DNA from: Corallococcus sp. AS-1-6 | GTDB lineage: Bacteria > Myxococcota > Myxococcia > Myxococcales > Myxococcaceae | DNA length: 64,000 nucleotides | Direction of reading: 5' to 3' | NCBI RefSeq assembly: GCF_020037015.1 | Contig: NZ_JAIQDE010000004.1 | Location: 62,001 to 126,000 of the forward strand | Shown: positions 1 through 64,000 of the stretch, piece after piece | Layout of the letters: every line of letters begins with the position of its first letter | Position numbering within the stretch: the stretch's first letter is position 1 | Position numbers and translations under genes: made by a program | The notes under the pieces: model-generated | The model's input: the letters and a program-made list of their open reading frames with translations, nothing else | The model's database searches: none | What the model was told of the DNA's origin: nothing

Positions 1-822
1 GTCGCCTCCGCGTGGCCCCATCTCCACGATCCACAGCCGGTTCCGGGCATCCAGGGCCGCGGAGAGGATGTTGCGGTGTCCGGAGGACCAGATCTCGGGC
101 CGGGCGTCCTTCCTGCCCACGAAGGGGTTGTCCTGGGGGATGGCGCCATCCGGGAGGATGCGGACCACCTTCCCGAAGTCGCTCTTGAGGTCCTGCGCCT
201 GGACGCGGCCGGGGAGGATGGAGCGCTCACCGAGCGTGACGAAGAGCTTGCCGTCCGGCGTGAAGACGAGCCGCCCGCCCGCGTGCATCGTGGACTCGAG
301 CGTGGGCTGCATGCGGAAGATGACCTGGAGCCCCTCGATGCGCGGCTTCGGGCCGTCCACCAGCTTCGCGCGCGCAACCGCGAGCCCGTTGCCGCCCTCG
401 CGCGGCTCGTAATAGGTCCAGTAGATGAGGCCGCTCTTCGCGTAGTCGGGCCCCACCTCCACGTCGAGCAGCCCGCCCTGTCCCCGGCCGTCCACCTTGG
501 GGAGGCCCGCCACCGGGGGCGACTTCTTGCCCGCGGCGGTGACGATGTAGAGCGAGCCCGTGGGCTTCTCCGTGACGAGGAAGCGGCCATCCGGCAGGAA
601 CGCGAGGGCCCACGGCTTGTTGAAGCCCGAGGCGAGCTCCGTCACCACGATGGGCGTGCGCGTCTTCACCGCCGGGGCGCGCGTCTGCTGCGGGAACGCG
701 GGCTTGAACTCCGGGACGTTGGGGGGCGCGGTCTCCAGCGGCCGGGGCGTCTGGGCCGCCGCTTCAGGGGCGGCGCCGAGCAGGAGGGAGGCGATGAGCG
801 AGGTCACGAGTCCATGGCGCAT
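1..822 (-). CDS. PQQ-dependent aldose sugar dehydrogenase (Asd/YliI-like), C-terminus outside window
   Basis: This is a minus-strand frame open from an ATG at 822 to the left edge (274 codons). It begins with a signal peptide (about residues 1-23, ending AAAQ) and a Pro-rich linker. Then come beta-propeller segments typical of soluble glucose/sorbosone dehydrogenases: [54 protein letters not shown], and WSSGHRN. The edge cuts it at EMGPRGGD, where relatives have HGPxGGDE. The family oxidises aldoses in the periplasm with PQQ as cofactor. The gene lies 31 bp downstream of the lipase gene in the same direction, so they may be co-transcribed. The fold assignment is firm; the substrate is not readable. 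Confidence 0.85.
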
Positions 823-853
823 GGGGTGACTCTCCGCCGGGACGGGCCGGGCG

Positions 854-2026
854 TCACCCGTCGAGGGACACGCGTCGCGCCTCTTCGTTGCCTGGGTGAA
901 CAGTCGCGGCGCCGCCCACCGTGAAGTCGAGCACCCGGTCCCACAGCGCCTCGAACTGCGGCTCCTGGAAGTCGGAGCCCGACTTCAGCCAACTGATGTG
1001 CTCCGGGGGCTGATCGAAGTGGCCCATGACGTCCAGGTGGTCCGCGCGCGCGACGTGGAGGACCTGTCCCCAGACCTGGGCGCGGCTAGGGACGATGCCG
1101 TCGCTCCGGGACTCGAACCTCCGGCCGAGCACGTCCTGGAGGGCCTGGGTCTGGGCCGGCGTGCGCTCGGGAACCTGGAGCTCCCGGGAGAGCGGCGCGC
1201 TCTGCTCATACAGGAAGGCGAAGAGCGCGTAGAGCAGCGCGTCCGTGGTGAGCAGCAGGCGCGACGCCAGCGTGGGCGGCGGCGCGCCCGTGACGACGCA
1301 GCCGTAGCGCACGCCCTCCCGGTCCGGTGTGTTCGCGTTGAAGGTCCTCACGCTGGCCGGCATGAGCTCCTGGATGAGCGCCTGGTTCTCGCCCACCTGG
1401 CCGAAGAACCGGATGAGGTCCTCGCGCTCGCCCTCCGAGAGGTCCGCCGTCAGCCGGACGATTTGATTGAAGAGGTTGGGCGGGAGCTTCGCCTCTTCGC
1501 TCCTCAGCACCAGCCAGTAGCACGCCTGGAGCGCGGCGGTCCGCAGGGGCATGGCCTTGCGGTGCAGGGTGAGGAAGGTGAAGAGCCACAGGTAGCGCAG
1601 CAGCGTCTTCCCCACGCCGCCCTGGTGGAAGTAGCTGGCCAGCGGGGTGCCGTGATGCGGGGTGGCGATGGTCACCACCGAGCGCACCCGCTTCACGAAG
1701 GCCGGCGCCTCCCGCGCCATGCGCGGTGAGACGACGCTGCGTGCATCCAGCCCGCCCGTGGAGTGGCCGACGAGGTGGAGGTGCGCGTCGTCCTCGTTCG
1801 CGGTCCGCGCCATCTCCCGGAACACGTCCCGGGCGCGCGCCTCCAGCCCGGAGGTGGGGGCCGAGGCGATGGCGTGCACCCGTGCATGGACGCCGCGCTC
1901 CTTGAAGCGCTGCTCGAGCAGACGGGGGACGTTCTGGAAATAGGCGATGCGCTCCGTTTCCTTGTCACCCATCTGCGTGAAGCCAAAGAAGCCGGGGACC
2001 AGATAGACGCGGTGCCGGTTTGCCAT
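854..2026 (-). CDS. alpha/beta-hydrolase, triacylglycerol lipase/esterase-like
   Basis: The 390-residue protein starts [16 protein letters not shown], where PGFFGF is in the position of the oxyanion-hole loop. It carries a lipase nucleophile elbow, GHSTGG, at residues 87-92 with Ser89 as the presumed nucleophile. [14 protein letters not shown], typical of lipases and PGAP1/LipA-like esterases, follows. A Ser-Asp-His triad is expected; the acid/base candidates are [13 protein letters not shown] and [13 protein letters not shown] near residues 310-340. No signal peptide is visible, so it is either cytoplasmic or exported by another route. The product probably hydrolyses carboxylic esters; chain-length preference cannot be read. 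Confidence 0.8.
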
Positions 2027-2106
2027 GGGGCAATCCTAGCGCAAGGACTGCCCCGACTCCGGGGAGGGGTCAACGTGAGGTCCCCGACGTCTGTCCCTGT
2101 CTGGGA

Positions 2107-2772
2107 TTACTGGGTGATGATGTCGGTGTACTCGCTGCCGCTGATGGAGTTGCGCCACTTGGAGGAGAAGCCCAGCGCGTGCTGCGGATCCACCACGTGC
2201 GGGGCGGCCTCCTTGGCCACCTCCAGGCGGGTGATCTCATTGTTGAACAGGTCCAGCACCATGCCGAACTGCACCGCGGTCAGGTAGACGCGCTTGAGCA
2301 TCTTCTCCGCCTTCTCCTGGCGGACGATCTCGTTGTTCTCGCTCTTGAGCGACTGGTAGAAGCCGCGCCAGGTGGAGGCGTCCATCGGGTACTGCCCGTC
2401 CCGCCTCATCGTGCAGCCCTCGTCCGAGCGCGTGCCACAGTCGCGGTAGGAGGGCTCGGCGGCCATCGGCATCTCATGCCGGGGCTCCATCCGGGGCTCC
2501 CGCCGGGTCTCGGTCGTCCGCGTCTCGCTGTGGCTCTCCGACTCCATCGTGCCGCCCGTCACGCGCACGTCCATCCGGGCGCCGCCGCCGCGCACCTTCA
2601 CGGTGGTCGTCTCCTCGCCGTTCACGTTCGTCGTGGTCTTCATCTTGACGCGCGCGGAGGGCATGTCCTGGTCATCGACATCCACCTGCATGTTGAACTC
2701 CGCGTCCTGCGCGAAGCTGGCGGACGAGAAGAACAGGGACGAAACGAGTGCGGCACGGACGATGCGGTTCAT
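2107..2772 (-). CDS. secreted DUF4476-domain protein
   Basis: The 221-residue protein has a clear Sec signal peptide (MNRIVRAALVSSLFFSSASFAQ, cleavage after about residue 21). A low-complexity Thr/Glu/Arg/Met-rich middle follows. The C-terminal half (about 130-210) is alpha-helical and resembles DUF4476 (FYQSLKSENNEIVRQEKAEK, FGMVLDLFNNEITRLEVAK). DUF4476 proteins are common in myxobacteria and have no known biochemical role. It is a stand-alone gene, with 80 bp to the lipase gene and about 250 bp of featureless DNA upstream. The domain name rests on sequence recall. Confidence 0.65.
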   Translation of the reverse strand: MNRIVRAALVSSLFFSSASFAQDAEFNMQVDVDDQDMPSARVKMKTTTNVNGEETTTVKVRGGGARMDVRVTGGTMESESHSETRTTETRREPRMEPRHEMPMAAEPSYRDCGTRSDEGCTMRRDGQYPMDASTWRGFYQSLKSENNEIVRQEKAEKMLKRVYLTAVQFGMVLDLFNNEITRLEVAKEAAPHVVDPQHALGFSSKWRNSISGSEYTDIITQ

Positions 2773-3024
2773 GGGGAGTCCTGGTGGGAAGCGGGTTGGG
2801 GCGCGGTCGGAGCGCTGGGCTCTCTCGCCGCCGTGCCCTCTTCACGCACCGCCCGCGCATTTATTCAGGGGAAACGCACGGCACGGCGAAGGGGGCCTGG
2901 ACTCATCGTCTGAGAAAGCGGAGGCCCGCCGGACCGCGAGTCAGCGCCCGCCTCCGGAGGGAACCGGGGGAGCCCGACCCGTGCCGTTCGCGGGTGTGCC
3001 GCCTCGATGCGCGCTGGAGTCCGG

Positions 3025-3771
3025 TCAGGACAAAACGGGCTGCATGAGACCGGCCCTTGTCAGCAGCTCACGAACGCGATGCGCCAGCGCCACATGCTCC
3101 GGGTTGGCCACCGTGAATCGCTCCGGAGTCAGGACGATGAGCGTGCCCTTGTCCTCGACCGGCTCGATTCGCACCGGGGCGGGAAGTGGCGGCACCTCGC
3201 CGCGACGCCGCGACAGGTACGTGCCCCATCCCACGAACGTTCCGGTTCTGCCTTCGTCTGGGAGAAGTTCGCGGTGGTCCCATGATGTAGAGACGCACCA
3301 GTCAGGGTCCCAGGCCAACGCCATGCTCTGCACCACCCCCGTTAACACATGGGCGGTTTGGATCCTGTCCGCGTTCGGTCCGCGCTTCGGGAGCGTCATC
3401 ACGCACGAGTTGGGGACCGCTTCCGAGTAGGCGCCACACGTGATGCGCAGGGCAGCGCAATCCGCATCCGGGCCTCCGTTGTCGAACCAGAAAGTAAAGC
3501 CCAGTTGCTCAATGGCGGGCCCTCCGCGCTCGCGGTTGACGCCACTTCGAAACAAGTTGGAGAGGGCAGTGACGTCGGGCGGCATGAGCGGGTGTGTGCG
3601 CGCGTCCTTTAGTGACTTGGCCGGCCTGTACCATTCGGCGAGGAACGGGTCACACGGGGCCAAGAGGTTTAGGAAGTTCGCAGTGCGCCTTGCACACGCC
3701 TCCGGCGTTTCCTCGCGCGGTCCCCAGTACGCACCCGCATAATAGGCTTCGGCTGTCGGTCTCTTTGCCAT
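3025..3771 (-). CDS. Imm52-like immunity protein for the adjacent lipoprotein toxin
   Basis: The 248-residue cytoplasmic protein begins MAKRPTAEAYYAGAYWGPRE, a beginning seen in Imm52-type immunity proteins (Tyr/Gly-rich start, then CARRTANFLNLLAPCDP). I chose the ATG at 3771 because a longer frame would run antisense-like through the end of the toxin gene. The gene starts 11 bp after the toxin stop codon, the normal toxin-then-immunity order. Its expected role is to bind and block the nuclease-like C-terminal domain of the upstream protein. No motif identifies the binding surface; the function is inferred from family and position. Confidence 0.7.
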   Translation of the reverse strand: MAKRPTAEAYYAGAYWGPREETPEACARRTANFLNLLAPCDPFLAEWYRPAKSLKDARTHPLMPPDVTALSNLFRSGVNRERGGPAIEQLGFTFWFDNGGPDADCAALRITCGAYSEAVPNSCVMTLPKRGPNADRIQTAHVLTGVVQSMALAWDPDWCVSTSWDHRELLPDEGRTGTFVGWGTYLSRRRGEVPPLPAPVRIEPVEDKGTLIVLTPERFTVANPEHVALAHRVRELLTRAGLMQPVLS

Positions 3772-3782
3772 GATGGCTCCAC

Positions 3783-5396
3783 TCAAGTCGCCGGGGTATG
3801 GATGACCTTTATGCCTTCGACACTGGCCCCGTCCAGGAGCCTTCGGATGGCCTTCGCGGCATCGGCTTCGGCCACGTGCCACTCAATCCGGATGCCCGTG
3901 CCACGAACCATTTCCACCTGTCGCTGGGCCTGTTCGATGAGCTGCCGGGCTCCCGAGTTTCGGAACCACCGCTTCGGGTCAAGGTCTTCAAAGAACTTCG
4001 CATAGCCAGGTCCCTTGGCCTCCAGCAGCACGCTGTCCTTGAAGCCGTCGAACTTCACGCCGCCCGTCTGCGTGCTCGTGCCTCCGACCCAGTAGGCATC
4101 ATCGGCGGAGTGTCCCGTGATCTGCTCCTGATAGCGCCGGGCGCGCGTGGACATCGACTCCTTCGCGGGCCCCCACTGCCCTGGCCCCTGGGAAGGCGCT
4201 CCTCCCTTCGACGTCGTGTTCGCCCGCTGGAGGATGAGGGCCGCCCCAGGTCCGCCGCTGAGTGCCGCCGCCGCGCGCCCTGCTGGCGTCGCGACGCGCT
4301 CCAACGCCAGCGCGCCCTCCGCCGACAGCGAGAGCACCGGCACCGAGACTTCCGCGCCTAGCGCGATCCCTTTCAGCGTCCGCTTCGTGGCCGAAGCCGC
4401 GCCCCCGGTAATGAGCAGGCCCGTCGTGAGCCGCGACACCTCGCGGATCTGCTCGCCACGGGTCATGAACTGGAAGCGCTCCCAGTACATGGGCGAGGAC
4501 GCGATGAGCGCGGCCACGCCTGCTGGCAGGTTGCTCAGCCCTGCGAGACTGTCCACGGGGCGCGTAAGCAACTGGCCCAGCGCGTGGTACAGCTCCACGA
4601 ACGCGTCTTCCGCGCCATCCAGGGTGCGGCTGATGACGTCCGCGTCGTCGTAGACCTCGGCCATGGGCCGCCAATCCGAGGCTTGGAGCTTCGCGTCCAT
4701 GGCGCGGAAGACACCGCCCTTGCCGCTGTAGAAGCGGCCCAGCTCGAAGCCATGCGCTCGGAAGGCGCCGTCCTGCCATTCGACCGTCGCCACCTTCTGC
4801 TGCGTGCGCCCAGTGAGGGCCCACGCCAGATAGCCGTCCGGTCGCAACACCGCGATCTGCTCCCGAGAGAAACGCTCGACCCGCCGAAACAGCTCCTGTC
4901 GAGTGACTTCGCCTCCCTCCATCACTTCGCGCAGGATGAAGCCTGCGGCCATGCGAGGCGGGAAGGCGCTCAACGTGACGGCCTTGCCCACCAGCACATC
5001 CATCAGACGTGCGGCTTGTGCGGGCGTCAGCCCCCCTCCCAGAGGGCGCTCGTCCCGCGCCTCCAGGCCCGCGTTCGTCAGCAACCGCTCCCAGACGTCC
5101 GGCTGCAAATCGTCAGGGCTGGTGACGTCCGCCATGGCCACCGTGAGAACGGGGCTTGCCCCCGTCATCACTTCGCGCACGGCCTTGCGGCGGTACAGCG
5201 GCGGCGCTTCCTCTTTGGGCGTGACGCTCGGCGCTGGAGCGGATGCACGCGCGGCCCCGTCGTTCGATTCCCACGCCCTCGGGGAATCCATTGCCGTAGG
5301 GGACGCGTAGCTCAGCGTCCTTCCGGGCGCGTGGGGCACGGATGCGCAGCCGGTGAAGAGGAGGGCCACGCACGTGAGCAGGACGTCAGCGCGCAT
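3783..5396 (-). CDS. SitA-like polymorphic lipoprotein toxin with Tox-REase-5-like C-terminus
   Basis: The ATG at 5396 gives a 537-residue protein with a type II signal peptide (MRADVLLTCVALLFTGC, lipobox Cys17). The region after it is Pro/Ala-rich, followed by a long conserved helical body. The last about 120 residues form a separate domain: YQEQITG, DDAYWVGG, VKFDGF, VLLEAKGPGYAKFF. The FDG...EAKG arrangement fits PD-(D/E)XK nucleases of the Tox-REase-5 group, with Asp, Glu and Lys as catalytic candidates. Lipoprotein anchoring plus a nuclease-like C-terminus and downstream immunity gene matches the SitA toxins of Myxococcus, which pass between kin by outer-membrane exchange. Assignment to a SitA subfamily is inference. 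The gene overlaps the upstream gene by 11 bp. Confidence 0.75.
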   Translation of the reverse strand: MRADVLLTCVALLFTGCASVPHAPGRTLSYASPTAMDSPRAWESNDGAARASAPAPSVTPKEEAPPLYRRKAVREVMTGASPVLTVAMADVTSPDDLQPDVWERLLTNAGLEARDERPLGGGLTPAQAARLMDVLVGKAVTLSAFPPRMAAGFILREVMEGGEVTRQELFRRVERFSREQIAVLRPDGYLAWALTGRTQQKVATVEWQDGAFRAHGFELGRFYSGKGGVFRAMDAKLQASDWRPMAEVYDDADVISRTLDGAEDAFVELYHALGQLLTRPVDSLAGLSNLPAGVAALIASSPMYWERFQFMTRGEQIREVSRLTTGLLITGGAASATKRTLKGIALGAEVSVPVLSLSAEGALALERVATPAGRAAAALSGGPGAALILQRANTTSKGGAPSQGPGQWGPAKESMSTRARRYQEQITGHSADDAYWVGGTSTQTGGVKFDGFKDSVLLEAKGPGYAKFFEDLDPKRWFRNSGARQLIEQAQRQVEMVRGTGIRIEWHVAEADAAKAIRRLLDGASVEGIKVIHTPAT

Positions 5397-6726
5397 TGTC
5401 CACCCCCAGGCCCACCGACGCGAAGGCGCCCGGCCGCAGCGTCCCGTCACCTTCTGGGAACAGCAGCGTGCCGCCCGTGGCCACCGCGTAGAGCTTCCCC
5501 GCCATGACTCGCCAGCGTGCTTCCGCCGCTCCCAGGTAGCGCGCCCCAGGTTGGCCCAAGCCCACGCCCAGCCCCTTCACCGCCACTTCCAGGCTGCGAT
5601 CCAGGAACTGCACCGCCACGCGCCCATCTGCGTCCAAGCGGCCCCAGGAGAAAGCCTCCGCGCTCAGCGACAGCATCAGGTGCCGTTGAAGGCCTCGATA
5701 GCCCGCGGCATCCCAGCCCACACGAGCCTCGGCCTGGAGCGAGTACCCGTCCGGAAGGGGAGCGGACGCCAGCGGCGCGCCCTCCGGGCCCACTGCCTGG
5801 AATCGCGCCAGCTCGTAGTCCGGGCCGAAGAAGCCTTGCCGGAAGCCGCCGTGCTGCCTGCGTGCCTCCAGGCGCACCGACACATCCCACGCGGAGGCCA
5901 CCACATCCGCCCCCATGCCCAGCACCGCGCCCCAGGCACCTCCAACGCCCGGCCGTCCTCCCCATCCCGCCAGCAGGTGCGCTTCCAAGCCCGGACGTCT
6001 GAGCACCACCGTCGTTCCGTCCAGGTGCGCCAGCGTCACGGACGGCGCGCGGCCTCCGGCCCGTCCCCAGTCGTGCACGGCGGAAACAGCGAGCGAGTAA
6101 CGCCCCGGCGAGTGCGCGGCGCCAAAGAGAACGCGCCCCACGTCCAGCGCGACCTCCGCCCCCATCAACCGCGCGCCCAACACATCCGAGGCGAAGGCCT
6201 CCGTGTAGAAGGGCCCCACGGTGCCCGTGAGGAAGCCTCCGGCCGGGTGGTAGTCCGGGTTCGTCCGGTTGGAGTAGCGGCGCACCAGATGCGCCGACAG
6301 CAGGCTGTAGTCCTCCAGGGCGCCGAGCCACACGCCCACGGGCGTCGCGTCTGAGCCCAGCTTGAGGCCTCGAACGAGTTGGCCCCAATCAGAGAGGCTG
6401 TCCCAGTCCTCCTTCCGCACGATGCCCGCGGCCCCTTCACCACCCCAGAGGCGCAACCGCACGGGCGTGCCCAGGTTGAGGCCGAACTCCGCGCCTCCGT
6501 CGAGAATGACGGTCGGCTCCACCTGGAGGAAGCCCTCGTCCGTGCCGACACTCGCGCGCGGCAGGAAGGACAACGTCGTCGCCTCCACGCGCAGCAGGTT
6601 GCGCCAGGCCTCGTCCATGGGGCGCCGTTCCTCCTCCACGGGCGGCACCTTCGGAATGTCCTCGGCCCATGCTGCGACCGGCAATATCAGCCACAGCCAG
6701 ACAGCCCCACTTCGCGTCATTCGCAT
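5386..6726 (-). CDS. outer-membrane beta-barrel-like protein, first gene of the toxin operon
   Basis: The 446-residue protein has a signal peptide (MRMTRSGAVWLWLILPVAAWAE). The rest is a series of alternating polar/aromatic strands (VEATTLSFLPRASVG, GLNLGTPVRLRLWGG, LEVAVKGLGVGLGQ) typical of an outer-membrane barrel or surface protein. GGAGG/GGGAG-type ribosome-binding sequence lies before ATG 6726. Its stop overlaps the toxin start by 11 bp, so the two are translationally coupled and the immunity gene follows 11 bp later. No family could be named. Plausible roles are helping toxin export or display, or being an unrelated surface protein carried in the operon. Confidence 0.6.
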   Translation of the reverse strand: MRMTRSGAVWLWLILPVAAWAEDIPKVPPVEEERRPMDEAWRNLLRVEATTLSFLPRASVGTDEGFLQVEPTVILDGGAEFGLNLGTPVRLRLWGGEGAAGIVRKEDWDSLSDWGQLVRGLKLGSDATPVGVWLGALEDYSLLSAHLVRRYSNRTNPDYHPAGGFLTGTVGPFYTEAFASDVLGARLMGAEVALDVGRVLFGAAHSPGRYSLAVSAVHDWGRAGGRAPSVTLAHLDGTTVVLRRPGLEAHLLAGWGGRPGVGGAWGAVLGMGADVVASAWDVSVRLEARRQHGGFRQGFFGPDYELARFQAVGPEGAPLASAPLPDGYSLQAEARVGWDAAGYRGLQRHLMLSLSAEAFSWGRLDADGRVAVQFLDRSLEVAVKGLGVGLGQPGARYLGAAEARWRVMAGKLYAVATGGTLLFPEGDGTLRPGAFASVGLGVDNAR

Positions 6727-6971
6727 CCACGCTCCCTGGGAGTGACACCTCCGAGGAGAGCAAAGGACACACGTCTGACACTCAGCCCGGCACCTGGCGC
6801 GGCTCTGTGCGGATGGCGTCCTGATTCAGCGGCGTAAAGGCCGGGACGATGCCACCCTCGTCCTCCAGCGGCTCCAGCTCCTCCATGGCGTCGCAGCTTT
6901 CAGCGCTGTGCGGACCCAGCCGATGGCGCTGCCCGTGGCTGAGCCATGCGCTGCTACGGAGGACCCCGCGC
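6727..6971. other. intergenic region without a convincing gene
   Basis: The stretch upstream of the toxin operon should hold its promoter, but no clear -35/-10 pair stands out. A 34-codon minus-strand frame (6,782-6,886, MEELEPLEDEGGIVPAFTPL...) has protein-like composition and could be the tail of a decayed gene. It lacks a ribosome-binding site and is not called. Confidence 0.4.
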
Positions 6972-7008
6972 AAAACAAAACCCCCGCAAACCCGAAGGCT
7001 TGCAGGGG
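6972..7008 (-). terminator. intrinsic terminator after the carbonic anhydrase gene and tRNA fragment
   Basis: On the minus strand, CCCCTGCAAGCC pairs with GGTTTGCGGGGG through a TTCG tetraloop (12 bp, two G-U pairs) and is followed by TTTTGTTTTG. It sits directly behind the tRNA 3'-end fragment, as a tRNA terminator would, and can also end the SulP/carbonic anhydrase transcript. Confidence 0.8.
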
Positions 7009-7017
7009 ACAAAGTAC

Positions 7018-7043
7018 CGAGGAGTACGGGACTTGAACCCGTA
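7018..7043 (-). repeat. tRNA 3'-end fragment (copy 1), possible attachment-site scar
   Basis: The minus strand reads as a T-arm (stem ACGGG/CCCGT, loop TTCAAGT) plus the 3' acceptor strand ACTCCTC and a discriminator G. The matching 5' acceptor (GAGGAGT) and the D- and anticodon arms are absent, because the carbonic anhydrase gene ends only 30 bp away. The same 26 bases recur in the same orientation at 36,937-36,962. CCA is not encoded here (GTA instead). A displaced tRNA 3' end with its terminator is what integration into a tRNA gene leaves behind. Confidence 0.7.
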
Positions 7044-7072
7044 GCCCCCGGCGTGCGCCAGGGCGCGAGGCC

Positions 7073-7768
7073 TTACTGGACGGCGCGCAGACTCGGCTGC
7101 TCGTCGGACAGCGCCGTCAGGAGCCGATCGCCCTCGGTCTCATCGATGGGCACGAAGCGGCCGAGGTCGGCGCGGTAGGCGTGGACCTGCGCCGCCCCGA
7201 TGTCGAACCACCAGCCGTGCAGCCGCAGCGTCCCCGCCGCGAGCCGGTCGCGCACGATGGGGTAGGTCTTCAGGTGCTCCAACTGCTCGAGGACGTTGAG
7301 CTGGGAGAGGCGATCCGCGTCGGGCAGCCCCTCGCCCACCCGCGTGTTCTCGCGCAGCTTCTTGAGCGAGACCTTTCCGTGCCCGAGCCAGTGCTCCAGG
7401 TTCGGGGAGCCGTCCACGGCGCCGCCGGCCAGGATCGCCTTCATCGCGCCGCAGCTCGAGTGCCCGCAGACCACCACGTCCTCGATGGGCAGGAAGCCCA
7501 GGGAGAACTCGATGGCCGCCGCCTCCGAGCGGTCCGCCGTGGAGTGTCCACCCTGCGCGGCCGGCGGCACGAGGTTGCCCACGTTGCGCACGGTGAACAG
7601 GTCGCCGGGGTCCGTGGACACCAGCAGGTTCGGCACCACGCGGCTGTCCGAGCAACTGATGAAGAGGCAATCAGGGGACTGCCCCTTCGCGAGCCTCGCG
7701 AAGGTCGCCCGGTACGAGGGCAGGGTGTGGCGCTGGAAATCGAGAAGGCCTCGGATGAGCTTCTTCAC
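7073..7768 (-). CDS. beta-class carbonic anhydrase
   Basis: The 231-residue protein has the complete beta-carbonic anhydrase zinc site: Cys39, Asp41 and Arg43 in CSDSRVVPN, and His103 and Cys106 in GHSSCGAMKA. Length is normal for the Can/CynT type. It interconverts CO2 and bicarbonate in the cytoplasm. The start is a GTG at 7768 that overlaps the SulP stop codon (GTGA), so translation is coupled to the transporter. The pairing suggests that the transporter brings in bicarbonate and the enzyme equilibrates it with CO2. Expression is expected from the sigma-54 promoter upstream of the SulP gene. Confidence 0.95.
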   Translation of the reverse strand: MKKLIRGLLDFQRHTLPSYRATFARLAKGQSPDCLFISCSDSRVVPNLLVSTDPGDLFTVRNVGNLVPPAAQGGHSTADRSEAAAIEFSLGFLPIEDVVVCGHSSCGAMKAILAGGAVDGSPNLEHWLGHGKVSLKKLRENTRVGEGLPDADRLSQLNVLEQLEHLKTYPIVRDRLAAGTLRLHGWWFDIGAAQVHAYRADLGRFVPIDETEGDRLLTALSDEQPSLRAVQ

Positions 7769-9336
7769 TGCACACCTCCGGGAGAGAGAGTCGAAACGTG
7801 ATGAACGGGGGAGGAAGGGGATGAAGCGGCGGACCCCATGCCGGGGACCGCGCGCGCACTGCGCCGGGTCCAGACGTCCTCGAGCGGCTCCATGGTCACG
7901 GTGCCGCCCGTCTTGCGATACGTGTCAGCCCAGCTCTCGAGCGCCTCGAAGCCGGAGTGGTCGAGCGTGTTCACCGCCACGTCCACCTCCACCCGGGAGC
8001 CCGCCGGAATCCTCGCGAGCGCCGAGGACAGCTTCGGCACCCCGACGAACGTCAGCGCCCCGCTGATGCAGACCTGGTGGACGCCCTTGTCGGCGTGGAT
8101 CTCCACGCGCACCTGGCCCAACTGCCACAGCAGCCGGAGGATGGCCGCGCCGAGCCCCAGGCCGATGCCCGCGAGCAGGTTGATGCCCACGACGCCGGCC
8201 ACGGTGATGAGGTAGACGGGCAGCTCGCCGCGGTGCCGCAGCTCGCGGATGTGGGCGAGGTTCACGAGCTTCAGGCCCACGTGCACGAGCAGGCCGGCGA
8301 GCACCGTCAGGGGCACGTAGGACGCGAGCCCCCCCAGCAGCGTCACGAACGCCAGCATCCACACCGCGTGCAGGACCGCCGACCAGCGCGTCTTCGCGCC
8401 GGCGTTGATATTCGCCGCGCTGCGCACGATGACGCCGGTGATGGGCAGGCCGCCCACCAGACCGGAGACCGTGTTCGCCACGCCCTGCGCGAGCAGCTCG
8501 CGATCCAGGTTCGCCCGCGGGCCCGTGTGCAGCTTGTCGGTCGCCACCGCGCTCAGGAGCGACTCGGCGCTCGCCACCAGGGCGAGCGACAGCACCGCCA
8601 CGATGAAGGCGCCCCACATGGACCCTTCCGGAAGGGACGGAAGCTGGATGGCGGACAGCGCGTTCTCCGCCAGCTTCACCCGCGCCACGTCCGCGTTCAT
8701 GACCGCCGCGACCACGGTGCCGCCCAGGACCGCCACCAGCGGCCCCGGGACCTTCTTCAGGCGCCCGTTCGGCAGGAACTGCCACGCGATGAGGATGCCC
8801 AGCGTGAGCAGGCCCAGCAGCGTGGCCGGCCCATGCAGGTCGAGCACCTGCCCGGGCAGCTCCCGCAGGTTGTTCCAGGCGTTGCTCTGCGGCGAGCCGC
8901 CCAGGACGATGTGGACCTGCCCCAGCACGATGAGAATGCCGATGCCCGCGAGCATTCCGTGGATCACCGCCGGAGAGATGGCCAGCGCCGAACGCGCCAC
9001 CTTCAGCCCGCCGAGCGCCACCTGCACGAGGCCCGCCGCGGCCACCGCCGCGCACGTCACGGCGAAGCCCAACTGCTGGATGAAGCCGAACACCATCACC
9101 GCGAGGCCCGCCGCGGGGCCGCTCACGAGCAGCGGCACGCCGCCCAGGAGGCCCACCACCAGGCCTCCCACGACGCCGGCAATGAGTCCCGCCATGATGG
9201 GCGCTCCAGAGGCGAGCGCGATGCCCATACACAGGGGCAGGGCCACCAGGAACACCACCAGCGAAGCTGGCAAATCCGAGGCGAGGATCGTCTTCAACGA
9301 CGGTCTCGCCTCTGCTGCCTTTACATCCGAAGTCAT
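7765..9336 (-). CDS. SulP-family anion (bicarbonate/sulfate) transporter, first gene of carbon operon
   Basis: The 523-residue integral membrane protein begins its first transmembrane segment at about residue 22 (ASDLPASLVVFLVALPLCMGIALASGAP, a SulP signature region). It has about 12 hydrophobic segments and the conserved GLVGGLPITGVIVRSAANINAGAKTR region. The C-terminus is a short STAS-like domain (VEIHADKGVHQVCISGALTFVG...VDVAVNTLDHSGFEALES). Coupling to a carbonic anhydrase by a 4-bp overlap favours bicarbonate as substrate, as in BicA-like SulP proteins. That is inferred from context, not from residues. A consensus sigma-54 promoter lies 63 bp before the ATG. Confidence 0.9.
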   Translation of the reverse strand: MTSDVKAAEARPSLKTILASDLPASLVVFLVALPLCMGIALASGAPIMAGLIAGVVGGLVVGLLGGVPLLVSGPAAGLAVMVFGFIQQLGFAVTCAAVAAAGLVQVALGGLKVARSALAISPAVIHGMLAGIGILIVLGQVHIVLGGSPQSNAWNNLRELPGQVLDLHGPATLLGLLTLGILIAWQFLPNGRLKKVPGPLVAVLGGTVVAAVMNADVARVKLAENALSAIQLPSLPEGSMWGAFIVAVLSLALVASAESLLSAVATDKLHTGPRANLDRELLAQGVANTVSGLVGGLPITGVIVRSAANINAGAKTRWSAVLHAVWMLAFVTLLGGLASYVPLTVLAGLLVHVGLKLVNLAHIRELRHRGELPVYLITVAGVVGINLLAGIGLGLGAAILRLLWQLGQVRVEIHADKGVHQVCISGALTFVGVPKLSSALARIPAGSRVEVDVAVNTLDHSGFEALESWADTYRKTGGTVTMEPLEDVWTRRSARAVPGMGSAASSPSSPVHHVSTLSPGGVQ

Positions 9337-9398
9337 TGCTTGAGCTCCCCTGCCATCTGCCAGGCCTCACCTGGGCCCGGCGTGACATGGGGGACTAC

Positions 9399-9413
9399 GC
9401 AAGCGTTGTGCCA
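9399..9413 (-). promoter_or_regulatory. sigma-54 (-24/-12) promoter for the SulP/carbonic anhydrase operon
   Basis: The minus strand carries TGGCAC-N5-TTGC with every consensus base present. Transcription should start near 9,388, giving a leader of about 50 nt before the SulP ATG. The gene immediately upstream encodes a sigma-54 activator, the expected regulator. Confidence 0.9.
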
Positions 9414-9458
9414 GACCGTTCCAGACGTCTTCCGTCGAGGGCGGGGCACCTCCGGACG

Positions 9459-9512
9459 GGGCGATGAAAGAATCTTGAAGCCGCCGGTCCGGGCGATGAA
9501 CGAATTTTAAAG
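9459..9512 (-). promoter_or_regulatory. paired upstream activator sites for the sigma-54 response regulator
   Basis: Two imperfect 22-bp direct repeats (9,459-9,480 and 9,491-9,512; core GGGCGATGAAMGAATYTTRAAG with three variable positions) start 32 bp apart, three helical turns. They lie 46-99 bp upstream of the -24 element, the usual place for enhancer sites bound by NtrC-type dimers. Confidence 0.7.
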
Positions 9513-9516
9513 TCCG

Positions 9517-10865
<1,349 letters not shown>

Positions 10866-10869
<4 letters not shown>

Positions 10870-12548
10870 GAAGCCATCTTCTCAAGGGGAAGGCGGACCG
10901 TGAAGCGGCTGCCTCCGGGCACGCGGGTGTAGGAGACGCTTCCTCCATCATGCGCACGGATGGCCGTGCGCACCATCGGAAGCCCGAGCCCGATGCCTCG
11001 CGAGCGGCCCACCGCGAAGGGCTCCCAGAGCCTGGGCTCGAAGGCCAGGGGCACTCCTCCCGCGTTGTCCTCCACGACGAGCACCACCTCCATGTCCTCG
11101 CGCAGAAGCTGGACCTCGACGCGCGGCGTGGGTTGCTGGCCTGTGTCATGGGCCACGGCGCCGGCTTCCACGGCGTTGCGGATGAGGTTGTCCACGGCGG
11201 AGACCAGCAGCGTCGGGTCCCCCTTCACGAAGAGCCCCTCCTGCAGCCGGGTCTCGATGGTGACGTCCGCGGCTTCCGGCAGCAGCCTCACGGCTTGGAG
11301 CGCGTCCTGGACCAGCAGGTGCATCTCGCAACTGCGCCGCTGCGTGGACTGGGGGGAGGCGAAGCTCAGCAACGAGCGGGCGAGGTGGCCGAGCCGGTCC
11401 GCCTGGGAGCGCAGCGCCTGGACGGGCAGGGTCGTCTCACCACCCTTCGCGCGGATCATGCTGAGCGCGGCCTGCATGCTGTTGAGCGCGTTCTTCACCT
11501 CGTGCGCGATGAGCGAGGAGGCCGTGCCGAGCGCCGCCATCGTCTCCTGGCGCCGCAGTTGTTCCTCGGCGGCCATCAGCGAGCGGTAGGAGCGGCGCAG
11601 GAGCACCGTGAAGAGCAGGAGCACGCCGCCGAGCAGCGCGGTGTGGAAGCCGAGCTGCCCGAGGTAGCGGCGCTTGAGCAGCTCGCGGTCCCGCGCCTCG
11701 TCCTCGAGCACGGCGAGCAGCATGTCCGTTCCCGGGACGAGCGCCGCCGCGCCCAGCAGCCGCGTGCCTCCGAGCGTGATGGCCGCGGGCGAGTCCACCA
11801 GGGGGCGGAGGTGCGCGGCCAGCTCCGGCTGGCGCAGCAGGGGCGGGGGCGTCGCCGGCAAAAGGAGCCGGCCGCGTTCGCCGAGCAGGGCGACCATGGA
11901 CTCGTTCGTCCCGCGATGGGGCGGGAGCAGCTCGCTCGCCGTCGCGAGCTCGCCCACGAGGAGGCCCACGATGCGCTCGTCGCGCACGATGGGGACCGCG
12001 ACCGCGACGATGCCTCCGCCCTCCTCGTCCAGCAGCCCGACCGACGCGGCCCGCTTCTCCATCATCCGCCGGAACCACGGGCGCGAGGCGAGCGGGGTGC
12101 GCCCGAGCGACATGCTCGCCGGGTCGCTCCAGATGCGCTCGCCGTCCACCGACACCAGCGCGACGCCCGCCGAGAAGAGGGACGTGTGGCCGAAGGCGTT
12201 CTCCAGGAGCGCGACCTCGGGGGGCGCGGCGCCGTCCTCAGGCCTGAGCGACGGGTGCTCCGCCAGCCGCTGCAGCTCCGAGCGCAGCAGCCCGAGGTGC
12301 GCGCCCAGCGCCTGGGCCTGGAGGCCCGCGCGGTCCGACAGGTGGACGAGCAGCTCGCCCTCCGCGGCCTTCACGTCCGCCTGGTAGGTCACGAAGGGGC
12401 TCACGAAGGCGGCGCCCCAGAGGAGCATCAGGCCGACCACGGCGGACCGGCCCGCTTTTCGCTGCGTGCGAAGAAGCTCGCCCGGTGGGGGCACGAGAGA
12501 GGTCAGGGAGGGGTGGGCCGAGGGCGACGACATGCGCCCATCATCCAC
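10866..12548 (-). CDS. membrane sensor histidine kinase with Cache-like sensor
   Basis: The 560-residue kinase has a transmembrane segment at about 35-55 and an extracytoplasmic sensor of about 240 residues (Cache-like: GERIWSDPASM, RPWFRRMMEKR, VAVAVPIVRDERIVGLLVGE). A second membrane helix lies at about 300-318. The HisKA box has His349 in SLIAHEVKNALNSM, and the HATPase domain shows NLIRNAVEAG, VEDNAGGVP and GIGLGLPMV. The ATG at 12,548 or MSSPSA at 12,533 could be the start; neither has a strong ribosome-binding site. Its 4-bp overlap with the regulator gene makes them a cognate pair. The ligand is unknown; a link to inorganic carbon is inferred from the target operon. Confidence 0.9.
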
Positions 12549-12596
12549 GCATTTCGGTCCGCACGGCAGACGCTCGTGAGGTTAAGAGGGATGGCC

Positions 12597-13079
12597 ATGA
12601 GCAACGAGCACACGCCCGCCGAGTCCGAGGTCATGGAGCCTACGTTCTGGCGGAAGAACGGCTGGTCGGCCAGGGTCATCAAGAACGAGGAGGACGACGG
12701 CTGGGCCGTGGAGATCCGCAAGCAGGGCATCCCGGAGCCCGTCCTCATCAGTCCGTGGGTGATGGGCCGCGACAAGAAGAACCCCAAGCCCTTCGACGCG
12801 ACGGCGTTCGCGACCTTCGTGAAGACGGCCTCGGAGGTCCTGGACCGCTCCGCGCGGCAGCGTGAACAGGCCATGACCAAGAAGCTCTCCATTGCCTGGG
12901 AGGGCCGCTGGTACGAGGTCCGCCTCGAGATGGTGGCCGATGAGTACGAGCCCCACGCGCTGCTCTCCGCCCTCGACGACGCGGGCGAGACCGTCGCGAA
13001 GCACCGCGTGCCGGTGAACTTCAAGTTCACCCGGGACACCGCCAACGCGTGGGTGCGCGGCGGCTTCAGCGAGCCCTGA
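12597..13079 (+). CDS. conserved hypothetical protein (160 aa)
   Basis: I chose the second ATG (12,597) because AGAGGG lies 6 nt before it; the ATG at 12,591 is too close to that sequence. The product is soluble, Trp/Lys-rich and without signal peptide or membrane helix: NGWSARVIKNEEDDGWAVEI, then a helical middle (TAFATFVKTASEVLDRS), then KKLSIAWEGRWYEVRLEMV. The two WxVEI/WYEVRL strand patterns suggest duplicated small beta units. It is transcribed divergently from the kinase operon. No family was recognised. Confidence 0.7.
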   Translation: MSNEHTPAESEVMEPTFWRKNGWSARVIKNEEDDGWAVEIRKQGIPEPVLISPWVMGRDKKNPKPFDATAFATFVKTASEVLDRSARQREQAMTKKLSIAWEGRWYEVRLEMVADEYEPHALLSALDDAGETVAKHRVPVNFKFTRDTANAWVRGGFSEP

Positions 13080-13092
13080 GCGGGGGCGCTCC

Positions 13093-13971
13093 TCAGCCGG
13101 ACCCCTCCGCGTTCACGAGCGCGTCGGCCACCGAGCGCGACAGCTCACGCCACCTCCCCATCGAGCGGCGGAGGTGGTCCTCCGGTGGGTCCTGGAGGCC
13201 GAAGGTGTGGAGCAGCACGGGGCCCTCGTAGCCGGCCCGGCGCAAGGGGAGCAGGTAGCCGGTCCCCACGTCGAAGTCGCCCCGGTCCAGCGGCTGGATG
13301 ACGTCGGACCAGGTGGAGGCGTCCGGATCGAACTCGCGCGCGGCGCCGTGGATGCTCACGAGGGCGAGCTGGGGGGCGGCGGTGGTGATGATGGCCTCCA
13401 GCCGGTCGCGGTTTCCCGCCCGGAGCTCGTGACAGAGGTGGAGCGAGGTCTTCAAGCGGGGACGGTCGACCGCGGCCATCAGGGCGAGCGACTCCTCGAC
13501 GTTCTCGATGGCCGCGCCGTCATGCGGGTACAGGACGACGTCCACGCCCTGCGCGGTGGCCAGGTCCACCACGTCGCGAACCGAGGCGACCATGGACGCC
13601 TTCGCGTCCGGAGGCCCGCTCAGGATGAGCCAGAGCGCGGTCCGCGTGGGGGCGAGCGCCGCCAACATCCCATCCAGCTCCTGGCGGTCCCAGGCCGTGT
13701 CGAAGGGCAGACTGAAGAAGACTGCGGGGAGCCGCACCCGCCCCGCCACCACGGCGGGCTGGCGCGCATGGCTGTCAAAGGCCTCGCGGCCCGGCCAGAA
13801 CAGCGTCACCCCGGAATAGCCGAGCGAGTCGAGCAGCTCCACCTGCGCGGCGACCGGCCGCGACTCCAGCGTGAAGTTGAACGCACCGAGCGGAGCCTCG
13901 GGTGGCTCCGAGCGCCGTGGGTCGGCACAGCCCACGAACGCCAGGAGCAGCAGGGACGGGAGCCACTTCAT
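13093..13971 (-). CDS. lipoprotein with sugar-phosphate isomerase/epimerase-like TIM barrel
   Basis: Starting at the ATG at 13,971, the protein has a lipoprotein signal (MKWLPSLLLLAFVGC, Cys15). The body resembles AP-endonuclease-2/xylose isomerase-like barrels: FNFTLESRPVAAQVELLDSL, GVTLFW, VDLATAQGVDVVLYPHD, RLKTSLHLCHELRAGN, LALVSIHGA, GPVLLHTFGLQ. The His and acidic residues at strand ends (YPHD, CHEL, SIHG) could bind a metal. Such membrane-anchored or secreted barrel proteins occur in Myxococcales and Planctomycetes, usually with unknown substrate. It is divergent from the gene starting at 13,988. Confidence 0.75.
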   Translation of the reverse strand: MKWLPSLLLLAFVGCADPRRSEPPEAPLGAFNFTLESRPVAAQVELLDSLGYSGVTLFWPGREAFDSHARQPAVVAGRVRLPAVFFSLPFDTAWDRQELDGMLAALAPTRTALWLILSGPPDAKASMVASVRDVVDLATAQGVDVVLYPHDGAAIENVEESLALMAAVDRPRLKTSLHLCHELRAGNRDRLEAIITTAAPQLALVSIHGAAREFDPDASTWSDVIQPLDRGDFDVGTGYLLPLRRAGYEGPVLLHTFGLQDPPEDHLRRSMGRWRELSRSVADALVNAEGSG

Positions 13972-13987
13972 ATATAAACGTGCGGAC

Positions 13988-14611
13988 ATGATGCGCCCTC
14001 ATTCCAAGATGAACCTTCGGTCCCTCCTCTTCTCTCCCAGAGGACTCCTCGCCCTGATGATGTTGTCACTTCCTGGCTGTGATTCCGATGAACCCCTTGG
14101 AGAGATGGGGGCGATCCATGCGGAGTACGATGGAGAATGGAAGTATTTCAGTGACGTCCAACAGGGGGACCTCGCCTCTCCATACGACCCCGATTGGCCG
14201 GAGGTCAGCAGCCTTGCGGTCTGCGGAACGGAAACCGCCGGTAAGGGATTGTTCGACAATTCGAGCCTTTGCTTCAATCTGCGCTTCGACACGGCACTTC
14301 TGGGCGCCGGGCCCGCGACCTTCGTCATCGACGGAGCGGTGGAGGTGCCCCTGTTGTCCTGGTTCGAGCCCACCTTCACCCCTGACGAGACACACAGTCC
14401 GGGCGTGCGGGCGGTGTGGGCACAAACGGCCTGCTATGGGCCCATTCAGGAGGACGGCGTGAGCCAGGATGTGACCGGGGCGCTGGAGCTGCGGGTGAAC
14501 GATGCCACGCGCTTCGCGGGCCATCTCGTCCTGGATGTCTCGGGAACCTCGTCGGGACAGTGCGCCACCCACAAGGCCCGCGCCGACGTGGAGTTCGACA
14601 TCGCGCGCTGA
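13988..14611 (+). CDS. hypothetical lipoprotein
   Basis: The product has a lipoprotein signal peptide (LLALMMLSLPGCDSDE; Cys31 from this start) and a mature part rich in beta strands with four further cysteines (VCGTET, SSLCFNLRFD, QTACYG, SGQCATH). Those cysteines could form two disulfides. Three starts are possible (13,988, 13,991 and 14,009). I took the first because TATAAA (13,973-13,978) lies 9 nt before it, which would fit a leaderless transcript. No family was recognised; it is probably exported to the cell envelope. Confidence 0.65.
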   Translation: MMRPHSKMNLRSLLFSPRGLLALMMLSLPGCDSDEPLGEMGAIHAEYDGEWKYFSDVQQGDLASPYDPDWPEVSSLAVCGTETAGKGLFDNSSLCFNLRFDTALLGAGPATFVIDGAVEVPLLSWFEPTFTPDETHSPGVRAVWAQTACYGPIQEDGVSQDVTGALELRVNDATRFAGHLVLDVSGTSSGQCATHKARADVEFDIAR

Positions 14612-14729
14612 GCCGGTGAGCGGTCAGAAGTCGGCCACCGTCTCCTCGCTCCCTCATGCGGTGCCGGAGTCGTAGGAGGAGGGACCAGCCCCGGCTGCGC
14701 TGGTGGAGTCGATGAAGCAGCGTACGCAG

Positions 14730-14840
14730 CGATTGGATGGGGCGAGGCTGCTGCGCCGTAGTTTCGCGCTGGATGTCTTCGACTGCTCTCTGTGTGGAGG
14801 CCGCAAGCGGGTGCTGGCATCCCTGATGCCCCCTGCTGAG
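14730..14840 (+). pseudogene. remnant of an IS91-like transposase (C-terminal end)
   Basis: Codons in this stretch read RLDGARLLRRSFALDV, then a CxxC pair in DCSLCGGRKRVLASL. This resembles the conserved C-terminal block of IS91/IS801-type transposases (LLRRVFxxDVLxCPxCGGRxR). No start, upstream domains or terminal repeats are present; the flanks (14,612-14,729 and 14,841-14,915) hold nothing else recognisable. It is a scar of a former insertion. Confidence 0.6.
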
Positions 14841-14915
14841 GGGGCAGGTCTTTCTGGAACATCTGTCATTGCCCTCTCGGCCTGTTTCGACCGGGAGCGC
14901 GTCTGCCTTTGCGTC

Positions 14916-15635
14916 TCAGCGCCAGTGAAACAGGAAGGTCGCGCCGGGGACGATGGCGGGGGTGTCCTGATGCTGCAACTGGGTTCCGGCGAGGACCCCC
15001 AGGTCCACGGACCACCGCGGCCCCATGAACCGCGCTCCCGCCGTCGCGAAGGCGAACGGGTCGGCCATGGCCTCCACTGGTGAGAGGGCGAGCTCCCCCG
15101 CGAAGCCCCAGTGCTCCCCGACGCGCAGGAAGCCTCCCAGCATGGGGAGCACCATCAGGCCCCCATATTGGTCCCGGGCCCAGACGTAGATGGGCTGGAC
15201 CGTGAGGGAGAGGTTCGCGTCGGCGGTCCCATAGGTGAGGGTGCCGTAGGCGGCGACGGCGTTGTGGGGCCCCAGCGAGCCCGGGAAGTCGCTGTCGTAG
15301 GAGCCTCCCTGCGCGCCGAACGCCAGATGCAGCTTCCCGCTCAGCGGCGTGCTCACCTTGATGCCTCCCATGAGGCTGAAGATTCTCTCGGAGTATACCA
15401 ATTGGAACGGGGTGGCCGTGGCCGCGTGCAGGGACACGCGCTCGCTCAGGCCCACCTCCGCGACGGTGAAGAAGAACGCCTGCTGTCCAATGAAGCCCTC
15501 TCCCGCATGCAGTGGCAGCGCCGTTGAGCCGAGCAGTCCGCGCGTGCGGGCGGGATTCTCGAACCAGTCTCCGGCGGCGGAGGTGCCTGGGACGGCCAAC
15601 GACAACAGGAGCAGGCAGATGAAACGTGGTGTCAT
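14916..15635 (-). CDS. outer-membrane-like protein, tandem paralogue B
   Basis: The ATG at 15,635 is preceded by GAGGGGGAAATC and gives a 239-residue protein. It has a signal peptide (MTPRFICLLLLSLAVPGTSAA), then WFENPARTRGLLGSTALPLHAGEGF and about ten amphipathic strands, ending FLFHWR. The pattern suggests a beta-barrel or surface beta protein. It is about 60-65% identical by eye to the gene immediately upstream, which shares the signal peptide, the WFENP(A/T)RTRGLLGSTALPLHAGEGF block and the same C-terminus. The spacing is 26 bp, so the two form an operon. Function unknown. Confidence 0.7.
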   Translation of the reverse strand: MTPRFICLLLLSLAVPGTSAAGDWFENPARTRGLLGSTALPLHAGEGFIGQQAFFFTVAEVGLSERVSLHAATATPFQLVYSERIFSLMGGIKVSTPLSGKLHLAFGAQGGSYDSDFPGSLGPHNAVAAYGTLTYGTADANLSLTVQPIYVWARDQYGGLMVLPMLGGFLRVGEHWGFAGELALSPVEAMADPFAFATAGARFMGPRWSVDLGVLAGTQLQHQDTPAIVPGATFLFHWR

Positions 15636-15661
15636 GATTTCCCCCTCGATGCTCCACGGAC

Positions 15662-16426
15662 TCAGCGCCAGTGGAACAGGAATGAGAGCCCGGGCAGCAC
15701 GGAGGGGTTGTCCGTGTCCTTCCATTGCTGCTCCGCGAGGAGCCCCAGGTCCAGGGACCACTGGCGCCCCATGAACCGCGCGCCCGCCGTCGCGAAGCCA
15801 AACGTGCCGCTGATGCCAGCGACCGGTGAGAGCGCGACCTCCCCCGCGAGGCCCCAGCGCTCTCCCAGCCGGACGAAGCCGCCCAGCATGGGCAAAACCA
15901 TCAGGCTTCCGGAGTGGTGGGTCCCCCAGGCGAAGAAGGGCCGGACCGTGAGCGACACATGGGCGTCAGGCGTCCCATAGGTGAGGATGCCGTAGACGGA
16001 GACGGCGTTGAGCGTGTCCAGCAGATAGAGGTCGGTGTCGAAGCTGCCGCCCTGGACGCCCCATGCCAGATGCAGCCGCGCTGTCAGTGGCCGTGAAACC
16101 TTGATGCCTCCCATGAGGCTGAAGGGGACGTCTTGAAAGGCGCGGGCCATCGAATAGATGAAGGAGGCCGTCGCCACGTTCACCGACACGCCTTCGCTCA
16201 GGCCCACCTCCGCGACGGTGGCGAAGAGCGCCTGCTGCCCGACGAAGCCCTCTCCCGCATGCAGCGGCAACGCGGTCGAACCGAGCAGTCCGCGCGTGCG
16301 GGTGGGGTTCTCGAACCAACCCCGGGCCGAGGCCGGAGGCGGCTCGGGCGCGGGCTCCCCGGCGCTGGCGGAAGCGCCAGGGACGGCCAACGACAACATG
16401 AGCAGGCAGATGAAACGTGGCGTCAT
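15662..16426 (-). CDS. outer-membrane-like protein, tandem paralogue A
   Basis: The ATG at 16,426 gives 254 residues: signal peptide (MTPRFICLLMLSLAVPGASA), a Pro/Ala linker of about 15 residues absent from its paralogue, then the same WFENPTRTRGLLGSTALPLH start and strand-rich body ending FLFHWR. The longer frame upstream of this ATG has no signal peptide and lacks homology to the sister gene, so it was trimmed. Both copies look intact, which suggests a recent duplication retained for dosage or diversification. Confidence 0.7.
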   Translation of the reverse strand: MTPRFICLLMLSLAVPGASASAGEPAPEPPPASARGWFENPTRTRGLLGSTALPLHAGEGFVGQQALFATVAEVGLSEGVSVNVATASFIYSMARAFQDVPFSLMGGIKVSRPLTARLHLAWGVQGGSFDTDLYLLDTLNAVSVYGILTYGTPDAHVSLTVRPFFAWGTHHSGSLMVLPMLGGFVRLGERWGLAGEVALSPVAGISGTFGFATAGARFMGRQWSLDLGLLAEQQWKDTDNPSVLPGLSFLFHWR

Positions 16427-16636
16427 GGTGGCGTGCCCCATAGGCAACCACCATGCCAGGAAAGCCCTGCCAGGGAAGCGGAGGGGCGTTGCGCCAACCG
16501 GGGGCCGCGGAGTGCTGACAGGCGAGTCATGCCGCCACGGATTCCCAGCGGGGGCCCCGTCCTGGCTGACGCCGCCCGCGCTCCCGGTGTGGAGCCCCAC
16601 ACCGGACGGCGATTCCCGTCTGGACATGGGGCCGTC

Positions 16637-16642
16637 TAGATT
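16637..16642 (+). promoter_or_regulatory. -10 element for a probable leaderless transcript
   Basis: TAGATT lies 8 nt before the ATG at 16,651, and the sequence TAGATTGCGCGCC-ATG recurs almost exactly before the kinase gene at 30,275. With no Shine-Dalgarno sequence in between, transcription would start at or next to the ATG. Confidence 0.5.
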
Positions 16643-16650
16643 GCGCGCCC

Positions 16651-17853
16651 ATGCGCGGGTGCCTTGTCTCTCTTTCACTGCTGGGGCTGCTGTCCGGATG
16701 CAGCCACTACGGTCTTCCTCCCCCCCATGCGAGCCATGGTCACCTGACCCTGGCGATGGAAGGCTATCTGAGGAACAAGGCCTCCTATCCGTGGCTCCTG
16801 GACGCGGTGAACCTGGGGGAGCCCGTCCCCCGTCTGGCGGAGACCGCTGCTCCCGCCCTGGAGCTGGATGCCGGACAGGCGGCCCTCGTCCATGAAGAGG
16901 TCGTCAGGACCTTGAAGGGCAAGCCCACGGAAGGCGAGGTCGTCCGGGCCCTGGAGGACCTGCGCGCCGCGTGCGACGCGGGCCATGTTCCGGCATGCAC
17001 GTACCTGGACGAGGAGTTCCAGGAGCCCCAGCGCGGCGGCTACCGGTTGCGCTACCCGGACGTCGAGAAGCTCCCGGGGGGCGTCGAGTTCGCGGTGGTC
17101 GTCCTCCAATGCCATATCGCCGCGGACGGCCAGATGCAGGGCTGCGATGTCATCGAGGACGGGGCGCGCGGGTTCGCCCGGAGCTTCATCGAGCAGTTGG
17201 GCGAGCATCGCTTCCGGCCCGCGACGCTCGCCGGGCACCGGTTCGCTTCGACGTACATGTTCGCCGTCACGTGCAGCCGGGGAGGGAGTTACAAATACAA
17301 GCTGCCCCTGGAGCAGAAGATGGGCTGGGCCCGGCTGAGGGTGTCCCGCTTCCCGGAGAGCCCGGCGGCCTGGACCAACCTGGCCGTGCAGCTCTCCCTG
17401 TACGAGCCCCAGGCTCCGGAGTACCCGGCGGTCATCGAGCGGGCGTATGCGCTGGCGCCCCGCGCCCGGTGGTTCGCCACCGAGCATGCGTGGCGGCAGG
17501 TCCAGGCGGGGCAGTACGCCGCCGCCCTTTCGGCCATCCGGCCCGCGCTGCATGACTCCAAGCAGCGGGAACACCCCAACCCCTACGTGCTGGAGACCGC
17601 CGCCGCCGCGCACTTCGGGCTGAAGCAGTGCACCGAGGCGCTGGCCGCGCAGCGGCAGGCCGTGGAGGAGCTACCCATCGGGTGGCCCACCCCGGAACGC
17701 GAGCGCTTCGAGCACAGGCTCCAGGAGTACGAAGCCGCGTGCGGCGCGGCCTCGGGTGGACCTAGAGGTCCTTCAGGTTCCAGTCGATCTGCACGAGCCC
17801 GGTCGTCCTGCACTTCACCGTGTGGTCCTCCAGCGACGTGCTCGCGATCGTGA
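16651..17853 (+). CDS. lipoprotein with TonB C-terminal-like domain and TPR-like tail
   Basis: The 400-residue protein has a lipoprotein signal (MRGCLVSLSLLGLLSGC, Cys17). The middle (about 135-210) resembles the TonB C-terminal fold: VVLQCHIAADGQMQGCDVIEDG, then EQLGEHRFRPATLAGH. The last 170 residues carry helical repeats (AWTNLAVQLSLYEPQAPEYPAVIERAYALAP). Such proteins are usually envelope-anchored. The final about 30 codons (after EYEAACGAASGG) are Ser/Arg/Pro-rich, run antisense through the end of the next gene and look non-native, so an original stop near 17,760 may have been lost. Confidence 0.75.
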   Translation: MRGCLVSLSLLGLLSGCSHYGLPPPHASHGHLTLAMEGYLRNKASYPWLLDAVNLGEPVPRLAETAAPALELDAGQAALVHEEVVRTLKGKPTEGEVVRALEDLRAACDAGHVPACTYLDEEFQEPQRGGYRLRYPDVEKLPGGVEFAVVVLQCHIAADGQMQGCDVIEDGARGFARSFIEQLGEHRFRPATLAGHRFASTYMFAVTCSRGGSYKYKLPLEQKMGWARLRVSRFPESPAAWTNLAVQLSLYEPQAPEYPAVIERAYALAPRARWFATEHAWRQVQAGQYAAALSAIRPALHDSKQREHPNPYVLETAAAAHFGLKQCTEALAAQRQAVEELPIGWPTPERERFEHRLQEYEAACGAASGGPRGPSGSSRSARARSSCTSPCGPPATCSRS

Positions 17854-18139
17854 GCGTGACGGCCTCGCCGCTCGACATGGTGAAGGTGAAGTCGGAGCGG
17901 TGGCCCGTGCCGGTCGGGCCGCGGCCCGTGACGACGATCTTGTTGGTGTAGACGGCGCCTTCGTAGCTCTCGATGGAGATCTTCTGCACGTACGAGCCGC
18001 CGTCGCCCTTGATGCACTGCGAGAGGTCCGTGCTGCCGTTGATGGACACCAGGGCGGTGCCGGGGAGCATCGGGCCACCCGTGGCCGTGCCAATCGAGGA
18101 GCCGCAGGTGGTGGAGGTGAAGGCATTGGTGCTGGACAT
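17762..18139 (-). CDS. hypothetical small beta-rich protein (125 aa)
   Basis: The ATG at 18,139 is preceded by GGAGAAATCC. The product begins MSSTNAFTSTTCGSSIG, has no signal peptide, and alternates short strands: TALVSINGSTDL, KISIESYEGAVYTNKIVVTG, SDFTFTMSSGEAVTLTI. Three cysteines are present. The size and strand pattern suggest a beta-sandwich, but no family was recognised. Its last 92 bp overlap the convergent gene ending at 17,853. Confidence 0.65.
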   Translation of the reverse strand: MSSTNAFTSTTCGSSIGTATGGPMLPGTALVSINGSTDLSQCIKGDGGSYVQKISIESYEGAVYTNKIVVTGRGPTGTGHRSDFTFTMSSGEAVTLTIASTSLEDHTVKCRTTGLVQIDWNLKDL

Positions 18140-18262
18140 GGTGGATTTCTCCTGAGCGTGAGAGGGCTGGACCGGAGCGGCTTCATGCCGCTCACGACGC
18201 ATCCCTCAGTACACAGGGCGTGCCAGCACACGGACGCCTCGGAGCGTCTGGGATTGCCCTCC

Positions 18263-18309
18263 TTCGACGCGTCGAAAGCACCCGTTCGACGTCGACTCGA
18301 CGCGTCGAG
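18263..18309. promoter_or_regulatory. cluster of three TCGACG palindromes
   Basis: Three perfect palindromes follow one another: TTCGACGCGTCGAA (18,263-18,276), TCGACGTCGA (18,286-18,295) and CTCGACGCGTCGAG (18,296-18,309). Their centres are 21 and 12 bp apart. They lie between divergent genes starting at 18,139 and 18,359, so they are candidate operator half-sites for either or both. Confidence 0.5.
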
Positions 18310-18358
18310 TGCGGGGGGCAATGCCTTGCAGGGGGGGAGCGGATAAGGTCCCGGCCCC

Positions 18359-21300
18359 ATGCGTTCGCTCCCGGGGCTCGTGCTCCTCCTGTCCACCTTC
18401 GTCTCCTGCGCTCCTCCTACGCCGGAGGGCACGTCCTCCAGCGGCACGGAGCCCGCACACTCCCGGGCGGCGCTGTCCGGAGGCGCCGGCGCTCCGGTCC
18501 TGCTGGGGGACCTCCGCACGGGCGTGGTGGAGGACCCTTCGTACACCTCCCCGTCCCTCCTGGGCGTGGCGGGCGGGAAGGTCCTCTTCGCGGACACCGA
18601 CGGCAACGGCTATGAGCCCTGGGTGACGGACGGCACCCCGGAGGGCACCCGGCCGCTGGGCGACCTCAACCCGGGCCCCGGTGGAAGCATCAGCGTGAAC
18701 GTGCGGATCCCCTTCGGGCCGCGGGTGCTGATCCCACTGTACGACGCCGTGCACGGCACCGAGTGGTGGGTGACGGACGGCACCCCGGAGGGCACGCGCT
18801 TCATCAAGGACAGCGTGGAGGGAACGCGGGGCGTCACCGGCCAGGGGGCGGTGATGAACGGCGTCTTCTACTTCATCGCGGACAACGGCCTCACGGCCTG
18901 GGAGCTGTGGCGCACGGACGCCACGCCCGAGGGCACCTGGCGGCTCGCGCGGAGCGATTACGGCCAGTACAACAACCACGAGGTCAAGGCGGTGACGGTG
19001 GTGGGGGACGCCCTCTACTTCGGGTCGAGCAACAAGCTCTACCGCTCCGACGGCACGGTCGAGGGCACCCGCCTGCTCAAGGCGTTCGACGACAGCGCGC
19101 ACTCGCTGGAGACGCGCACCTTCTCCCGCGCGGAGCGGCTGTACGCCAGCGTCGGCTACACCGGCAACTGGTCGCTCTGGACCAGCGACGGCACGGCCGA
19201 GGGCACCCGCCGCGTCAGCGGTGGCTCCGGCACCGCCGTCGCGGAGGATGGCGACCGGCTCTACTACGAGAGCGTCAGCGGCTCCCGCGCTCCGTACTCC
19301 CACTCCCTATCGCTCTCGCAGGAGGACCCGGCCTCCACCCGGTTCCTCAAGTCCGTGTCGTCGAGCCGCTCGTATGCCGACATGACGCCGTTCGGGAAGG
19401 TTGGCTCGCAGCTCCTCTTCGGGTGGACCACCACCGCGGAGGGCACGGAGCTGTGGCGCACGGACGGCACGGCCGCGGGCACGGTCCTGGTGAAGGACCT
19501 GGTGCCCGGCACCGAGTCCTCCAACCCGACGCGGGGCACCCTGCTGGGGGAGTCCGTCTACTTCCTCGCCAACACGGTGACGGGCTCCGCGCTGTGGCGG
19601 ACGGACGGGACGGCGGAGGGCACCGTGGAGGTGAAGACCTTCGCCGCGAAGCTGCCCACGGCGGTGGACCTGCGCCGGGCGGGCGCCGCGCTCGTCTTCA
19701 CCGCGGACGACGGCGTGACGGGCGTCGAGCTCTGGGGCAGCGACGGCACGGCGGAGGGCACGGTGCTGCTGGGGGACCTGAACCCTGGCGCGACAGGCTC
19801 CGCGCCGGATGAGTTCGCGGTGACCGGCGACCGGGTGCACTTCCTGGCCACGGTGGAGGGCCGCAAGGAGGTGTGGGCCACGGATGGCACGGTCGCGGGG
19901 ACGCGGCGGGTGAAGGCGGTGGATCCGGACATGCACCTGATGTGGTCCCCCGACACGCTGGGCCACGCGTTCTTCGCCGCGAAGGAGGACGGGCGGATGA
20001 AGGCCTGGCTCAGCGACGGCACCGTCACCGACCCGCCGCCCTTCCAGGTGAGGGCCACGTCCAATGGCAGCTCGAACCCCGCGAGCTTCGTCTCCGTGGG
20101 CGCGACGGCGTACTTTGTCCCGGACCTGAAGGGCTCGAAGCCCAACCCCATCGTCCAGACGGACGGCACCCCGGCGGGGACCCGGGACGCCATCGCGCTG
20201 ACCTTCTGGTCGAGCTCCGGATATCCCAGCCAGCTCACCCCCTTCGCGGGCGGCAAGCTCGCCTTCCGGCAGACCTACTCCAGCCTCTACGTGGGCGACC
20301 CCGCGAAGGGCACGGCCACTTCGTCCCAGGGGGAGGGGAGCCCATTGGACTTCAAGCCGGTGGGGACGAAGCTGGTGGGCCTGTGGTGGCAGAGCCCGTA
20401 CTTCCAACTGTGGACGCACACGGAGAGCTCCACGACCACGACGCGGCTGGTGTCGCTGTACGGCTCGTATGACTACGCGTCGGACCTGTTCCCGGTCGGG
20501 GACGTGCTGGTGTTCTCCTTCTACAATCCGACGGCGTATCGCTGGAACCTGACGCGGACCAATGGCACCGCCTCGGGCACCACCCTGCTCAAGCAGATGC
20601 CGGCCCGGATGGAGTCCTTCACCAGCGCGGGCAACCGGGTCTGGTTCGTGACCCAGGGCGTGGTGTGGCGCAGCGACGCCACGGCGGCGGGCACGCTGGC
20701 GCTGACGGCATCCGCTGCGCTCGCGCCGGAGGACCTGAAGGCGACGGGCGGGCTGCTCTTCTTCACCGCGACGGAGGCGGGCGTGGGGCGGGAGCCCTGG
20801 GTGTCGGACGGCACGGTGGAGGGGACGCGCCGGCTCGCGGACTTCCAGCCGGGGGAGGGGTCGAGCCGGCTGCTCGCGACGACGCTGCACCACGGCACGC
20901 CCTACCTGCTGCTGCAGAACGCGCAGGGCCGCTTCCTGGTGAGGACGGACGGCACCCCGGCGGGCACGGTGACGGTCGCCGAGGCGCCGGGCGCGACGTG
21001 GCTCGTCTCCCGGGGCGGCGCGCTGCTGTTCGACGGGGCGGAGCCCGCCACGGGCCTGGAGCCGCGCTACTACCTGCCCGGGGCGAGCACCTCCACGCTG
21101 CTGGCGGATGTAACTCCCGGGCCGCTGGGCTCGGCGCCCGGCGTGCCTGTGTTCGCGGGTCCCCGGATGGTGTTCGCCGCCACGGCCTTGGAGGAGGGGC
21201 GCGAGCCGTTCGCCATCGAGCTGGACGGGACGGGGCCCTCGGTGAACGCCTCGGTGGAGGGGACGCAGGGGGGCGGAGGCTTCTACCGGAGTGACGTCAC

Positions 21301-21979
21301 GGTCCGCTTCCAGGCCTGGGACCCGGAGTCCGGCACGGCGCTCTCCACCGTGGGCTGTGAGCCGCTGACGGTGACGGACGACACGCCCGGGCGGAGCATC
21401 ACGTGCACGGCGTACTCGCTCGGGGGCGCCACTCCGTTCACGGTGAACGTGAAGCGGGACACGACGCCGCCCACGGTGCGCTGCCCGGCGGACCTCGTCG
21501 TCACCGAGGGCGCGACGCCGGCCTACGACGTGAAGGCGACGGACGCCATCGACGCCGCGCCCGTCCTCCGCGTCACGCCCGACACGGTGCTCCCGGTGGG
21601 CCAGCACACCGTCCAGGCCGAGGCCTCGGACGCGGCGGGCAACCGCGCGGCGTGCCAGTTCCAGGTGACCGTGCTCCCCGCGCCGGTCGTGGATGCCGGC
21701 ACGGACGCGGGCACGGACGCCGGCGCGGGGACCGTGGACGCGGGCCTGCCGGACGCCGGCGCCGTGGATTCGGGTCTCCCGGACGCGGGAGCCGCGGTGG
21801 ATGCCGGCACGAGGACGGACGCCGGTACGGGGGGAGGCGCGGAGCCGGAGGACTCCGGCTGTGGCTGCGCGGGCGCGGGCGCATCCGCGAGCCTGCCGTG
21901 GGTCCTGCTCACGCTGGTGGGGCTGTCCCGGCGGCGCGCGCGGGTGCCCCAGTCCCAGGGGCGTGAGCCGCGCCCCTGA
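18359..21979 (+). CDS. ELWxxDGT-repeat surface protein with MYXO-CTERM-like tail
   Basis: The 1,206-residue protein starts with a lipoprotein-type signal (LPGLVLLLSTFVSC, Cys19). More than a dozen about 45-55-residue repeats of the kind ELWRTDGTxEGT follow to about residue 960 and are expected to fold as a beta-propeller-like surface. Then come an Ig/HYR-like region (PPTVRCPADLVVTEGATPAYDVKATDAIDAAP, about 1,035-1,105) and a linker of DAG repeats. The end, DSGCGCAGAGASASLPWVLL-TLVGLSRRRAR, has the Cys cluster, hydrophobic helix and Arg run of MYXO-CTERM sorting signals. TAAGGT lies 9 nt before the ATG with no ribosome-binding site. Role probably adhesion or surface display. Confidence 0.88.
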   Translation: MRSLPGLVLLLSTFVSCAPPTPEGTSSSGTEPAHSRAALSGGAGAPVLLGDLRTGVVEDPSYTSPSLLGVAGGKVLFADTDGNGYEPWVTDGTPEGTRPLGDLNPGPGGSISVNVRIPFGPRVLIPLYDAVHGTEWWVTDGTPEGTRFIKDSVEGTRGVTGQGAVMNGVFYFIADNGLTAWELWRTDATPEGTWRLARSDYGQYNNHEVKAVTVVGDALYFGSSNKLYRSDGTVEGTRLLKAFDDSAHSLETRTFSRAERLYASVGYTGNWSLWTSDGTAEGTRRVSGGSGTAVAEDGDRLYYESVSGSRAPYSHSLSLSQEDPASTRFLKSVSSSRSYADMTPFGKVGSQLLFGWTTTAEGTELWRTDGTAAGTVLVKDLVPGTESSNPTRGTLLGESVYFLANTVTGSALWRTDGTAEGTVEVKTFAAKLPTAVDLRRAGAALVFTADDGVTGVELWGSDGTAEGTVLLGDLNPGATGSAPDEFAVTGDRVHFLATVEGRKEVWATDGTVAGTRRVKAVDPDMHLMWSPDTLGHAFFAAKEDGRMKAWLSDGTVTDPPPFQVRATSNGSSNPASFVSVGATAYFVPDLKGSKPNPIVQTDGTPAGTRDAIALTFWSSSGYPSQLTPFAGGKLAFRQTYSSLYVGDPAKGTATSSQGEGSPLDFKPVGTKLVGLWWQSPYFQLWTHTESSTTTTRLVSLYGSYDYASDLFPVGDVLVFSFYNPTAYRWNLTRTNGTASGTTLLKQMPARMESFTSAGNRVWFVTQGVVWRSDATAAGTLALTASAALAPEDLKATGGLLFFTATEAGVGREPWVSDGTVEGTRRLADFQPGEGSSRLLATTLHHGTPYLLLQNAQGRFLVRTDGTPAGTVTVAEAPGATWLVSRGGALLFDGAEPATGLEPRYYLPGASTSTLLADVTPGPLGSAPGVPVFAGPRMVFAATALEEGREPFAIELDGTGPSVNASVEGTQGGGGFYRSDVTVRFQAWDPESGTALSTVGCEPLTVTDDTPGRSITCTAYSLGGATPFTVNVKRDTTPPTVRCPADLVVTEGATPAYDVKATDAIDAAPVLRVTPDTVLPVGQHTVQAEASDAAGNRAACQFQVTVLPAPVVDAGTDAGTDAGAGTVDAGLPDAGAVDSGLPDAGAAVDAGTRTDAGTGGGAEPEDSGCGCAGAGASASLPWVLLTLVGLSRRRARVPQSQGREPRP

Positions 21980-22015
21980 AGCCCGCCCGCTCCCCTCGAA
22001 GGGCTCATCCCCGCG

Positions 22016-22921
22016 CTACCGGTGGCGCGGCTTGCGCGGGCTCCTCAAGGGACGCCGGCCGGACCGGGGGCTCTTCCGGCCATGAGGGACATGCTCCCTC
22101 GCGGAGCCTTCATGCGCGGTGCCGCGCCGGGCTTGCGTGTGCGCCTCCCAGCTCAAGAGGTTCGTGGGTTCGCCCTCCAGCACCGCGTACAACGTCCCCG
22201 GCCCGGAGACGTCCGGGGGAATCCGGACGGTCATGTGCGTCTCGCCCCAGTCGAGGATCTCCGCGGGACGCTCCTGGAACAACACCGTCGCGCCTGGAGG
22301 TGGCTGGCGCCCGAGATGCGTGCCTCGCACGACGACGGTGTCCCCGGACGCTCCACCCGGAGGCGAAATCGAGAGAAGCGCCGGCAGCTTGCGCCACCTC
22401 CGGAGCTTGTGCTCGGGAATGCCCGTCTTGCGCCCCACCTCCGCCATCAGGGGCGCCGCCCGCGTGTAGCGCTCCAGATCCCCGAGCGAGAAGATGGAGA
22501 CCGCCGCGAGCGCCTGTATCTCCCGCTCGCGGATTCCGGGCAGCGTGTGGAGCGGCTGGGCCGTGCTGCTTTCAAGCGGCGCCCGAAGCTCGCTGAGCTG
22601 GCTCTCGAGAATCTGCGAGAAGTCCAGGTTGAGCAGGGTGCCCCCTGATTCGCCAGGCATCATCGTCCTGAACCAGACGCCCCCATCCCCCGAGCGGCGG
22701 ACGGTGACGCTGAGGTCGAGCTTGAGCGCCTTCACCGCGAAGGAGACCCTTCTCGCGTAGGACTTCAGCGCGAGCGTGTCCTCCGCCCGGTCGACTTCGG
22801 CCGCGATGGCGTCAATCATCTCCGCGAGCTGCCACTCCTGGTTGTCCTCGGCCACCATGCGCCAGGTGCCACCATCCCCTGTGGGAGCCTCCAGGGACTG
22901 GGAGATCGTCGGGACCTTCAT
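22016..22921 (-). CDS. protein with helix-hairpin-helix-like and IPT/TIG-like domains, third gene of operon
   Basis: The 301-residue protein has no signal peptide. Residues 1-115 are mixed alpha/beta (MKVPTISQSLEAP, KALKLDLSVTVRRSGDGGVW). Residues about 128-155 (LPGIREREIQALAAVSIFSLGDL) resemble a helix-hairpin-helix. Residues about 185-255 (ISPPGGASGDTVVVRGTHLG, TVLFQERPAEILDW, MTVRIPPDVSGPG) have the IPT/TIG pattern. After SWEAH the last 43 residues are an Arg-rich, low-complexity tail that looks like readthrough, possibly from a frameshift or lost stop near 22,145. It overlaps the preceding gene by 4 bp. Function unknown. Confidence 0.65.
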   Translation of the reverse strand: MKVPTISQSLEAPTGDGGTWRMVAEDNQEWQLAEMIDAIAAEVDRAEDTLALKSYARRVSFAVKALKLDLSVTVRRSGDGGVWFRTMMPGESGGTLLNLDFSQILESQLSELRAPLESSTAQPLHTLPGIREREIQALAAVSIFSLGDLERYTRAAPLMAEVGRKTGIPEHKLRRWRKLPALLSISPPGGASGDTVVVRGTHLGRQPPPGATVLFQERPAEILDWGETHMTVRIPPDVSGPGTLYAVLEGEPTNLLSWEAHTQARRGTAHEGSAREHVPHGRKSPRSGRRPLRSPRKPRHR

Positions 22922-23223
22922 GACTCCGCTTCCTCCTCGACGGGAGTGGGTTCCCCGCTGCGGGGGACGAGGGTCACCCGCAGGCGCCCCAGCGCGCGCG
23001 GGGCCGGTGCTTCACGGACGTCAGGCAGGGTGAGCAGGAGCCTCCGGGAGGACTCGGGCGCAGCGGTGGCCCCGTCCGCGACCAGATGGAGGAAGAGCGG
23101 GACCTGGAGCTCCACCTCCTCGACGAGCAATCGCAGCGCCGCCTCGGGAGAGGCCCGCTCGCGCTGGTCGACGAGCCCCTCGATGAAAAGGGTGAGCAGA
23201 TTCGCGAGTGGGATGGCGGCCAT
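22918..23223 (-). CDS. hypothetical protein, second gene of operon
   Basis: The ATG at 23,223 gives 101 residues. An amphipathic or weakly hydrophobic helix (MAAIPLANLLTLFIEGLVDQ) is followed by a second helix (EAALRLLVEEVELQVPLFLHLV), then a strand-rich, acidic end (LGRLRVTLVPRSGE...EEEAES). It overlaps the next gene by 4 bp (ATGA) and starts 63 bp after the upstream gene. It has no recognised family and probably acts with its two neighbours. Confidence 0.6.
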   Translation of the reverse strand: MAAIPLANLLTLFIEGLVDQRERASPEAALRLLVEEVELQVPLFLHLVADGATAAPESSRRLLLTLPDVREAPAPRALGRLRVTLVPRSGEPTPVEEEAES

Positions 23224-23286
23224 GGCGGGAAGGGAGGCCCCGGGGGCCGGAGGGTCACTCCAGCGCTGGGACCCCACGGGCCTCTC

Positions 23287-24384
23287 TCAGGTGATGGGGC
23301 CTTCCACGACCACGGGCTCGAAGGTCTGCGTCCGGAAGTTGATCTTCACCTGCCCGATGATCTCCGTGCTCATGGTGATGGCGTCGAAGGAGCTCTCGTT
23401 CATGGTCGAGACGCTCACGTGGCTGTAGCCCATGTTGAGCGACGCCCTGATCCAGGGAGAGCTGCCGCCGACGCTCAAGCCCACGTTGTAGTTGCTCTGA
23501 TTGAACTTGCTCTGCTGCATGGCATCGGTCTCGGTCGAGTTCACCTTGAAGGTGAGCTTGGAGAGCAGCTCGCCTTCCGAGATGACGATGCGGGCCATGC
23601 CCTCTCGCGCCATCGCGCGAAGGTGCTCAATCATGCTCACCGCCAGGGTCTGGGCGAGCGCCTGGCGGATGGTGAGGATCTGATCCGAGGTGAACGACGC
23701 GACGTCGTCACCCACGGTGAGCGTGAGCGGCGGCTTGAGGTCCCGGGTCTCCAGCTCGAGGGCCCGGGCCACCTCCTTCAGCTTCGCGTTGCCTGTCTTT
23801 TCTGGGGCCCCGGTGACGGGATCCGCCGGGGTGTTCTCGAAGATGAAATCCGGGCGGACGCAGGTGCTGCCCTTGCCGTCGGGGTACTTGCGCTCCAGGT
23901 AGGCCGTGACCTGCGCGTCCGTGACGTTCTCGGCCTGGAACTCGGACAGGCTCTTGCTCAGGTCGGCGACGAGCTTCGAGTAGGCCTCCATCTGCTTGAT
24001 GGTGGCGGCGATGATGGCATTGAAGGTGCCGTCAATCAGGCCCGCCGTGAACTCGACGAAGCCCAGCTCCTTCACCTGCTTCGCCGTGGCCATGGCGCTC
24101 TGCGCGGTCGCGCCCATTTCCTCGCCGCGAGCGACTGCCCGCAGGCGCCCCACGTCGTGGATGGCGCCACCCACGACCCGCTTGAGGATCCGTCCCGCCT
24201 CGTCGCGTTGCTTCGTGTCTGGAATGGCGGCCACGGCCTTGTCGATGACGTCGATCAGCGGCCGGAGCTTCGCCGCGGTCGGGCCGTCGGACACTCCCTT
24301 GCTCAATTCCCGTGGCTCGGCCAGCGCCTCCGGCCGATGTCCTCCATTGCCTCGCGTCCTCTTCTGCTTCTGGGTCCCTGCCAT
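23287..24384 (-). CDS. conserved hypothetical protein (DUF2589-like C-terminus?), first gene of operon
   Basis: The ATG at 24,384 gives 365 residues: a basic N-terminus (MAGTQKQKRTRGNGG), a long helical region (LIDVIDKAVAAIPDTKQRDEAGRILKRVV, ELGFVEFTAGLIDGTFNAIIAATIKQMEAYSKLVADLSKSL) and a beta-rich C-terminus (LTFKVNSTETDAMQQ, NYNVGLSVGG, ASLNMGYSHVSVST, FRTQTFEPVVVEGPIT). The last part loosely resembles DUF2589 proteins, whose role is unknown. No signal peptide is present. It heads a three-gene operon with 22,918-23,223 and 22,016-22,921. Confidence 0.65.
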   Translation of the reverse strand: MAGTQKQKRTRGNGGHRPEALAEPRELSKGVSDGPTAAKLRPLIDVIDKAVAAIPDTKQRDEAGRILKRVVGGAIHDVGRLRAVARGEEMGATAQSAMATAKQVKELGFVEFTAGLIDGTFNAIIAATIKQMEAYSKLVADLSKSLSEFQAENVTDAQVTAYLERKYPDGKGSTCVRPDFIFENTPADPVTGAPEKTGNAKLKEVARALELETRDLKPPLTLTVGDDVASFTSDQILTIRQALAQTLAVSMIEHLRAMAREGMARIVISEGELLSKLTFKVNSTETDAMQQSKFNQSNYNVGLSVGGSSPWIRASLNMGYSHVSVSTMNESSFDAITMSTEIIGQVKINFRTQTFEPVVVEGPIT

Positions 24385-24674
24385 GGCGCCCCTCCTCGTG
24401 TGCGACCGCGGCCGGACCGCGACCGCCGTGGGCTTCTTCAAGAGGAAGCTAAGGCCTGGACCGGAGGCGCGGAGGGCGTGCGGCGCTGGCGGGAGGGTGG
24501 CAGGGCCGGCAACCTGGAGGCGCGACGGCGGTCCAGGCGAGCGAAGGACGCCAGCCCTCGGCCAGGAGAGGCGGCGGGGGCTCGGAGGCGCGATGCATGG
24601 GCTGGAGGGGCTGCCCGCGCCTGGCTTCGTGGCGCGAGCCCACCCCCTGCTGGGTTACGCCTGCCGCGGGGCGC
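24385..24674. other. intergenic region, no gene seen
   Basis: About 290 bp separate the operon start at 24,384 from the lipoprotein gene stop at 24,675. No terminator hairpin with a T-run and no conserved frame stands out. The promoter of the three-gene operon should lie in the left half. Confidence 0.4.
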
Positions 24675-25565
24675 TCAGTACGTGCAGCGCAGGACCTGGC
24701 GGTAGGTGCCGCACTGGCTGAAGTCCGTCGTGCCCGCGGGCTGCGAGTGGTAGCAGTTGGAGACGACGGGGTCGCAGGGCGGGCTGGGCCAGACGTCGTA
24801 GGCGTCGCCGTCCGTGAGCGCGAGCTCCGTCACGCGCGCCACCAGCCGGGCGGTCTTCTGCATCGTCGCGCCGTCGTCGCCCCCCGCGCTGAAGGCGAGC
24901 GGGACCGTGTGCGGATCCATGGCCTGCTGGAGCGTCGGGTAGGACCAGTCGAGCTTGTAGTTGGGCCGGCCGTAGACGGACGGGATGCCGTCCGGCGCCG
25001 TGACGCTGAGCCAGTCGACGTACCCGGAGACCGAGGCGTGGCCCCGGTACAGCAGGTTGTTGTTCGGCTGGACGACGTAGCGGGGCGTGACGGCCTCGTC
25101 GATCCAGATGCCCGAGTCGCCGCGGAAGTCGAAGAAGCGCGGGGCCACCACGATGCGCGCGGTGTACGCACGCGGCGTCCCCGTGTTCGTGGTGACCTTG
25201 ACGAAGAGCGGCAGGCCGGAGAGCACCGTGTTCAGCTCGTAGCCGTCGTGCAGGACGATCTCGAACCGGCGCTCGCTGATGATGTTCGCGTCGCCGAAGG
25301 CGTCATCGGGGACGAAGCTGAGCACGTCCGCGAGGTAGCGGTTCGCGGTGGCGCGGATGACGAGGGCGCGGACGCCGTCCCGCTGCTCGAAGGTGCCGAG
25401 CGTCTCGAAGCTCAGCTCGTTGTCGCCCACCGCGGCGTAGAGGCGGGTCGCCGTCGCCGCGGCGGTGCTGACGCCCAGCTCCTCCGGGGACTCGGAGTCG
25501 ATGGGGGTGTTGTCACAGGCCGCGAGCGCGGCGAAGCAGGTCAAGGCAAGGGCGCGTAGACGCAT
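24675..25565 (-). CDS. hypothetical lipoprotein (296 aa)
   Basis: The ATG at 25,565 has CTGGAG upstream at good spacing. The protein starts with a lipoprotein signal (MRLRALALTCFAALAAC, Cys17). The mature part is beta-rich with many Tyr/Phe residues (RFFDFRGDSGIWIDEAVTPRY, GHASVSGYVDWLSV) and ends in a Cys-containing segment (PSPPCDPVVSNCYH, FSQCGTYRQVLRC) that could form disulfides. No family was recognised. It is divergent from the amidase gene and is probably an outer-membrane lipoprotein. Confidence 0.65.
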   Translation of the reverse strand: MRLRALALTCFAALAACDNTPIDSESPEELGVSTAAATATRLYAAVGDNELSFETLGTFEQRDGVRALVIRATANRYLADVLSFVPDDAFGDANIISERRFEIVLHDGYELNTVLSGLPLFVKVTTNTGTPRAYTARIVVAPRFFDFRGDSGIWIDEAVTPRYVVQPNNNLLYRGHASVSGYVDWLSVTAPDGIPSVYGRPNYKLDWSYPTLQQAMDPHTVPLAFSAGGDDGATMQKTARLVARVTELALTDGDAYDVWPSPPCDPVVSNCYHSQPAGTTDFSQCGTYRQVLRCTY

Positions 25566-25637
25566 GGGGATCTCCAGGTGAGGAATTCCGTGTATCACAC
25601 GCCAGTGACACCGCCCCTGACTGGGATTGTGTCAGCC

Positions 25638-25667
25638 TTGTCACGACGGGCCGGCCTCGGCTACGCC
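25638..25667 (+). promoter_or_regulatory. candidate promoter of the amidase gene (leaderless)
   Basis: TTGTCA (25,638-25,643), an 18-bp spacer and TACGCC (25,662-25,667) precede the ATG at 25,675 by 7 nt. A start at the ATG itself would explain the missing ribosome-binding site and supports this start codon. Confidence 0.45.
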
Positions 25668-25674
25668 TTGTGCC

Positions 25675-27333
25675 ATGACGAAGAAGACGGCTGCCTCGGA
25701 ACCGGACCCGACGGGTCTCTCCCGCCGCACGCTCCTCGGGGCCGCGGCCGCCGTGACGGGGGCGCTGGCCGCCCGGGACGCGCGTGCCGCCGCGCCGCCC
25801 GCCGCCGCGCCCGGGGCCTTCGCGCTGGAGGAGGCGACGGTCGCGGAGCTGCGCGCGGGCCTGGAGTCCGGCCGGCACACCGCGCGCGGGCTGACGGAGG
25901 CCTACCTCGGGCGGATCCGCGCGCTCGACCGCACCGGGGACCTGCCGCTGTGCTCGGTCATCGAGCTCAACCCCGACGCGCTCTCGCAGGCGGACGCGCT
26001 GGACGCCGAGCGCAAGGCGAAGGGCGCGCGCGGGCCGCTGCACGGCATCCCCGTGCTCATCAAGGACAACATCGCCACGGCCGACAAGATGCAGACCACC
26101 GCGGGCTCGCTCGCGCTGGTGGGCGCCGTCCCTCCGCGTGACGCCTTCATCGTGGAGCGGCTGCGCGCCGCCGGCGCCGTCCTGCTGGGCAAGACGAACC
26201 TCAGCGAGTGGGCCAACTTCCGCTCCACGCACTCGACCAGCGGCTGGAGCGGACGCGGCGGCCTGTGCCGCAATCCCTACGCGCTCGACCGGACCCCGTC
26301 CGGTTCAAGCTCCGGCTCGGGCGCGGCCACGGCGGCCAGCTTCTGCGCCGTGTCGGTGGGCACGGAGACGGACGGCTCCATCGTCTCGCCCGCGTCCGCG
26401 TGTTCGCTGGTGGGCCTGAAGCCCACGGTGGGGCTCGTCAGCCGCGCGGGCATCATCCCCATCTCCTCGACCCAGGACACCGCGGGCCCCATGACGCGCA
26501 CCGTGGCGGACGCCGCGGCGCTGCTGGGCGTGCTCGCGGGCGAGGACCCGCGCGACCCCGCCACCGCCGTGGGCAGGGGCCGCGCCCACCCGGACTACAC
26601 GAAGTTCCTGGACCCCCAGGGGCTCAAGGGGGCGCGCATCGGCGTGCCGCGCGAGCGGTTCTTCGGCTACCACCCGGCCACGGACGCGGTCGTGGAGCGC
26701 GCGCTGGAAGTGATGAAGGCGCAGGGGGCCGTGCTGGTGGACCCGGTGGTGCTGCCCAACGCGGCGAAGCTCGACGCGCCGGAGCTGGAGGTGCTGCTGT
26801 ATGAGTTCAAGGCGGGCCTGGAGGCCTGGCTCGCGCAGTTCGGCGAGGGCGCCCCGGTGCGGACGCTCGCGGACCTCATCGCCTTCAACGAGAAGCACCG
26901 CGAGCGCGAGATGCCGTACTTCGGGCAGGAGCTGCTGCTCCAGGCGCAGGAGAAGGGCCCGCTGACCGACGCCGCCTACAAGAAGGCGCTGGCGGCGTGC
27001 CGCCGGTATTCGCGCGCCGAGGGCCTGGACGCGGTGATGAACAAGCACAAGCTGGATGCGCTCGTGGCCCCGACCCAGGCGCCGGCGGGCCCCATCGACC
27101 TCGTGCTGGGCGACCACTGGCTGGGCAGCAGCTCCACGCCCGCCGCCGTGTCCGGCTACCCGAGCATCACCGTGCCCGCGGGCGACGTGCACGGGCTGCC
27201 GGTGGGGGTGTCCTTCATCGGCCGCGCCTGGAGCGAGCCCGTGCTGCTCAAGCTCGCCCATGCCTACGAGCAGGCCGCGCGCGCGCGGCGCAAGCCCGCC
27301 TTCCTCCGGAGCGTGGACCCGCGCGGCGCGTAG
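25675..27333 (+). CDS. Tat-exported amidase (amidase signature family)
   Basis: The 552-residue enzyme has a twin-arginine signal peptide (LSRRTLLGAAAAVTGALAA, residues 15-33). It has the amidase-signature catalytic set: Lys130 in PVLIKDNIAT, the cis-Ser in PSGSSSGSGAA (about 211) and the nucleophile Ser235 in GTETDGSIVSPA. It matches bacterial amidase/peptide-amidase proteins of about 500-550 residues. The product hydrolyses an amide bond outside the cytoplasm; the substrate cannot be read. An upstream in-frame ATG at 25,627 would bury the Tat motif 16 residues deeper and was rejected. Confidence 0.92.
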   Translation: MTKKTAASEPDPTGLSRRTLLGAAAAVTGALAARDARAAAPPAAAPGAFALEEATVAELRAGLESGRHTARGLTEAYLGRIRALDRTGDLPLCSVIELNPDALSQADALDAERKAKGARGPLHGIPVLIKDNIATADKMQTTAGSLALVGAVPPRDAFIVERLRAAGAVLLGKTNLSEWANFRSTHSTSGWSGRGGLCRNPYALDRTPSGSSSGSGAATAASFCAVSVGTETDGSIVSPASACSLVGLKPTVGLVSRAGIIPISSTQDTAGPMTRTVADAAALLGVLAGEDPRDPATAVGRGRAHPDYTKFLDPQGLKGARIGVPRERFFGYHPATDAVVERALEVMKAQGAVLVDPVVLPNAAKLDAPELEVLLYEFKAGLEAWLAQFGEGAPVRTLADLIAFNEKHREREMPYFGQELLLQAQEKGPLTDAAYKKALAACRRYSRAEGLDAVMNKHKLDALVAPTQAPAGPIDLVLGDHWLGSSSTPAAVSGYPSITVPAGDVHGLPVGVSFIGRAWSEPVLLKLAHAYEQAARARRKPAFLRSVDPRGA

Positions 27334-27362
27334 GGCCGGGCGGGGCGCTCACGCGGCGTGGC

Positions 27363-28121
27363 TCAGGGGTCCTTCTTCTTCAGGCCGATGGTGATGGCGT
27401 CCTCTCCGTACTGGTCCGCCGTCGCGAGCTGGCCGTGGAAGGAGTTGTTCGCATCGCCCACCGTGAAGGCATGGACCTTGGGGATGGTGGTGCGCTCCTT
27501 GACCGCGTTGCCGCTGGCGGGCGCGCTCACCTCCGCGGTGAGGAACTGATTGCCGTCCCGCGCCACCACGGGCGCCGCGTGGTAGGGCGACTCGCCAACC
27601 CCTGGCTTTCCCTGCCGGACGATGGCGACCCCGTCTCCCACCTGGGGATCGACGTGCTCGTTGACCTGGGCCGCGTCTGTCTTCTTGGCCTTCTTCGACG
27701 CCTGGATGTTGGCCTTGTTGCTCACGCCGAAGTCCTCACCCGTCACGGCCACCTTGCTGTTGATGGTCCCCTTGCCTCGGGGGTCGTACTGCTTGTCATT
27801 CATCAGCTCTTCGGTGGTGAACAGGCAGTCCGGGACGCGCTTCTGCTTGTATTCGAACTTGTCGTACTGGGCCGTGCCACTCGTGTAGCTGCTCTGGCCA
27901 CTCTTCTCCGCACCCAGCGGCGGCGTGGCGGGGCGGCCGGGCTCCGTCCTCGCGAAGACGACCTTGTCGCCTTCCTTCGTCTGGTATTTCCCCGTCTCGG
28001 TGGGAGCGAAGCCCGCGGGCAGCGGCCGGGGCTTCTTCTCCGAGGAGGACGTCGCGGCGGGACGGTCGTAGGGCTTCGCCGTATGCAGTTTGGGCGAGGA
28101 ATCGCGGATGGGGCGGGGCAT
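27363..28121 (-). CDS. hypothetical protein, possibly a papain-fold (Cys/His) hydrolase
   Basis: The ATG at 28,121 has CTGGAG 8 nt upstream and gives 252 residues; an earlier ATG at 28,157 is possible. The N-terminus is Pro/Lys-rich and disordered. The C-terminal about 150 residues contain PDCLFTTEELMND, VGDGVAIVRQ, SPYHAAPVVARDGNQFLTAE and HAFTVGDA. A Cys before a helix and a later YHAAPVVA-His strand are arranged as in NlpC/P60 or papain-like folds, with Glu as a possible third residue. This is a pattern guess; it could also be a secreted effector. No signal peptide or immunity-like neighbour is seen. Confidence 0.5.
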   Translation of the reverse strand: MPRPIRDSSPKLHTAKPYDRPAATSSSEKKPRPLPAGFAPTETGKYQTKEGDKVVFARTEPGRPATPPLGAEKSGQSSYTSGTAQYDKFEYKQKRVPDCLFTTEELMNDKQYDPRGKGTINSKVAVTGEDFGVSNKANIQASKKAKKTDAAQVNEHVDPQVGDGVAIVRQGKPGVGESPYHAAPVVARDGNQFLTAEVSAPASGNAVKERTTIPKVHAFTVGDANNSFHGQLATADQYGEDAITIGLKKKDP

Positions 28122-28340
28122 GGCGGTGACTCCAGGGCAATGACTGACGGTCATACTACCGCCGTCTGGAAAGGGTGAAGGCAAACCCTCTCCAGCGTCA
28201 TGTGCGACCCTGGCGGATGCCAGGAGTTCGCGGCCCCCTGCGCGGAATCCAACACCTGCCTGCCCTCCAGACGGACCTCGCGGTCCGCCGTCACGCCTGG
28301 GGCTCCGGCGTCCAGGGCTGTGGACGCCGTGCACCGCGCT

Positions 28341-30101
28341 TCACGGGTGCGCGGAGTGCGCGGGGCGGGCGACAGGCTCCAGGGGCACGGGGTGCGCCGG
28401 GAGCGCGACGGCCGGCTCCAGGGGCGCGGGGGGCATGAGGCCCGCCCCCAGGAGCGCGCCCTCGAGCGAGCCGTGCAGCCGCTTCTCGAGCAGGTGCTGC
28501 GTGAGCGGCTCGAGCGCGGCCTCCAGGTGGGGCGGCACCTTCACCAGGGCCAGGTGCGAGCCGCGCACGGCGAGGAACTCCGCCAGGTACTGGAGCGTCG
28601 CCACCCCCGCGGCGTCCACGAGCGACACCCGCGACAGGTCGACCACCACGAGCTTCGCCCAGGGCGGACCCTCGACGAGGTCGTAGAGCTTGAGGTGGTT
28701 GATGAACAGGATGGGCCCGTCCACGCGGGCGACCATGAGGTCCATCGCCTCCGGGGAGTTGGAGGCCTCCGGGGGCTGCATGTGCAGGCCGCGCTGGAGC
28801 TGCGACGCATCCGTCACCCGCTGCACCTCCAGCCGCAGGGCGCCGTGGCGCCGCACGTAGAGGATGCTCGCCAGCGCGAGCCCGGCCCCGATGCCGGCGA
28901 ACACGTTGAACACTGCAATGCCCAGCGCGGTGACGACCACCACGCTCAACGTCGACTTGGATTGATTCCACATGGCAACAAGGCCCTCCAGATTGAGCAG
29001 GCGCACCCCCACGACGAGCAGGATGGCGGTGAGTGCGGCGATGGGGATGCGCGCCACCAGGGACGCGAGCAGCGCCATGGCCACGAAGAGCCACAGGGCG
29101 TGCAGGACAGAGGCGGCGCGGGTGCGCGCACCCGCCTGGATGGACGCGCTGGCGCGCACGATGGCGCCCATCACGGGGAAGCCGCCGAACACTCCGGCCG
29201 CGATGTTGGCCAGGCCCATGCCGATGAGGTCCTGGTCCAGGTCGCTGTGGGTGCGCGCCCCCGTCAGCGCATCCAGGGAGCTGGTCGCGAGCAGCGAGCC
29301 GAGCGACGCCAGCAGCGCGAGGCCCACGGCCGCCGGCAGGAGGCTCGCGAGGTGCACGCCCTCGAAGGACGGCAGCGCCGGCACGGGCAGCGAGCGCGGC
29401 AGGGCGCCCACCGCGTCGTAGCCCGCCCCCAGCGAGACCATGAGCACGGTGCCGAGCGTCAGCCCCACGAGCACCGCGGGGATGCGCTTGTGCACCCGGG
29501 GCAGGGTCACCATGGCCAGCGCGGTGAGCGCTCCGGCCGCGACCCCGAGCCAGCCCACGTGGCTCCCCCAGGTGCGCTGCATCACGAGCGCCACGGCGTT
29601 CGCGTGCGTGTCCTCCACCGCGAACAGCCGCGGAAGCTGCGTGTTGAGCAGCAGCAGCCCGATGCCCACCGTGAAGCCCATCACCACCGGCCGGGGGATG
29701 AGCCGCGCGAAGCGCCCGGCGCGCACGAGCCCCAGCGCCACCTGCATGAAGCCCGCGAGCACCGTGGCGATGGCGAGCCCCGCGGCCCCGTGCGCCGCCA
29801 CGATGGCGGCGGCCAGGGGCAGCAGCGCCGCCTCCGGGCCCGTGACCTGGAAGCGGCTGCCGCTGAGCAGCCCGCCCACGACGCCGGCCACCACGCCGGA
29901 GACGAGCCCCACGCTCGCGGGCAGTCCCGCCGCGGTGGCCAGCGCGACGTTGAGGGGAAGGGCGACGCAGGCCACGCTCAGGCCCGCGGCGGCGTCGGCT
30001 GGCAGGCTGCTTGGGTGCACCATCTCGCGCCAGCTTTGGAGGAGCTCGCCCGCACGCCGGGTCGAGAAAGATCGCTTGGAGAGAGCGGTTGTCGAACGCA
30101 T
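28341..30101 (-). CDS. SulP-family anion transporter with STAS domain (second copy)
   Basis: The 586-residue protein has about 12 membrane segments beginning PADAAAGLSVACVALPLNVALATAAGLP, the SulP block GVFGGFPVMGAIVRASASIQAGARTR, and a full cytoplasmic STAS domain (about 460-555, VDGPILFINHLKLYDLV, LVVVDLSRVSLVDAAGVATLQYL). It differs from the first SulP gene in having the longer STAS domain and no carbonic anhydrase partner. Starts at GTG 30,113, ATG 30,101 and ATG 30,023 are possible; the last fits best if the candidate sigma-54 promoter at 30,116-30,132 is used. It is divergent from a kinase/sigma-54 regulator pair. Confidence 0.88.
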   Translation of the reverse strand: MRSTTALSKRSFSTRRAGELLQSWREMVHPSSLPADAAAGLSVACVALPLNVALATAAGLPASVGLVSGVVAGVVGGLLSGSRFQVTGPEAALLPLAAAIVAAHGAAGLAIATVLAGFMQVALGLVRAGRFARLIPRPVVMGFTVGIGLLLLNTQLPRLFAVEDTHANAVALVMQRTWGSHVGWLGVAAGALTALAMVTLPRVHKRIPAVLVGLTLGTVLMVSLGAGYDAVGALPRSLPVPALPSFEGVHLASLLPAAVGLALLASLGSLLATSSLDALTGARTHSDLDQDLIGMGLANIAAGVFGGFPVMGAIVRASASIQAGARTRAASVLHALWLFVAMALLASLVARIPIAALTAILLVVGVRLLNLEGLVAMWNQSKSTLSVVVVTALGIAVFNVFAGIGAGLALASILYVRRHGALRLEVQRVTDASQLQRGLHMQPPEASNSPEAMDLMVARVDGPILFINHLKLYDLVEGPPWAKLVVVDLSRVSLVDAAGVATLQYLAEFLAVRGSHLALVKVPPHLEAALEPLTQHLLEKRLHGSLEGALLGAGLMPPAPLEPAVALPAHPVPLEPVARPAHSAHP

Positions 30102-30115
30102 GGACGAACGCACCT

Positions 30116-30132
30116 TTCAGGTGCCGTGCCAG
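30116..30132 (-). promoter_or_regulatory. possible sigma-54 promoter with a non-consensus -12 element
   Basis: On the minus strand CTGGCACGG matches the -24 consensus perfectly. The correctly spaced -12 element reads CTGA instead of TTGC and lacks the conserved GC. It would start transcription near 30,105. Confidence 0.35.
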
Positions 30133-30160
30133 CCGCTGTTCCAGAGGGCGGCGTATCCCG

Positions 30161-30220
30161 CTGTCGGTCCACCCCAGCAGCGCCCCTGTCGGCCCGGACC
30201 GACACTGTCGGGACCGACAG
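30161..30220. promoter_or_regulatory. CTGTCGG/CCGACAG inverted repeats between divergent genes
   Basis: CTGTCGG occurs as a half-site at 30,161-30,167. It also forms inverted pairs TGTCGG-N6-CCGACA (30,187-30,204) and CTGTCGG-GA-CCGACAG (30,205-30,220). They lie between the second SulP gene and the kinase/sigma-54 regulator operon, where activator dimers would bind. Confidence 0.55.
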
Positions 30221-30261
30221 ACGGCCGTGCGAAGGGACGGGCCGGGCGCGCGGACGCGCGT

Positions 30262-30267
30262 TAGATT
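30262..30267 (+). promoter_or_regulatory. -10 element for a probable leaderless kinase transcript
   Basis: TAGATT lies 7 nt before the ATG at 30,275, with GCGCGCC between and no ribosome-binding site. The same arrangement precedes 16,651. Confidence 0.5.
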
Positions 30268-30274
30268 GCGCGCC

Positions 30275-31760
30275 ATGTTGGTGCTCCGACTGCGCGCCCG
30301 GCTCCTGTTGTCCTACGCGGTGGTCACCGCGCTGCTGGTGGCCGCGTTCTCCCAGATGGCCGTGGGCCTCATGCACACCCACGAGGTGGTGGCGAGCGTG
30401 GGCCAGGAGGAGCTCGCGTCCTTCGAGCGGGAGCAGCGTGTGTACGTCGCGGCCTGGGCGCTCGAGCTGGCGGTGCGGCGCGGGGTGGTGGCCTGCGAGC
30501 AGCACGACAGCAGCGCGGTCTCCGTGCACCACGCTGTCGCCAACGCACGCCAGGACCTCCAGGCCGCGCTCCGCGCCGGCACGGAGCGGCTCGATGCGGG
30601 CTTCCGCGCGAGCGCCCAGGACTACGTGCAGTACGCGCTGCAACTGGAGCAGGCCGGCACCTGTGAGTCGATGGTGTCGTTCCCCCTGCGGGAGCGGCGG
30701 CTTCAGTTGGATGAGGTCCTCACCACGGTGTGGTCCGAGCGCACGCGGGACATGCGCCTGGCCATCCAGGCGAAGGAGGACCACGCGCGCGCCATCGGCT
30801 CGGCGGCGCTGCGCTCCGGTGGACTCTTCGGCCTGCTGGGCATCCTCGCCGCGGGGGCGCTCGCCTTGTCTCAGGCGCGCGCGGTGTCGAACTCGGTGGC
30901 GCTGCTCTCCACGCACGCGCGCCGCATCGGCCAGGGGGACTTCAGCCCGCTGCCCCCGTTGCGCGGCCCCGAGGAGCTGCGCGCGCTCTCGCTGGACCTG
31001 GACCGCATGCGGGGGCGGCTGGCGGAGTTGGATCAGCTCAAGAGCGCGTTCGTGGCCTCGGTGTCCCACGACCTGCGCACGCCGCTGGCCCGGGTGCGCG
31101 AGGCCCTCTCGCTCCTGGGCGATGGCAGCACGGGCCCCCTGACGCAGCAGCAGGCCCGCGTGGTGAAGCTCGCCCAGGCGGCGTGCGAGCGGGAGATTCG
31201 CATGGTGACCTCCGTGCTGGACCTGTCGCGCGTGCAGTCCGGCCAGCCGCTGCAGCGCAACGCCGGGGCCTCGGTGGAGCAGATCGTCCAGCACGTCCTC
31301 CAGGACCTCGCCTTCGAAGCGGATGAGCGCAAGGTCCACCTGGTGTACGACGCGTCCTCCAAGCCCGTGCGTGCGCCCATGGATACCGCGCTGGTCGAGC
31401 GCGCCCTGTCCAACCTGGTGAGCAACGCCATCTCCGTCTCCAGCGCGGGCAAGACGGTGCGGATCACGTGTGAGCTGGTGAGCCGCAAGCGCCCTGGCGC
31501 CGCCAGCACCGTGCCCGCGGTCCAACTGTCCGTGTCGGACGAGGGCCCGGGCGTGCCCGCGCACGCGCGCGAGTGGATCTTCCGGCCCTTCGCGAGCCTG
31601 GAGGTCGGCGGGCGCCGCAGCACGGGGCTGGGCCTGACCATCGCGCGGGAGATGATCACCGCGCACGGAGGGGAGCTGTCGCTCGCGGAGACGTCCGGGC
31701 CCGGCGCCACCTTCACCTTCTGGATTCCCCTTGAAGACCCCGCGACCCCTGGAGTCCGCC

Positions 31761-31771
<11 letters not shown>
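30275..31771 (+). CDS. membrane sensor histidine kinase (HAMP-HisKA-HATPase)
   Basis: The 498-residue kinase has a transmembrane helix at about 8-30 (RLLLSYAVVTALLVAAFSQM), a mostly helical extracytoplasmic region of about 145 residues, and a second helix at about 182-202. HAMP (VALLSTHARRIGQGDFSPLP), HisKA (His265 in FVASVSHDLRTPLARV) and HATPase (NLVSNAISVSSAG, VSDEGPGVP, STGLGLTIA) follow. The helical sensor resembles four-helix-bundle input domains. Its 3' end overlaps the regulator gene by 11 bp. The divergent SulP gene is a probable target of the pair. Confidence 0.92.
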
Positions 31772-33206
<1,435 letters not shown>

Positions 33207-33481
33207 GCCCGCCCGCCGGCACCCGGCAGACATGCTGGGCGGGAGGCGGCGCGCTGCGCACGCACACCGCCAGGTGCTGCGCCGTGGCCTTGTCTCCGAC
33301 GCGGAGCCCATGGCGTAGGGGAAGTAGGCGCCCGCCCGGGCTGGGCTGGCCACCCGGCCCGGCAGGTCAGCGTCCCGTCGTGCCGTCCCAGCGCAATCAG
33401 CGAAGGTGCCGCTTCGCGGTCAGGGAGGTGCGCCTCCTTCGGCGTGAAATCAGGTTCTCGTGGAGTCGCACGGAGGCTGAA
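33207..33481. other. intergenic region, no gene seen
   Basis: No terminator hairpin with a T-run, tRNA or conserved small frame is apparent. The 60 bp before 33,482 have lower GC and probably contain the promoter of the lyase gene. Confidence 0.4.
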
Positions 33482-34363
33482 ATGCAAGAACCGGGAACCG
33501 AGACGCAGCTTGAGGAGACGGACGTCCGCGAGGTTGAACGCTGGCCCATCATCGCTCCAGAGACATTCGCCAGCCCGTCCGCCGCCGCTCCGCTGTGGCG
33601 AGGCTTTGACAGCCCGACCTTCGCGGCTTGGGACCAGACGCAGGTCCAGGACTCGAGAACGGGCAGCACCATCTCCAAGACCCCGGAGATGGCAAACAGC
33701 GTGATGAGCGTCCGTCCCGTCGCCGACCCGGCCCTCCGTCACTTCGGTGAGCCCTACAACTTCTATGTCACGGTGAGGAAGCGGACCGATGGCGTCAGCA
33801 GGAGCGAGCTCGTCCACTTCCCGAAGAACGGCTCCAAGGATGGACAGCAATACTTCTATCGCTGGAGTACCTGGTTTCCGAAGGAGGACGCCCAGGGGAA
33901 GAAGCTCTTCCCCATCGGGCCGGGCGAGCGGGGCGTCTGGCAGGTCTTCACGCAATGGCATCAGGCCAGTGACCAGGGGAGCCCGCCCATCGCCTTCAGC
34001 GTCAAGAACAAGAACAAGAAGCCTTACATCGGGCTCGAGTTTGATGGAAATGAGCCCAGTTGGACCGTTCCGTTCGAATACAACGAATGGCACAACTTCG
34101 TGGTGCGGGTGAAGTTCTCGAACAAGACGAAGGACGGGCACCCGGTCGGTGAAGTCGAGCTCTGGTACAGCACGGGGACGGACCTTCCCCAGCCGATGGG
34201 GTCCTGGAACGTGATGACGACCGCCACCAAGGGTTCGCAGCGCCCGTACCTGAAGCATGGGCTGTACCGGAGCCAGAAGTACTACGGTGAGCGCGTCAGC
34301 TACCTGGTCCACAGCGGCATGATGGAAGGGCTGACCCTGGCCTCCGTGTTCCCCTGTTCCTAG
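33482..34363 (+). CDS. polysaccharide lyase (heparin lyase I/PF14099-like)
   Basis: The ATG at 33,482 gives 293 residues. A short Glu-rich N-terminus precedes a jelly-roll-like domain with marks of the family: YFYRWSTWFPKED, VFTQWHQASDQGSPPIAFSV (QWH at about 158-160), FEYNEWHNFVVRVKFS, VELWYSTG, and YLKHGLYRSQKYYGE. The family cleaves uronic-acid-containing or related polysaccharides by beta-elimination. No signal peptide is visible at this start, and upstream codons do not supply one, so export is unexplained. GC is lower than that of neighbours, hinting at horizontal origin. Confidence 0.75.
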   Translation: MQEPGTETQLEETDVREVERWPIIAPETFASPSAAAPLWRGFDSPTFAAWDQTQVQDSRTGSTISKTPEMANSVMSVRPVADPALRHFGEPYNFYVTVRKRTDGVSRSELVHFPKNGSKDGQQYFYRWSTWFPKEDAQGKKLFPIGPGERGVWQVFTQWHQASDQGSPPIAFSVKNKNKKPYIGLEFDGNEPSWTVPFEYNEWHNFVVRVKFSNKTKDGHPVGEVELWYSTGTDLPQPMGSWNVMTTATKGSQRPYLKHGLYRSQKYYGERVSYLVHSGMMEGLTLASVFPCS

Positions 34364-34424
34364 CGGACCTCACGGGAGCGGCCCCTTCCCGGTGACCTGA
34401 CAGACTTTGGACATGGTGGTTTCC

Positions 34425-34862
34425 TCAAACCGCTTCAATGGAGAAGAAGAGGCGCCGCATCCTGTCCTTCGCGATGGCGGGCGAGCGGTGGACGACGCCG
34501 TTGCCGATGTTCCCGGGCCACGCCTCGCCCTTGAGGAGCGCGACGTCGAAGCGCTCCAGGGGCCGGACGAAGGCGCCCGGGCGCGCCACCTGACCGTCGG
34601 GGCCCAACGCGCTCCGGACGACCTGGGGGTTCTCCAGCCACCCGGTGGCGGGGCCCGCATAGGTGCACAGCAGCCGCACCCCCACCCGGTCCACGTGGAA
34701 GCGCGGACACAGGTCCCGCCCCAGCGTGTGCAGCCGCACGCCGAGCGACCCGGCGCCCAGCAGGTCCACCTAGAGCCGCGGCAGGAAGTTCAGGTCCTCC
34801 ACCCACGCGTCGAACAGGGCGCCTGCTCGCGGGAGGGCAGTGACGGGGCCGCGTGCATCACG
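34425..34862 (-). pseudogene. broken DUF1826 gene
   Basis: The reading frame holds LFDAWVEDLNFLPRL, an in-frame TAG (34,770-34,772 region), then VDLLGAGSLGVRL, RVGVRLLCTYAGPATGWLEN and VVHRSPAI, all characteristic of DUF1826. The N-terminal half of the about 200-residue family is missing. The only ATG, at 34,862 overlapping the CobW stop, is in a different frame ([13 protein letters not shown]). So the gene has an internal deletion or frameshift and an amber stop. DUF1826 genes commonly accompany CobW GTPases and L33 paralogues in zinc-starvation operons. Confidence 0.75.
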
Positions 34863-36102
34863 CCACCTCCTCCGCGGGTGCGTCGTCCGCGGCCCGCGTC
34901 ACCACCCAGTCCGGAAAGGGGTCCTTCATCCGGGCCCAGCGCGCCGGCCCGCGCGCCAGCTCCTCGGCGGTCAGCAGGCACGCCTCGAGCTGCCGCGCCA
35001 TCACCTCATGGTCCGCGTCCCGGGTGATGAAGACGAGCTCCTGCCGCCGGTCTCCATGCGGGCCCACCCGTTCGCGCTCGATCTCCGCCCGCGCCTCCGC
35101 GTCGTCCGGCCACTCGGAGCGGGGGACGGCGTCCCACCACAGCCCGCCGGGCTCGAAGCTGCACGCGCCCCCCGCCTGGGCCCACAGCCCGGCCAGGTCA
35201 TGGCGCGTGGCGAGCCAGAAGAAGCCCTTGGAGCGGAGCACGCCCTTCCAACTGCCGTGGATGAAGCGCCACAGCCTGGAGGGATGGAAGGGCACCCGGC
35301 TGCGGAAGACGAAGCTGCGGATGCCGTACTCCTCCGTCTCCGGGGTGTGCTCGCCCCGCAGCTCCTTGAGCCATCCCGGAGCGCGCCGGGCGCGCTCGAA
35401 GTCGAAGCGGCCCGTGTTCAGCACCGCCGCGAGCGGGACGCGCCCCCGCTCCGCCGTGACGAGGCTCGCCTCCGGGTTGAGCTTGCGCAGCACCTGGGCC
35501 AGCCGGGCCACGTCCTCCGGCGGGACGAGGTCCGTCTTGTTGAGGACGAGCACATCCGCGAACTCCACCTGCTCCACCAGCAGGTCCACCACCGTGCGCT
35601 CGTCCTCCTGCGCCGCGGTGAGTCCGCGCTCCGCCAGCGCGTCCGCCCCCTCCCAGTCCCTCAGGAAGTTGAGCGCGTCCACCACCGTCACCAGGGTGTC
35701 GAGCCGGGCCACGTCCGACAGGCCCTGGCCGGATTCGTCCGTGAAGGTGAACGTCTCCGCCACGGGCAGCGGCTCGGAGATGCCGGTGGATTCGATGAGG
35801 AGGTAGTCGAAGCGCCCCTGCCGGGCGAGCCGGGCGACCTCCCGGAGCAGGTCCTCGCGCAGCGTGCAGCAGATGCAGCCGTTGGACAGCTCCACGAGCT
35901 GCTCGTCCACGCGGCTCAGCGCCGCGGCGCCGCCGACGAGCTTCGCGTCGATGTTCACCTCGCTCATGTCGTTGACGATGACCGCCACGCGCAGCCCCTC
36001 GCGGTTGTGCAGGACGTGGTTGAGGATCGTCGTCTTCCCCGCGCCGAGGAACCCGGAGAGGACGGTGACGGGCAGCCGGGCCGGAGCCTCCAGCGCGCTC
36101 AA
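34858..36102 (-). CDS. CobW/COG0523 GTPase, probable zinc metallochaperone
   Basis: The start is a TTG at 36,102 overlapping the L33 stop (TTGA) with GGAGGG upstream; this gives 414 residues. The G domain has Walker A GFLGAGKT (about 17-24), the COG0523 metal motif CICC in [17 protein letters not shown] and NKTDL. The C-terminal CobW_C domain follows ([15 protein letters not shown]). COG0523 proteins deliver zinc or other metals to clients using GTP. Linkage to a Cys-less L33 and to DUF1826 places this member in the zinc-starvation class. Confidence 0.9.
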
Positions 36103-36263
36103 GGCTTGCCCTCCACGAAGAGCACGTGCTTGCGGACGCGCGGGTCGTACTTCTTGAGCTGGAGCTTCTCCTGCGACTTCCGCTTGTTCTTCGTCGTTGT
36201 GTAGAAGTAGCCGGTGTTCGCGGTCGAGACGAGATGGATGATGGTGCGGTTGCCCTTGGGCAT
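36099..36263 (-). CDS. rpmG: 50S ribosomal protein L33, zinc-independent (Cys-less) paralogue
   Basis: The ATG at 36,263 gives a 54-residue protein, [20 protein letters not shown]..., of standard L33 length. None of the four cysteines of zinc-binding L33 is present, so it is the C- form that replaces the zinc-containing copy during zinc shortage. It is coupled to the CobW gene by a TTGA overlap. A second, Cys-containing rpmG elsewhere in the genome is expected. Confidence 0.93.
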
Positions 36264-36354
36264 GGCGCGAGTCCTTGAAGGCGGGGTCAGGGGGAGCGCG
36301 AGCGGGCGCACGGGGGCGCCAGCGCACCGCGCTCAAGAGACGGCACGACACTGA

Positions 36355-36768
36355 CTACGCGCGGGGAGGAGAGCCCTTCGGCGCGGTGAACAGCGGTTCG
36401 AGCTGGGGGGGCACCCGCGACAGGCTCACGGCCCGGGACGCCTCCTGGGGGGAGACACCCGTCCCCCAGGCCTGGCTCGGGCCGCTCAGCCCCTGACGCG
36501 CCCATGCGCCGAGCAGTGGGCACTGCTCATGCCCCCCACCCCCGAAGCCCTCGGGGGCGGCGTGGAGGACGCGCGGCACGGCGGTGTCCGCCACGGCCAG
36601 CCGGGGCCCGTCATCCGCCGCCGGCGCCGCGTCCTCGAAGGTCCCATGCGCGGCGCAAAAGCGGTGGGCGTGGGTGCCGTGCAGCAGCGCCAGCAGGGGC
36701 ACGAGCAGCCACACGGCCGCGAGAACCCCCGCTCCAAGGCGCCGAGGATGTGAAAGCCAGGGCCTCAT
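36355..36768 (-). CDS. small envelope protein with His/Cys motifs, first gene of zinc-starvation operon
   Basis: The 137-residue protein has a hydrophobic segment (about 12-28, GAGVLAAVWLLVPLLALLHG) followed directly by HGTHAHRFCAAHGTF and later GGGGHEQCPLL. The clustered His and Cys could bind metal; the layout is reminiscent of DUF2946-like proteins. The ATG at 36,768 is 12 bp from an AT-rich palindrome. It lies 91 bp upstream of the L33 gene in the same direction. Its role is probably metal binding at the membrane, inferred from composition and context. Confidence 0.6.
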   Translation of the reverse strand: MRPWLSHPRRLGAGVLAAVWLLVPLLALLHGTHAHRFCAAHGTFEDAAPAADDGPRLAVADTAVPRVLHAAPEGFGGGGHEQCPLLGAWARQGLSGPSQAWGTGVSPQEASRAVSLSRVPPQLEPLFTAPKGSPPRA

Positions 36769-36780
36769 GGGTGAGGGTTG

Positions 36781-36804
36781 TTAATGTAACTTGGTTGCAA
36801 TTAA
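36781..36804 (-). promoter_or_regulatory. candidate Zur operator
   Basis: An AT-rich imperfect palindrome, TTAATGTAAC-TTG-GTTGCAATTAA, stands out in GC-rich DNA 12 bp upstream of the operon start. Its half-sites (TTAAT[T]GYAAC) and position over the promoter suit a Fur-family repressor. The operon content points to Zur. Confidence 0.5.
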
Positions 36805-36899
36805 AGGCAAGCGGGCGATGCTCGGGGCTGCGTGGAGGAGCGCGCCAACGACCGTCGTCAGGAGCCGTCGTCCGCGGCCGGGAGGGCCAGAAAAGCGAA

Positions 36900-36927
36900 A
36901 GGCCCGGAACCTTTCGGTTCCGGGCCT
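36900..36927 (-). terminator. intrinsic terminator behind the tRNA 3' end
   Basis: A perfect 12-bp stem (AGGCCCGGAACC with GGTTCCGGGCCT) and 4-nt loop is followed on the minus strand by TTCGCTTTTC. It lies 9 bp beyond the tRNA 3'-end fragment, as expected for the terminator of the original tRNA gene. Confidence 0.8.
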
Positions 36928-36936
36928 CTCTAGTGG

Positions 36937-36962
36937 CGAGGAGTACGGGACTTGAACCCGTA
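36937..36962 (-). repeat. tRNA 3'-end fragment (copy 2), prophage attachment site
   Basis: It is identical over 26 bp to 7,018-7,043. The minus strand gives a T-arm with loop TTCAAGT, the acceptor strand ACTCCTC and G, here followed by an encoded CCA (36,934-36,936). The rest of the tRNA is missing because prophage DNA begins at about 36,963. In tRNA-integrating phages this end keeps the displaced 3' piece and the terminator, while the intact tRNA is rebuilt at the other end, here beyond the window. Confidence 0.75.
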
Positions 36963-37128
36963 CGTCAAGGCGCAGGGTGCGTCACCGAGCGCCACCGAGC
37001 CCCAGGATTCCGGGCGTTTGACCGTCGTGCCCGCCACGTTGGCGCATGCTGCGCCACCCGCCTGTCACCACGCCGTGACAGCCTCCCAACCCCTCCCGGG
37101 CGCCGTCATCCGGCAGTCCCTGGGGGTG

Positions 37129-37317
37129 ATGGCGGCGGGCTCCGGCCGCGAGAGGAAGGAGAACGCCAAGGTCGCCGCCTTCGCGGCCGTGGGCGCGATG
37201 GAGCGGCTGTGCGAGGTGCTCCACGTCGAGGCCGGGCACGGCGACATGCCGTGGACGAAGTGCTCCCGCTGCCTGGAGTTGATGGGCGTCAAGGCGATGG
37301 AGGTGGTCCGTGGGTAG
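37129..37317 (+). CDS. small prophage protein (62 aa)
   Basis: The product MAAGSGRERKENAKVAAFAA... is mainly helical with WTKCSRCLELMG, a CxxC pair that could bind zinc or be incidental. The start is either the ATG at 37,129 or a GTG three bases earlier. Its TAG overlaps the GTG start of the next gene. The 165 bp between the attachment site and this gene show no other frame. Confidence 0.6.
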   Translation: MAAGSGRERKENAKVAAFAAVGAMERLCEVLHVEAGHGDMPWTKCSRCLELMGVKAMEVVRG

Positions 37318-38023
37318 CCCGGCCCCCGTCGCGCCCGCGCCCGCCGTCCGCGAGCGGCCCATCCTCTTCTCCGCGCCGATGGTGAAGGCGCTCCTCGCCG
37401 GCCGGAAGACGGTCACGCGGCGGCTCGTCAAGGAGCGCCACTTCCGGCCGGAGTTCCACCGGAGGTGTAGCGCTATCGGAGTGGCGGCTGCGCTGCGCGA
37501 GTTGGCGGTGCTCCCATGTCCCTTCGGCCAGCCCGGGGACCGGCTCTGGGTCCGGGAGACGTGGAGCCCGGACCATCGCGACGTCTACCCTTGCTACGAC
37601 TACGTGTACGCGGCCGACGGAAGGGTGAGCGACACCGACCGCCGCGAGCACATCAACGCCTGCACAGAAGCGAAGCGGGAACTCGGTGAGCGCGACTTCG
37701 AATGCCTCGCCTGCGCGCGCTTCCGGTGGCGTCCCTCCATCCACATGCCGCGTCGGGCCTCGCGCCTGACGCTGGAGGTGGTGTCCGTCCGCGCCGAGCG
37801 GCTGCACGACATCACCGAGGAGGACGCGAAGGCGGAGGGTGCTAAGCCCATCGGCATCACCTTCCGGGATGAGGCACGCGGCACGCGCATCGTCCCGAGC
37901 CTCGGCGGCCCCTACCGCGACGGCTTCCGCATCCTCTGGGAGTCCATCAACGGCGCCGAGTCCTGGGACGTCAATCCCTGGGTCTGGCGCGTGGAGTTCT
38001 GCTTCCTGTCCGCCACGAAGTAG
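37310..38023 (+). CDS. phage ASCH-like protein
   Basis: Starting at GTG 37,310, the 237-residue protein has the layout of a widespread phage family: RPILFSAPMVKALLAGRKTVTRR, PCPFGQPGDRLWVRETW, WRPSIHMPRRASRLTLEVVSV, DITEEDAKAEG, and FRILWESING...SWDVNPWVWRVEF. The fold belongs to the ASCH/PUA-like group that binds nucleic acid or modified bases. The precise role in phages is unknown. It is first of the clear early genes. Confidence 0.75.
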   Translation: MGSPAPVAPAPAVRERPILFSAPMVKALLAGRKTVTRRLVKERHFRPEFHRRCSAIGVAAALRELAVLPCPFGQPGDRLWVRETWSPDHRDVYPCYDYVYAADGRVSDTDRREHINACTEAKRELGERDFECLACARFRWRPSIHMPRRASRLTLEVVSVRAERLHDITEEDAKAEGAKPIGITFRDEARGTRIVPSLGGPYRDGFRILWESINGAESWDVNPWVWRVEFCFLSATK

Positions 38024-38208
38024 CAGCACCATCACCACGCGCCTCGGCCCGGTGAGGGCCTGACGGCAGCACCCGCCTCCGGGCGGTCCCTCTGCTCCGG
38101 CAGTTGGAGCACGGCACGCAGTCCCCCGCGCGAGCGCAGCAGCAGCGCAGCCGGGTCTCCACCCCAGCCCGTCACAGGGCCGCGCCACGTGCGCGAGGGA
38201 GACGTGCC

Positions 38209-38583
38209 ATGTCGAGGAAGAGGGGCGCCCGCTCGGCGCCGCGCAGCACCAGCAGCACGACGGCAACCGAGGGCGTGGCGCTCGTCCGCGCCGCCTTCTA
38301 CGACGAACTGGCGAGGGCCGCGCACGACGTGTGCGACGCGCTCGGGGTGGAGGCCAAGTCACCGGGCCGCGACGCGATGACTCGCCTCCTTGAAGCGCAG
38401 GACGCGGTGGTCACGACCGAGGCCAGGAACGAAGCGGAGTTGAAGTCCCTCCGGCAGCAGCTCGCCACCGTGCAGGCCCTGGTGCGCGGCGCGGCCGAGG
38501 CCTTCGACGGCACTCCCACGGGCCAGGTGCTGGACGGGCTGCTGCTCCAGATGCAGGCCGTCACGAAGGGCGGTGCCCGGTGA
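38209..38583 (+). CDS. small helical prophage protein (124 aa)
   Basis: The ATG at 38,209 follows GAGGGAGACGTGCC. The N-terminus is Ser/Arg/Thr-rich; the rest is predicted helix with heptad-like leucines (AELKSLRQQLATVQALVRGAAEAFDG, VLDGLLLQMQAV), probably a short coiled coil. It overlaps the next gene by 4 bp (GTGA). No family was recognised. The 185 bp upstream (38,024-38,208) hold no gene. Confidence 0.6.
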   Translation: MSRKRGARSAPRSTSSTTATEGVALVRAAFYDELARAAHDVCDALGVEAKSPGRDAMTRLLEAQDAVVTTEARNEAELKSLRQQLATVQALVRGAAEAFDGTPTGQVLDGLLLQMQAVTKGGAR

Positions 38584-39425
38584 GCGGCACCGATACGGAG
38601 AAGCTGGCGGCCATCCGCGCGCGGCATGCCGCTGCGAGCCGGGGCCCGTGGCGCTGGTTCGGCTACCTGCGGACGCGCGAGGTGAGCCTGGAGGGAGGCC
38701 GCGACACCGTCATGGACTTCACTCGTTGGGGTATGTCCGGTGCGCAGCCGCGCTGGTCGGTGAAGGGGATCCTCGAAAAGCTGGCCGACCTCGTCGTGCC
38801 CGACACGACGCCGGGGCGCGGCCGCGTCACCGACATCAACCACCCGGACGCGCGCTTCATCGCGGCGTCTTGGGAGGACGTGCGGGACCTGCTCGGCATG
38901 GTGGATGCGCTCCAGCAGTCGCTGCGGGAGGAGCGCGAGGCGCGCGATGCCGACGGGAAGAACCTGGAGGGCAAGCTCGCGGAGTCGCTGGCGCGCATCA
39001 ACCAACTGACGCGCGAGCGCGACAGCGAGATGGAGGAGCGTTGGAAGGTGTCCGAGGTGAAGCGCCAGCAAGAGGCGCGCGCCGAGGCTGCCGAATCCCA
39101 GCGCGACGCCCTCCAGGCCTTCGCGGTGGCCTTCGCCGCCACCGCCGAGGCTGCCGTCGCCCACCACCGCCGGCCCAAGACGGGGATGCAGGTGTCCTTC
39201 CACGGCGACTTCGCGGGCGCCTCCCCGTCTGTGATTGGCCGCTTGGAGTGGTGGGCGAAGCGCGCTCGGGAGGCGCTGACCGCGGCAGCGACCGCCACCT
39301 GTGCCCCCGCGTCCGAGCGCGCGGAGTGGAGCACCGCCGAGGCTCCCACCACGCCCCAGCAGCACGGCTGCCCCATGGGCGACGTCTGCCCCGTCTGCGA
39401 TGAGCCGGAGGTGTCCCGTGGTTGA
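38580..39425 (+). CDS. phage protein with Ea22-like start and coiled coil
   Basis: The 281-residue protein (GTG start) opens EKLAAIRARHAAASRGPWRWFG, similar to the IRARxxAATPGPW opening of Ead/Ea22-like phage proteins. VTDINHPDARFIAASWEDVRDLL follows. Then come a coiled coil (about 110-175, REEREARDADGKNLEGKLAE) and a Cys cluster at the end (GCPMGDVCPVCDEPE). Role unknown; such genes sit in early accessory regions. Confidence 0.65.
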   Translation: MSGTDTEKLAAIRARHAAASRGPWRWFGYLRTREVSLEGGRDTVMDFTRWGMSGAQPRWSVKGILEKLADLVVPDTTPGRGRVTDINHPDARFIAASWEDVRDLLGMVDALQQSLREEREARDADGKNLEGKLAESLARINQLTRERDSEMEERWKVSEVKRQQEARAEAAESQRDALQAFAVAFAATAEAAVAHHRRPKTGMQVSFHGDFAGASPSVIGRLEWWAKRAREALTAAATATCAPASERAEWSTAEAPTTPQQHGCPMGDVCPVCDEPEVSRG

Positions 39426-41034
39426 GCCCTGTCGAATTGCTCTCGTAGGCTGCGGCAAGGCGAAGCTGAGGCACAGCGCCCCCGCGCGCGACCTCTACAC
39501 GGGCAACCTCTTCCGCGCGCACCTGGCCGAGGCCGAGGCCATGACGCCGCACGTCTACGTGCTGTCGGCCCTCCACGGCTTGCTCCCGCTGGACGAGAAG
39601 GTGGCGCCCTACGACGTCACCCTCCGCGGCATGCTGGACGAGAAGCGCGCTGCCTGGGGACGGCAGGTGGTGGACGCGCTCGTGCGCCTCTACCCGGCCG
39701 GTGCCGTTGAGCTCATCGTCTACGCGGGTCGTGCGTACGCGGAGCCCATCCAGGACGCGCTCGCAGCCGTGCCGCATGAAGGGTGGACGCTCGTGGAGCC
39801 GCTCAAGGGCGCCACCCAGGGCGCGCGCCTGCGCATCCTCGCGGAGGCGAGCCGGATGCGCGTGGCGGCGCGGGCTCCGCTGCGCCTGCCCGCGCTGGAG
39901 GTGGAGCAGCCCTCCGGCCGGCGCCTCTACCTCTTCGCGGTGGACGGCAAGCAGGTGCCCTCCTTCGCCACTGTATCTCGCGTGCGTCGCACCGAAGGCG
40001 TCCTGGAGGGCTACCAGCGCCCCGAGGTGCTCGCCCACGTGACGGCCATCCGCGAGTACATGGAGAGCGCGGGAGCCCTGGTGCCCAACGCCGTGGTTCT
40101 TGCCTTCGACTCGCGCGTGCGCTTCGAGGCGCTGCCCGGGGAAGGGGAGGGCGCCCGCCACGGGCACCTCGTCATCCCGCGCGCCACCGCGCCGGACGCA
40201 CCGGACGCTCCGGGCTTCATCGTGGACGGCCAGCAGCGCCTGGCCGCCGTGCGTGACGCGGCGGTGAGGGCCTTCCCGTTGGCGTGCACCGGCTTCGTCG
40301 CGGAGACGGTCGGCCAGCAGGCCGAGCAGTTCATCCTGGTCAACTCCACGAAGCCCCTACCCAAGGGGCTCATCCACGAACTGCTGCCCAGCACGACGGC
40401 GGCGCTGCCAGCAGCACTGGAGCGCAAGCGCCTGCCGGCGCAGATCCTGGCCCGCCTCAACCTGGATGAGGGCAGCAGTCTGCGCGGCCTCGTCATCACC
40501 CAGACGTGCCCGCGCTCCACCGGGAAGACTGGAGGGAAGCACTTCAGCGCCGTCATCAAGGACACGTCCCTGCTGTCCGCGCTGGAGGACTCCCTCGCGG
40601 ACGGCACCCTCTACGACTTGGAGCGCACGGGCGCGGGCGTCGACGCCATGGTGTCGCGCGTGTCCGCGTGGTGGGCCGCCGTCGCCAGCACCTGGCCGGA
40701 CGCCTGGGCCCGGCAGCCCAAGGAGTCGCGCCTTTCGCACGGCGCGGGGGTGCGCGCCCTATCTCTTCTCATGGACGCCGCCTGCCACTTCCTCGCGCAG
40801 GAGGGCAACGCCACGCCCATCCAGGGCGACTTCGAGCGCGAGCTCGCGCTGGTGCGCGACGCCTGCGCCTGGATGTCCGGCACCTGGGCTTTCCCCTCCG
40901 GCACGCGCCGGTGGAACGAGTTGCAGAACACCCCCAAGGAGGTGGCCCTTCTCGCGCAGCACCTGGGCGCCATCTACCGCGAGCGCCGCGCGGCGAAACC
41001 CCAGCGGCGCACCCGAAAGGCTGGTGCCGTATGA
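39418..41034 (+). CDS. DUF6884-like domain fused to a DGQHR (DndB-like) domain
   Basis: From GTG 39,418 the protein has 538 residues. Residues 1-140 (RIALVGCGKAKL, ARDLYTGNLFRAHLAEAEA, VYVLSALHGLLPLDEKV, GAVELIVYAGRAYAEPI) match the DUF6884/YaaA-like pattern. Residues about 160-538 contain GFIVDGQQRLAAVRDA (about 264-279), the signature of DGQHR proteins, then FILVNSTKPLPKGLIHELLP. DGQHR proteins (DndB, DpdB) are linked to phosphorothioate or 7-deazaguanine DNA modification. Next to two methyltransferase genes, a DNA-modification role is plausible but not shown. Confidence 0.7.
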   Translation: MVEPCRIALVGCGKAKLRHSAPARDLYTGNLFRAHLAEAEAMTPHVYVLSALHGLLPLDEKVAPYDVTLRGMLDEKRAAWGRQVVDALVRLYPAGAVELIVYAGRAYAEPIQDALAAVPHEGWTLVEPLKGATQGARLRILAEASRMRVAARAPLRLPALEVEQPSGRRLYLFAVDGKQVPSFATVSRVRRTEGVLEGYQRPEVLAHVTAIREYMESAGALVPNAVVLAFDSRVRFEALPGEGEGARHGHLVIPRATAPDAPDAPGFIVDGQQRLAAVRDAAVRAFPLACTGFVAETVGQQAEQFILVNSTKPLPKGLIHELLPSTTAALPAALERKRLPAQILARLNLDEGSSLRGLVITQTCPRSTGKTGGKHFSAVIKDTSLLSALEDSLADGTLYDLERTGAGVDAMVSRVSAWWAAVASTWPDAWARQPKESRLSHGAGVRALSLLMDAACHFLAQEGNATPIQGDFERELALVRDACAWMSGTWAFPSGTRRWNELQNTPKEVALLAQHLGAIYRERRAAKPQRRTRKAGAV

Positions 41035-41348
41035 GCTGCCCCAAGCCCCCGCGCACGGACCGGGGCGGTGCCCCGAACGTCGTCACCACCGAGCGCCAGG
41101 ACGACGTCCTCGCCTTCATCGCGCAGCACCTGCAGGAGCGCGGCTTCGCGCCCACCAGCCGGGACATCAGCGAGCACTTCGGCTGGGCCAGTCATACGGC
41201 CGCCGTCTGTCACCTGGACGCGCTCAAGGCCAAGCACCTCGTCACCTGGGTGCCGGACGTGGCGCGCACCCTCCAGCTCACCGAGGCGGGACGGGACATC
41301 GTCGCGCGCCGGCAGGCCCAGCAGCAGGCGGTGGCGCGCCATGCGTGA
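41031..41348 (+). CDS. LexA-type winged-helix protein without peptidase domain
   Basis: The 105-residue product contains TERQDDVLAFIAQHLQERGF, APTSRDISEHFGWASHTA and HLDALKAKHLV, closely following the LexA N-terminal DNA-binding domain (TxRQxxVLxFI...PTxREI...HLxAL). It ends before any Ser-Lys autopeptidase domain. It could compete with host LexA or act as a stand-alone phage regulator. The start ATG overlaps the previous stop (ATGA) and begins with the early start word ATGAGCTGC. Confidence 0.75.
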   Translation: MSCPKPPRTDRGGAPNVVTTERQDDVLAFIAQHLQERGFAPTSRDISEHFGWASHTAAVCHLDALKAKHLVTWVPDVARTLQLTEAGRDIVARRQAQQQAVARHA

Positions 41349-41565
41349 CGCCGCCCTCCTCATCACCGCGGTGGCGCTCTTCGCCGCCGCGTACCTGGTG
41401 CGCGGCTCCGCGTGGTGGTGGCTCGCCGCTGCCGCCTACGTGGCATGCGTCACCGCCTTCTGGCTGCGCGTCTGGCGTCGCCGTCCTCAGCCCGAGTCCA
41501 CCCCGGCCGCACTCCACCTGCGGCTCGTCGTCGACAACACCCGCTGCACCCGGAGCCGTCCATGA
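41341..41565 (+). CDS. small two-helix membrane protein (74 aa)
   Basis: Two hydrophobic stretches (about 3-20 ALLITAVALFAAAYLV and 24-44 WWWLAAAAYVACVTAFWL) are followed by a basic cytoplasmic-type tail (RVWRRRP). It overlaps both neighbours. No family was recognised; it could be an early membrane-acting accessory protein. Confidence 0.6.
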   Translation: MRDAALLITAVALFAAAYLVRGSAWWWLAAAAYVACVTAFWLRVWRRRPQPESTPAALHLRLVVDNTRCTRSRP

Positions 41566-43523
41566 GCTGCATTCAGGAGCACGAGTTCACCGTCGGGTAC
41601 CTCTTCTGCGGCGCGGGTGTGGGTGCATACGGCGCGGACTGCGCTCAGGTGGAGGTGGATGGTCACCGCGCCACCGTCCGCAACGTGGGCGGCATCGACT
41701 TCGAGCAGGAGCGCTGCGACACCTTCACGAAACTGACGGGCGCGAAGTCCCTCTGCGCGGACATCGGCCGCATGCGCCCGCGCGAGCTGCGCGCCTTCTT
41801 CGGCGAGCGCGCGCCCTACTTCATGAAGTGGAGCCCGCCGTGCAAGGGAGCCAGCCGGCTCACCTCGAAGGAGCGCGCCGCGACGAAGAAGTACCAGGAC
41901 ATGAACCGTCTCGCGGTGAAGGCCGCGCGCAAGGTGCTGGCCGCGTGGCAGGGCGACGAGCGGCCCGTCATGGTCGTCATTGAGAACGTGCCGGCGTATC
42001 GGCACCGCTGCCCGGAGAACCTCGCGGAGGTGCTGCGCCTGGGCCGCCGCGCGGGCTACGAGGTGTCCGTCGTTGAGCACGACCTGGGCGAGGAAGCCGG
42101 GCTTGCCCAGCACCGCACGCGCCTCACCATCGGCTGGCGCGACACGAAGCGCTGCCCGGTGCCGGTGGCGATGCCCAGCAAGAAGCGCCTGCGCGGCGTG
42201 GGGGAGGTGCTCGGGCCGCTGCCCTTCCCGGACGACCCGCGCGCGGGGAAGCACCACAAGCTGCCACGCATCGAGTGGCTGAACGCGGTGCGTTTGGCGC
42301 TCGTCCCTCCGGGCGGGGACTGGAGGGACCTGCCGCCCCGCGGCGGCGTGGTGGCGTGGCTGGAGGCGCGCGGGCTGTGGCCGGCCGGCGTGGACACGGG
42401 CCCCTTCCGCGACCTGGTGGAGGAGCAGCTCGGCACGCCCGTGCAGCAGGGCCAGCAGCGCCGCGAGGTGCATCGTCGGCACCCGGTGCAGGCCTGGGCA
42501 GAGCCGGCGCCGACGGTGGCCGGACCCGGGGGCGCGGGGTTGTGCGCGGTCGAGGACCCGCGTCCCCTGGATGCGCTCGGGCTCGGGCATTCCCCGCGAC
42601 GCGGCGCGGAGGGCGTGACGGCCTGGGACGGGCCGGCGCCCACGGTGCGCGGTGTGGCCCGGCATGACAACGGCGGAGCGGCCGTGGCCGACCCACGCCC
42701 CCTGGACGGCATCGCCATGGGGACGGACAACCCGCTGCGCCACCGGAACAAGTACGCGGTGACGGGATGGGGCAGCCCGTCGGGCACGGTGACGGCCGCC
42801 TCGCGTCCCGGCAGCGGTGCCCCGTCAGTGGCGGACCAGCGCGTCCTGGAGCTCGTCGGCCTGGGCCAGACGGCCACGGGCGCGGGCACCTACGCGGGCC
42901 GCCCCGGCCTCTTCGGCGTCATGGACGAGCGCGCCCCGGCGCCCACGGTCTCCGGCTCCGCGGCGGTGAGCAGCAGCAACACGCCGGCCGCGCTCGCGGA
43001 CTCGCGCGCGGCGGCGGCGCTCGACGCGCTGGGCGTCGGGCCCACCTGCCGCAACGGCTTCTACGGCGTGCTGGAGTGGGACGCGCCCGCGCGCACCGTG
43101 ACGGGCAGCCTCCAGGTGGACAACGGCTCCGCAGCCATCGCGGACCCGCGCCCCGCGCCACGGCCCGTCATCAGCATCCACCTGGCGCTGGCGCTGCTCG
43201 CGGAGGGCTGGGAGCCGCCGAAGGGAGCGCTGGCGCCGGCTATCCTCTCCCCGCTGTCGGGCTGCTGGCACCGGCCACTCACGACGCTGGAGTTGGCCGT
43301 CCTCCAGGGACTGCCGCCGGTGGTGGATGGGCAGCCGCTGGAGTTCGTCTCCTCCAGCGACGCGCGCGTGCGCAGCATGGTGGGCGACGGCATCCCTGCG
43401 GGTGGTGCCCTCGTGTGGCAGGAGGAGCAACTCCTCGCCGCGCTCAAGTCGAAGCTGGGCCACGGCTGGTCGCTGGTGAGCGACTTCTGGTTCCGCCCGG
43501 GCTTTGAGGGGTACGCGGCATGA
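41562..43523 (+). CDS. DNA C5-cytosine methyltransferase with repeated target-region modules
   Basis: The 653-residue enzyme has FCGAGVG near the N-terminus, catalytic Cys94 in SPPCKGASR, ENV at 141-143 and QHRTR at 183-187, in the C5-methyltransferase order. The region after residue 305 contains five copies of a unit reading W-x-x-P-A-P-T-V...A-D-P-R (starting near 311, 354, 402, 453 and 505), each about 45-50 residues apart. The closing motif LTTLELAVLQGLPP...SMVGDGIPAG lies at the end. Typical phage enzymes are 300-450 residues, so the repeats account for the length. It probably protects phage DNA from host restriction. Confidence 0.85.
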   Translation: MSCIQEHEFTVGYLFCGAGVGAYGADCAQVEVDGHRATVRNVGGIDFEQERCDTFTKLTGAKSLCADIGRMRPRELRAFFGERAPYFMKWSPPCKGASRLTSKERAATKKYQDMNRLAVKAARKVLAAWQGDERPVMVVIENVPAYRHRCPENLAEVLRLGRRAGYEVSVVEHDLGEEAGLAQHRTRLTIGWRDTKRCPVPVAMPSKKRLRGVGEVLGPLPFPDDPRAGKHHKLPRIEWLNAVRLALVPPGGDWRDLPPRGGVVAWLEARGLWPAGVDTGPFRDLVEEQLGTPVQQGQQRREVHRRHPVQAWAEPAPTVAGPGGAGLCAVEDPRPLDALGLGHSPRRGAEGVTAWDGPAPTVRGVARHDNGGAAVADPRPLDGIAMGTDNPLRHRNKYAVTGWGSPSGTVTAASRPGSGAPSVADQRVLELVGLGQTATGAGTYAGRPGLFGVMDERAPAPTVSGSAAVSSSNTPAALADSRAAAALDALGVGPTCRNGFYGVLEWDAPARTVTGSLQVDNGSAAIADPRPAPRPVISIHLALALLAEGWEPPKGALAPAILSPLSGCWHRPLTTLELAVLQGLPPVVDGQPLEFVSSSDARVRSMVGDGIPAGGALVWQEEQLLAALKSKLGHGWSLVSDFWFRPGFEGYAA

Positions 43524-44440
43524 CCTGCCCGCCCCCCACCATCGACAGCGTCCTCTCAGGGCGCGCGGACTGGGCGCTAGTCCACGGCCGCGCCGAGGAC
43601 ATTCTCCCGCACCTGCCCCGGCGCGCGGTGGCTCACGTCCTGACGGATCCGCCGTACTCGCCTGCGGTTCACCGGCTCCAGCGACGGATGAAGCTCGGCT
43701 CCGGCAGCAAGAACTCCGCGACCGGCACCCATCGCGTCGCGTTTGCGCCCCTGGGGTTCGACGCCCTCACACCGGAGCTCCGCCGCCTGTGCGGCGTGCA
43801 CCTCCCCCGCGTGGCCCAGCGGTGGCTCGTCGTGAAGTGCGACGCCGAAGGCCAGGCCGCGTGGCAGGCGGAACTGGAGCGCGCGGGGGCCCGCCACGTC
43901 CGGGTGGGCGTCTGGCACAAGCTGGGCGCCCAGCCGCAGTTGTCCGGGGACCGGCCCGCCGTTGGGCACGAGGCCTTCGAGGTGGCGCACGTCCGCGGGG
44001 AGCGCCTGCGCTGGAATGGCGGCGGCCACCACGCCGTCTGGACGCATCCCATCGCTACCGGGGAGCGGATCCACACCACCCAGACGCCCGTGTCCCTCTG
44101 GATGGAGTTGGTGGCCCAGTTCACGGAGCCGGGCGAGCTCATCCTCGACCCCTTCGCCGGCAGTGGCAGCCTGGGCGTCGCCTGCCTCCGCCTGGGCCGC
44201 CGCTACCTGGGCGTCGAGATGCAGGCCCACTACGCCGACGCGGCCCGGGGCTGGCTGGCGGCGGAGGCGCAGGGGCTGTCGCTGAGCGCGGCCCGCTCCG
44301 GGCAGATGGGACTCTTTGCCGGCGCCACGGACGTCCATGACGTGTCCGGCGGACGTCCGCCGGACGTCCGCCGGACGCTCGCGGACGCGAAGCGGGACGT
44401 CACCAACCACCGGGGCGCTGCCCCCCACGAGGAGGCGTAG
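43520..44440 (+). CDS. DNA N6-adenine/N4-cytosine methyltransferase
   Basis: The 306-residue protein has motif IV DPPY (43-46, VLTDPPYSPAV) and motif I later, in ILDPFAGSGSLGVACLRLGRRYLGVE (about 208-232). This is the beta-class order. The middle has WHKLGAQPQLSGDRPAVGHE. The start word is ATGACCTGC, overlapping the previous stop. The last about 40 residues (after GLFAG) are low-complexity and encode part of the GGACGTCC array. Amino versus cytosine specificity cannot be read. Confidence 0.85.
   Translation: MTCPPPTIDSVLSGRADWALVHGRAEDILPHLPRRAVAHVLTDPPYSPAVHRLQRRMKLGSGSKNSATGTHRVAFAPLGFDALTPELRRLCGVHLPRVAQRWLVVKCDAEGQAAWQAELERAGARHVRVGVWHKLGAQPQLSGDRPAVGHEAFEVAHVRGERLRWNGGGHHAVWTHPIATGERIHTTQTPVSLWMELVAQFTEPGELILDPFAGSGSLGVACLRLGRRYLGVEMQAHYADAARGWLAAEAQGLSLSAARSGQMGLFAGATDVHDVSGGRPPDVRRTLADAKRDVTNHRGAAPHEEA
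44329..44377. repeat. GGACGTCC array, left cluster (possible replication iterons)
   Basis: The palindrome GGACGTCC begins at 44,329, 44,351 and 44,362, with a degenerate copy at 44,373. The spacings are 22, 11 and 11 bp, so the sites share one face of the helix. The period is not a multiple of three, so it is not a by-product of a repeated peptide. It ends 66 bp before the replication gene. Confidence 0.55.
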
Positions 44441-44442
44441 CC

Positions 44443-45345
44443 GTGGCCTGCCTACCCTGGTTCAAGTTGCCCACCGCGTTGCCGTCGGACCCGCGCGTCC
44501 GGGCCCTGGAGCGCGCCGTCGGCCCGGCTGCCCTCGCCTACCTCGTTCGCCTCCGCGCCTGGCTGGCCTCGTACGCCCCCAGCGGCAGGTACTCCGGGCC
44601 CGAGCCCGTCCACGCCCTGGAGCGCGGGTGCGAATGGGGCGGCGAGGAGGGGGCCCTCGTGGAAGCCCTCGTACATGCTGGGCTTCTTGCTCGCGAAGGC
44701 GAGGCCCTCGTCGACTTGGAGTGGGCCGAGGAGCAGGCGGTCCACGCAGAGCGGGCCGCCTCCGAGGCCGCCCGGAAGCGGGCTGCTCGCGCTGCGAAGA
44801 AGGCTGCGGCGGACTCCGCGGCCCGGGCCAACGTCCCCGCCGCGTCCGCAGGACGTCCGGCGGACGTCCTGCCGCAGTCCCACGGACGTCCCACCGCTGT
44901 CCCGCCTGAGAAGGAGATAGAGAAGGAGAGGGAGACAGAGAAGAAGCAACCCCCTCACGCGCGCGAGGGCGAGCAGGCGCAGTCGCTGGGCCAGCAGGAT
45001 CTACTGCCCCACGAGCCCCCGCCCAGCACGGAGCCGGCGCTGGGGGATCTGCTCGACGCCGACTTCCAGGCGCTGCGCGGGGCCGAGTACCGGCGGGACC
45101 GGAGCGACCCGGCGGCCATGGGCGAGCTCCTCGCCCGGGGTGCCCCGGCGGAGATCCGCCGCCGGTGGCGCATCGGCATCGCCGTCACCGGGTACGGGCG
45201 CTGCTCGAAGTGGGCCGATCTCGTGCGCTTCTGGAACGACCACGCGACGGCGCCGCCTGAGCGCTCTGGGGCCCGGCCCGGGAAGCCCCCCGCCCGCTCC
45301 CTCAACCGTGACGACTACCGCGAAGGCCCCGTGGAGGCCCTGTGA
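44443..45345 (+). CDS. phage replication organiser-like protein
   Basis: The 300-residue protein begins MACLPWFKLPTALPSDPRVRALERAVG and continues with a winged-helix-like segment (LVEALVHAGLLAREGEALVDLEWAEEQ), as in phage replisome organisers with DUF4373-like N-termini. A disordered Ala/Lys/Pro/Glu-rich linker (about 105-190) follows. The C-terminal part reads DADFQALRGAEYRRDR and WRIGIAVTGYGRCSKWADLVRFW. It precedes a DnaC-like helicase-loader gene with a 4-bp overlap, the usual phage replication pair. The linker DNA contains the second GGACGTCC cluster, recalling phage origins inside initiator genes. Confidence 0.7.
   Translation: MACLPWFKLPTALPSDPRVRALERAVGPAALAYLVRLRAWLASYAPSGRYSGPEPVHALERGCEWGGEEGALVEALVHAGLLAREGEALVDLEWAEEQAVHAERAASEAARKRAARAAKKAAADSAARANVPAASAGRPADVLPQSHGRPTAVPPEKEIEKERETEKKQPPHAREGEQAQSLGQQDLLPHEPPPSTEPALGDLLDADFQALRGAEYRRDRSDPAAMGELLARGAPAEIRRRWRIGIAVTGYGRCSKWADLVRFWNDHATAPPERSGARPGKPPARSLNRDDYREGPVEAL
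44851..44891. repeat. GGACGTCC array, right cluster (possible replication iterons)
   Basis: GGACGTCC begins at 44,851, 44,862 and 44,884 (spacings 11 and 22 bp), a mirror image of the 22/11 spacing of the left cluster at 44,329-44,369. It lies inside the disordered linker of the replication organiser gene. Confidence 0.55.
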
Positions 45346-46139
45346 AGACGCCTGGAGAAATCATCGAGACCGCCCCCGGACGCTGGGGAGCGCCGCGCCT
45401 GGCGGAGTTGCTGCGCCGCGGGCTGGCCAACGCACGGAAGCGCACGCCGGAGGAACTGGCGGCGCTCGAGCGCGAGTGGCAGCAGCGCGAAGTGGAGGAG
45501 CGCCGGGCGCACGAGGCCGCCCAGGCGCAGACGTGGCCCATGCACCTCCGCCTGTGCGGCGCCCCGGTGGAGGCGGTGGCGGCCCTCACCGGCAAGGCGC
45601 CCCTGGCGACACCGGCGCTGGAGACGGCCCGCCAGGCGCTGAAGGAGCAGTTGCGCACGGTGCTGCTGTCCGGCTTCACGGGCGCCGGGAAGACGGTGGG
45701 CGCGTGCGAGCTCTTCCGCGCGGCGACGCGGGTGGAGACGCGCACCGGCCAGCGCCTGCCGGAGTGGGACTACAGCGCGGGCCTCTTCCTGCGCTGGACG
45801 CAGCTCAAGCGCGTCAGCGACTACCACGCCGAGGACCGGGCGCTGTACCACCGCGCGTGCACGGTGCGCGTCCTGGTACTCGACGACCTGGGCGGCATGC
45901 CGGGGGAGGCGCTGGGGGCCCGGCACCGCGAGCTGTTGGAGGAACTCGCCGACCGCCGGGACAGGCCTGGGTTGGTGACGGGCTACACCACCAACCTCTC
46001 CGTCCACGCTGTCGACGGAGCGCCGAGCGCCTTCCGCGCCTGGGCGGGGGAGCGCGTGGTGTCGCGCATGTGCCGCCGGGGGACGTACGTGCTGCGTGAC
46101 TGCGGCACCCGGGACCTGCGGAAGGAAGGTGCCCCGTGA
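45342..46139 (+). CDS. DnaC/IstB-like ATPase, probable helicase loader
   Basis: The 265-residue protein has Walker A GFTGAGKT (about 110-117), Walker B VLVLDDLGG (about 175-183), a sensor-like TTN in VTGYTTNLS, and a terminal arginine-rich region (ERVVSRMCRRGTYV). The N-terminal about 90 residues are helical and Arg/Glu-rich, suiting a helicase-contact domain. The GTG start overlaps the upstream stop. It is expected to load the host DnaB helicase at the prophage origin. Confidence 0.82.
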   Translation: MKTPGEIIETAPGRWGAPRLAELLRRGLANARKRTPEELAALEREWQQREVEERRAHEAAQAQTWPMHLRLCGAPVEAVAALTGKAPLATPALETARQALKEQLRTVLLSGFTGAGKTVGACELFRAATRVETRTGQRLPEWDYSAGLFLRWTQLKRVSDYHAEDRALYHRACTVRVLVLDDLGGMPGEALGARHRELLEELADRRDRPGLVTGYTTNLSVHAVDGAPSAFRAWAGERVVSRMCRRGTYVLRDCGTRDLRKEGAP

Positions 46140-46492
46140 GCTGCAAGCCGAAGCGGCCCGAGGAGCGCGTGCGCTTCTTCCGGCGTGGCGCCACCACCGC
46201 GGAGGAGTTCCGCGAGCTGCGCACGCGGGCGATGGCGCGGGTGGCGCGCGGAGAGTCCGTCCGTGAAGTTGCCCGGGACATGAGCGTGTCCGAGGACACC
46301 ATCAGCCAGTGGCTGTCCCGCGCGCGGAAGGGCCGCGGCCCCGGGCCCTACGTGCCGTCGCAGCGCCTTGCCTTCCACGGGCCCTGCGCGGAGCCCGGAT
46401 GCGGGCGCCGGTGCGCCAGCAAGCACGGGTACTGCCAGAAGCACGCGAGCGTCTACGTGTACCGGGCCACCGGACAGGGGAGGGCGTCTTGA
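46136..46492 (+). CDS. HTH plus zinc-finger prophage protein (118 aa)
   Basis: A helix-turn-helix (MARVARGESVREVARDMSVS...ISQWLSRARKG, about 31-65) is followed by a Cys/His finger (CAEPGCGRRCASKHGYCQKH). The same finger pattern occurs twice in the protein at 47,901-48,593. Its start word is GTGAGCTGC, overlapping the previous stop. It probably binds DNA as an early regulator. Confidence 0.65.
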   Translation: MSCKPKRPEERVRFFRRGATTAEEFRELRTRAMARVARGESVREVARDMSVSEDTISQWLSRARKGRGPGPYVPSQRLAFHGPCAEPGCGRRCASKHGYCQKHASVYVYRATGQGRAS

Positions 46493-46956
46493 GCTCCGTC
46501 CTCCTGGCCTGCGGCAGCAGCGGCCTCCATTTGGGCCACCTCCCGGTGTTGCGCGCGTACATGCGGCGCTTCTCGGGGCACCCGGGGATGGGGCTCATCC
46601 ACGGCGCTGGAGACCCGCGCAAGGTGGACGAGCCCGAGGCCTTAGGCGCGGACCGGTTGTGGGAAGTGGCGGCCGCCGTCGAGTGGCCCTGGTTCGACGT
46701 CCTGGCGGTGTCGCGCTACCCCGCGGACTGGAAGGGGCAGGGGCACCGCGCGGGCCCGCTGCGCAACGAGGCGATGCGCGATGCCCTCCGCGCGCTCGCC
46801 GCCCAGGGCCAGCGCGTGGGCTGGGTGGCCGCGCACACGGACCCGGGGCTGGGGCGTGGCACGCGGCACATGGTCAGCCTGTGCCGGGCCGAGGGGTGGC
46901 CGGGACGGGCGCTGATTCTCGCCGCCGACGGGCGGCTGCTTGAGGAGGTGCGGTGA
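46489..46956 (+). CDS. SLOG/DUF2493-like nucleotide-binding protein
   Basis: The TTG at 46,489 (GGGGAGGG upstream) overlaps the previous stop and gives 155 residues: LACGSSGLH..., LIHGAGDPRKVDEPEALGADRLWEVAAAV, YPADWKGQGHRAGPLRNEAMRDAL. The HGxxxGADxLA...ADW...GPxRNxxM series is that of DUF2493/YspA-type SLOG proteins. These bind nucleotides and are common in phages with unknown purpose. The cleaner translation here needs the TTG, since upstream codons belong to the preceding gene. Confidence 0.72.
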   Translation: MSSVLLACGSSGLHLGHLPVLRAYMRRFSGHPGMGLIHGAGDPRKVDEPEALGADRLWEVAAAVEWPWFDVLAVSRYPADWKGQGHRAGPLRNEAMRDALRALAAQGQRVGWVAAHTDPGLGRGTRHMVSLCRAEGWPGRALILAADGRLLEEVR

Positions 46957-47330
46957 TGTCGACGTGCAGGGAGAGGATGACGAAGTGCCGCCGCTGCGGT
47001 TCCGTGATGCCGCAGGCGCGCATGGGTGCTCCGAGGAAGTGGTGCGGCAAGGCGTGCGCGGCGGCAGCGGAGACGCTGGGGCTGACTGGGCACGTCTGCA
47101 TGGACGACCCGGGCCCGAAGTACGACGTGCCTCTGGACGGGTTCGACTTCCAGGCGAGCGAGCGGCGCCGTGAGGAGCGCATCGCCCGCGTCATCGCCGA
47201 GGGCGTGCCGCTGGCGGCGCTGCGCGAGCGCTTCGACTGCTCGGAGCAGGTCCTCCGCCGCGTGGCCGAACTCCGCGGGCTCACCATCCACACCGGACTC
47301 GCCGGGGGCATCCCGGTGCTGGGGGCGTGA
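46953..47330 (+). CDS. zinc-ribbon plus HTH prophage protein
   Basis: The start is the GTG at 46,953 or, equally, the next ATG. The protein starts MSTCRERMTKCRRCGSVMPQA with WCGKAC following, a four-Cys ribbon. The C-terminus has a helix-turn-helix: RIARVIAEGVPLAALRERFD...VLRRVAELRG. That C-terminal unit is similar to the end of the protein at 47,901-48,593. It is probably DNA-binding. Confidence 0.62.
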   Translation: MMSTCRERMTKCRRCGSVMPQARMGAPRKWCGKACAAAAETLGLTGHVCMDDPGPKYDVPLDGFDFQASERRREERIARVIAEGVPLAALRERFDCSEQVLRRVAELRGLTIHTGLAGGIPVLGA

Positions 47331-47331
47331 C

Positions 47332-47904
47332 ATGCGCCACGCTGCGAACCGAGACGCCTGCGAGGGCGAGGTGGTGAAGGCGCTCCAGGCCGAAGGCTGG
47401 GGCGTCTGGAAGCTCTCCGCGAAGGACTTCCCGGACCTGCTGTGCGTCAGGAGCGGGCAGGTGCTGCTGGTGGAGTGCAAGAAGCTCGGCGGGGCGCTGC
47501 GCCCTGGCCAGGCGAAGCTGCACGCCGCGCTGCACGCGCTGGGCTTCCTCGTGGGCGTGGCCGGGGATGCCGTGGAGGCGCGGTCGGCCAGCGTCGGCGC
47601 TCCCGTCCGCACCTACCTCACGATGCCGGTGGAGGAGCGCGGCACCCGCGGGCCCCGTGGCGTCCGGCTGGCGGGCGGGGCCGTCCGGGCGAAGCGTGGA
47701 AGCCGGCGCACGGCGCCGCCTGGGCGGGCCCTGGACGTTCCAGGGCTCCCATCCCCTGGCCCAGGCGCGCCCGAAGCGATGGCGGCCCATCCACGGCCGC
47801 CACGCGCGAAGTCTGCCGGGGTGTCCCGGCAGCCGAAGTCCACCCAGAAGGACTGGAAGTCCCTGGCGACACCCGCCAGCTACCCAGCGAAGGAGGAGCC
47901 GTGA
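47332..47904 (+). CDS. VRR-NUC-like nuclease with disordered tail
   Basis: The first about 90 residues (EGEVVKALQAEGWGVWKLSA, DFPDLLCVRSGQVLLVECKK, LRPGQAKLHAALHALGF) have the PD-(D/E)XK layout of VRR-NUC nucleases, with Glu, Asp, Glu and Lys in place. Many phages encode such enzymes for resolving replication or recombination intermediates. The last about 100 residues are Pro/Arg/Gly-rich and look disordered. Its stop overlaps the next GTG. Confidence 0.75.
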   Translation: MRHAANRDACEGEVVKALQAEGWGVWKLSAKDFPDLLCVRSGQVLLVECKKLGGALRPGQAKLHAALHALGFLVGVAGDAVEARSASVGAPVRTYLTMPVEERGTRGPRGVRLAGGAVRAKRGSRRTAPPGRALDVPGLPSPGPGAPEAMAAHPRPPRAKSAGVSRQPKSTQKDWKSLATPASYPAKEEP

Positions 47905-48593
47905 GCTGCATCGAAGGCAGGAAGCCGTGCAGGGTGCCGGGCTGCGACCGTGAGTCCCGGACCCGGGGGTTGTGCGTCGCCCACGAGCAGCGCGAGCGCC
48001 GCGGGAAGCCCCTGGACGGCCCCATCCGCGAACTGAAGCGGCGTCAGCGTGCGCACACCACCCAGAAGGCGGAGTCGCTGTCCGACGCGTGCCGGCTGTC
48101 CGGGTGTGGCCGGCCGAAGTGGCGGAAGGAGCTCTGCCGCGCGCACTACGAGCGGCAGCGGCAGGACCCCGGGAACTGGAGCGGCCCCGTCCGCGAGTAC
48201 GGCACCATGGTGTACGCAGGTGACTTCGTGGCGCCGCAGGAGCAGGTGCAGGCCGTGGTGGACGAGGCGAAGCGCCGCGGCGTCTCCAGGAGCTTCGTTA
48301 TGCGCGAGGCCCTGGAGGAGTGGTTCCAGGCCCGGAAGGCACCGACGGCGAAGCTGCCCCGGTACGCCCGCGAGCACGACGACGGCCTCCTGGGCCCGGA
48401 GGAGCCCGAGCTCGGCATGACGCCGGACGCGGCCCGGGCCCGCGCCGACGCCATCATCCGCCGCGAGTACGCCGAGGGGGTGCCGCTGTCCGCGCTGGAG
48501 GAGCGCTTCGGCGCGCGGGCGGGGGAAGTCGTCCGCGACATGCGCCGCCCGGGCACCCGCGACGAGCGCCTTCCCTTCGGGATGCCGGCATAG
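47901..48593 (+). CDS. prophage regulator with two zinc fingers, RHH-like helix and HTH
   Basis: The 230-residue protein has tandem fingers CRVPGCDRESRTRGLCVAH and CRLSGCGRPKWRKELCRAH. A ribbon-helix-helix-like segment follows (VQAVVDEAKRRGVSRSFVMREALEEW), and a C-terminal helix-turn-helix (IIRREYAEGVPLSALEERFG). The last unit is shared with the protein at 46,953-47,330. Combining three DNA-binding units is unusual; a transcriptional role in the early-to-late switch is possible but inferred. Confidence 0.62.
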   Translation: MSCIEGRKPCRVPGCDRESRTRGLCVAHEQRERRGKPLDGPIRELKRRQRAHTTQKAESLSDACRLSGCGRPKWRKELCRAHYERQRQDPGNWSGPVREYGTMVYAGDFVAPQEQVQAVVDEAKRRGVSRSFVMREALEEWFQARKAPTAKLPRYAREHDDGLLGPEEPELGMTPDAARARADAIIRREYAEGVPLSALEERFGARAGEVVRDMRRPGTRDERLPFGMPA

Positions 48594-48595
48594 CC

Positions 48596-49234
48596 ATGGC
48601 CTGCCCAGCCCAACAGCGGCCCGACGGGCCCCTCACCACGGAGCGCCAGGCGCTGGCCCGGCAGTGGATGCGGTACGCGCGCGGCGCCGCGCGCCGCTAC
48701 TGCTTCGGCCGGCCCCGGCTGCTGGGACACCTGCAGGACCTGGAGGCCGCCGCCCTCCTGGGCCTCGTTGTCGCCGCTCAGCGCTGGCAGCCCGAGCGCA
48801 GCGGCTTCTACGCCTGTGCCCGCTGGTGGGTGCAGGCCGCGCTTCGCACCTACGACAGGCGGGGCTCGCGGGTTGTCCCGCTGTCGCAGACGGCCACGCA
48901 CGGCGAGGCGCGAGAGGTGCCCCTTGAAACACGCCACGGGGGCGCGACGGAGGACCACGAGCGCCTCGACGAGCGCGTTGACGCCCGGCTCCACGGGCAG
49001 GCGTTGCTGGACCGCGTCACGCCTGAGGTGGAGTCCCGGCTGCGCGTGGCCGGCGGCCGGGGCGAGGGGCCTCGCCGTGCGGTGCAGGCGCTGCTGGCGG
49101 TGGTGCTGGACGGCACGTCCGTCGGCGACTTCGCGGAGCAGCGCGGGCTCCAGCGCCAGGGCGTCTACGTCGCGCTCAAGAAGGCCGGGGCCGCCTTCGA
49201 GTCCTGGGCGGCCGAAGTCCGCGGGGAGGCGTAG
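48596..49234 (+). CDS. phage sigma-70-family sigma factor
   Basis: The 212-residue protein carries a region-2-like block (LLGHLQDLEAAALLGLVVAAQRWQPE, then FYACARWWVQAALRTYDRRGS, where WWVQAAL is the -10-recognition helix style). A region-4-like helix-turn-helix closes it (VVLDGTSVGDFAEQRGLQRQGVYVALKKAG). It lacks sigma region 1. It is the last large early gene before the lysis/structural region, a suitable place for a late-gene sigma. The start is ATGGCCTGC at 48,596. Confidence 0.78.
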   Translation: MACPAQQRPDGPLTTERQALARQWMRYARGAARRYCFGRPRLLGHLQDLEAAALLGLVVAAQRWQPERSGFYACARWWVQAALRTYDRRGSRVVPLSQTATHGEAREVPLETRHGGATEDHERLDERVDARLHGQALLDRVTPEVESRLRVAGGRGEGPRRAVQALLAVVLDGTSVGDFAEQRGLQRQGVYVALKKAGAAFESWAAEVRGEA

Positions 49235-49280
49235 CCGTGGCCACGGAACTTCCGGAATACCAACGTCGCAGGAGGATGGG

Positions 49281-49832
49281 ATGCGCGCTCCGAAGTGCGT
49301 GACGAGAGATGAGGCGGGCCGCGTGGTTTTCACGTGCGCGTGCGGCACTTCGTTTGCGAGGATAGGAACGGAGAAGCGCTGTCGACGATGTCGAATGGCG
49401 GGTCCGGCGACGCGCAAAGAGAGAGCAGATTGGGCGGCCCATGAAGTCGAGGCAGCAAATCGCGATCTCAGGGATGCGCGCTCTCTTCCATTCGGGCAAC
49501 TCTTGCGAGCCTTCCGCCTGCGCGCGCAGAAGTCACAGGAGTTGGTTTCTGAGGCGATGGACATCCACCCCCATCATGTCTCGCTTATGGAGTCTGGTAA
49601 GCGCAGGCCGTCCATCGAACGCGTCGGTCAAATCAAGGACGTGCTGGGGCTTTCCCCTGATGAAGTCTCCCTTCTGGTAGACGCTGCTGCTCGGGCCAGA
49701 AAGCAGTTCCGGCTCAAGGCTGGGCTGAGTCGCGAGCATGACGTCCTGGCCGTCCGCCTCCTGCGCACCTGGGACTCGCTGACGCGAGACGAAGTCCAGG
49801 CGCTGCTGAGGGTGCTCGGGGGCGCGGTATGA
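49281..49832 (+). CDS. XRE-type HTH regulator with N-terminal zinc ribbon
   Basis: The ATG at 49,281 has GGAGGATGGG before it. A Cys ribbon (FTCACGTSF...RCRRCRMAG, about 17-40) is followed by a Cro/CI-type HTH (LLRAFRLRAQKSQELVSEAMDIHPHHVSLMESGKRRPS). A helical C-terminus follows. No peptidase domain is present. The gene has lower GC than its neighbours, hinting at a separate origin. It could be a lysogeny or late regulator. Confidence 0.75.
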   Translation: MRAPKCVTRDEAGRVVFTCACGTSFARIGTEKRCRRCRMAGPATRKERADWAAHEVEAANRDLRDARSLPFGQLLRAFRLRAQKSQELVSEAMDIHPHHVSLMESGKRRPSIERVGQIKDVLGLSPDEVSLLVDAAARARKQFRLKAGLSREHDVLAVRLLRTWDSLTRDEVQALLRVLGGAV

Positions 49833-49879
49833 CCTGCCCGGCACCGGCGCGCACCTGCAGCACGACTGCATACCCGTGA
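49829..49879 (+). CDS. possible 16-aa peptide with early start word
   Basis: ATGACCTGC overlaps the HTH-gene stop (ATGA) and opens a frame MTCPAPARTCSTTAYP. It may be a truncated remnant of an early gene whose start word survives, as the transcription direction changes right after it. Confidence 0.3.
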   Translation: MTCPAPARTCSTTAYP

Positions 49880-49922
49880 AGCGAAGCAGCCCGCCCCCAG
49901 CGATGAGGAGCGGGCCGCTGCA

Positions 49923-50114
49923 CTACAGGCCGAACGTGTACCGGACGCCTACGCCAGCCATCCGCTCGCGCTGGTTGGCCTCCGCGAAGCCGAAGAGGCC
50001 CAGGTTCTGCCGGATCCGCGCCCCGCTCTCCAGGCGCGCGTAGGCGCCAGTCAGGGAGGAGACGCCCGCCTGGGCCTCCAGGTAGCCGGTCCGCACCGGC
50101 ACGTCGCTCAGCAC
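49923..50114 (-). CDS. small beta-rich prophage protein (63 aa)
   Basis: The product MLSDVPVRTGYLEAQAGVSSLTGAY... ends GVGVRYTFGL, a last-strand pattern of outer-membrane barrels. It is too short for a complete barrel and lacks a signal peptide, so it may be a fragment of a surface-exclusion protein or an unrelated peptide. It lies 17 bp downstream of the gene at 50,132. Confidence 0.4.
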   Translation of the reverse strand: MLSDVPVRTGYLEAQAGVSSLTGAYARLESGARIRQNLGLFGFAEANQRERMAGVGVRYTFGL

Positions 50115-50131
50115 TCGCGACAGCCCCGCGG

Positions 50132-50641
50132 CTACTGCTGCCCGCGGGGCATCGTAGGGACCGCGCCCTCCACGGCCGCCTTCGCGGCGACGGCGCCGAG
50201 TGCGACGGAGAGGGCCTGCTGCTGCACCTTCTCACCCGCCTTCTGCTCGCCGTGCAGCGCGGAGAACTGGAGCTTCACCAGCGCCTGCTCACCGGGCTTG
50301 AGCGGGCGCCAGCCGTTCGTCTTCATCCAGGTGTCGATGACCTCCAGGCCCTTGGCGGCCTTGTCCACCAGGTTCTCCTCCGGGTCCTCGGCGGCGATGT
50401 CCTCGACGACGTGGAAGGCGTGGTAGGCGCCCAGGGCGATGCGCCGCTTGCGGCGCTCGGTGAGCCAGGTGCCGCCGGCAAAGAGGCCGACGGCGCCCGT
50501 CACGGCACCGAGGGCGATGCCGATGGCGGTGGGCGTGAACAGCGCGTCCAGGGTGCTGGAGTTGGCGCCGGTGGACGCCAGGGCCACCGGCGCGGCGAGG
50601 ACGACCGCGAGGCACGCGGCCAGGGTGAGACGCTTCTTCAT
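50132..50641 (-). CDS. exported or membrane prophage protein (169 aa)
   Basis: A signal peptide (MKKRLTLAACLAVVLAAPVALA) is followed by a hydrophobic segment at about 38-58 (AIGIALGAVTGAVGLFAGGTWL), then charged helices (AEDPEENLVDKAAKGLEVIDTWMKTNGW, EQALVKLQFSALHGEQ). It lies in the minus-strand lysis cassette. Spanin-like or holin-associated roles are possible; no family was recognised. GGAGCATCACC precedes the ATG. Confidence 0.6.
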   Translation of the reverse strand: MKKRLTLAACLAVVLAAPVALASTGANSSTLDALFTPTAIGIALGAVTGAVGLFAGGTWLTERRKRRIALGAYHAFHVVEDIAAEDPEENLVDKAAKGLEVIDTWMKTNGWRPLKPGEQALVKLQFSALHGEQKAGEKVQQQALSVALGAVAAKAAVEGAVPTMPRGQQ

Positions 50642-50693
50642 GGTGATGCTCCATCGAAGAGGTGGATGGGATGCACCATGAAGAAGGGGTGTC

Positions 50694-50951
50694 TCAGACG
50701 CGCGGAGGCCAGAACCAGGTGCCGGGCTGGTCCGGCCCGCCGAAGGGCACGGTGCCGCGCCAGCAGTGCTCGCCGCCGTGCCCCGTGGCGGAGTTGAAGC
50801 CATCGTTCGGCCCGTCGCCGAGGATCTGGAGGTTCGGCATCATCGGGTCCGGCGCGCGCGTGGCCACGACGAGGGCTGGGCGCACCTCGCCCTTCCGGGG
50901 GCCAGCCTCGTCACCGAGGCAGTAGTGGACGATTCGGCCGATGGACGGCTT
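50694..50951 (-). pseudogene. conserved small phage gene lacking its start codon
   Basis: The frame reads KPSIGRIVHYCLGDEAGPRK, then RPALVVATRAPDPMMPNLQ and ends PGTWFWPPRV, matching a common phage family that begins MKPSVGRIVHY and ends GTWHWPE. The codon where Met is expected is TAG, which is also the in-frame stop of the upstream gene. Translation could begin only at an internal GTG (50,885), losing the conserved opening, or by readthrough of the TAG. Confidence 0.6.
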
Positions 50952-51224
50952 CTAGCTGGGCGGCACCGCGGACACGGACGCGACCGGCGTGTTGATAACC
51001 TCGGCGGCCGCGAGCCAGCCGGCGCGCACCAGCACGGAGCACTTCTCGAACGGCGGCAGCTCGGCGCCCGTCACCGCGGAGCGCCCGCCGGTGACGCTGC
51101 CATAGCAGGTGTAGAGCGTGAGGGCGGTGGCGAGCTTCCCGGGGCTGGCCTGGGCCAGGGCCTTCTCGGCGGCGGCGACGAGTTCGGGCGGCGGCGTGTA
51201 CGGCGCGGGGGGGGGCGTGGACAT
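50952..51224 (-). CDS. hypothetical prophage protein (90 aa)
   Basis: The ATG at 51,224 has GGAGAAGC upstream (an in-frame GTG at 51,263 is an alternative). The product MSTPPPAPYTPPPELVAAAE is helical/beta mixed with two cysteines (LYTCYGSVTGG, FEKCSVLV). Its stop TAG (50,952-50,954) sits where the next gene should start. No family was recognised. Confidence 0.6.
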   Translation of the reverse strand: MSTPPPAPYTPPPELVAAAEKALAQASPGKLATALTLYTCYGSVTGGRSAVTGAELPPFEKCSVLVRAGWLAAAEVINTPVASVSAVPPS

Positions 51225-51280
51225 GGGAGCTTCTCCTGGTGCGGCGGGTGGACTGCACGGCACCAGGAGGAAGGGGCGGC

Positions 51281-51364
51281 TCAGCGGCGTGGCAGCCAGC
51301 GCGGATGGTCGCACTGGCCCAGGCGCTTGCCGCACAGGCGGCAGTGGGGGTAGCGGGCCGTCAC
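51281..51364 (-). CDS. 27-aa zinc-knuckle peptide
   Basis: The GTG at 51,364 overlaps the endolysin stop (GTGA). The peptide contains CRLCGKRLGQCDH, a CxxC...CxxH-type knuckle, and ends WLPRR. The coupled start and conserved-looking knuckle argue for a real gene. A GCCCCTTCC element follows its stop (51,269-51,277). Confidence 0.5.
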   Translation of the reverse strand: MTARYPHCRLCGKRLGQCDHPRWLPRR

Positions 51365-51849
51365 GACGTGAAGGGCAGCCGGCGGAAGCCCAGAACGTCG
51401 CTCCTGTACGCGACGCGCGGCTGCGTCTTCACGCGCGCGCCCGCGGCCTGGGCGTCGGCCAGGGTGAGCGTCTTGCTGCCGCCCCCGGACGCGCCCACCA
51501 CCACGCCCGCGCCCACGTACACCATGACGTGGTCCGGGTCGGGCCGCGTCACCTCGCGGCCGTCGCCCGTCTTCGCACCCGCGCGCCCGTACAGCACCAG
51601 GTCGCCGGGCAGCAGCTCCGCTTCGCTCGCCACCGGCGCGCAGACGTCCCAGAGGCGGTCCGTGTTGTGCGTCGCCCGCCAATCCGGGCCACCCACCTCG
51701 TGCAGGCACCAGGTGACGAGGCCGGAGCAGTCGAAGAGTCGCTGCTCGACGCCGGGCGCGCGGAAGCCCTTCGCGCCCCAGCGGTACGGCGCGCCCATCT
51801 GCTCCAGCGCCAGGGAGAGGAAGGCGGAGCGCTGTGAAGTGGTCGTCAT
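51361..51849 (-). CDS. NlpC/P60 endopeptidase, probable endolysin
   Basis: The 162-residue protein has the NlpC/P60 active site: Cys41 in FDCSGLVTW and His107 in DPDHVMVYVG, followed by a third polar residue region (VVVGASGGG). It has no signal peptide, as expected for a holin-dependent endolysin. Neighbours on the same strand are small membrane proteins. It should cut peptide bonds in host peptidoglycan at lysis. Confidence 0.85.
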   Translation of the reverse strand: MTTTSQRSAFLSLALEQMGAPYRWGAKGFRAPGVEQRLFDCSGLVTWCLHEVGGPDWRATHNTDRLWDVCAPVASEAELLPGDLVLYGRAGAKTGDGREVTRPDPDHVMVYVGAGVVVGASGGGSKTLTLADAQAAGARVKTQPRVAYRSDVLGFRRLPFTS

Positions 51850-51959
51850 GAAGACTCCGAGGGCGCGCGGGATGGGCTGGTGCCGGCGGCGCGCCACGCG
51901 GCCAGAACCAGGAGGACGCACGCCGAGGTGACGTGCGCGGCGAAGCACAGAAGGCTCAA
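51846..51959 (-). CDS. 37-aa single-helix membrane peptide
   Basis: A TTG start overlaps the previous stop (TTGA) and its TGA overlaps the endolysin ATG (ATGA). The peptide is LSLLCFAAHVTSACVLLVLAA, then a WRAAG...ESS tail: one membrane helix. Double coupling between a holin-like gene and the endolysin suggests a holin or antiholin part. Confidence 0.55.
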   Translation of the reverse strand: MSLLCFAAHVTSACVLLVLAAWRAAGTSPSRAPSESS

Positions 51960-52348
51960 GGGGCGGACCCGACGTCCTTGGGGCTGACGGCCTGAGCCGC
52001 GCGCTGGAGCTGGCGCCCAGCGTCGCGCTCACCCAGGAGCAGGGTGACGTGGTTGGCCATGCTGTTGAGCTGGGGGCGCGCCCCGCCCATCCAGTCCTCG
52101 AGGGCGCGGAGGCGCAGGTCCAGCAGCTTCAGCATCGCGCCGTGCTCGCTCACCACGCGCAACTCGGCCTTGATGTCGCGGACGTCCTGCGCCACCGCGG
52201 TCACGGACTGCACCAGTAGGGGCACCTGGTCGGCCGCCGCCTCGTGCTTCGTCTGCCGGCGGGACAGCATCCCGTTCAGCAACGGCACCAGGAGCTGGCC
52301 CACAGCCAGGACGAGGACGGCGCCGAACTCAGGGCTCATGGGGGGCAT
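51956..52348 (-). CDS. holin-associated membrane/coiled-coil protein (130 aa)
   Basis: A single N-terminal membrane helix (EFGAVLVLAVGQLLVPLLNGM) is followed by a heptad-rich region (QSVTAVAQDVRDIKAELRVVSE, LKLLDLRLRALEDWM). The ATG at 52,348 is favoured over 52,339 because the GCCCCTTCT element lies 8 nt before it, the spacing seen at other late genes. Similar TM-plus-coiled-coil proteins sit next to endolysins in many phages. Confidence 0.65.
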   Translation of the reverse strand: MPPMSPEFGAVLVLAVGQLLVPLLNGMLSRRQTKHEAAADQVPLLVQSVTAVAQDVRDIKAELRVVSEHGAMLKLLDLRLRALEDWMGGARPQLNSMANHVTLLLGERDAGRQLQRAAQAVSPKDVGSAP

Positions 52349-52356
52349 GCCCGGAC

Positions 52357-52365
52357 AGAAGGGGC
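52357..52365 (-). promoter_or_regulatory. late start-associated element
   Basis: Minus-strand GCCCCTTCT, 8 nt before the ATG at 52,348 and 4 nt after the upstream stop. Confidence 0.6.
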
Positions 52366-52369
52366 GGCG

Positions 52370-52588
52370 TCATCCGGGAGCACGTGGATTGCGCGGCTCC
52401 GCTGGCGCCCACGGCGTCCAGGCCCAGCGCGACACAGCGTCCGGCAGGCCCGGGACGAGCTCGCGCCGCCAGCGCTTCCCGTCTGCGCCGTGATGGAAGC
52501 CGCGCGGGATGTCGGCGCCGGAGGGACACCCAGGGACCGGACATGGCAGGTACAGCGGACCGGCGCGTGCGCACGGGCAGCGCGTCAC
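52370..52588 (-). CDS. small Cys-containing prophage protein (72 aa)
   Basis: The GTG start overlaps the upstream stop (GTGA). The sequence has MTRCPCARAGPLYLPCPVPGCPSG, a four-Cys segment that could be a zinc ribbon, followed by a Trp/Arg-rich part. No family was recognised. Confidence 0.5.
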   Translation of the reverse strand: MTRCPCARAGPLYLPCPVPGCPSGADIPRGFHHGADGKRWRRELVPGLPDAVSRWAWTPWAPAEPRNPRAPG

Positions 52589-52797
52589 GGAGCGCGCTCC
52601 AGGCGGCGTTCAACCCGCGCCAGCGCGGCGTAGAGCAGGAGCCCGGCGACGTCGGCGCGCATGGCCGCGTCCATGTGCCCATCCGAAAGCAGCACGCTGC
52701 CCCAGCACAGGAGGCCCAGCGCGGCGACATCCAGGAGTCGCACCACCACGAGGACCTTCGGACGGAGTGCGTCCGCCAACGTCGAGTGAGTCACCAT
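52585..52797 (-). CDS. two-helix membrane protein, holin candidate (70 aa)
   Basis: Two hydrophobic segments (VVVRLLDVAALGLLCWGSVLL and ADVAGLLLYAALARV) and a charged end (ERRLERAP) give a class II holin-like layout. It heads the endolysin gene group on the minus strand. The late element GCCCCTTCC lies 8 nt before its ATG. Confidence 0.62.
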   Translation of the reverse strand: MVTHSTLADALRPKVLVVVRLLDVAALGLLCWGSVLLSDGHMDAAMRADVAGLLLYAALARVERRLERAP

Positions 52798-52805
52798 GCT
52801 GAAGG

Positions 52806-52814
52806 GGAAGGGGC
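52806..52814 (-). promoter_or_regulatory. late start-associated element (variant)
   Basis: Minus-strand GCCCCTTCC, 8 nt before the ATG at 52,797. Confidence 0.55.
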
Positions 52815-52887
52815 GGGGCGGCATCAGCCGTGCACCACGCGCGCGTGTGGTGCACCCCGCGCCACGTTCCACGCGAGGCCCTCCCGA

Positions 52888-53203
52888 GTGAAGCCCTACT
52901 TCCAGTCCGACACCATCACCCTGGTCCACGGCGACTGCCGAGACCTGCTGCCCGGACTCCCGTCCGAATCCGTGGACGTCCTGCTCACCGACCCGCCCTA
53001 CGGCATGGCCTACGAGGCCAAGGGCCGGAGCGGCGCCGCTATCCGCGCGGACGGCTCCCGCCAGGGCATGCGCGTCTTCCGCCAGGCGCTCACCGCGGCC
53101 GGCCCCGCGCTGAAGGCGGATCTGCACGCGTTCGTCTTCTGTCATTGGCAGAGCTGGCCGGACTTCTTCGACGCGGCGTCCTCGCACCTGCGTGCGCGCA
53201 CGA
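52888..53203 (+). pseudogene. truncated DNA methyltransferase
   Basis: From GTG 52,888 the frame reads MKPYFQSDTITLVHGDCRDL, LTDPPYGMAYEAKG (motif IV) and HAFVFCHWQSWPDFFDAA-SSHLRA, the N-terminal third of a phage N6/N4 methyltransferase. After about 53,200 the similarity stops and the frame runs antisense through minus-strand genes. The motif I half (FxGSGT) is absent. It is on the plus strand inside a minus-strand cassette, so it is a decayed insertion. Confidence 0.65.
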
Positions 53204-53239
53204 GAGACAGGCGGATCCGGAATGCGTCAAGGATGCCCA

Positions 53240-53458
53240 TCACAGCCCCAGTTCCTTGCGCCATCCGGGCACGTGCACGTCCAACTCCGTCGGTCCGAAG
53301 CCACCGCGCTCGGCGAGCCGCTCCAGAGACTGGCTGGTGCCGTAACGCCGCGAGTAGTTGGCGTAGGCGCGCTCGGCCAGATTCCACGCGATGGTCCTGG
53401 GTATCCCGTTGTCGAGGTCCTTCTGAATCACGAGCAGCGGGAAGCGGCGCTCGTTCAT
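53240..53458 (-). CDS. hypothetical prophage protein (72 aa)
   Basis: The ATG at 53,458 overlaps the previous stop (ATGA). MNERRFPLLVIQKDLDNGIP, WNLAERAYANYSRRYGTSQSLERLAERGGF and ELDVHVPGWRKELGL suggest a small alpha/beta protein. No family was recognised. Its end lies about 40 bp from the break in the methyltransferase remnant. Confidence 0.6.
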   Translation of the reverse strand: MNERRFPLLVIQKDLDNGIPRTIAWNLAERAYANYSRRYGTSQSLERLAERGGFGPTELDVHVPGWRKELGL

Positions 53459-53898
53459 CGCGCGGCCTCCGCCTCGCGGCCGTCCGCATCCCATCCGTAC
53501 CAACCGAGGTGGAGGCGGCCGATGCCTTCCTGTTTGCGCTCCGGCTCCACGTGGTCGTTGAACAGCAGCCCATCCAGGAAGGAGGCCACGGGGTACAGCG
53601 CGCCCACCTCACGCCCCTCCTGGTCCGTCAGTGTCATCCGCCCGCGAGGCTGGGCGCTGCGCACGACCACGTCAGGGTGCCGCGTGCAGTGCAGTTCGAA
53701 GGCGCGGTGCTCGTCTCGCTCGGTCAGGGCGCCATCGACCAGGACATGGCGGAGGAGGATGCCGTCGCGGGGATGGGCGACGGCGACCCGGTCAATCTCC
53801 CGGCCCTCGGCATCAAGGACCCGGGCAAGGATGCAAGAGCAGCCGCACGGAAGCGGGGTGCCCACGCTGGCGTAGTAGGTCGCGAACTGGTCGATCAT
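53455..53898 (-). CDS. hypothetical prophage protein (147 aa)
   Basis: The product MIDQFATYYASVGTPLPCGCSC contains a CGCSC cluster, then beta-rich sequence (ARVLDAEGREIDRVAVAHP, FELHCTRHPDVVVRSAQPRG) and an aromatic end (GIGRLHLGWYGWDADG). The late element lies 7 nt before the ATG. No family was recognised; the Cys cluster and HxxCxxH may bind metal. Confidence 0.6.
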   Translation of the reverse strand: MIDQFATYYASVGTPLPCGCSCILARVLDAEGREIDRVAVAHPRDGILLRHVLVDGALTERDEHRAFELHCTRHPDVVVRSAQPRGRMTLTDQEGREVGALYPVASFLDGLLFNDHVEPERKQEGIGRLHLGWYGWDADGREAEAAR

Positions 53899-53905
53899 GC
53901 CCGGG

Positions 53906-53914
53906 AGAAGGGGC
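53906..53914 (-). promoter_or_regulatory. late start-associated element
   Basis: Minus-strand GCCCCTTCT, 7 nt before the ATG at 53,898; the intervening bases end CCGGGC-ATG. Confidence 0.6.
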
Positions 53915-53949
53915 GCCGGACTCAGGTGGGGGGGGGAAGTGGCGCTCGC

Positions 53950-54378
53950 TCATCGCCGTCCCCCAAGGGCCTGCTGCATGGCCAGGAAGGCGGCAGCTCC
54001 GTACTCGTCCGCGCGCAACTCCTCGCGCCAGTCGTTGCGGAGGGAGCGCAGCGGGCGACCGGAGATGTGCCCCACTTCGTGGCCCAGGACGTAGGCGACG
54101 CGCAGACGGTCCGCCCGAGCGCTCGCCCACCAATGCACGACCGGCGTCTTCTTCTCCGTCTCCACGAAGGCCCAGCCGCCCATCTCGCGGATGCTGGCGA
54201 GCATCGCCGGCCACTCCGCGATGTCGTCCGGCTTCGCGCCCATGGGGCCGAAGAAGGCCCGGCCCAAGCACTGCGGCGTGCGATGCCGCACGAAGCGCAC
54301 GCGCGGAAGGCCGCGCTTCAGTCCGCCGATGATGAGCGCGCTGGCCGGGCCAGGCTTCCGTCTCGTCCCGCTGGTCAT
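53950..54378 (-). CDS. ImmA/IrrE-like metallopeptidase
   Basis: The ATG at 54,378 gives 142 residues with HEVGH (100-104) in AYVLGHEVGHISG and downstream acidic ELRADEYGA (about 120-128). This is the zinc-peptidase arrangement of ImmA/IrrE proteins. Relatives cleave phage or ICE repressors. No repressor gene is adjacent on this strand; the XRE protein at 49,281 is the nearest candidate partner. It heads the minus-strand cassette and carries the late element 7 nt before its start. Confidence 0.72.
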   Translation of the reverse strand: MTSGTRRKPGPASALIIGGLKRGLPRVRFVRHRTPQCLGRAFFGPMGAKPDDIAEWPAMLASIREMGGWAFVETEKKTPVVHWWASARADRLRVAYVLGHEVGHISGRPLRSLRNDWREELRADEYGAAAFLAMQQALGGRR

Positions 54379-54385
54379 GCCCGCG

Positions 54386-54394
54386 AGAAGGGGT
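54386..54394 (-). promoter_or_regulatory. late start-associated element (ACCCCTTCT)
   Basis: Minus strand, 7 nt before the ATG at 54,378; followed by CGCGGGC-ATG. Confidence 0.55.
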
Positions 54395-54706
54395 GGCGTT
54401 GGCACGCGTCGTGGCGGGCAACGGCCGTGCCACGGGACCATGTAGGATAAGGGGTGATTACAGTCCCATTGAACAGGGCGAGCCGCCCCCTGGGGTGGGA
54501 AACCCACATGTGCGCCTAAAAATTGGATTGCTCGGCGCGCTGCAATCTTGCGATGCGAATTCCTCGCGGTTTTTCCGAGGGGAACTGACAGACGACCCCC
54601 CATTTTTTGGGGCCCTGCGCGTTCCTGGCGGCCCGCAGGCGTGTTCGGCGCCTTCGCACGTGGCCGCGTCCGGCCCGAAGTCCGCGTGCGCTGGTGGCCC
54701 GCTGGC

Positions 54707-54715
54707 GCCCCTTCT
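54707..54715 (+). promoter_or_regulatory. late start-associated element
   Basis: GCCCCTTCT, 7 nt before the ATG at 54,723. Confidence 0.6.
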
Positions 54716-54722
54716 GGCGAGC

Positions 54723-55286
54723 ATGACCACTCTCGACCAGCAGCGACGCCTCCAGCAGCTTGCCGACGACCTTCGCGGATGCGACCTCGTCGTCTACCCG
54801 GTGACCGGCCCCGGCTTCGCCGGCCTGGCGCTGGCGGCGCGCGACGGTTCAGGCCGCACTGCGACTCTGAGCTTCGACGACGCCCTCCGGGCGCGGCTCG
54901 GACCGAGCCCGCGGGGACTCGTGATGGCCGCGCGCGCCGCCCTCGGTCTTCCCGCCAGCGCCGACCAGGCCGAGCCGTCCGACGTGGACCGCAAGGTGGG
55001 CGGCTTCCACATCGAGGTGAGCGCTGACATCTCCAACGCCGCCGCCGAGATCAAGGCGCTCGATGCCCAGATCCAGGAGACGGCGGACGCCATGGCCAAG
55101 GTCTCGTCCGGCCCCGTCGCCCCGTCCGACCTCACGGGACTCATCAACGCGTCGGCGGCTGCCTTCCGTGCATTGTTGGTCCGGGACAACTCGGGCCGTT
55201 ACGTGGACGAGAATGTGATGAACCAGGTGGCCGACGACGTCGCCGCCATGGTGGCCTACGCGCGCGCCATCGCCTGCCGCGAGTAG
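54723..55286 (+). CDS. hypothetical protein, first gene of the structural operon (187 aa)
   Basis: The first half reads TTLDQQRRLQQLADDLRGCD, VVYPVTGPGFAGLALAARDG and DDALRARLGPSPRGLVMAARAALG. The second half is helical (SADISNAAAEIKALDAQIQETADAMAKV) and ends near ENVMNQVADDVAAMVAYARAI. It has no signal peptide. Its place directly before the terminase genes suggests a packaging or regulatory accessory protein; no family was recognised. Confidence 0.65.
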   Translation: MTTLDQQRRLQQLADDLRGCDLVVYPVTGPGFAGLALAARDGSGRTATLSFDDALRARLGPSPRGLVMAARAALGLPASADQAEPSDVDRKVGGFHIEVSADISNAAAEIKALDAQIQETADAMAKVSSGPVAPSDLTGLINASAAAFRALLVRDNSGRYVDENVMNQVADDVAAMVAYARAIACRE

Positions 55287-55288
55287 CC

Positions 55289-55297
55289 GCCCCTTCT
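55289..55297 (+). promoter_or_regulatory. late start-associated element
   Basis: GCCCCTTCT, 2 nt after the preceding TAG and 7 nt before the GTG at 55,305. Confidence 0.6.
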
Positions 55298-55304
55298 GGT
55301 GGGG

Positions 55305-55886
55305 GTGTCCCCCCCGCGCGGCTACAGCCCGAAGCCCCCCTCCGGCAGTCCGGCCGGAGGGAAGCGCGCGCAGAAGTACTCCGGGCCCGCCAGCACCCTC
55401 ACGTACAAGATTCAGACGGCCATCATCGCGGAACTGCGCCAGGGCGCTACGAAGCGCATGGCGGCCGCGCTCGCGGGCACCACCGAGGCGCGGATCCAGA
55501 ACTGGCTGCGCCGTGGGCGCGAGGCCATCGAGGGCGGCAAGCGCAGTCGCTACACCGAGTTCGTTGTGGAGGTGGAGCGCGCCCAGGCCGAGTTCCAGAA
55601 GAGCCGGGTGAAGGACGCGCTGGACGCCATCAGCGACAAGACGATGGACGGCCGCGGCGCCCGCTGGTTCCTGGCGGTGACCGCGCCCAAGGACTTCACC
55701 ATCCCGCGCGAAGCCACGGCGCCCACGAGCGCCGGGTTCGGGCCCGTCTTCGAGTTCGTCACCCCGGACGAGGCGCGCGCGAAGCTGGACGAGAAGCTCG
55801 CCACCTTCATCGCGCAGCACCTGAAGGCCGAGTCGCTGAAGGATGCGCCGCCAGAGCCCCCGTCCGAGGACGGCGATGGGGACTGA
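55305..55886 (+). CDS. terminase small subunit
   Basis: I chose the GTG at 55,305 over 55,299 because it restores the 7-nt spacing from the late element. The 193-residue protein has an N-terminal helix-turn-helix (IQTAIIAELRQGATKRMAAALAGTTEARIQNWLRRGREA), an oligomerisation-like helix (FVVEVERAQAEFQKSRVKDALDAI) and an acidic end. It would bind the packaging site and stimulate the large subunit, whose gene overlaps it by 11 bp. Confidence 0.8.
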   Translation: MSPPRGYSPKPPSGSPAGGKRAQKYSGPASTLTYKIQTAIIAELRQGATKRMAAALAGTTEARIQNWLRRGREAIEGGKRSRYTEFVVEVERAQAEFQKSRVKDALDAISDKTMDGRGARWFLAVTAPKDFTIPREATAPTSAGFGPVFEFVTPDEARAKLDEKLATFIAQHLKAESLKDAPPEPPSEDGDGD

Positions 55887-57396
55887 CGCGGGCGTTGCAC
55901 AGGCCGGAGAGTCACTGCTCGACGGCATCCCCGTCATCACAGCGGACACCCACGGCCACCACTCCGTCATCCAGCAGGCGGCGCTCGCGGTGTCGGCTTC
56001 GACGGGCATCGCCACGGGCTTCTCGGGCGCGCTGGGGCTCACCGCCCAGGACCTGCTGCTGCTCTACTACGAGCACTGCTACTGGCTGCGCCCGGTCCAG
56101 CGTCCGCCCGAAGTCTTCCGCACCTGGTTCTTCATGGGCGGGCGTGGCACCGGGAAGACGTACGCGGGCGCTGCCGCGGTCATCGACGAGGCCCGCGCGG
56201 ACCCCGAGGCGCGCATCCTCATCGTCGGGCCGACGTACAGCGAGATCGTGAAGAACCAGTTGGAGGGGACGAGCGGCGTCCTCACCATCTCCCCACCCTG
56301 GTTCTACCCGCGCCTTGAGAAGTCGCGCCGCCGCCTCGTCTGGCCCAACGGCGCGCAGGCCACGTGGCTGCCGGCGAAGAACGCGGACAAGTTCCGCGGG
56401 CACCAGTACACGTTCATCTGGGCGGACGAGCCGGTGGCGTGGAAGGGTGACGCTGTCGCCGTCTACAAGGAATGCCGCGCCGTCAACCGCCTCGTCAGCT
56501 CGCGCATGCGCACGCGGGGCCTGTCGGCGCGCATGGTCATCACCACCACGCCCGCGCCGACGGTGCTCTTCCGGGAGATGCTCAGCGACCGGGATGGACT
56601 GGTGCTCGCGCGGAGCTCCACGCTGGAGAACATCGCGAACCTGGACCCAGCCTACGAGCGCTACGTCCGGCGCGTGATGCATCTGCCTGAGGGACGGCGC
56701 GAGTTCATGGGCGAGCTGTCCTTCGACCTCGACCCGGCGCTGTACCGGGGCGTCAGGTGGAACGACTCGCGCGTGAAGCCGAAGGACGCGCCGAAGGAGT
56801 ACGACGCCATCATCGTCTCGGTGGACCCGGCCACCGGCGAGAAGAAGGGCGCGGACATGCACGGCATCATCGTGATTGGCATCCGCCTGGAGAAGGACGG
56901 GCTGGACCACGTCTACGTCCTGCAGGACGCGTCGCTGCGCACGCCGGAGCCGGAGGCCTGGGCCCGCGAGGCGGTGAAGTGCTTCAACGCCTGGGCGCCC
57001 GCCGCGAAGAAGCGCACCAACGGGAAGCCCAACGCGTGGGTGTTCGCGGAGAGCAACACGGGCGGCTCCATGGTGAAGAGCACCATCCGCACCGTGGAAA
57101 AGGTGAAGGTGCTCACCGAGCGTGCCATGCAATCGAAGGCCGAGCGCGCATCCCCCGTCTCCTCCTACGCGAAGGCGGGCCTCGTCCACATGGTGGGCAA
57201 GCACGACAAGTTGGAGGCGCAGCTCGCGAAGTTCACCGGTCAGGAGGGTGGGCACGCGCGAGATGACCGGGCGGACGCCTTCGCGTGGCCCATCTACAAG
57301 TACGTCATCCCGAAGCGCCGGAACGTGGGCGCGGCGGGCCGCGTGCGGGGCACGGAGGACGCGGTGTTTGAGGATGTGTCGGACAACGACGAGTAG
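55876..57396 (+). CDS. terminase large subunit
   Basis: The 506-residue protein has Walker A GRGTGKT (89-95), Walker B YTFIWADEP (about 178-186), a coupling motif VITTTPAP, and the RNase H-like nuclease with IIVSVDPATGEKKGADMHG, VFAESNTGGSM and DRADAFAWP as acidic sites. It packages DNA into proheads and cuts it. Start ATG 55,876 lies within the small-subunit gene. Confidence 0.93.
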   Translation: MGTDAGVAQAGESLLDGIPVITADTHGHHSVIQQAALAVSASTGIATGFSGALGLTAQDLLLLYYEHCYWLRPVQRPPEVFRTWFFMGGRGTGKTYAGAAAVIDEARADPEARILIVGPTYSEIVKNQLEGTSGVLTISPPWFYPRLEKSRRRLVWPNGAQATWLPAKNADKFRGHQYTFIWADEPVAWKGDAVAVYKECRAVNRLVSSRMRTRGLSARMVITTTPAPTVLFREMLSDRDGLVLARSSTLENIANLDPAYERYVRRVMHLPEGRREFMGELSFDLDPALYRGVRWNDSRVKPKDAPKEYDAIIVSVDPATGEKKGADMHGIIVIGIRLEKDGLDHVYVLQDASLRTPEPEAWAREAVKCFNAWAPAAKKRTNGKPNAWVFAESNTGGSMVKSTIRTVEKVKVLTERAMQSKAERASPVSSYAKAGLVHMVGKHDKLEAQLAKFTGQEGGHARDDRADAFAWPIYKYVIPKRRNVGAAGRVRGTEDAVFEDVSDNDE

Positions 57397-57402
57397 CGTC
57401 CC

Positions 57403-57411
57403 GCCCCTTCT
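57403..57411 (+). promoter_or_regulatory. late start-associated element
   Basis: GCCCCTTCT, 6 nt after the terminase stop and 8 nt before the portal ATG at 57,420. Confidence 0.6.
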
Positions 57412-57419
57412 GGTGGGGC

Positions 57420-58775
57420 ATGGCCTCCCTCTTCCGCCGCGCGCTCACGGCCCTGGGCTTCCTGCCCACCCGCCAGGGACCTCTTGTCCACGGCCTGCCC
57501 ATCTTCACGTTCGCCCCGCGGCGCGGCAGCCGGGAGGTGCTCGCCGCGTACCGGGAGAATGGCTGGCTGCGCGTCGTCGTCGACACCGTGGCGGACGCTG
57601 TGGCTACGCCCCGGTGGAAGGTCTACAAGCGCGTCGGCGGCGGGCTGGGCAAGTCCGGCGCGGACCCGCGCTGGCGCAGTCACCTCGCGGCCGAGCGTCG
57701 GAAGTCCCTGGCTGACGGGGTGCAGTCCGGCGCGCTGGTGGAGTTGCCCGCGCACGAACTGCTCAACATCCTGGAGGCGCCGCACCCCGAGCACCCCGGG
57801 CGCGAGCTGCTCAAGCTGATGCAGCTTCACCTGGACCTGGTGGGCGAGACCTTCCTCTGGCTTCGCCTGGGGATGGACGGGCGGCCGGTGGGCTGGGAAG
57901 TGGTGCCGCCCCACTGCGTCTACCAGACGCCTCAACCGGGCCGGCAGGAGTTCGTCCTCTCGTACAACCAGGCCCACGTGGCAGTTCCGGCCGCACACAT
58001 CATCTGGCTCAAGCACCTGGATCCCGAGAACCCCCACGGTCGCGGCGCCGGCCGGGGGCTCGCAGTCGGGGACCAGTTGGACACGATGGAGGCCATCGAC
58101 CGGAGCGCGAAGTCCGTCTTCGAGCGCGGCGGCGTGCCGCAGGCCATCGTCGGCTTGGACACCAAGAGCGGCGACGTCGACCAGGAGGAGAATGCGGAGG
58201 ACCTGGAGAAGCGCTTCAACGAAGCGCACCGCGGCCCGGACAACGCCGGGAAAATCTGGTTCGCCCCCGCCGGAGTGACGCTCGCCCAGGTGAGCGTGAA
58301 CTACCGCGAGTTGCAGGCGGAGGAGCTCGCGAAGGGCCAGCGTGCCTACGTCCGCCAGACGTACAACGTGCCGCCGGAGTTGGTGGGCGACCTCTCCAGT
58401 AGCAACCGCTCCACCTCTGAGGATGCCAAGTACCACCTGGCGGAGCACGCCGTGGTGCCGCGCCTGGAGTTCCTCCTGGCCTACTTCCAACTCCTCCTGG
58501 TGCCGCTCGTCGACCGGGACGCCATCCTTGACTACGAGGACCCGCGCCCCCAGCAGTGGGAGCGCGTCTTCCGCCTCATGACGACGCCCATCACTGAGGG
58601 CTTCTTCTGGAACGAGGTGCGCGTGATGGCCGGCTTCCAGCCGGACCCTGCGTTGGAGGGCGTCCGGGGCGCGCCACTCCCGGGCGCGGGCGGAGGGAAC
58701 AACGTGGCGAGCGCGGGCGCGAACGCGACGCCGGACGCACCGCGCGACCGGCGGGGTGAGGAGGGGCGCGTGTAG
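57420..58775 (+). CDS. portal protein (HK97-type)
   Basis: The 451-residue protein has MASLFRRALTALGFLP, REVLAAYRENGWLRVVVDTVADAVA, HELLNILEAPHPEHPGRELLKLMQLHLDLVGETFLWL and ENPHGRGAGRGLAVGDQLDTMEAIDRSAKSVFERGG, the sequence course of phage_portal proteins. The wing/stem part contains FNEAHRGPDNAGKIW and YNVPPELVGDLSSSNRSTSEDAKYHL. It forms the dodecameric ring through which DNA enters. Confidence 0.92.
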   Translation: MASLFRRALTALGFLPTRQGPLVHGLPIFTFAPRRGSREVLAAYRENGWLRVVVDTVADAVATPRWKVYKRVGGGLGKSGADPRWRSHLAAERRKSLADGVQSGALVELPAHELLNILEAPHPEHPGRELLKLMQLHLDLVGETFLWLRLGMDGRPVGWEVVPPHCVYQTPQPGRQEFVLSYNQAHVAVPAAHIIWLKHLDPENPHGRGAGRGLAVGDQLDTMEAIDRSAKSVFERGGVPQAIVGLDTKSGDVDQEENAEDLEKRFNEAHRGPDNAGKIWFAPAGVTLAQVSVNYRELQAEELAKGQRAYVRQTYNVPPELVGDLSSSNRSTSEDAKYHLAEHAVVPRLEFLLAYFQLLLVPLVDRDAILDYEDPRPQQWERVFRLMTTPITEGFFWNEVRVMAGFQPDPALEGVRGAPLPGAGGGNNVASAGANATPDAPRDRRGEEGRV

Positions 58776-58787
58776 CGGCGGCTGGCC

Positions 58788-58796
58788 GGCCCTTCT
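58788..58796 (+). promoter_or_regulatory. late start-associated element (GGCCCTTCT)
   Basis: It lies 8 nt before the ATG at 58,805; followed by CTCCGGAC-ATG. Confidence 0.55.
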
Positions 58797-58804
58797 CTCC
58801 GGAC

Positions 58805-59824
58805 ATGCGCACTCTCTCCATCCGCAGGAAGCTGCTCGACGGCTCTGCCCCCACCGCCACGGGGATGCAGGCGCCGGTGTTCCAGATCACGTCCACGAAG
58901 CTCGACCGGCACAGGGACCGAATCCTCGGCGTCAAGGCCGAAGCCCCCGAGTTCAAGCGGCCGCTCCTGTGGGCGCATGCCTCCTGGGAGCCCGCTCTCG
59001 GCAAGGCGCGGTGCTACCAGGAGGGCGGCGTCTGGGTGATGGAGCCGCAGTGCGACGGCATCGGGCAGCGCTCCCAGGAGGTCGAGGCCAAAATCAAGGC
59101 GGACACGCTCGACGCGTGCTCCATCGGCTTCATCCCCGTGGAGGGGCACGACCCGGTCCCGAATACCGAGGGGGGCTTTGACTATCCGCTCGTGCACCTG
59201 GTGGAGGTCTCCATCGTCAACGTGGGGGCGAACGAGGATGCCGTCCGCCTCCGCTCCATGCCGGGCCAGGCTGGCGCCACCGACCCTCTGATGGTGGTGG
59301 CGCTCAACGCCGTGGCGACGACGCAGGCGACGCTGGCCGCGGCGGTCATGAAGATGGCCGCCGCCAAGGACGCCAGCGAGGAAGCGCCGAACGAGGAGCC
59401 GGCCCCTGCCGAAGGGGAGGGGGCCGAGGGCGAGCCGACCGACGACGAGGAGTCCGAGGCGATGACCCCGAAGGACTTCGTCGCGGCACTCGTCGCCCAC
59501 GCCGAAGCCGGCCAGGCGCTGGCGGCTGCGTTCCTGGAGACGGAACCCGAGGACGAGGAACTCGTCGCCATGGCCGAGGGCCTGCGTGACGGGCTGCCCA
59601 CGGACATCGAGGCCGCGAAGGGCTGGCTCGCGCGCGCCGCTGAGACCGAGGAGCCGGAGGCTGCCGAGCCCGAGGACAAGCAGGACGAGCCGCTCCCGGA
59701 GGAGGAGGCGAAGGCGATGCGCCAACTCGTGCGCAAGGCGTACGGCTTCAGCGTTGCGTACGTCCGCGACCTCTCGCCCCGTCAGCTTCGCGAGTTCGCC
59801 GCGTTCGCGAAGCCCGCCGCGTAG
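58805..59824 (+). CDS. HK97-type prohead protease fused to an acidic scaffold
   Basis: The N-terminal about 150 residues follow U35/HK97 prohead proteases: PVFQITSTKLDRHRDRILGV, LLWAHASWEPALGKA (catalytic His), DACSIGFIPVEGHD (Ser) and LVHLVEVSIVNVGANEDAVRL. Residues about 160-300 are Ala/Glu-rich and helical (EEAPNEEPAPAEGEGAEGEP), a likely scaffold. The end is VAYVRDLSPRQLREFAAF. The product should direct shell assembly and then cleave itself and the capsid precursor. Confidence 0.85.
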   Translation: MRTLSIRRKLLDGSAPTATGMQAPVFQITSTKLDRHRDRILGVKAEAPEFKRPLLWAHASWEPALGKARCYQEGGVWVMEPQCDGIGQRSQEVEAKIKADTLDACSIGFIPVEGHDPVPNTEGGFDYPLVHLVEVSIVNVGANEDAVRLRSMPGQAGATDPLMVVALNAVATTQATLAAAVMKMAAAKDASEEAPNEEPAPAEGEGAEGEPTDDEESEAMTPKDFVAALVAHAEAGQALAAAFLETEPEDEELVAMAEGLRDGLPTDIEAAKGWLARAAETEEPEAAEPEDKQDEPLPEEEAKAMRQLVRKAYGFSVAYVRDLSPRQLREFAAFAKPAA

Positions 59825-59828
59825 TGCC

Positions 59829-59837
59829 GGCCCTTCT
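59829..59837 (+). promoter_or_regulatory. late start-associated element behind the protease gene (GGCCCTTCT)
   Basis: It lies 4 nt after the protease stop but 38 nt before the capsid ATG, which has its own CTGGAG site. Confidence 0.45.
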
Positions 59838-59875
59838 CTACCCCAACCCCTTTCGCTGTTCCTGGAGTCCTGACG

Positions 59876-61075
59876 ATGCGGACCACGAGCCCGACCCCGA
59901 AGCCCGCCACCACCCCGGCCACGCCTCCTCCCCTGCCCGAGCCGATGCAGCGCGCCGTCAACGCGGCCGTCGTCAAGGGCGTCGAGGAGGCGCTCGCGTC
60001 GCGCCCCAACCCCGCCCAGGGGCCCTTCACCAGCGGCGCGCGTGACCTGCAGATCGACCTCACGAAGGACGACCGGCGGGCGCGCCTCAACGCCGCGCTG
60101 GGTCTGAAGATGAAGCAGGCGTACCTCAAGCAGGCCCAGCACTTCGGACGCGGCAACGACGAGCAGTTCAAGGCGCTCGACGCCTTCCTCGTCCGCGTCA
60201 AGGCGTCCGGCCAGTTCGCCGGAGTCTTCGAATCGGGCGGGGCCTTCACGCGTGAGACGGTCACCTCCGAGCTCGTGGAACTGGCGCGGCCGAACTCCAT
60301 CCTCCTGGCCGCCGGCATCCGGACCATCTCCGGCTACGGCGCGCGCCTGACGATGGGCACCATCAACGAGGGCGTGAAGGTGTACTGGGTGGCCGAGGGC
60401 GAGCCGGGCACCCCCTCCACCGTGAAGGACGGGACGCTCGTGCTCACCGCCCACAAGCTGATGGCGCTCGCGCGCATCTCCAACGACCTGCTGCGGCTGT
60501 CCGCCATCGACGCGGCGGCCATCATCGGCGCGGACATGGCCGCTGCCATCGGCCTGGAAATCGACACCACCGGCTTCAAGGGCAAGGGGCCGAAGCGTCC
60601 GAACGGCATCCGGAACCAGATGGACCAGGCCGCGCGCACCGCCTCGGCCGGGACCACGGCGACCAACAAGGTCGCCGACACCGACGGGGTCATGGGCGCG
60701 GTCGCCAAGGCCTGCATCCCCGGTGGGCTCAAGGCGAACAAGGGCTTCTACTACTCGTCGACCGACACGTTCCTGTCGCTACGGCAGGCCCGCGACAACG
60801 CGGGCTGGCTCTTCCCGGACCTGCGTGTTGGGGAGAGCCCGACGCTCAACGGCTTCCCCTACTTCTACTCGGAGACGCTCGCGGACGATGGGGTGCTGGG
60901 CTTCGGTCTGGCCAACCAACTCATCCTGGGCGAGGCCCTCCCGCTGGAGACGACCATGGGGGAGAACGGCACCGACTTCTCCGCGGACATGGTGACGATG
61001 CGCGGCATCACCGAGGTGGACTTCCTGCTGCGCTACAGCAAGGCGTTCGCCGAGAAGACTGGCGTCGCGTACTGA
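59876..61075 (+). CDS. major capsid protein (HK97 fold)
   Basis: The 399-residue protein has a Pro/Thr-rich N-terminal arm, then a delta-domain-like helical region (to about residue 115) that protease may remove. The HK97 core follows: GAFTRETVTSELVELARPNSILLAAG, NEGVKVYWVAEGEPGTPS, SNDLLRLSAIDAAAIIGADMAAAIGLEID, GFPYFYSETLADDG, LGFGLANQLILGEAL, and the closing VDFLLRYSKAFAEKTGVAY. The ATG follows CTGGAGTCCTGACG, a good ribosome-binding site. Confidence 0.92.
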   Translation: MRTTSPTPKPATTPATPPPLPEPMQRAVNAAVVKGVEEALASRPNPAQGPFTSGARDLQIDLTKDDRRARLNAALGLKMKQAYLKQAQHFGRGNDEQFKALDAFLVRVKASGQFAGVFESGGAFTRETVTSELVELARPNSILLAAGIRTISGYGARLTMGTINEGVKVYWVAEGEPGTPSTVKDGTLVLTAHKLMALARISNDLLRLSAIDAAAIIGADMAAAIGLEIDTTGFKGKGPKRPNGIRNQMDQAARTASAGTTATNKVADTDGVMGAVAKACIPGGLKANKGFYYSSTDTFLSLRQARDNAGWLFPDLRVGESPTLNGFPYFYSETLADDGVLGFGLANQLILGEALPLETTMGENGTDFSADMVTMRGITEVDFLLRYSKAFAEKTGVAY

Positions 61076-61109
61076 GCGGCCACGCGCCGCAGAAAGAGGA
61101 CCGCAACCG

Positions 61110-61544
61110 ATGATTCCCCAGAACGTTCACATCGGCGCCTACATCTCGTGCGCCAACCAGGGCCTCGCGCCCGCCGCCCAGGCCGCCGGCACCCGCAGCG
61201 GCAGCGCCATCGACGTGTCGGCCTTCCAGTCCGGCGTGCTGGTGGCCAACCTCGGCGCCACCAGCGGCACCCCCACCACGACGAGCGTCACCTACTCGCT
61301 GGAGTCGAGTGCCAACGGGACGGACGACTGGACCGCCGTGGTGGACCTGGACGGCAACGCCCTCCAGGTGGCGACCGCCGCCGGGAGCAGGGCGGTGGAG
61401 TTGGACTTCAACCTCCAGTTGCTGAAGGCCGACCACCCGTACCTCCGCGTCAAGGAGGTGGTGGCCTTCACCGGCGGCTCCACGCCCACCGTCGTCACCG
61501 GCGTCTCGCTGGTGCTCGGGGGCGGCCAGCGCCTGTCCGTCTAG
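61110..61544 (+). CDS. head decoration-like beta protein (144 aa)
   Basis: The protein is almost all beta strand: SAIDVSAFQSGVLVANLGAT, TTTSVTYSLESSANGTDDWT, SRAVELDFNLQLLKADHPYLRVKEVV, VVTGVSLVLGGG. It directly follows the capsid gene with AAAGAGGACC as ribosome-binding site, and a strong hairpin follows. Capsid decoration proteins often occupy this place; a fibre-like head protein is an alternative. Confidence 0.6.
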   Translation: MIPQNVHIGAYISCANQGLAPAAQAAGTRSGSAIDVSAFQSGVLVANLGATSGTPTTTSVTYSLESSANGTDDWTAVVDLDGNALQVATAAGSRAVELDFNLQLLKADHPYLRVKEVVAFTGGSTPTVVTGVSLVLGGGQRLSV

Positions 61545-61545
61545 C

Positions 61546-61618
61546 GCGGGCACGTCTCACCCCCTCCTCCACGTGCCCGCCGGGCCGGGGTGGCTGTCTG
61601 CCACCCCGGCCCTTTTTC
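61546..61618 (+). terminator. double hairpin with T-run after the capsid gene pair
   Basis: A first stem (GCGGGCACGT, 61,546-61,555, with ACGTGCCCGC, 61,571-61,580) is followed by a second 12-bp stem (GGGCCGGGGTGG, 61,582-61,593, with CCACCCCGGCCC, 61,601-61,612) and TTTTTC. The next ATG is only 1 nt beyond. It should terminate or attenuate transcription between the abundant capsid genes and the connector genes. Confidence 0.75.
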
Positions 61619-62278
61619 ATGGCCATGGCCCAGGAAGATCTCCTCACCGCCGACCTGCTCCCGGGGAACGTCCGCGACGCGGCGGACCCGGCCCGGCTGC
61701 CGCTGCTCATCACCGCCGCGTCCTTGGCTTTGGCGGGATACGTGGGCTACCCGCTGCACCGCCGCGCGGGCGTCGTGGAGTCCGTGGCCTCGCCAGGCGG
61801 GCGCTACTTCTGGCTGAGATCTGGAGGCGTGCGCGAGGTGACGCGCGTGCAGGTGTGCGGCGTGGAGGTGCCCACCAGCGGCTACGCGCTGGAGTCCGCC
61901 CTCATGGGACGTGTCCTCTCGCGCGGCGAGGCATGGCCTTTCACGGGGCGCTACTCGCGCGGAGTCTCCCCGACACCGCAGGTGGTGGAGGACACGGGTG
62001 AACTGCTCGTCACCTACGACGCGGGTTGGGTGACGCCCGGGCAGAAAGACCTGGACGCGGCCCTCGTGGTGGACCTGCCGGGGGACCTGCAGTTGGCGGC
62101 GCAGATGGTGGTGGGCGCCCTGGTGCACGGGGACGGTGCGGAGGAGGCCGTATCCGAGTCCATCGGCGGCACGTCCCTGACGCGAGCCACGGACGAGGAC
62201 GGGCAGTTGCCTGCGGTGCCCGCTCGCGCGCGGCGCCTGGTGGCCCGCTACCGCCGCCCGCGCCAGGGGGGCGTGTGA
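61619..62278 (+). CDS. head-tail connector (gp6-like adaptor)
   Basis: MAMAQEDLLTADLLPGNVRDAADPARLPLLITAASLALAGYVG begins like phage head-tail adaptors. The beta middle follows (GRYFWLRSGGVREVTRVQVCGVEVP, GELLVTYDAGWVTP), with a helical end (PGDLQLAAQMVVGALVHGD). Either ATG 61,619 or 61,625 may be used. It abuts the terminator hairpin. Confidence 0.72.
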   Translation: MAMAQEDLLTADLLPGNVRDAADPARLPLLITAASLALAGYVGYPLHRRAGVVESVASPGGRYFWLRSGGVREVTRVQVCGVEVPTSGYALESALMGRVLSRGEAWPFTGRYSRGVSPTPQVVEDTGELLVTYDAGWVTPGQKDLDAALVVDLPGDLQLAAQMVVGALVHGDGAEEAVSESIGGTSLTRATDEDGQLPAVPARARRLVARYRRPRQGGV

Positions 62279-62598
62279 TGCTGCTGGGCCACCGACTCAA
62301 GCAGCGCTTCTGGCTCGCGCGCCTCCTGGGCGTCAACGACCGCGGGCAGGAGGACTTCTCCGTGCCCACCGTGCACTCCTGCCGATGCGAGGGCAGCGTG
62401 AAGCGACTCGTCACCACGGACGGAACCGACGCCACCTCCGAGGCCGTCCTCTACACCACGGTGGAGGTGGGGCCTGGGGACGCCCTCTGGCTGCCCGGCG
62501 CCACGCCGGGCGACCTCAACACGCGGCGCCGCCCGCTGCGCGTCAACCCGTGCCCCAACATCCGCGGGGAGACGGACCACTTCGAGGTGTACGTCTGA
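62278..62598 (+). CDS. head-completion/stopper-like protein (106 aa)
   Basis: The product MLLGHRLKQRFWLARLLGVND is followed by beta segments (HSCRCEGSVKRLVTTDGTDATSEAVLYTTVEVGPGDALWLPG) and NPCPNIRGETDHFEVYV. Position between the adaptor and tail-terminator genes, with 1-bp overlaps on both sides, fits a stopper (gp16/FII-like). The sequence alone does not prove it. Confidence 0.65.
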   Translation: MLLGHRLKQRFWLARLLGVNDRGQEDFSVPTVHSCRCEGSVKRLVTTDGTDATSEAVLYTTVEVGPGDALWLPGATPGDLNTRRRPLRVNPCPNIRGETDHFEVYV

Positions 62599-63002
62599 TG
62601 GCCTCCGCGCTGACGGACGTGGAACTCCACGTCGCCCAGGTGCTGGACGCGGCCGCGCTGGGCGTCTCCCGGACGGCGACGCCCCCCAGCCTCTACATGG
62701 GCCCCATGCCCCTGTCTGCGCCGCCCCTCGCTGTGGCCGTGCGTGAGGTGCCGGGCGACGCGCCCGAGGACTACATGGGCACGGGGCGCAGTTACCTGCA
62801 GCGGGACGTCCAGGTGCTGGTGCGCGGACGGGACTACCTGGAGGCCCAGGCGCTGGCTCGCGAGTGCTGGCGCACGCTGCACCTGGTGGCCGTCTCCGGC
62901 TACGTCTCCTGCCGCGCGCAGGGCCTGCCGTCCTACCTGGGCGAGGGCGACAACCACCGGCATCGCTTCGTCTTCACCGTCACGCTCGCGTACGCGGCCT
63001 GA
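62598..63002 (+). CDS. tail terminator/minor tail-like protein (134 aa)
   Basis: Helical start (TDVELHVAQVLDAAALGV), then PSLYMGPMPLSAPPLAVAVREVPG, SYLQRDVQVLVRGRDYLEAQALARECWRTLHLV and HRHRFVFTVTLAYAA: the alpha/beta pattern of tail-terminator (gpU/DUF3168-like) proteins. It overlaps the previous gene by 1 bp. Confidence 0.68.
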   Translation: MASALTDVELHVAQVLDAAALGVSRTATPPSLYMGPMPLSAPPLAVAVREVPGDAPEDYMGTGRSYLQRDVQVLVRGRDYLEAQALARECWRTLHLVAVSGYVSCRAQGLPSYLGEGDNHRHRFVFTVTLAYAA

Positions 63003-63014
63003 CGGCGAGCGGTC

Positions 63015-63023
63015 GCCCCTTCT
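63015..63023 (+). promoter_or_regulatory. late start-associated element
   Basis: GCCCCTTCT, 8 nt before the ATG at 63,032; followed by CTTCGGAC-ATG. Confidence 0.6.
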
Positions 63024-63031
63024 CTTCGGAC

Positions 63032-63478
63032 ATGCCCGTCCGCGTGAAGCTCGACCTTCAGCCGCTCCTCAAGTTGCGCCAGCAGCCTGAGCGCGTGCTG
63101 GGGCGGCTGGAGAAAGCCTGCTACGCGACCGTGCGCCACGCGCTGGACCTCTCGCTGTTCGACGTGCCCCGCGGCGACAGGACCCCGGACTACGACGAGA
63201 ACGGGAACGTGAAGCCGTCGGAGCGCCCCCTGGCGGAGACCGGCTTCCTGGACGGGCCCGAGTACCACATGGACCGGCGCCTCTCCGTCACCTGGGTGGC
63301 GGGCTACGCGCACCACGCGGCCGGCGCCATCCACGAGGGCGTGCACTGGGACAGGGACATCGTCAACCCGGAGCCGCACTTCCTGAAGAAGGCCTTCCGC
63401 CGCTCCCGCTCCATCGGTCGCAAGGGTGTGAAGGCTGCCCTTGAGCAGGCGTTGAAAGAGATGTTCCCCCCGAAGTGA
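63032..63478 (+). CDS. neck/tail-completion-like protein (HK97 gp10-like, 148 aa)
   Basis: The product has MPVRVKLDLQPLLKLRQQPERVLGRLEKACYATVRHALDL, then PLAETGFLDGPEYHMDRRLSVTWVAGYAHHAAGAIHEG, and a basic end (HFLKKAFRRSRSIGRKGVKAALEQALKEMF). This sequence of a helix, a YAxxxHEG site and a basic tail is usual in phage neck/minor capsid proteins of the gp10 type. Assignment depends partly on position. Confidence 0.72.
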   Translation: MPVRVKLDLQPLLKLRQQPERVLGRLEKACYATVRHALDLSLFDVPRGDRTPDYDENGNVKPSERPLAETGFLDGPEYHMDRRLSVTWVAGYAHHAAGAIHEGVHWDRDIVNPEPHFLKKAFRRSRSIGRKGVKAALEQALKEMFPPK

Positions 63479-63491
63479 AAGGAATTGAGAC

Positions 63492-63950
63492 ATGGCCGGA
63501 GAACCCGAAGTCCTCTACGCGCAGCGCATCCACTTCACCGCCTTGGCCGCGACCACGCTCGTGAACCTGGAGGATGGCACGGTCGAGGCGCCGTCCACCG
63601 AACTCGACGGCATCAGCGAGTGCAGCGTCGCCACGGCCGTCGACAGCGTGGACACGAACTACTTCGGCAGCGACGGCTACAAGCGCAACGCCGCCACGCT
63701 CCGCGGGCTCACCCTCAACGTCAGCGGCCACCGCATCAAGGGCAACGCCGCGCAGGACCTGCTGGAGACGCACATGCAGTCCGGCCAGGTGGGCTACCTG
63801 CACGTCATCAAGGATGAGGACGCGACGGCGGGCCAGCGCGGGAAGCGGTACGCGGTGAAGGTCATGTCCTTCGACTCCGGCGGCCCGTCCTCCGACGTGG
63901 ACAAGCTGACCGTCTCGCTCACCGGCCAGGGCGCCCCCGTCAACGTGTAG
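63492..63950 (+). CDS. major tail (tube) protein
   Basis: The 152-residue protein is beta-rich (ELDGISECSVATAVDSVDTNYFGSDG, ATLRGLTLNVSGHRIKGNAAQDLLETHMQSG, GYLHVIKDEDATAGQRGKRYAVKVMSF, DKLTVSLTGQGAPV), fitting the tail-tube fold. It has its own AAAGGAATTGAG ribosome-binding site. GCCCCTTCC follows its stop (63,953-63,961). Confidence 0.78.
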   Translation: MAGEPEVLYAQRIHFTALAATTLVNLEDGTVEAPSTELDGISECSVATAVDSVDTNYFGSDGYKRNAATLRGLTLNVSGHRIKGNAAQDLLETHMQSGQVGYLHVIKDEDATAGQRGKRYAVKVMSFDSGGPSSDVDKLTVSLTGQGAPVNV

Positions 63951-63995
63951 TCGCCCCTTCCTCATTCCACACCGCCCTCATTGGAGAAGGCAGAC

Positions 63996-64000
63996 ATGAC
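63996..64000 (+). CDS. start of next tail gene, cut by window edge
   Basis: An ATG at 63,996 follows TTGGAGAAGG at good spacing; only five bases are in view. A tail-assembly chaperone is expected here from phage gene order. Confidence 0.45.

Follow-up and report, generated by a model that had tools for sequence, protein, structure and literature searches.

Why should the early genes of one prophage operon, whose products are of the most varied kinds, begin with the same few residues? The question is raised by the window (the whole stretch of 64,000 nucleotides that was analyzed), which comes from a 9.5 Mb Myxococcaceae genome. Its early set is mixed, with a LexA-type HTH protein, two DNA methyltransferases, a replication initiator, and HTH, zinc-finger/HNH-like and sigma-like proteins, and, with homologues of Mx8 p14, p17, p19, p20 and p23 in unchanged order, it belongs to the Mx8-like (Myxoctovirus) early gene pool. 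In the list below, the tag is a start of the form Met-[Ser/Thr/Ala/Pro]-(one optional residue)-Cys, with Cys at residue 3 or residue 4.

41031..41348, + strand: LexA-type HTH gene, MSC (ATG AGC TGC, 41031-41039); LexA_DNA_bind 2e-15
41342..41565, + strand: early gene of the same operon, untagged and membrane-like (MRDAALLI...)
41562..43523, + strand: C5-cytosine DNA methyltransferase gene, MSC
43520..44440, + strand: N4/N6 DNA methyltransferase gene, MTC
44443..45345, + strand: replication initiation protein gene, MAC (GTG GCC TGC)
45342..46139, + strand: DnaC-like helicase loader gene, untagged (MKTPGE)
46136..46492, + strand: HTH protein gene, MSC (GTG AGC TGC)
46489..46956, + strand: early gene, untagged here (MSSVLLACGSSGL) and tagged in relatives (MTCRRALLACGASGL, MTACARLALLACGSSGL)
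46956..47330, + strand: zinc-ribbon-like gene with the residue-4 form, ATGTCGACGTGC, Met-Ser-Thr-Cys (ATG TCG ACG TGC)
47901..48593, + strand: zinc-finger/HNH-like gene, MSC
48596..49234, + strand: sigma-70 region 2-like gene (weak match), MAC (ATG GCC TGC)
49829..49879, + strand: 16-codon frame MTCPAPARTCSTTAYP; it overlaps the stop codon of the HTH gene before it and comes directly after the early operon

The early operon and the word at its gene starts

The first-pass annotation had described eight of these starts as copies of one nucleotide word, RTGRSCTGC. All eight were recovered, on the + strand and each exactly at a start codon, and the word is matched 21 times on both strands of the window (8.5 expected; largest shuffle 18). 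As a full description of the feature it proved too narrow, since it misses the residue-4 gene at 46956, which had been overlooked. Part of the word is also imposed by the arrangement of the genes: the A at +4 is forced, because six starts (41031, 41562, 43520, 46136, 47901 and 49829) are 4-nt stop/start overlaps (RTGA). The other two, 44443 and 48596, lie 2 nt after a TAG stop (TAGCC[GA]TGG).

Among the 16 early genes with curated starts (37,310-49,234), seven carry Cys3, and an eighth, at 46956, is a residue-4 form (MSTC). Given the host rate of 0.8%, seven or more would arise with a probability of 2e-11; a rate of 3% would still give 2e-7. The late genes of the window had been said to lack the feature, as do indeed those for the portal (57420), the protease (58865) and the major head protein (59876). 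The 16-codon frame MTCPAPARTCSTTAYP carries the tag but shows no sign of being a gene: it has no counterpart in relatives, and nearby prophages diverge there. It is possibly a vestige, or the start of a deleted gene.

Relatives of the listed genes give a first view of how the tag behaves. In the LexA-like family the Cys3 column is kept in 15 of 16 relatives, ahead of a variable, gapped tail, and relatives of the C5-methyltransferase begin MSC in six of eight cases, MTSATHHEF and MKHVFTIGY also occurring. The Mx9 relative of the replication initiation protein begins MACMPWYK; the HTH protein at 46136 has a relative beginning MSCKPKRP in one prophage region (L099) and clusters with Mx8 p21 (MTCNRQP). 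The sigma-70 region 2-like family has an Mx9 member annotated as a sigma70 factor, and all five relatives of the DnaC-like helicase loader are untagged.

Three further observations concern this genome. Between its conserved motifs the C5-methyltransferase gene has a long mid-section (42480-43170) of degenerate repeats (units ~VADPRPLD...GxG...APTV), which may represent several target-recognition units. A palindromic repeat (C)GGACGTCC, with the 11-bp unit GTCCGCCGGAC, is clustered at 44328-44377 and 44843-44903, that is at the end of a methyltransferase gene and within the replication initiator gene; eight of its 11 matches in the window fall in these two clusters (2 expected in the whole window), which may form an iteron-type origin. 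Finally, a second prophage region of the same genome (~244,500-266,500 of contig C1) has its own tagged genes, encoding a methyltransferase (MSCITTTPRIF), a LexA-like protein (MSCRPPPENG) and proteins beginning MSCIRFEVP, MTCIAGVV and MACPLPTA.

Conservation at codons 3 and 4

What is conserved at these starts is a residue, encoded at the codon level. TGY occurs at +7 in 16.4% of genes and at +10 in 7.7% (0.8% and 0.2% in the host), and TGY out of frame is no more frequent than in the host. For Cys the enrichment is 18-fold at residue 3 and reaches 26-fold at residue 4, and no other residue comes near that degree. Cys is not enriched at codon 5, is hardly enriched at codon 2 and is near background at residues 5-16; nor is Trp enriched at residue 3, as would be expected were TG at +7 selected. 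Codon choice is free: codon 2 at tags is ACG, ACC, ACT, ACA, AGC, AGT, GCC, GCT, CCC, CCG or AAC, and codon 3 is TGC or TGT in a ratio (31:9) that compares with 604:122 elsewhere in the same phages.

The word could have been a recombination joint, a regulator-binding word or a start-site word used in module shuffling, as had been proposed at first, and within the window all eight copies do fit nine bases placed at module boundaries. Elsewhere, however, TGT also serves as codon 3, and codon 2 may be ACG, ACA, ACT, AGT, GCT, CCC, CCG or AAC; nor does the word survive in the residue-4 form, where TGY is displaced by exactly one codon. Upstream nucleotides are alike at tagged and untagged starts, with no sharing beyond the Shine-Dalgarno region, up- or downstream. 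Frame-independent conservation of nucleotides, as of a DNA or RNA start word, was thus not found, and we regard a DNA-level origin as highly improbable. Conservation was found at the level of residues, across unrelated families, as in an N-terminal linear protein motif. General richness in Cys was considered and rejected, since internal Cys content is equal in tagged and untagged early genes and residues 5-16 are near background.

Residue 2 is restricted as well. In the annotated phages, 39 of 40 tagged genes have Ser, Thr, Ala or Pro there, as against 129 of 216 untagged ones (p 3e-7), and our called gene set agrees; in the residue-4 form it is one of these four in 47 of 54 cases. When genes are divided according to the forced A at +4, the preference is significant in both halves. 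A residue 2 of this kind is compatible with removal of the initiator Met; Gly and Val permit it too but are avoided, so that the preference goes beyond what Met removal alone explains. Pro at residue 3 would hinder this removal, and the eight residue-4 forms of 54 that have it count against Met removal in those forms. Of the explanations offered in the first-pass annotation, it is selection for Cys near the N-terminus that the data support, through Cys at residue 3 or 4, synonymous variation, a restricted residue 2, retention amid diverged flanks, and absence from host genes and from homologues elsewhere.

A translational signal inside the coding start had been suggested too. Its nucleotide-level version is excluded by the data above, and its codon-level version stays as the main rival: through a Cys as third or fourth codon, early elongation would depend on the supply of Cys-tRNA, or on the nascent fMet-X-Cys peptide, and early genes would be turned down jointly under cysteine shortage or late in infection. 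The tag does lie within the window of codons 3-5 that governs processivity in early elongation in E. coli (PMC6920384), a hungry codon promotes drop-off (PMC10192219), and mycobacteria have Cys-responsive attenuators in short ORFs (Canestrari et al. 2020, as cited in PMC9094748). The tag is also concentrated in one early operon, and structural genes are poor in Cys (0.5-0.8% versus 2.1% in the early arms). Against this, Cys is not enriched at codon 5 and scarcely so at codon 2, Cys codon choice at the tag is ordinary, and the strong preference for Ser, Thr, Ala or Pro at residue 2 is not expected from a tRNA gate. Moreover, early genes would be sensitive to Cys whether or not they carry the tag, because they are Cys-rich throughout (2.10% with the tag, 2.15% without). 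A gate at which any early Cys codon would serve, whatever its neighbors, is not what was found; this weakens its simple form and leaves one that depends on the nascent peptide unaffected. Overall, we think a translational gate unlikely.

Families, phages and hosts

The motif is specific to one group of phages. In deposited annotations Cys3 is found in 15 of 86 CDS of Mx8, 13 of 90 of Mx9 (first 50 kb) and 12 of 96 of Mx4, and in none of 68 of a Mycobacterium phage related via one methyltransferase. It is present in 66 of 469 genes called in 20 fetched Myxococcaceae prophage regions; for the host, with three genomes sampled, the count is 5 of 645 genes. Rates in prophage early regions are 13.5% for Cys3 and 8.3% for Cys4, against 0.8% and 0.2% in the host; across Mx8, Mx9, Mx4 and most of the 20 prophage regions, they are 13-16% and 3.5-8%. 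The possibility that Cys3 is as common in host genes had been named as one that would overturn the claim, and the host rate of 0.8% speaks for a real feature. Because our own gene caller is crude (on Mx8, 39 of 57 stops and 31 starts were identical), the main numbers were redone on deposited annotation and with an annotation-free junction test, based on RTGA overlaps with a ribosome-binding site and both flanking frames open. In this test Cys3 and Cys4 reach 20% and 15% in the prophage regions and 20% and 2.4% in Mx4, Mx8 and Mx9. Host DNA gives 1.2% and 3.1%, and ~80 other phage loci give 1.2% and 0%. The flank of one E. coli phage record (L046) proved to hold toxin genes and was set aside.

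Phages of the same bacterial family can lack the tag. It is missing from the 26 genes looked at in the lytic phage Mx1 and from three prophage regions in which homologues are present (L112, L116 and L117), and a fourth, L115, has a single residue-4 case. A host-wide rule is thereby rejected, and the tag belongs to the phage lineage and not to the host. The prophage regions L099-L118 also contain a recurrent conserved family without the tag, with the core GRRDYQQDAV (11 loci), which by eye resembles PP2C-type phosphatases. In another phage, Mycobacterium phage CCUG48898T-2, many short early genes begin Met-Ser/Thr-Asp/Glu, a different N-terminal bias, suggesting that phage groups may own separate N-terminal preferences.

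Clustering gave 409 protein families, with the tag present in about 59. Of these, 26 contain untagged members as well, and 13 combine the residue-3 with the residue-4 form. With one member sampled per family, Cys is found at 9.7% at residue 3 versus ~2% further in. Of ordered pairs with 25-45% identity, 62% keep the tag, while residues 5-14 match in 29% and other Cys in 32%; above 45% identity it is kept in 72-73%. Retention rises little with identity, so the tag turns over but is restored, and the ready loss among orthologues implies that it is not essential to each protein. Could the starts descend from one cassette that hitch-hiked between genes, or agree by chance? The A at +4, which comes automatically with stop/start overlaps, would fit such an account. 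However, repeated gain, loss and shift of the tag across so many sequence families, its retention above that of flanking residues at low identity and the 2e-11 obtained for the window alone leave it hardly any probability, and the first-pass view that common descent does not explain the pattern is upheld. Neither common ancestry nor a common nucleotide cassette was found among the tagged families.

Homologues elsewhere, another comparison on which the claim had been made to depend, lack the tag: this holds for about 100 proteins of three tagged families in other phages. In other phages the ~70 relatives of Mx8 Mox start M-x-PYYxDDxVTLYHGD with no Cys3 or Cys4, the sole positive being a mis-set start, and the tag of Mx8 Mox is a two-residue insertion (MACRPYYQ against M--KPYYQ in a Mycobacterium phage). 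Among PAPS-reductase-like relatives, 26 are untagged (MSAADEIK and others) and the sole tagged one (L274, MSACPSPEL) lies on a contig of 72% GC with other tags. For RusA, all seven non-myxobacterial relatives are untagged. A plain protein search of IMG/VR for closer relatives returned few loci.

Within the tagged phages, the tag is concentrated in the early replication and regulation operon and practically absent from structural genes. It is carried by 84 of 193 genes (44%) within 7.5 kb after the LexA-like gene, 45 of 111 further downstream and 7 of 100 upstream; by none of 14 structural genes in Mx8 and 28 in Mx4, and by one of 17 in Mx9, a small annotated ORF. Membrane-like proteins are seldom tagged (4/169 versus 79/531). 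The Cys might serve each protein separately, as a metal ligand, a redox switch or a cross-link site, and several tagged proteins are zinc-finger-like in an early proteome that is Cys-rich. Yet methyltransferases, LexA-type HTH proteins, MazG, dUTPase and PAPS-reductase-like proteins are tagged with no common chemistry, after residue 6 there is no other Cys in five of 47 tagged genes, same-fold homologues elsewhere are untagged, and the distance from tag to domain varies, the tag lying outside the conserved domain in the families examined. Such per-protein chemistry seems to us improbable.

A putative reader, and known systems

We favor, with a little better than even confidence, a protein-level N-terminal motif, (M)-[STAP]-(x)-Cys, that is under selection on early phage proteins and read in trans. 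It would have been acquired repeatedly, and kept by selection, in this group of Myxococcaceae temperate phages. At the predicted gene starts the initiator Met would be removed after the small residue 2, and one common putative factor would recognize in trans the [STAP]-(x)-Cys thus uncovered at the tip of a flexible tail. AlphaFold models agree with this in part: in the LexA-like protein the tag caps a low-confidence tail, and in Mox it lies in a short coil ahead of the first strand. The first residues of Mox are modeled with high confidence beside that strand, so the picture of a flexible tail does not fit all proteins.

Since phages with and without the tag share a host genus, the common factor may be encoded by the phages. 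Comparing the families of tagged and untagged phages for such a reader yielded no clear candidate, since families common to the tagged phages are often tagged themselves or also present in untagged phages. That the phages encode or recruit one putative reader of the exposed residues, controlling the lifetime or location of much of the early proteome, is a tentative proposal in which we have less than even confidence. With one reader, the motif would act as an operon-wide protein tag, acquired by new genes on entering the module. Control of the lifetime or placement of early proteins, such as a turnover signal by which they would be cleared at the programme switch, is our leading guess at the effect, and a rather doubtful one.

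Phage early genes are usually viewed as unrelated functions loosely grouped together. That dozens of families have independently acquired one N-terminal residue, missing outside the group, would mean that something in the infected cell treats them as one class, and identifying its reader would bring to light a general step of control during phage infection. In practice, the tag is a sequence mark for early genes, mostly of unknown function, in a poorly studied group of phages. No prior description was found in the limited library of open-access papers that we searched, and a signal common to unrelated early proteins is apparently so far undescribed.

Bacterial N-degrons (ClpS and the N-end rule, ClpX N-motifs) resemble the proposed tag in being short N-terminal signals that act in trans, and a short life is common among the early regulators of phages, as with the unstable lambda O, N and CII. 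To our knowledge, no bacterial degron consists of a small residue, an optional residue and Cys, and none has been described as common to many unrelated early proteins. One short signal is placed on unrelated phage proteins in the T4 capsid-targeting sequence and in jumbo-phage nuclear import; the Myxococcaceae tag differs in its 3-4 residues ending in Cys, in marking early cytosolic proteins and in belonging to temperate phages of roughly 50-57 kb. The early elongation ramp involves the same codon positions, but its motifs are Lys/Asn-Tyr/Ile, cysteine being unmentioned in that paper (PMC6920384), whereas the tag is a single residue selected in one class of genes. Lastly, in the mycobacterial attenuators, as far as their citation in PMC9094748 describes them, Cys codons at the start of an operon could sense cysteine, as could the codons of the tag; those attenuators are separate poly-Cys leader ORFs, whereas the tag is one Cys in each cistron's own N-terminus.

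Follow-up and report, generated by a model that had tools for sequence, protein, structure and literature searches.

The late promoters of phage T4 (gp55; TATAAATA) consist of a -10 element only, late transcription in T4 needs gp33, a feature that couples it to replication, and T4 late mRNAs generally bear Shine-Dalgarno sites. The cI message of phage lambda is an example of a leaderless mRNA. A hairpin in the leader of T4 gene e keeps the ribosome site of read-through RNA concealed, and the RNA made from the late promoter loses the 5′ arm of this hairpin (PMC3014915). The gp36-dependent promoters of phage phiEco32 have a single element (tAATGTAtA) with the start 6-8 bp downstream and no -35 box, the latter being attributed to the absence of region 4 (PMC8948821). 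In cluster K mycobacteriophages the start-associated sequences follow GGGATAGGAGCCC, which has a Shine-Dalgarno-like core, and about half of the sites are preceded by 17-bp inverted repeats (PMC3203893).

The window analysed here (the whole stretch of 64,000 nucleotides) carries a short repeated element in its late prophage region, and the explanation that we favour, with a probability of about 0.82, is that each copy belongs to a single-element late promoter recognised by a phage sigma factor, most virion genes being expressed as leaderless mRNAs. The arrangement resembles that of phiEco32 gp36, where such promoters stand before middle and late genes: a phage-encoded sigma, one short element, no -35 box, and a predicted start point a few bases downstream of the element. 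By contrast with phiEco32, the element has a G+C-rich sequence unrelated to that of the gp36 promoters, region 4 of the sigma is still detectable in some members, and up to ~18 sites occur per prophage, mostly at a start codon. It may also be likened to the -10-only late promoters of T4. As in cluster K, a short asymmetric repeat lies just 5′ of many gene starts and is conserved across a phage clade; the comparison drawn in the earlier note is an analogy of position only, for the sequence does not fit the cluster K consensus, neither conserved upstream sequence nor upstream repeats are present here, and a sigma gene co-occurs. The predicted 5′ end at the AUG, the lack of a Shine-Dalgarno sequence and the strong preference for ATG (150 of 159 sites, the other nine being GTG) agree with leaderless mRNAs, although, unlike cases such as lambda cI, leaderlessness would here apply to most virion-module genes and involve a dedicated phage sigma.

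The element in the window and in related prophages

Comparison of deduplicated sites from related loci gave a conserved unit of 10 nt, C[G/A]CCCCTTCT. In the late prophage region of the window this unit is oriented with the next gene and is located either 7-8 nt 5′ of a start codon or just 3′ of a stop codon. The sites are as follows, the term leaderless class being used for sites next to a start codon after their predicted mRNAs, and L numbers denoting related loci or contigs.

50682..50691, minus: element CACCCCTTCT, leadered; 40-nt leader with GGAG; ATG 50641, 169-aa gene; homologous sites in L003, L010, L011 and L030
51269..51278, minus: element CGCCCCTTCC, leadered; 44-nt leader, inverted repeat over the Shine-Dalgarno sequence; ATG 51224 (90 aa); homologous site in L011
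52357..52366, minus: element CGCCCCTTCT, leaderless class; ATG 52348 (130 aa); same gene start in L003, L010, L011, L134 and L135
52806..52815, minus: element CGCCCCTTCC, leaderless class; ATG 52797 (70 aa)
53906..53915, minus: element CGCCCCTTCT, leaderless class; ATG 53898 (147 aa)
54386..54395, minus: element CACCCCTTCT, leaderless class; ATG 54378 (142 aa)
54706..54715, plus: element CGCCCCTTCT, leaderless class; ATG 54723 (187 aa)
55288..55297, plus: element CGCCCCTTCT, leaderless class; GTG 55305, terminase small subunit (phrog_4102, E 1.4e-11)
57402..57411, plus: element CGCCCCTTCT, leaderless class; ATG 57420, portal protein (PF04860, E 4e-32); kept in 14 aligned relatives, in one as CCCCTTTT
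58787..58796, plus: element CGGCCCTTCT, leaderless class; ATG 58805, prohead protease (PF04586)
59828..59837, plus: element CGGCCCTTCT, leadered; 38-nt leader with GGAG; ATG 59876, major capsid protein (PF05065)
61607..61616, plus: variant element CGGCCCTTTT, leaderless class; ATG 61625 (217 aa); the homologous start in L003 has CGGCCCTTCT
63014..63023, plus: element CGCCCCTTCT, leaderless class; ATG 63032 (148 aa)
63952..63961, plus: element CGCCCCTTCC, leadered; 34-nt leader with GGAG; ATG 63996 (145 aa)

The earlier note had listed 13 copies of a nonamer; all 13 were found with the coordinates, strand and spacing given there, and the shared orientation with the next gene and the start codon at 7-8 nt hold for plus and minus copies alike. 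The nonamer does recur at these places, but it is one base short of the conserved unit, and the list, correct in every entry, had missed the variant at 61,607-61,616. Also, the four copies described as lying behind stop codons are all present and form a second class, in which a leader with a Shine-Dalgarno sequence follows.

Between positions 50,001 and 64,000 of the window, CRNCCCTTYY was found 14 times, and in 10 of the 14 cases a start triplet follows 7-8 nt on. The same region, shuffled 300 times with its dinucleotides preserved, gave means of 0.95 for the pattern and 0.06 for the pattern with a start triplet (maxima 6 and 1). The remaining 50 kb of the window has four matches, none with a start triplet at 7-8 nt, and the series extends beyond the window end (67,604 on the plus strand and 72,819 on the minus strand). 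A search of 9.5 Mb for RCCCCTTCT-N7/8-ATG returned 15 matches, 8 of them inside the prophage and all 8 reading CATG at the start codon; 6 of the 7 outside read GATG. The element is absent from phages Mx8 and Mx4, where CCCCTTCT has 0 and 1 copies. The whole host genome is not enriched in GCCCCTTCT, since 154 copies are present against 191 of the reversed control.

A scan with the portal protein yielded 15 related viral contigs, and in all 14 that have an intact portal start the element is present at the usual distance from the ATG; apart from it, the gap upstream of the portal gene is unalignable among these relatives. Both checks proposed in the earlier note, frequency in the host and conservation before the corresponding genes of related phages, therefore leave its finding in place. 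The sample was extended by 14 more loci from genome contigs and by 145 genomes of the order, and large stretches of 20 prophages were retrieved for comparison. The 17 motif-clade prophages, our own included, have their sites within ~13 kb of the portal gene, on both strands and each pointing toward the next gene, and judged by position relative to the portal the element is confined to the late genes.

Two classes of site and the predicted transcription start

Across 42 related loci, 271 sites have a start codon after a gap of 6-9 nt (nearly all 7 or 8 nt), 104 have a leader of ~28-54 nt bearing a normal Shine-Dalgarno sequence, and 36 belong to neither class; the boundary is imperfect because a few leadered entries are sites of the first class with very short reading frames. 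Removal of near-duplicates left 159 sites of the start-codon class and 48 leadered sites. In the former the gap is 7 nt in 71 cases, 8 nt in 86 and 6 nt in 2, and a start codon at 7-8 nt was counted 96 times for the motif as opposed to 0 for the reversed control heptamer. The sequence 3′ of the element in this class reads N3-4, GGGC and then ATG. It may be noted that GGGC before ATG is seen in the leaderless class only, and that a promoter alone does not explain it. These genes are without a Shine-Dalgarno sequence at working distance, the space being occupied by the element itself.

This fixed distance and the missing Shine-Dalgarno sequence would also suit a start element acting in the mRNA, whereby CCCCUUCU is bound by a part of the ribosome, a phage RNA-binding protein or a small RNA in place of Shine-Dalgarno pairing. 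We consider such a reading very unlikely. Pairing of the element with host 16S rRNA was rejected for want of a good complement: the best one has 7 contiguous pairs with wobble included, and AGAAGGG is absent from 16S. The likeness of the element to the 3′ end of 16S (CACCUCCUUUCU) may be a coincidence, and a phage RNA-binding protein is conceivable, though nothing points to one. Also, at 104 of the 375 sites in the two classes the gene follows after ~28-54 nt and has a normal Shine-Dalgarno sequence of its own. The translation device offered as one option in the earlier note thus finds no support.

Upstream of the sites there are no conserved bases from -60 to -13, and those at -12/-11, which adjoin the unit, reach at most 0.15 bit; there is therefore no -35 box. 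Neither a -35 nor any other upstream box was found with fixed or free spacing, and no upstream k-mer stood clearly above shuffles. For the start point the leadered class is informative, as the bases that follow the element are free of any constraint from a start codon. Here a pyrimidine-purine step occurs at +6/+7 after the element in 30 of the 48 sites, the counts at other offsets being 2-19, and in 43 of the 48 when +7/+8 is also accepted. The +6/+7 step matches the position of the C-A of CATG in the leaderless class, and a translational role for the element leaves this peak unexplained. From this we infer, as the simplest reading, that transcription has its +1 at 7-8 nt past the element, coinciding with the A of ATG in the leaderless class, and that the message of most virion genes probably begins at the first codon and is leaderless.

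In the promoter model the element would itself make up the core of a late promoter that has no other element; it would occupy about -17 to -8 and be recognised by the RNA polymerase of the host in association with a sigma-70-family factor from the phage, with transcription beginning 7-8 nt past it. For most late genes +1 would coincide with the first base of the start codon, an A preceded by a C at -1, and the mRNA would therefore be leaderless; a smaller number of genes, that of the major capsid protein among them, would have a leader of ~20-50 nt with a normal Shine-Dalgarno sequence. Each virion or lysis gene, or small group of genes, would have its own promoter on either strand, and this would explain the presence of the element at gene starts and behind stop codons. 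Counting against a promoter is the G+C content of the element, very high for a stretch that has to melt.

A co-occurring sigma factor and a sister clade

When the genes of 21 prophages were clustered, one protein was present in 16 of the 17 motif-bearing prophages and in none of the 4 motif-less ones. It belongs to the sigma-70 family, with sigma-70 regions 2 and 4; used as a profile it matches RpoS over regions 2-4 (E = 2.2e-12), Pfam Sigma70_r2 is detected in 6 of 8 members, and a PHROG sigma family is matched. Confidence in the single structure model is low (pLDDT 64, pTM 0.35), and with it the best solved matches in Foldseek are all sigma factors. The gene in our prophage is placed beyond the window:

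71593-72603 in the window frame (L001:13593-14603), minus: phage sigma gene, presumed reader of the element

Among the 145 genomes a strong match to this sigma was found in 21 of the 23 with a motif-clade portal and in 0 of the 122 others (Fisher 2e-23), a count that covers this sigma type only, since the sister clade described below has its own diverged sigma. The two exceptions, G057 and G115, have the motif-clade portal and no strong sigma match. A search of viral contigs with the sigma alone (a single protein as query, the sigma alignment A2 being too divergent) returned two further contigs, L134 and L135, both rich in sites of the two classes. A point against is that other genes also co-occur with the motif, namely that of a 276-aa membrane protein (14 of 17) and a structural gene (16 of 17). 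Co-occurrence makes the phage sigma the likely reader of the element, and together with the missing -35 box, the pyrimidine-purine peak and the late-region confinement it supports the late-promoter part that the earlier note had put forward.

The placement of sites after stop codons could alternatively mark RNA processing, in which long late transcripts would be cleaved by an endonuclease downstream of the element, releasing mRNAs with no leader or a short one, so that both classes would result. As the co-occurring factor is a sigma, and the per-gene placement on both strands suits promoters equally well, we regard processing as highly improbable.

If the element is a promoter, a different sigma is expected to go with a different element, and the sister clade has both. 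Prophages with a more distant portal are not enriched in CCCCTTCT. Immediately 5′ of their terminase genes lies a diverged sigma gene of their own; its product matches Pfam Sigma70_r2 with E 1e-9 to 1e-12 and was found in 17 of 18 loci with a profile built from four members. Their start-associated motif is centred around CCCCATT (70 copies against 10 reversed), and start codons peak 10-11 nt downstream of it.

Possible folding of read-through RNA and biological meaning

The same bases could also act in RNA. One proposal is a hairpin that masks the start by itself as a translational operator, with GCCC of the element pairing GGGC before the AUG, or the 3′ side of the element pairing the Shine-Dalgarno sequence. 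In the leaderless class 4 contiguous pairs are possible in 68 of the 159 sites and 5 in 12, long inverted repeats span the Shine-Dalgarno sequence in several leaders, and the accessibility of the Shine-Dalgarno sequence is 0.18 with the element and 0.38 without. Yet covariation is missing at the variable pair of the GCCC/GGGC stem (an A at motif position 2 keeps the C at -1 in 26 of 27), 39 of the 159 sites have no stem, the masking effect of the initial 7 nt of leader sequence differs weakly from the swap control (p = 0.06), and capsid-gene leaders are mostly unstructured. There is accordingly little chance that the hairpin is the whole explanation. A dual role is a tentative suggestion and on present evidence rather unlikely: the element would be a sigma promoter as DNA, and in read-through RNA it would fold onto the start site and lock translation, the pairs being formed by GCCCC and a GGGGC that precedes the AUG, or by UUCU with its flank and the Shine-Dalgarno sequence. 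Some leaders would then resemble that of T4 gene e, if the structure is real.

For the single-element promoter, the position of the start point, leaderlessness and recognition by the phage sigma are what we infer from sequence. Literature linking leaderless transcripts with a phage-encoded sigma was not found in a partial search, which is weak evidence of novelty because coverage was partial.

Myxobacterial hosts are predatory soil bacteria. If the promoter reading is true, a widespread and unstudied group of myxobacterial prophages gains a late-gene switch of a known type, with its own sigma and a -10-only promoter, and provides a naturally occurring example of virion genes that, for the most part, are predicted to depend on leaderless mRNAs for their translation. 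Should the dual role be true as well, transcripts of virion genes would yield protein only when the phage sigma had produced them, in leaderless or short-leader form. Gene starts would also be corrected, as start callers that seek a Shine-Dalgarno sequence could misplace these genes. The two sister clades differ both in sigma and in element, and can serve as a natural system for the study of how sigma and promoter change together.

Element-like sequences within the window

Window about 51945-51963, minus: site at the NlpC/P60 endolysin gene
Window 56843-56849, minus: isolated CCCTTCT within the large terminase gene, antisense to it

At the endolysin gene of the window the exact element is absent, and the homologues of this gene in relatives carry a copy of the leadered class (28-54 nt leader with a Shine-Dalgarno sequence). 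It may be noted that a split version, CGCCCCTTGAGCCTTCT, is present at the window's gene, where it overlaps the upstream stop codon. The isolated CCCTTCT is followed by no gene start and is probably a chance occurrence.

Related prophages

Sister-clade loci (more distant portal): L138-L142, L150, L151; G070:C1:3976029, 3980770, 3988400

The sister clade of myxobacterial prophages has a diverged sigma gene of its own with the terminase genes directly downstream, and its start-associated motif, AAANYGYCCCCATTGAAG, differs from the element of the window's prophage, the start codons lying 10-11 nt past CCCCATT. A myxobacterial prophage of the group studied here is contained in a record titled Comamonas (L023, BNCN01000005.1); as its genome, G107, clusters with the window's own family, this organism name is probably wrong.

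Surroundings of the phage sigma gene

Coordinates continue the window numbering into L001, the prophage's own locus.
72819-72828, minus: predicted late-promoter element upstream of the sigma gene
73271-74101 (L001:15271-16101), plus: gene of a 276-aa protein

The 276-aa protein is present in 14 of the 17 motif-clade prophages, own included. Its N-terminus resembles the glycine loop of a myxobacterial Ser/Thr kinase (YRFGRRLRVGEGLGRVYEA); the remainder of the kinase seems to be missing and a membrane helix is likely. Eight nucleotides after the element comes an ATG opening a 22-codon reading frame, and the sigma gene lies ~200 nt downstream of both. Since comparable elements are also found upstream of sigma in genome G069 and loci L134 and L135, self-activation of the phage sigma is hinted at.
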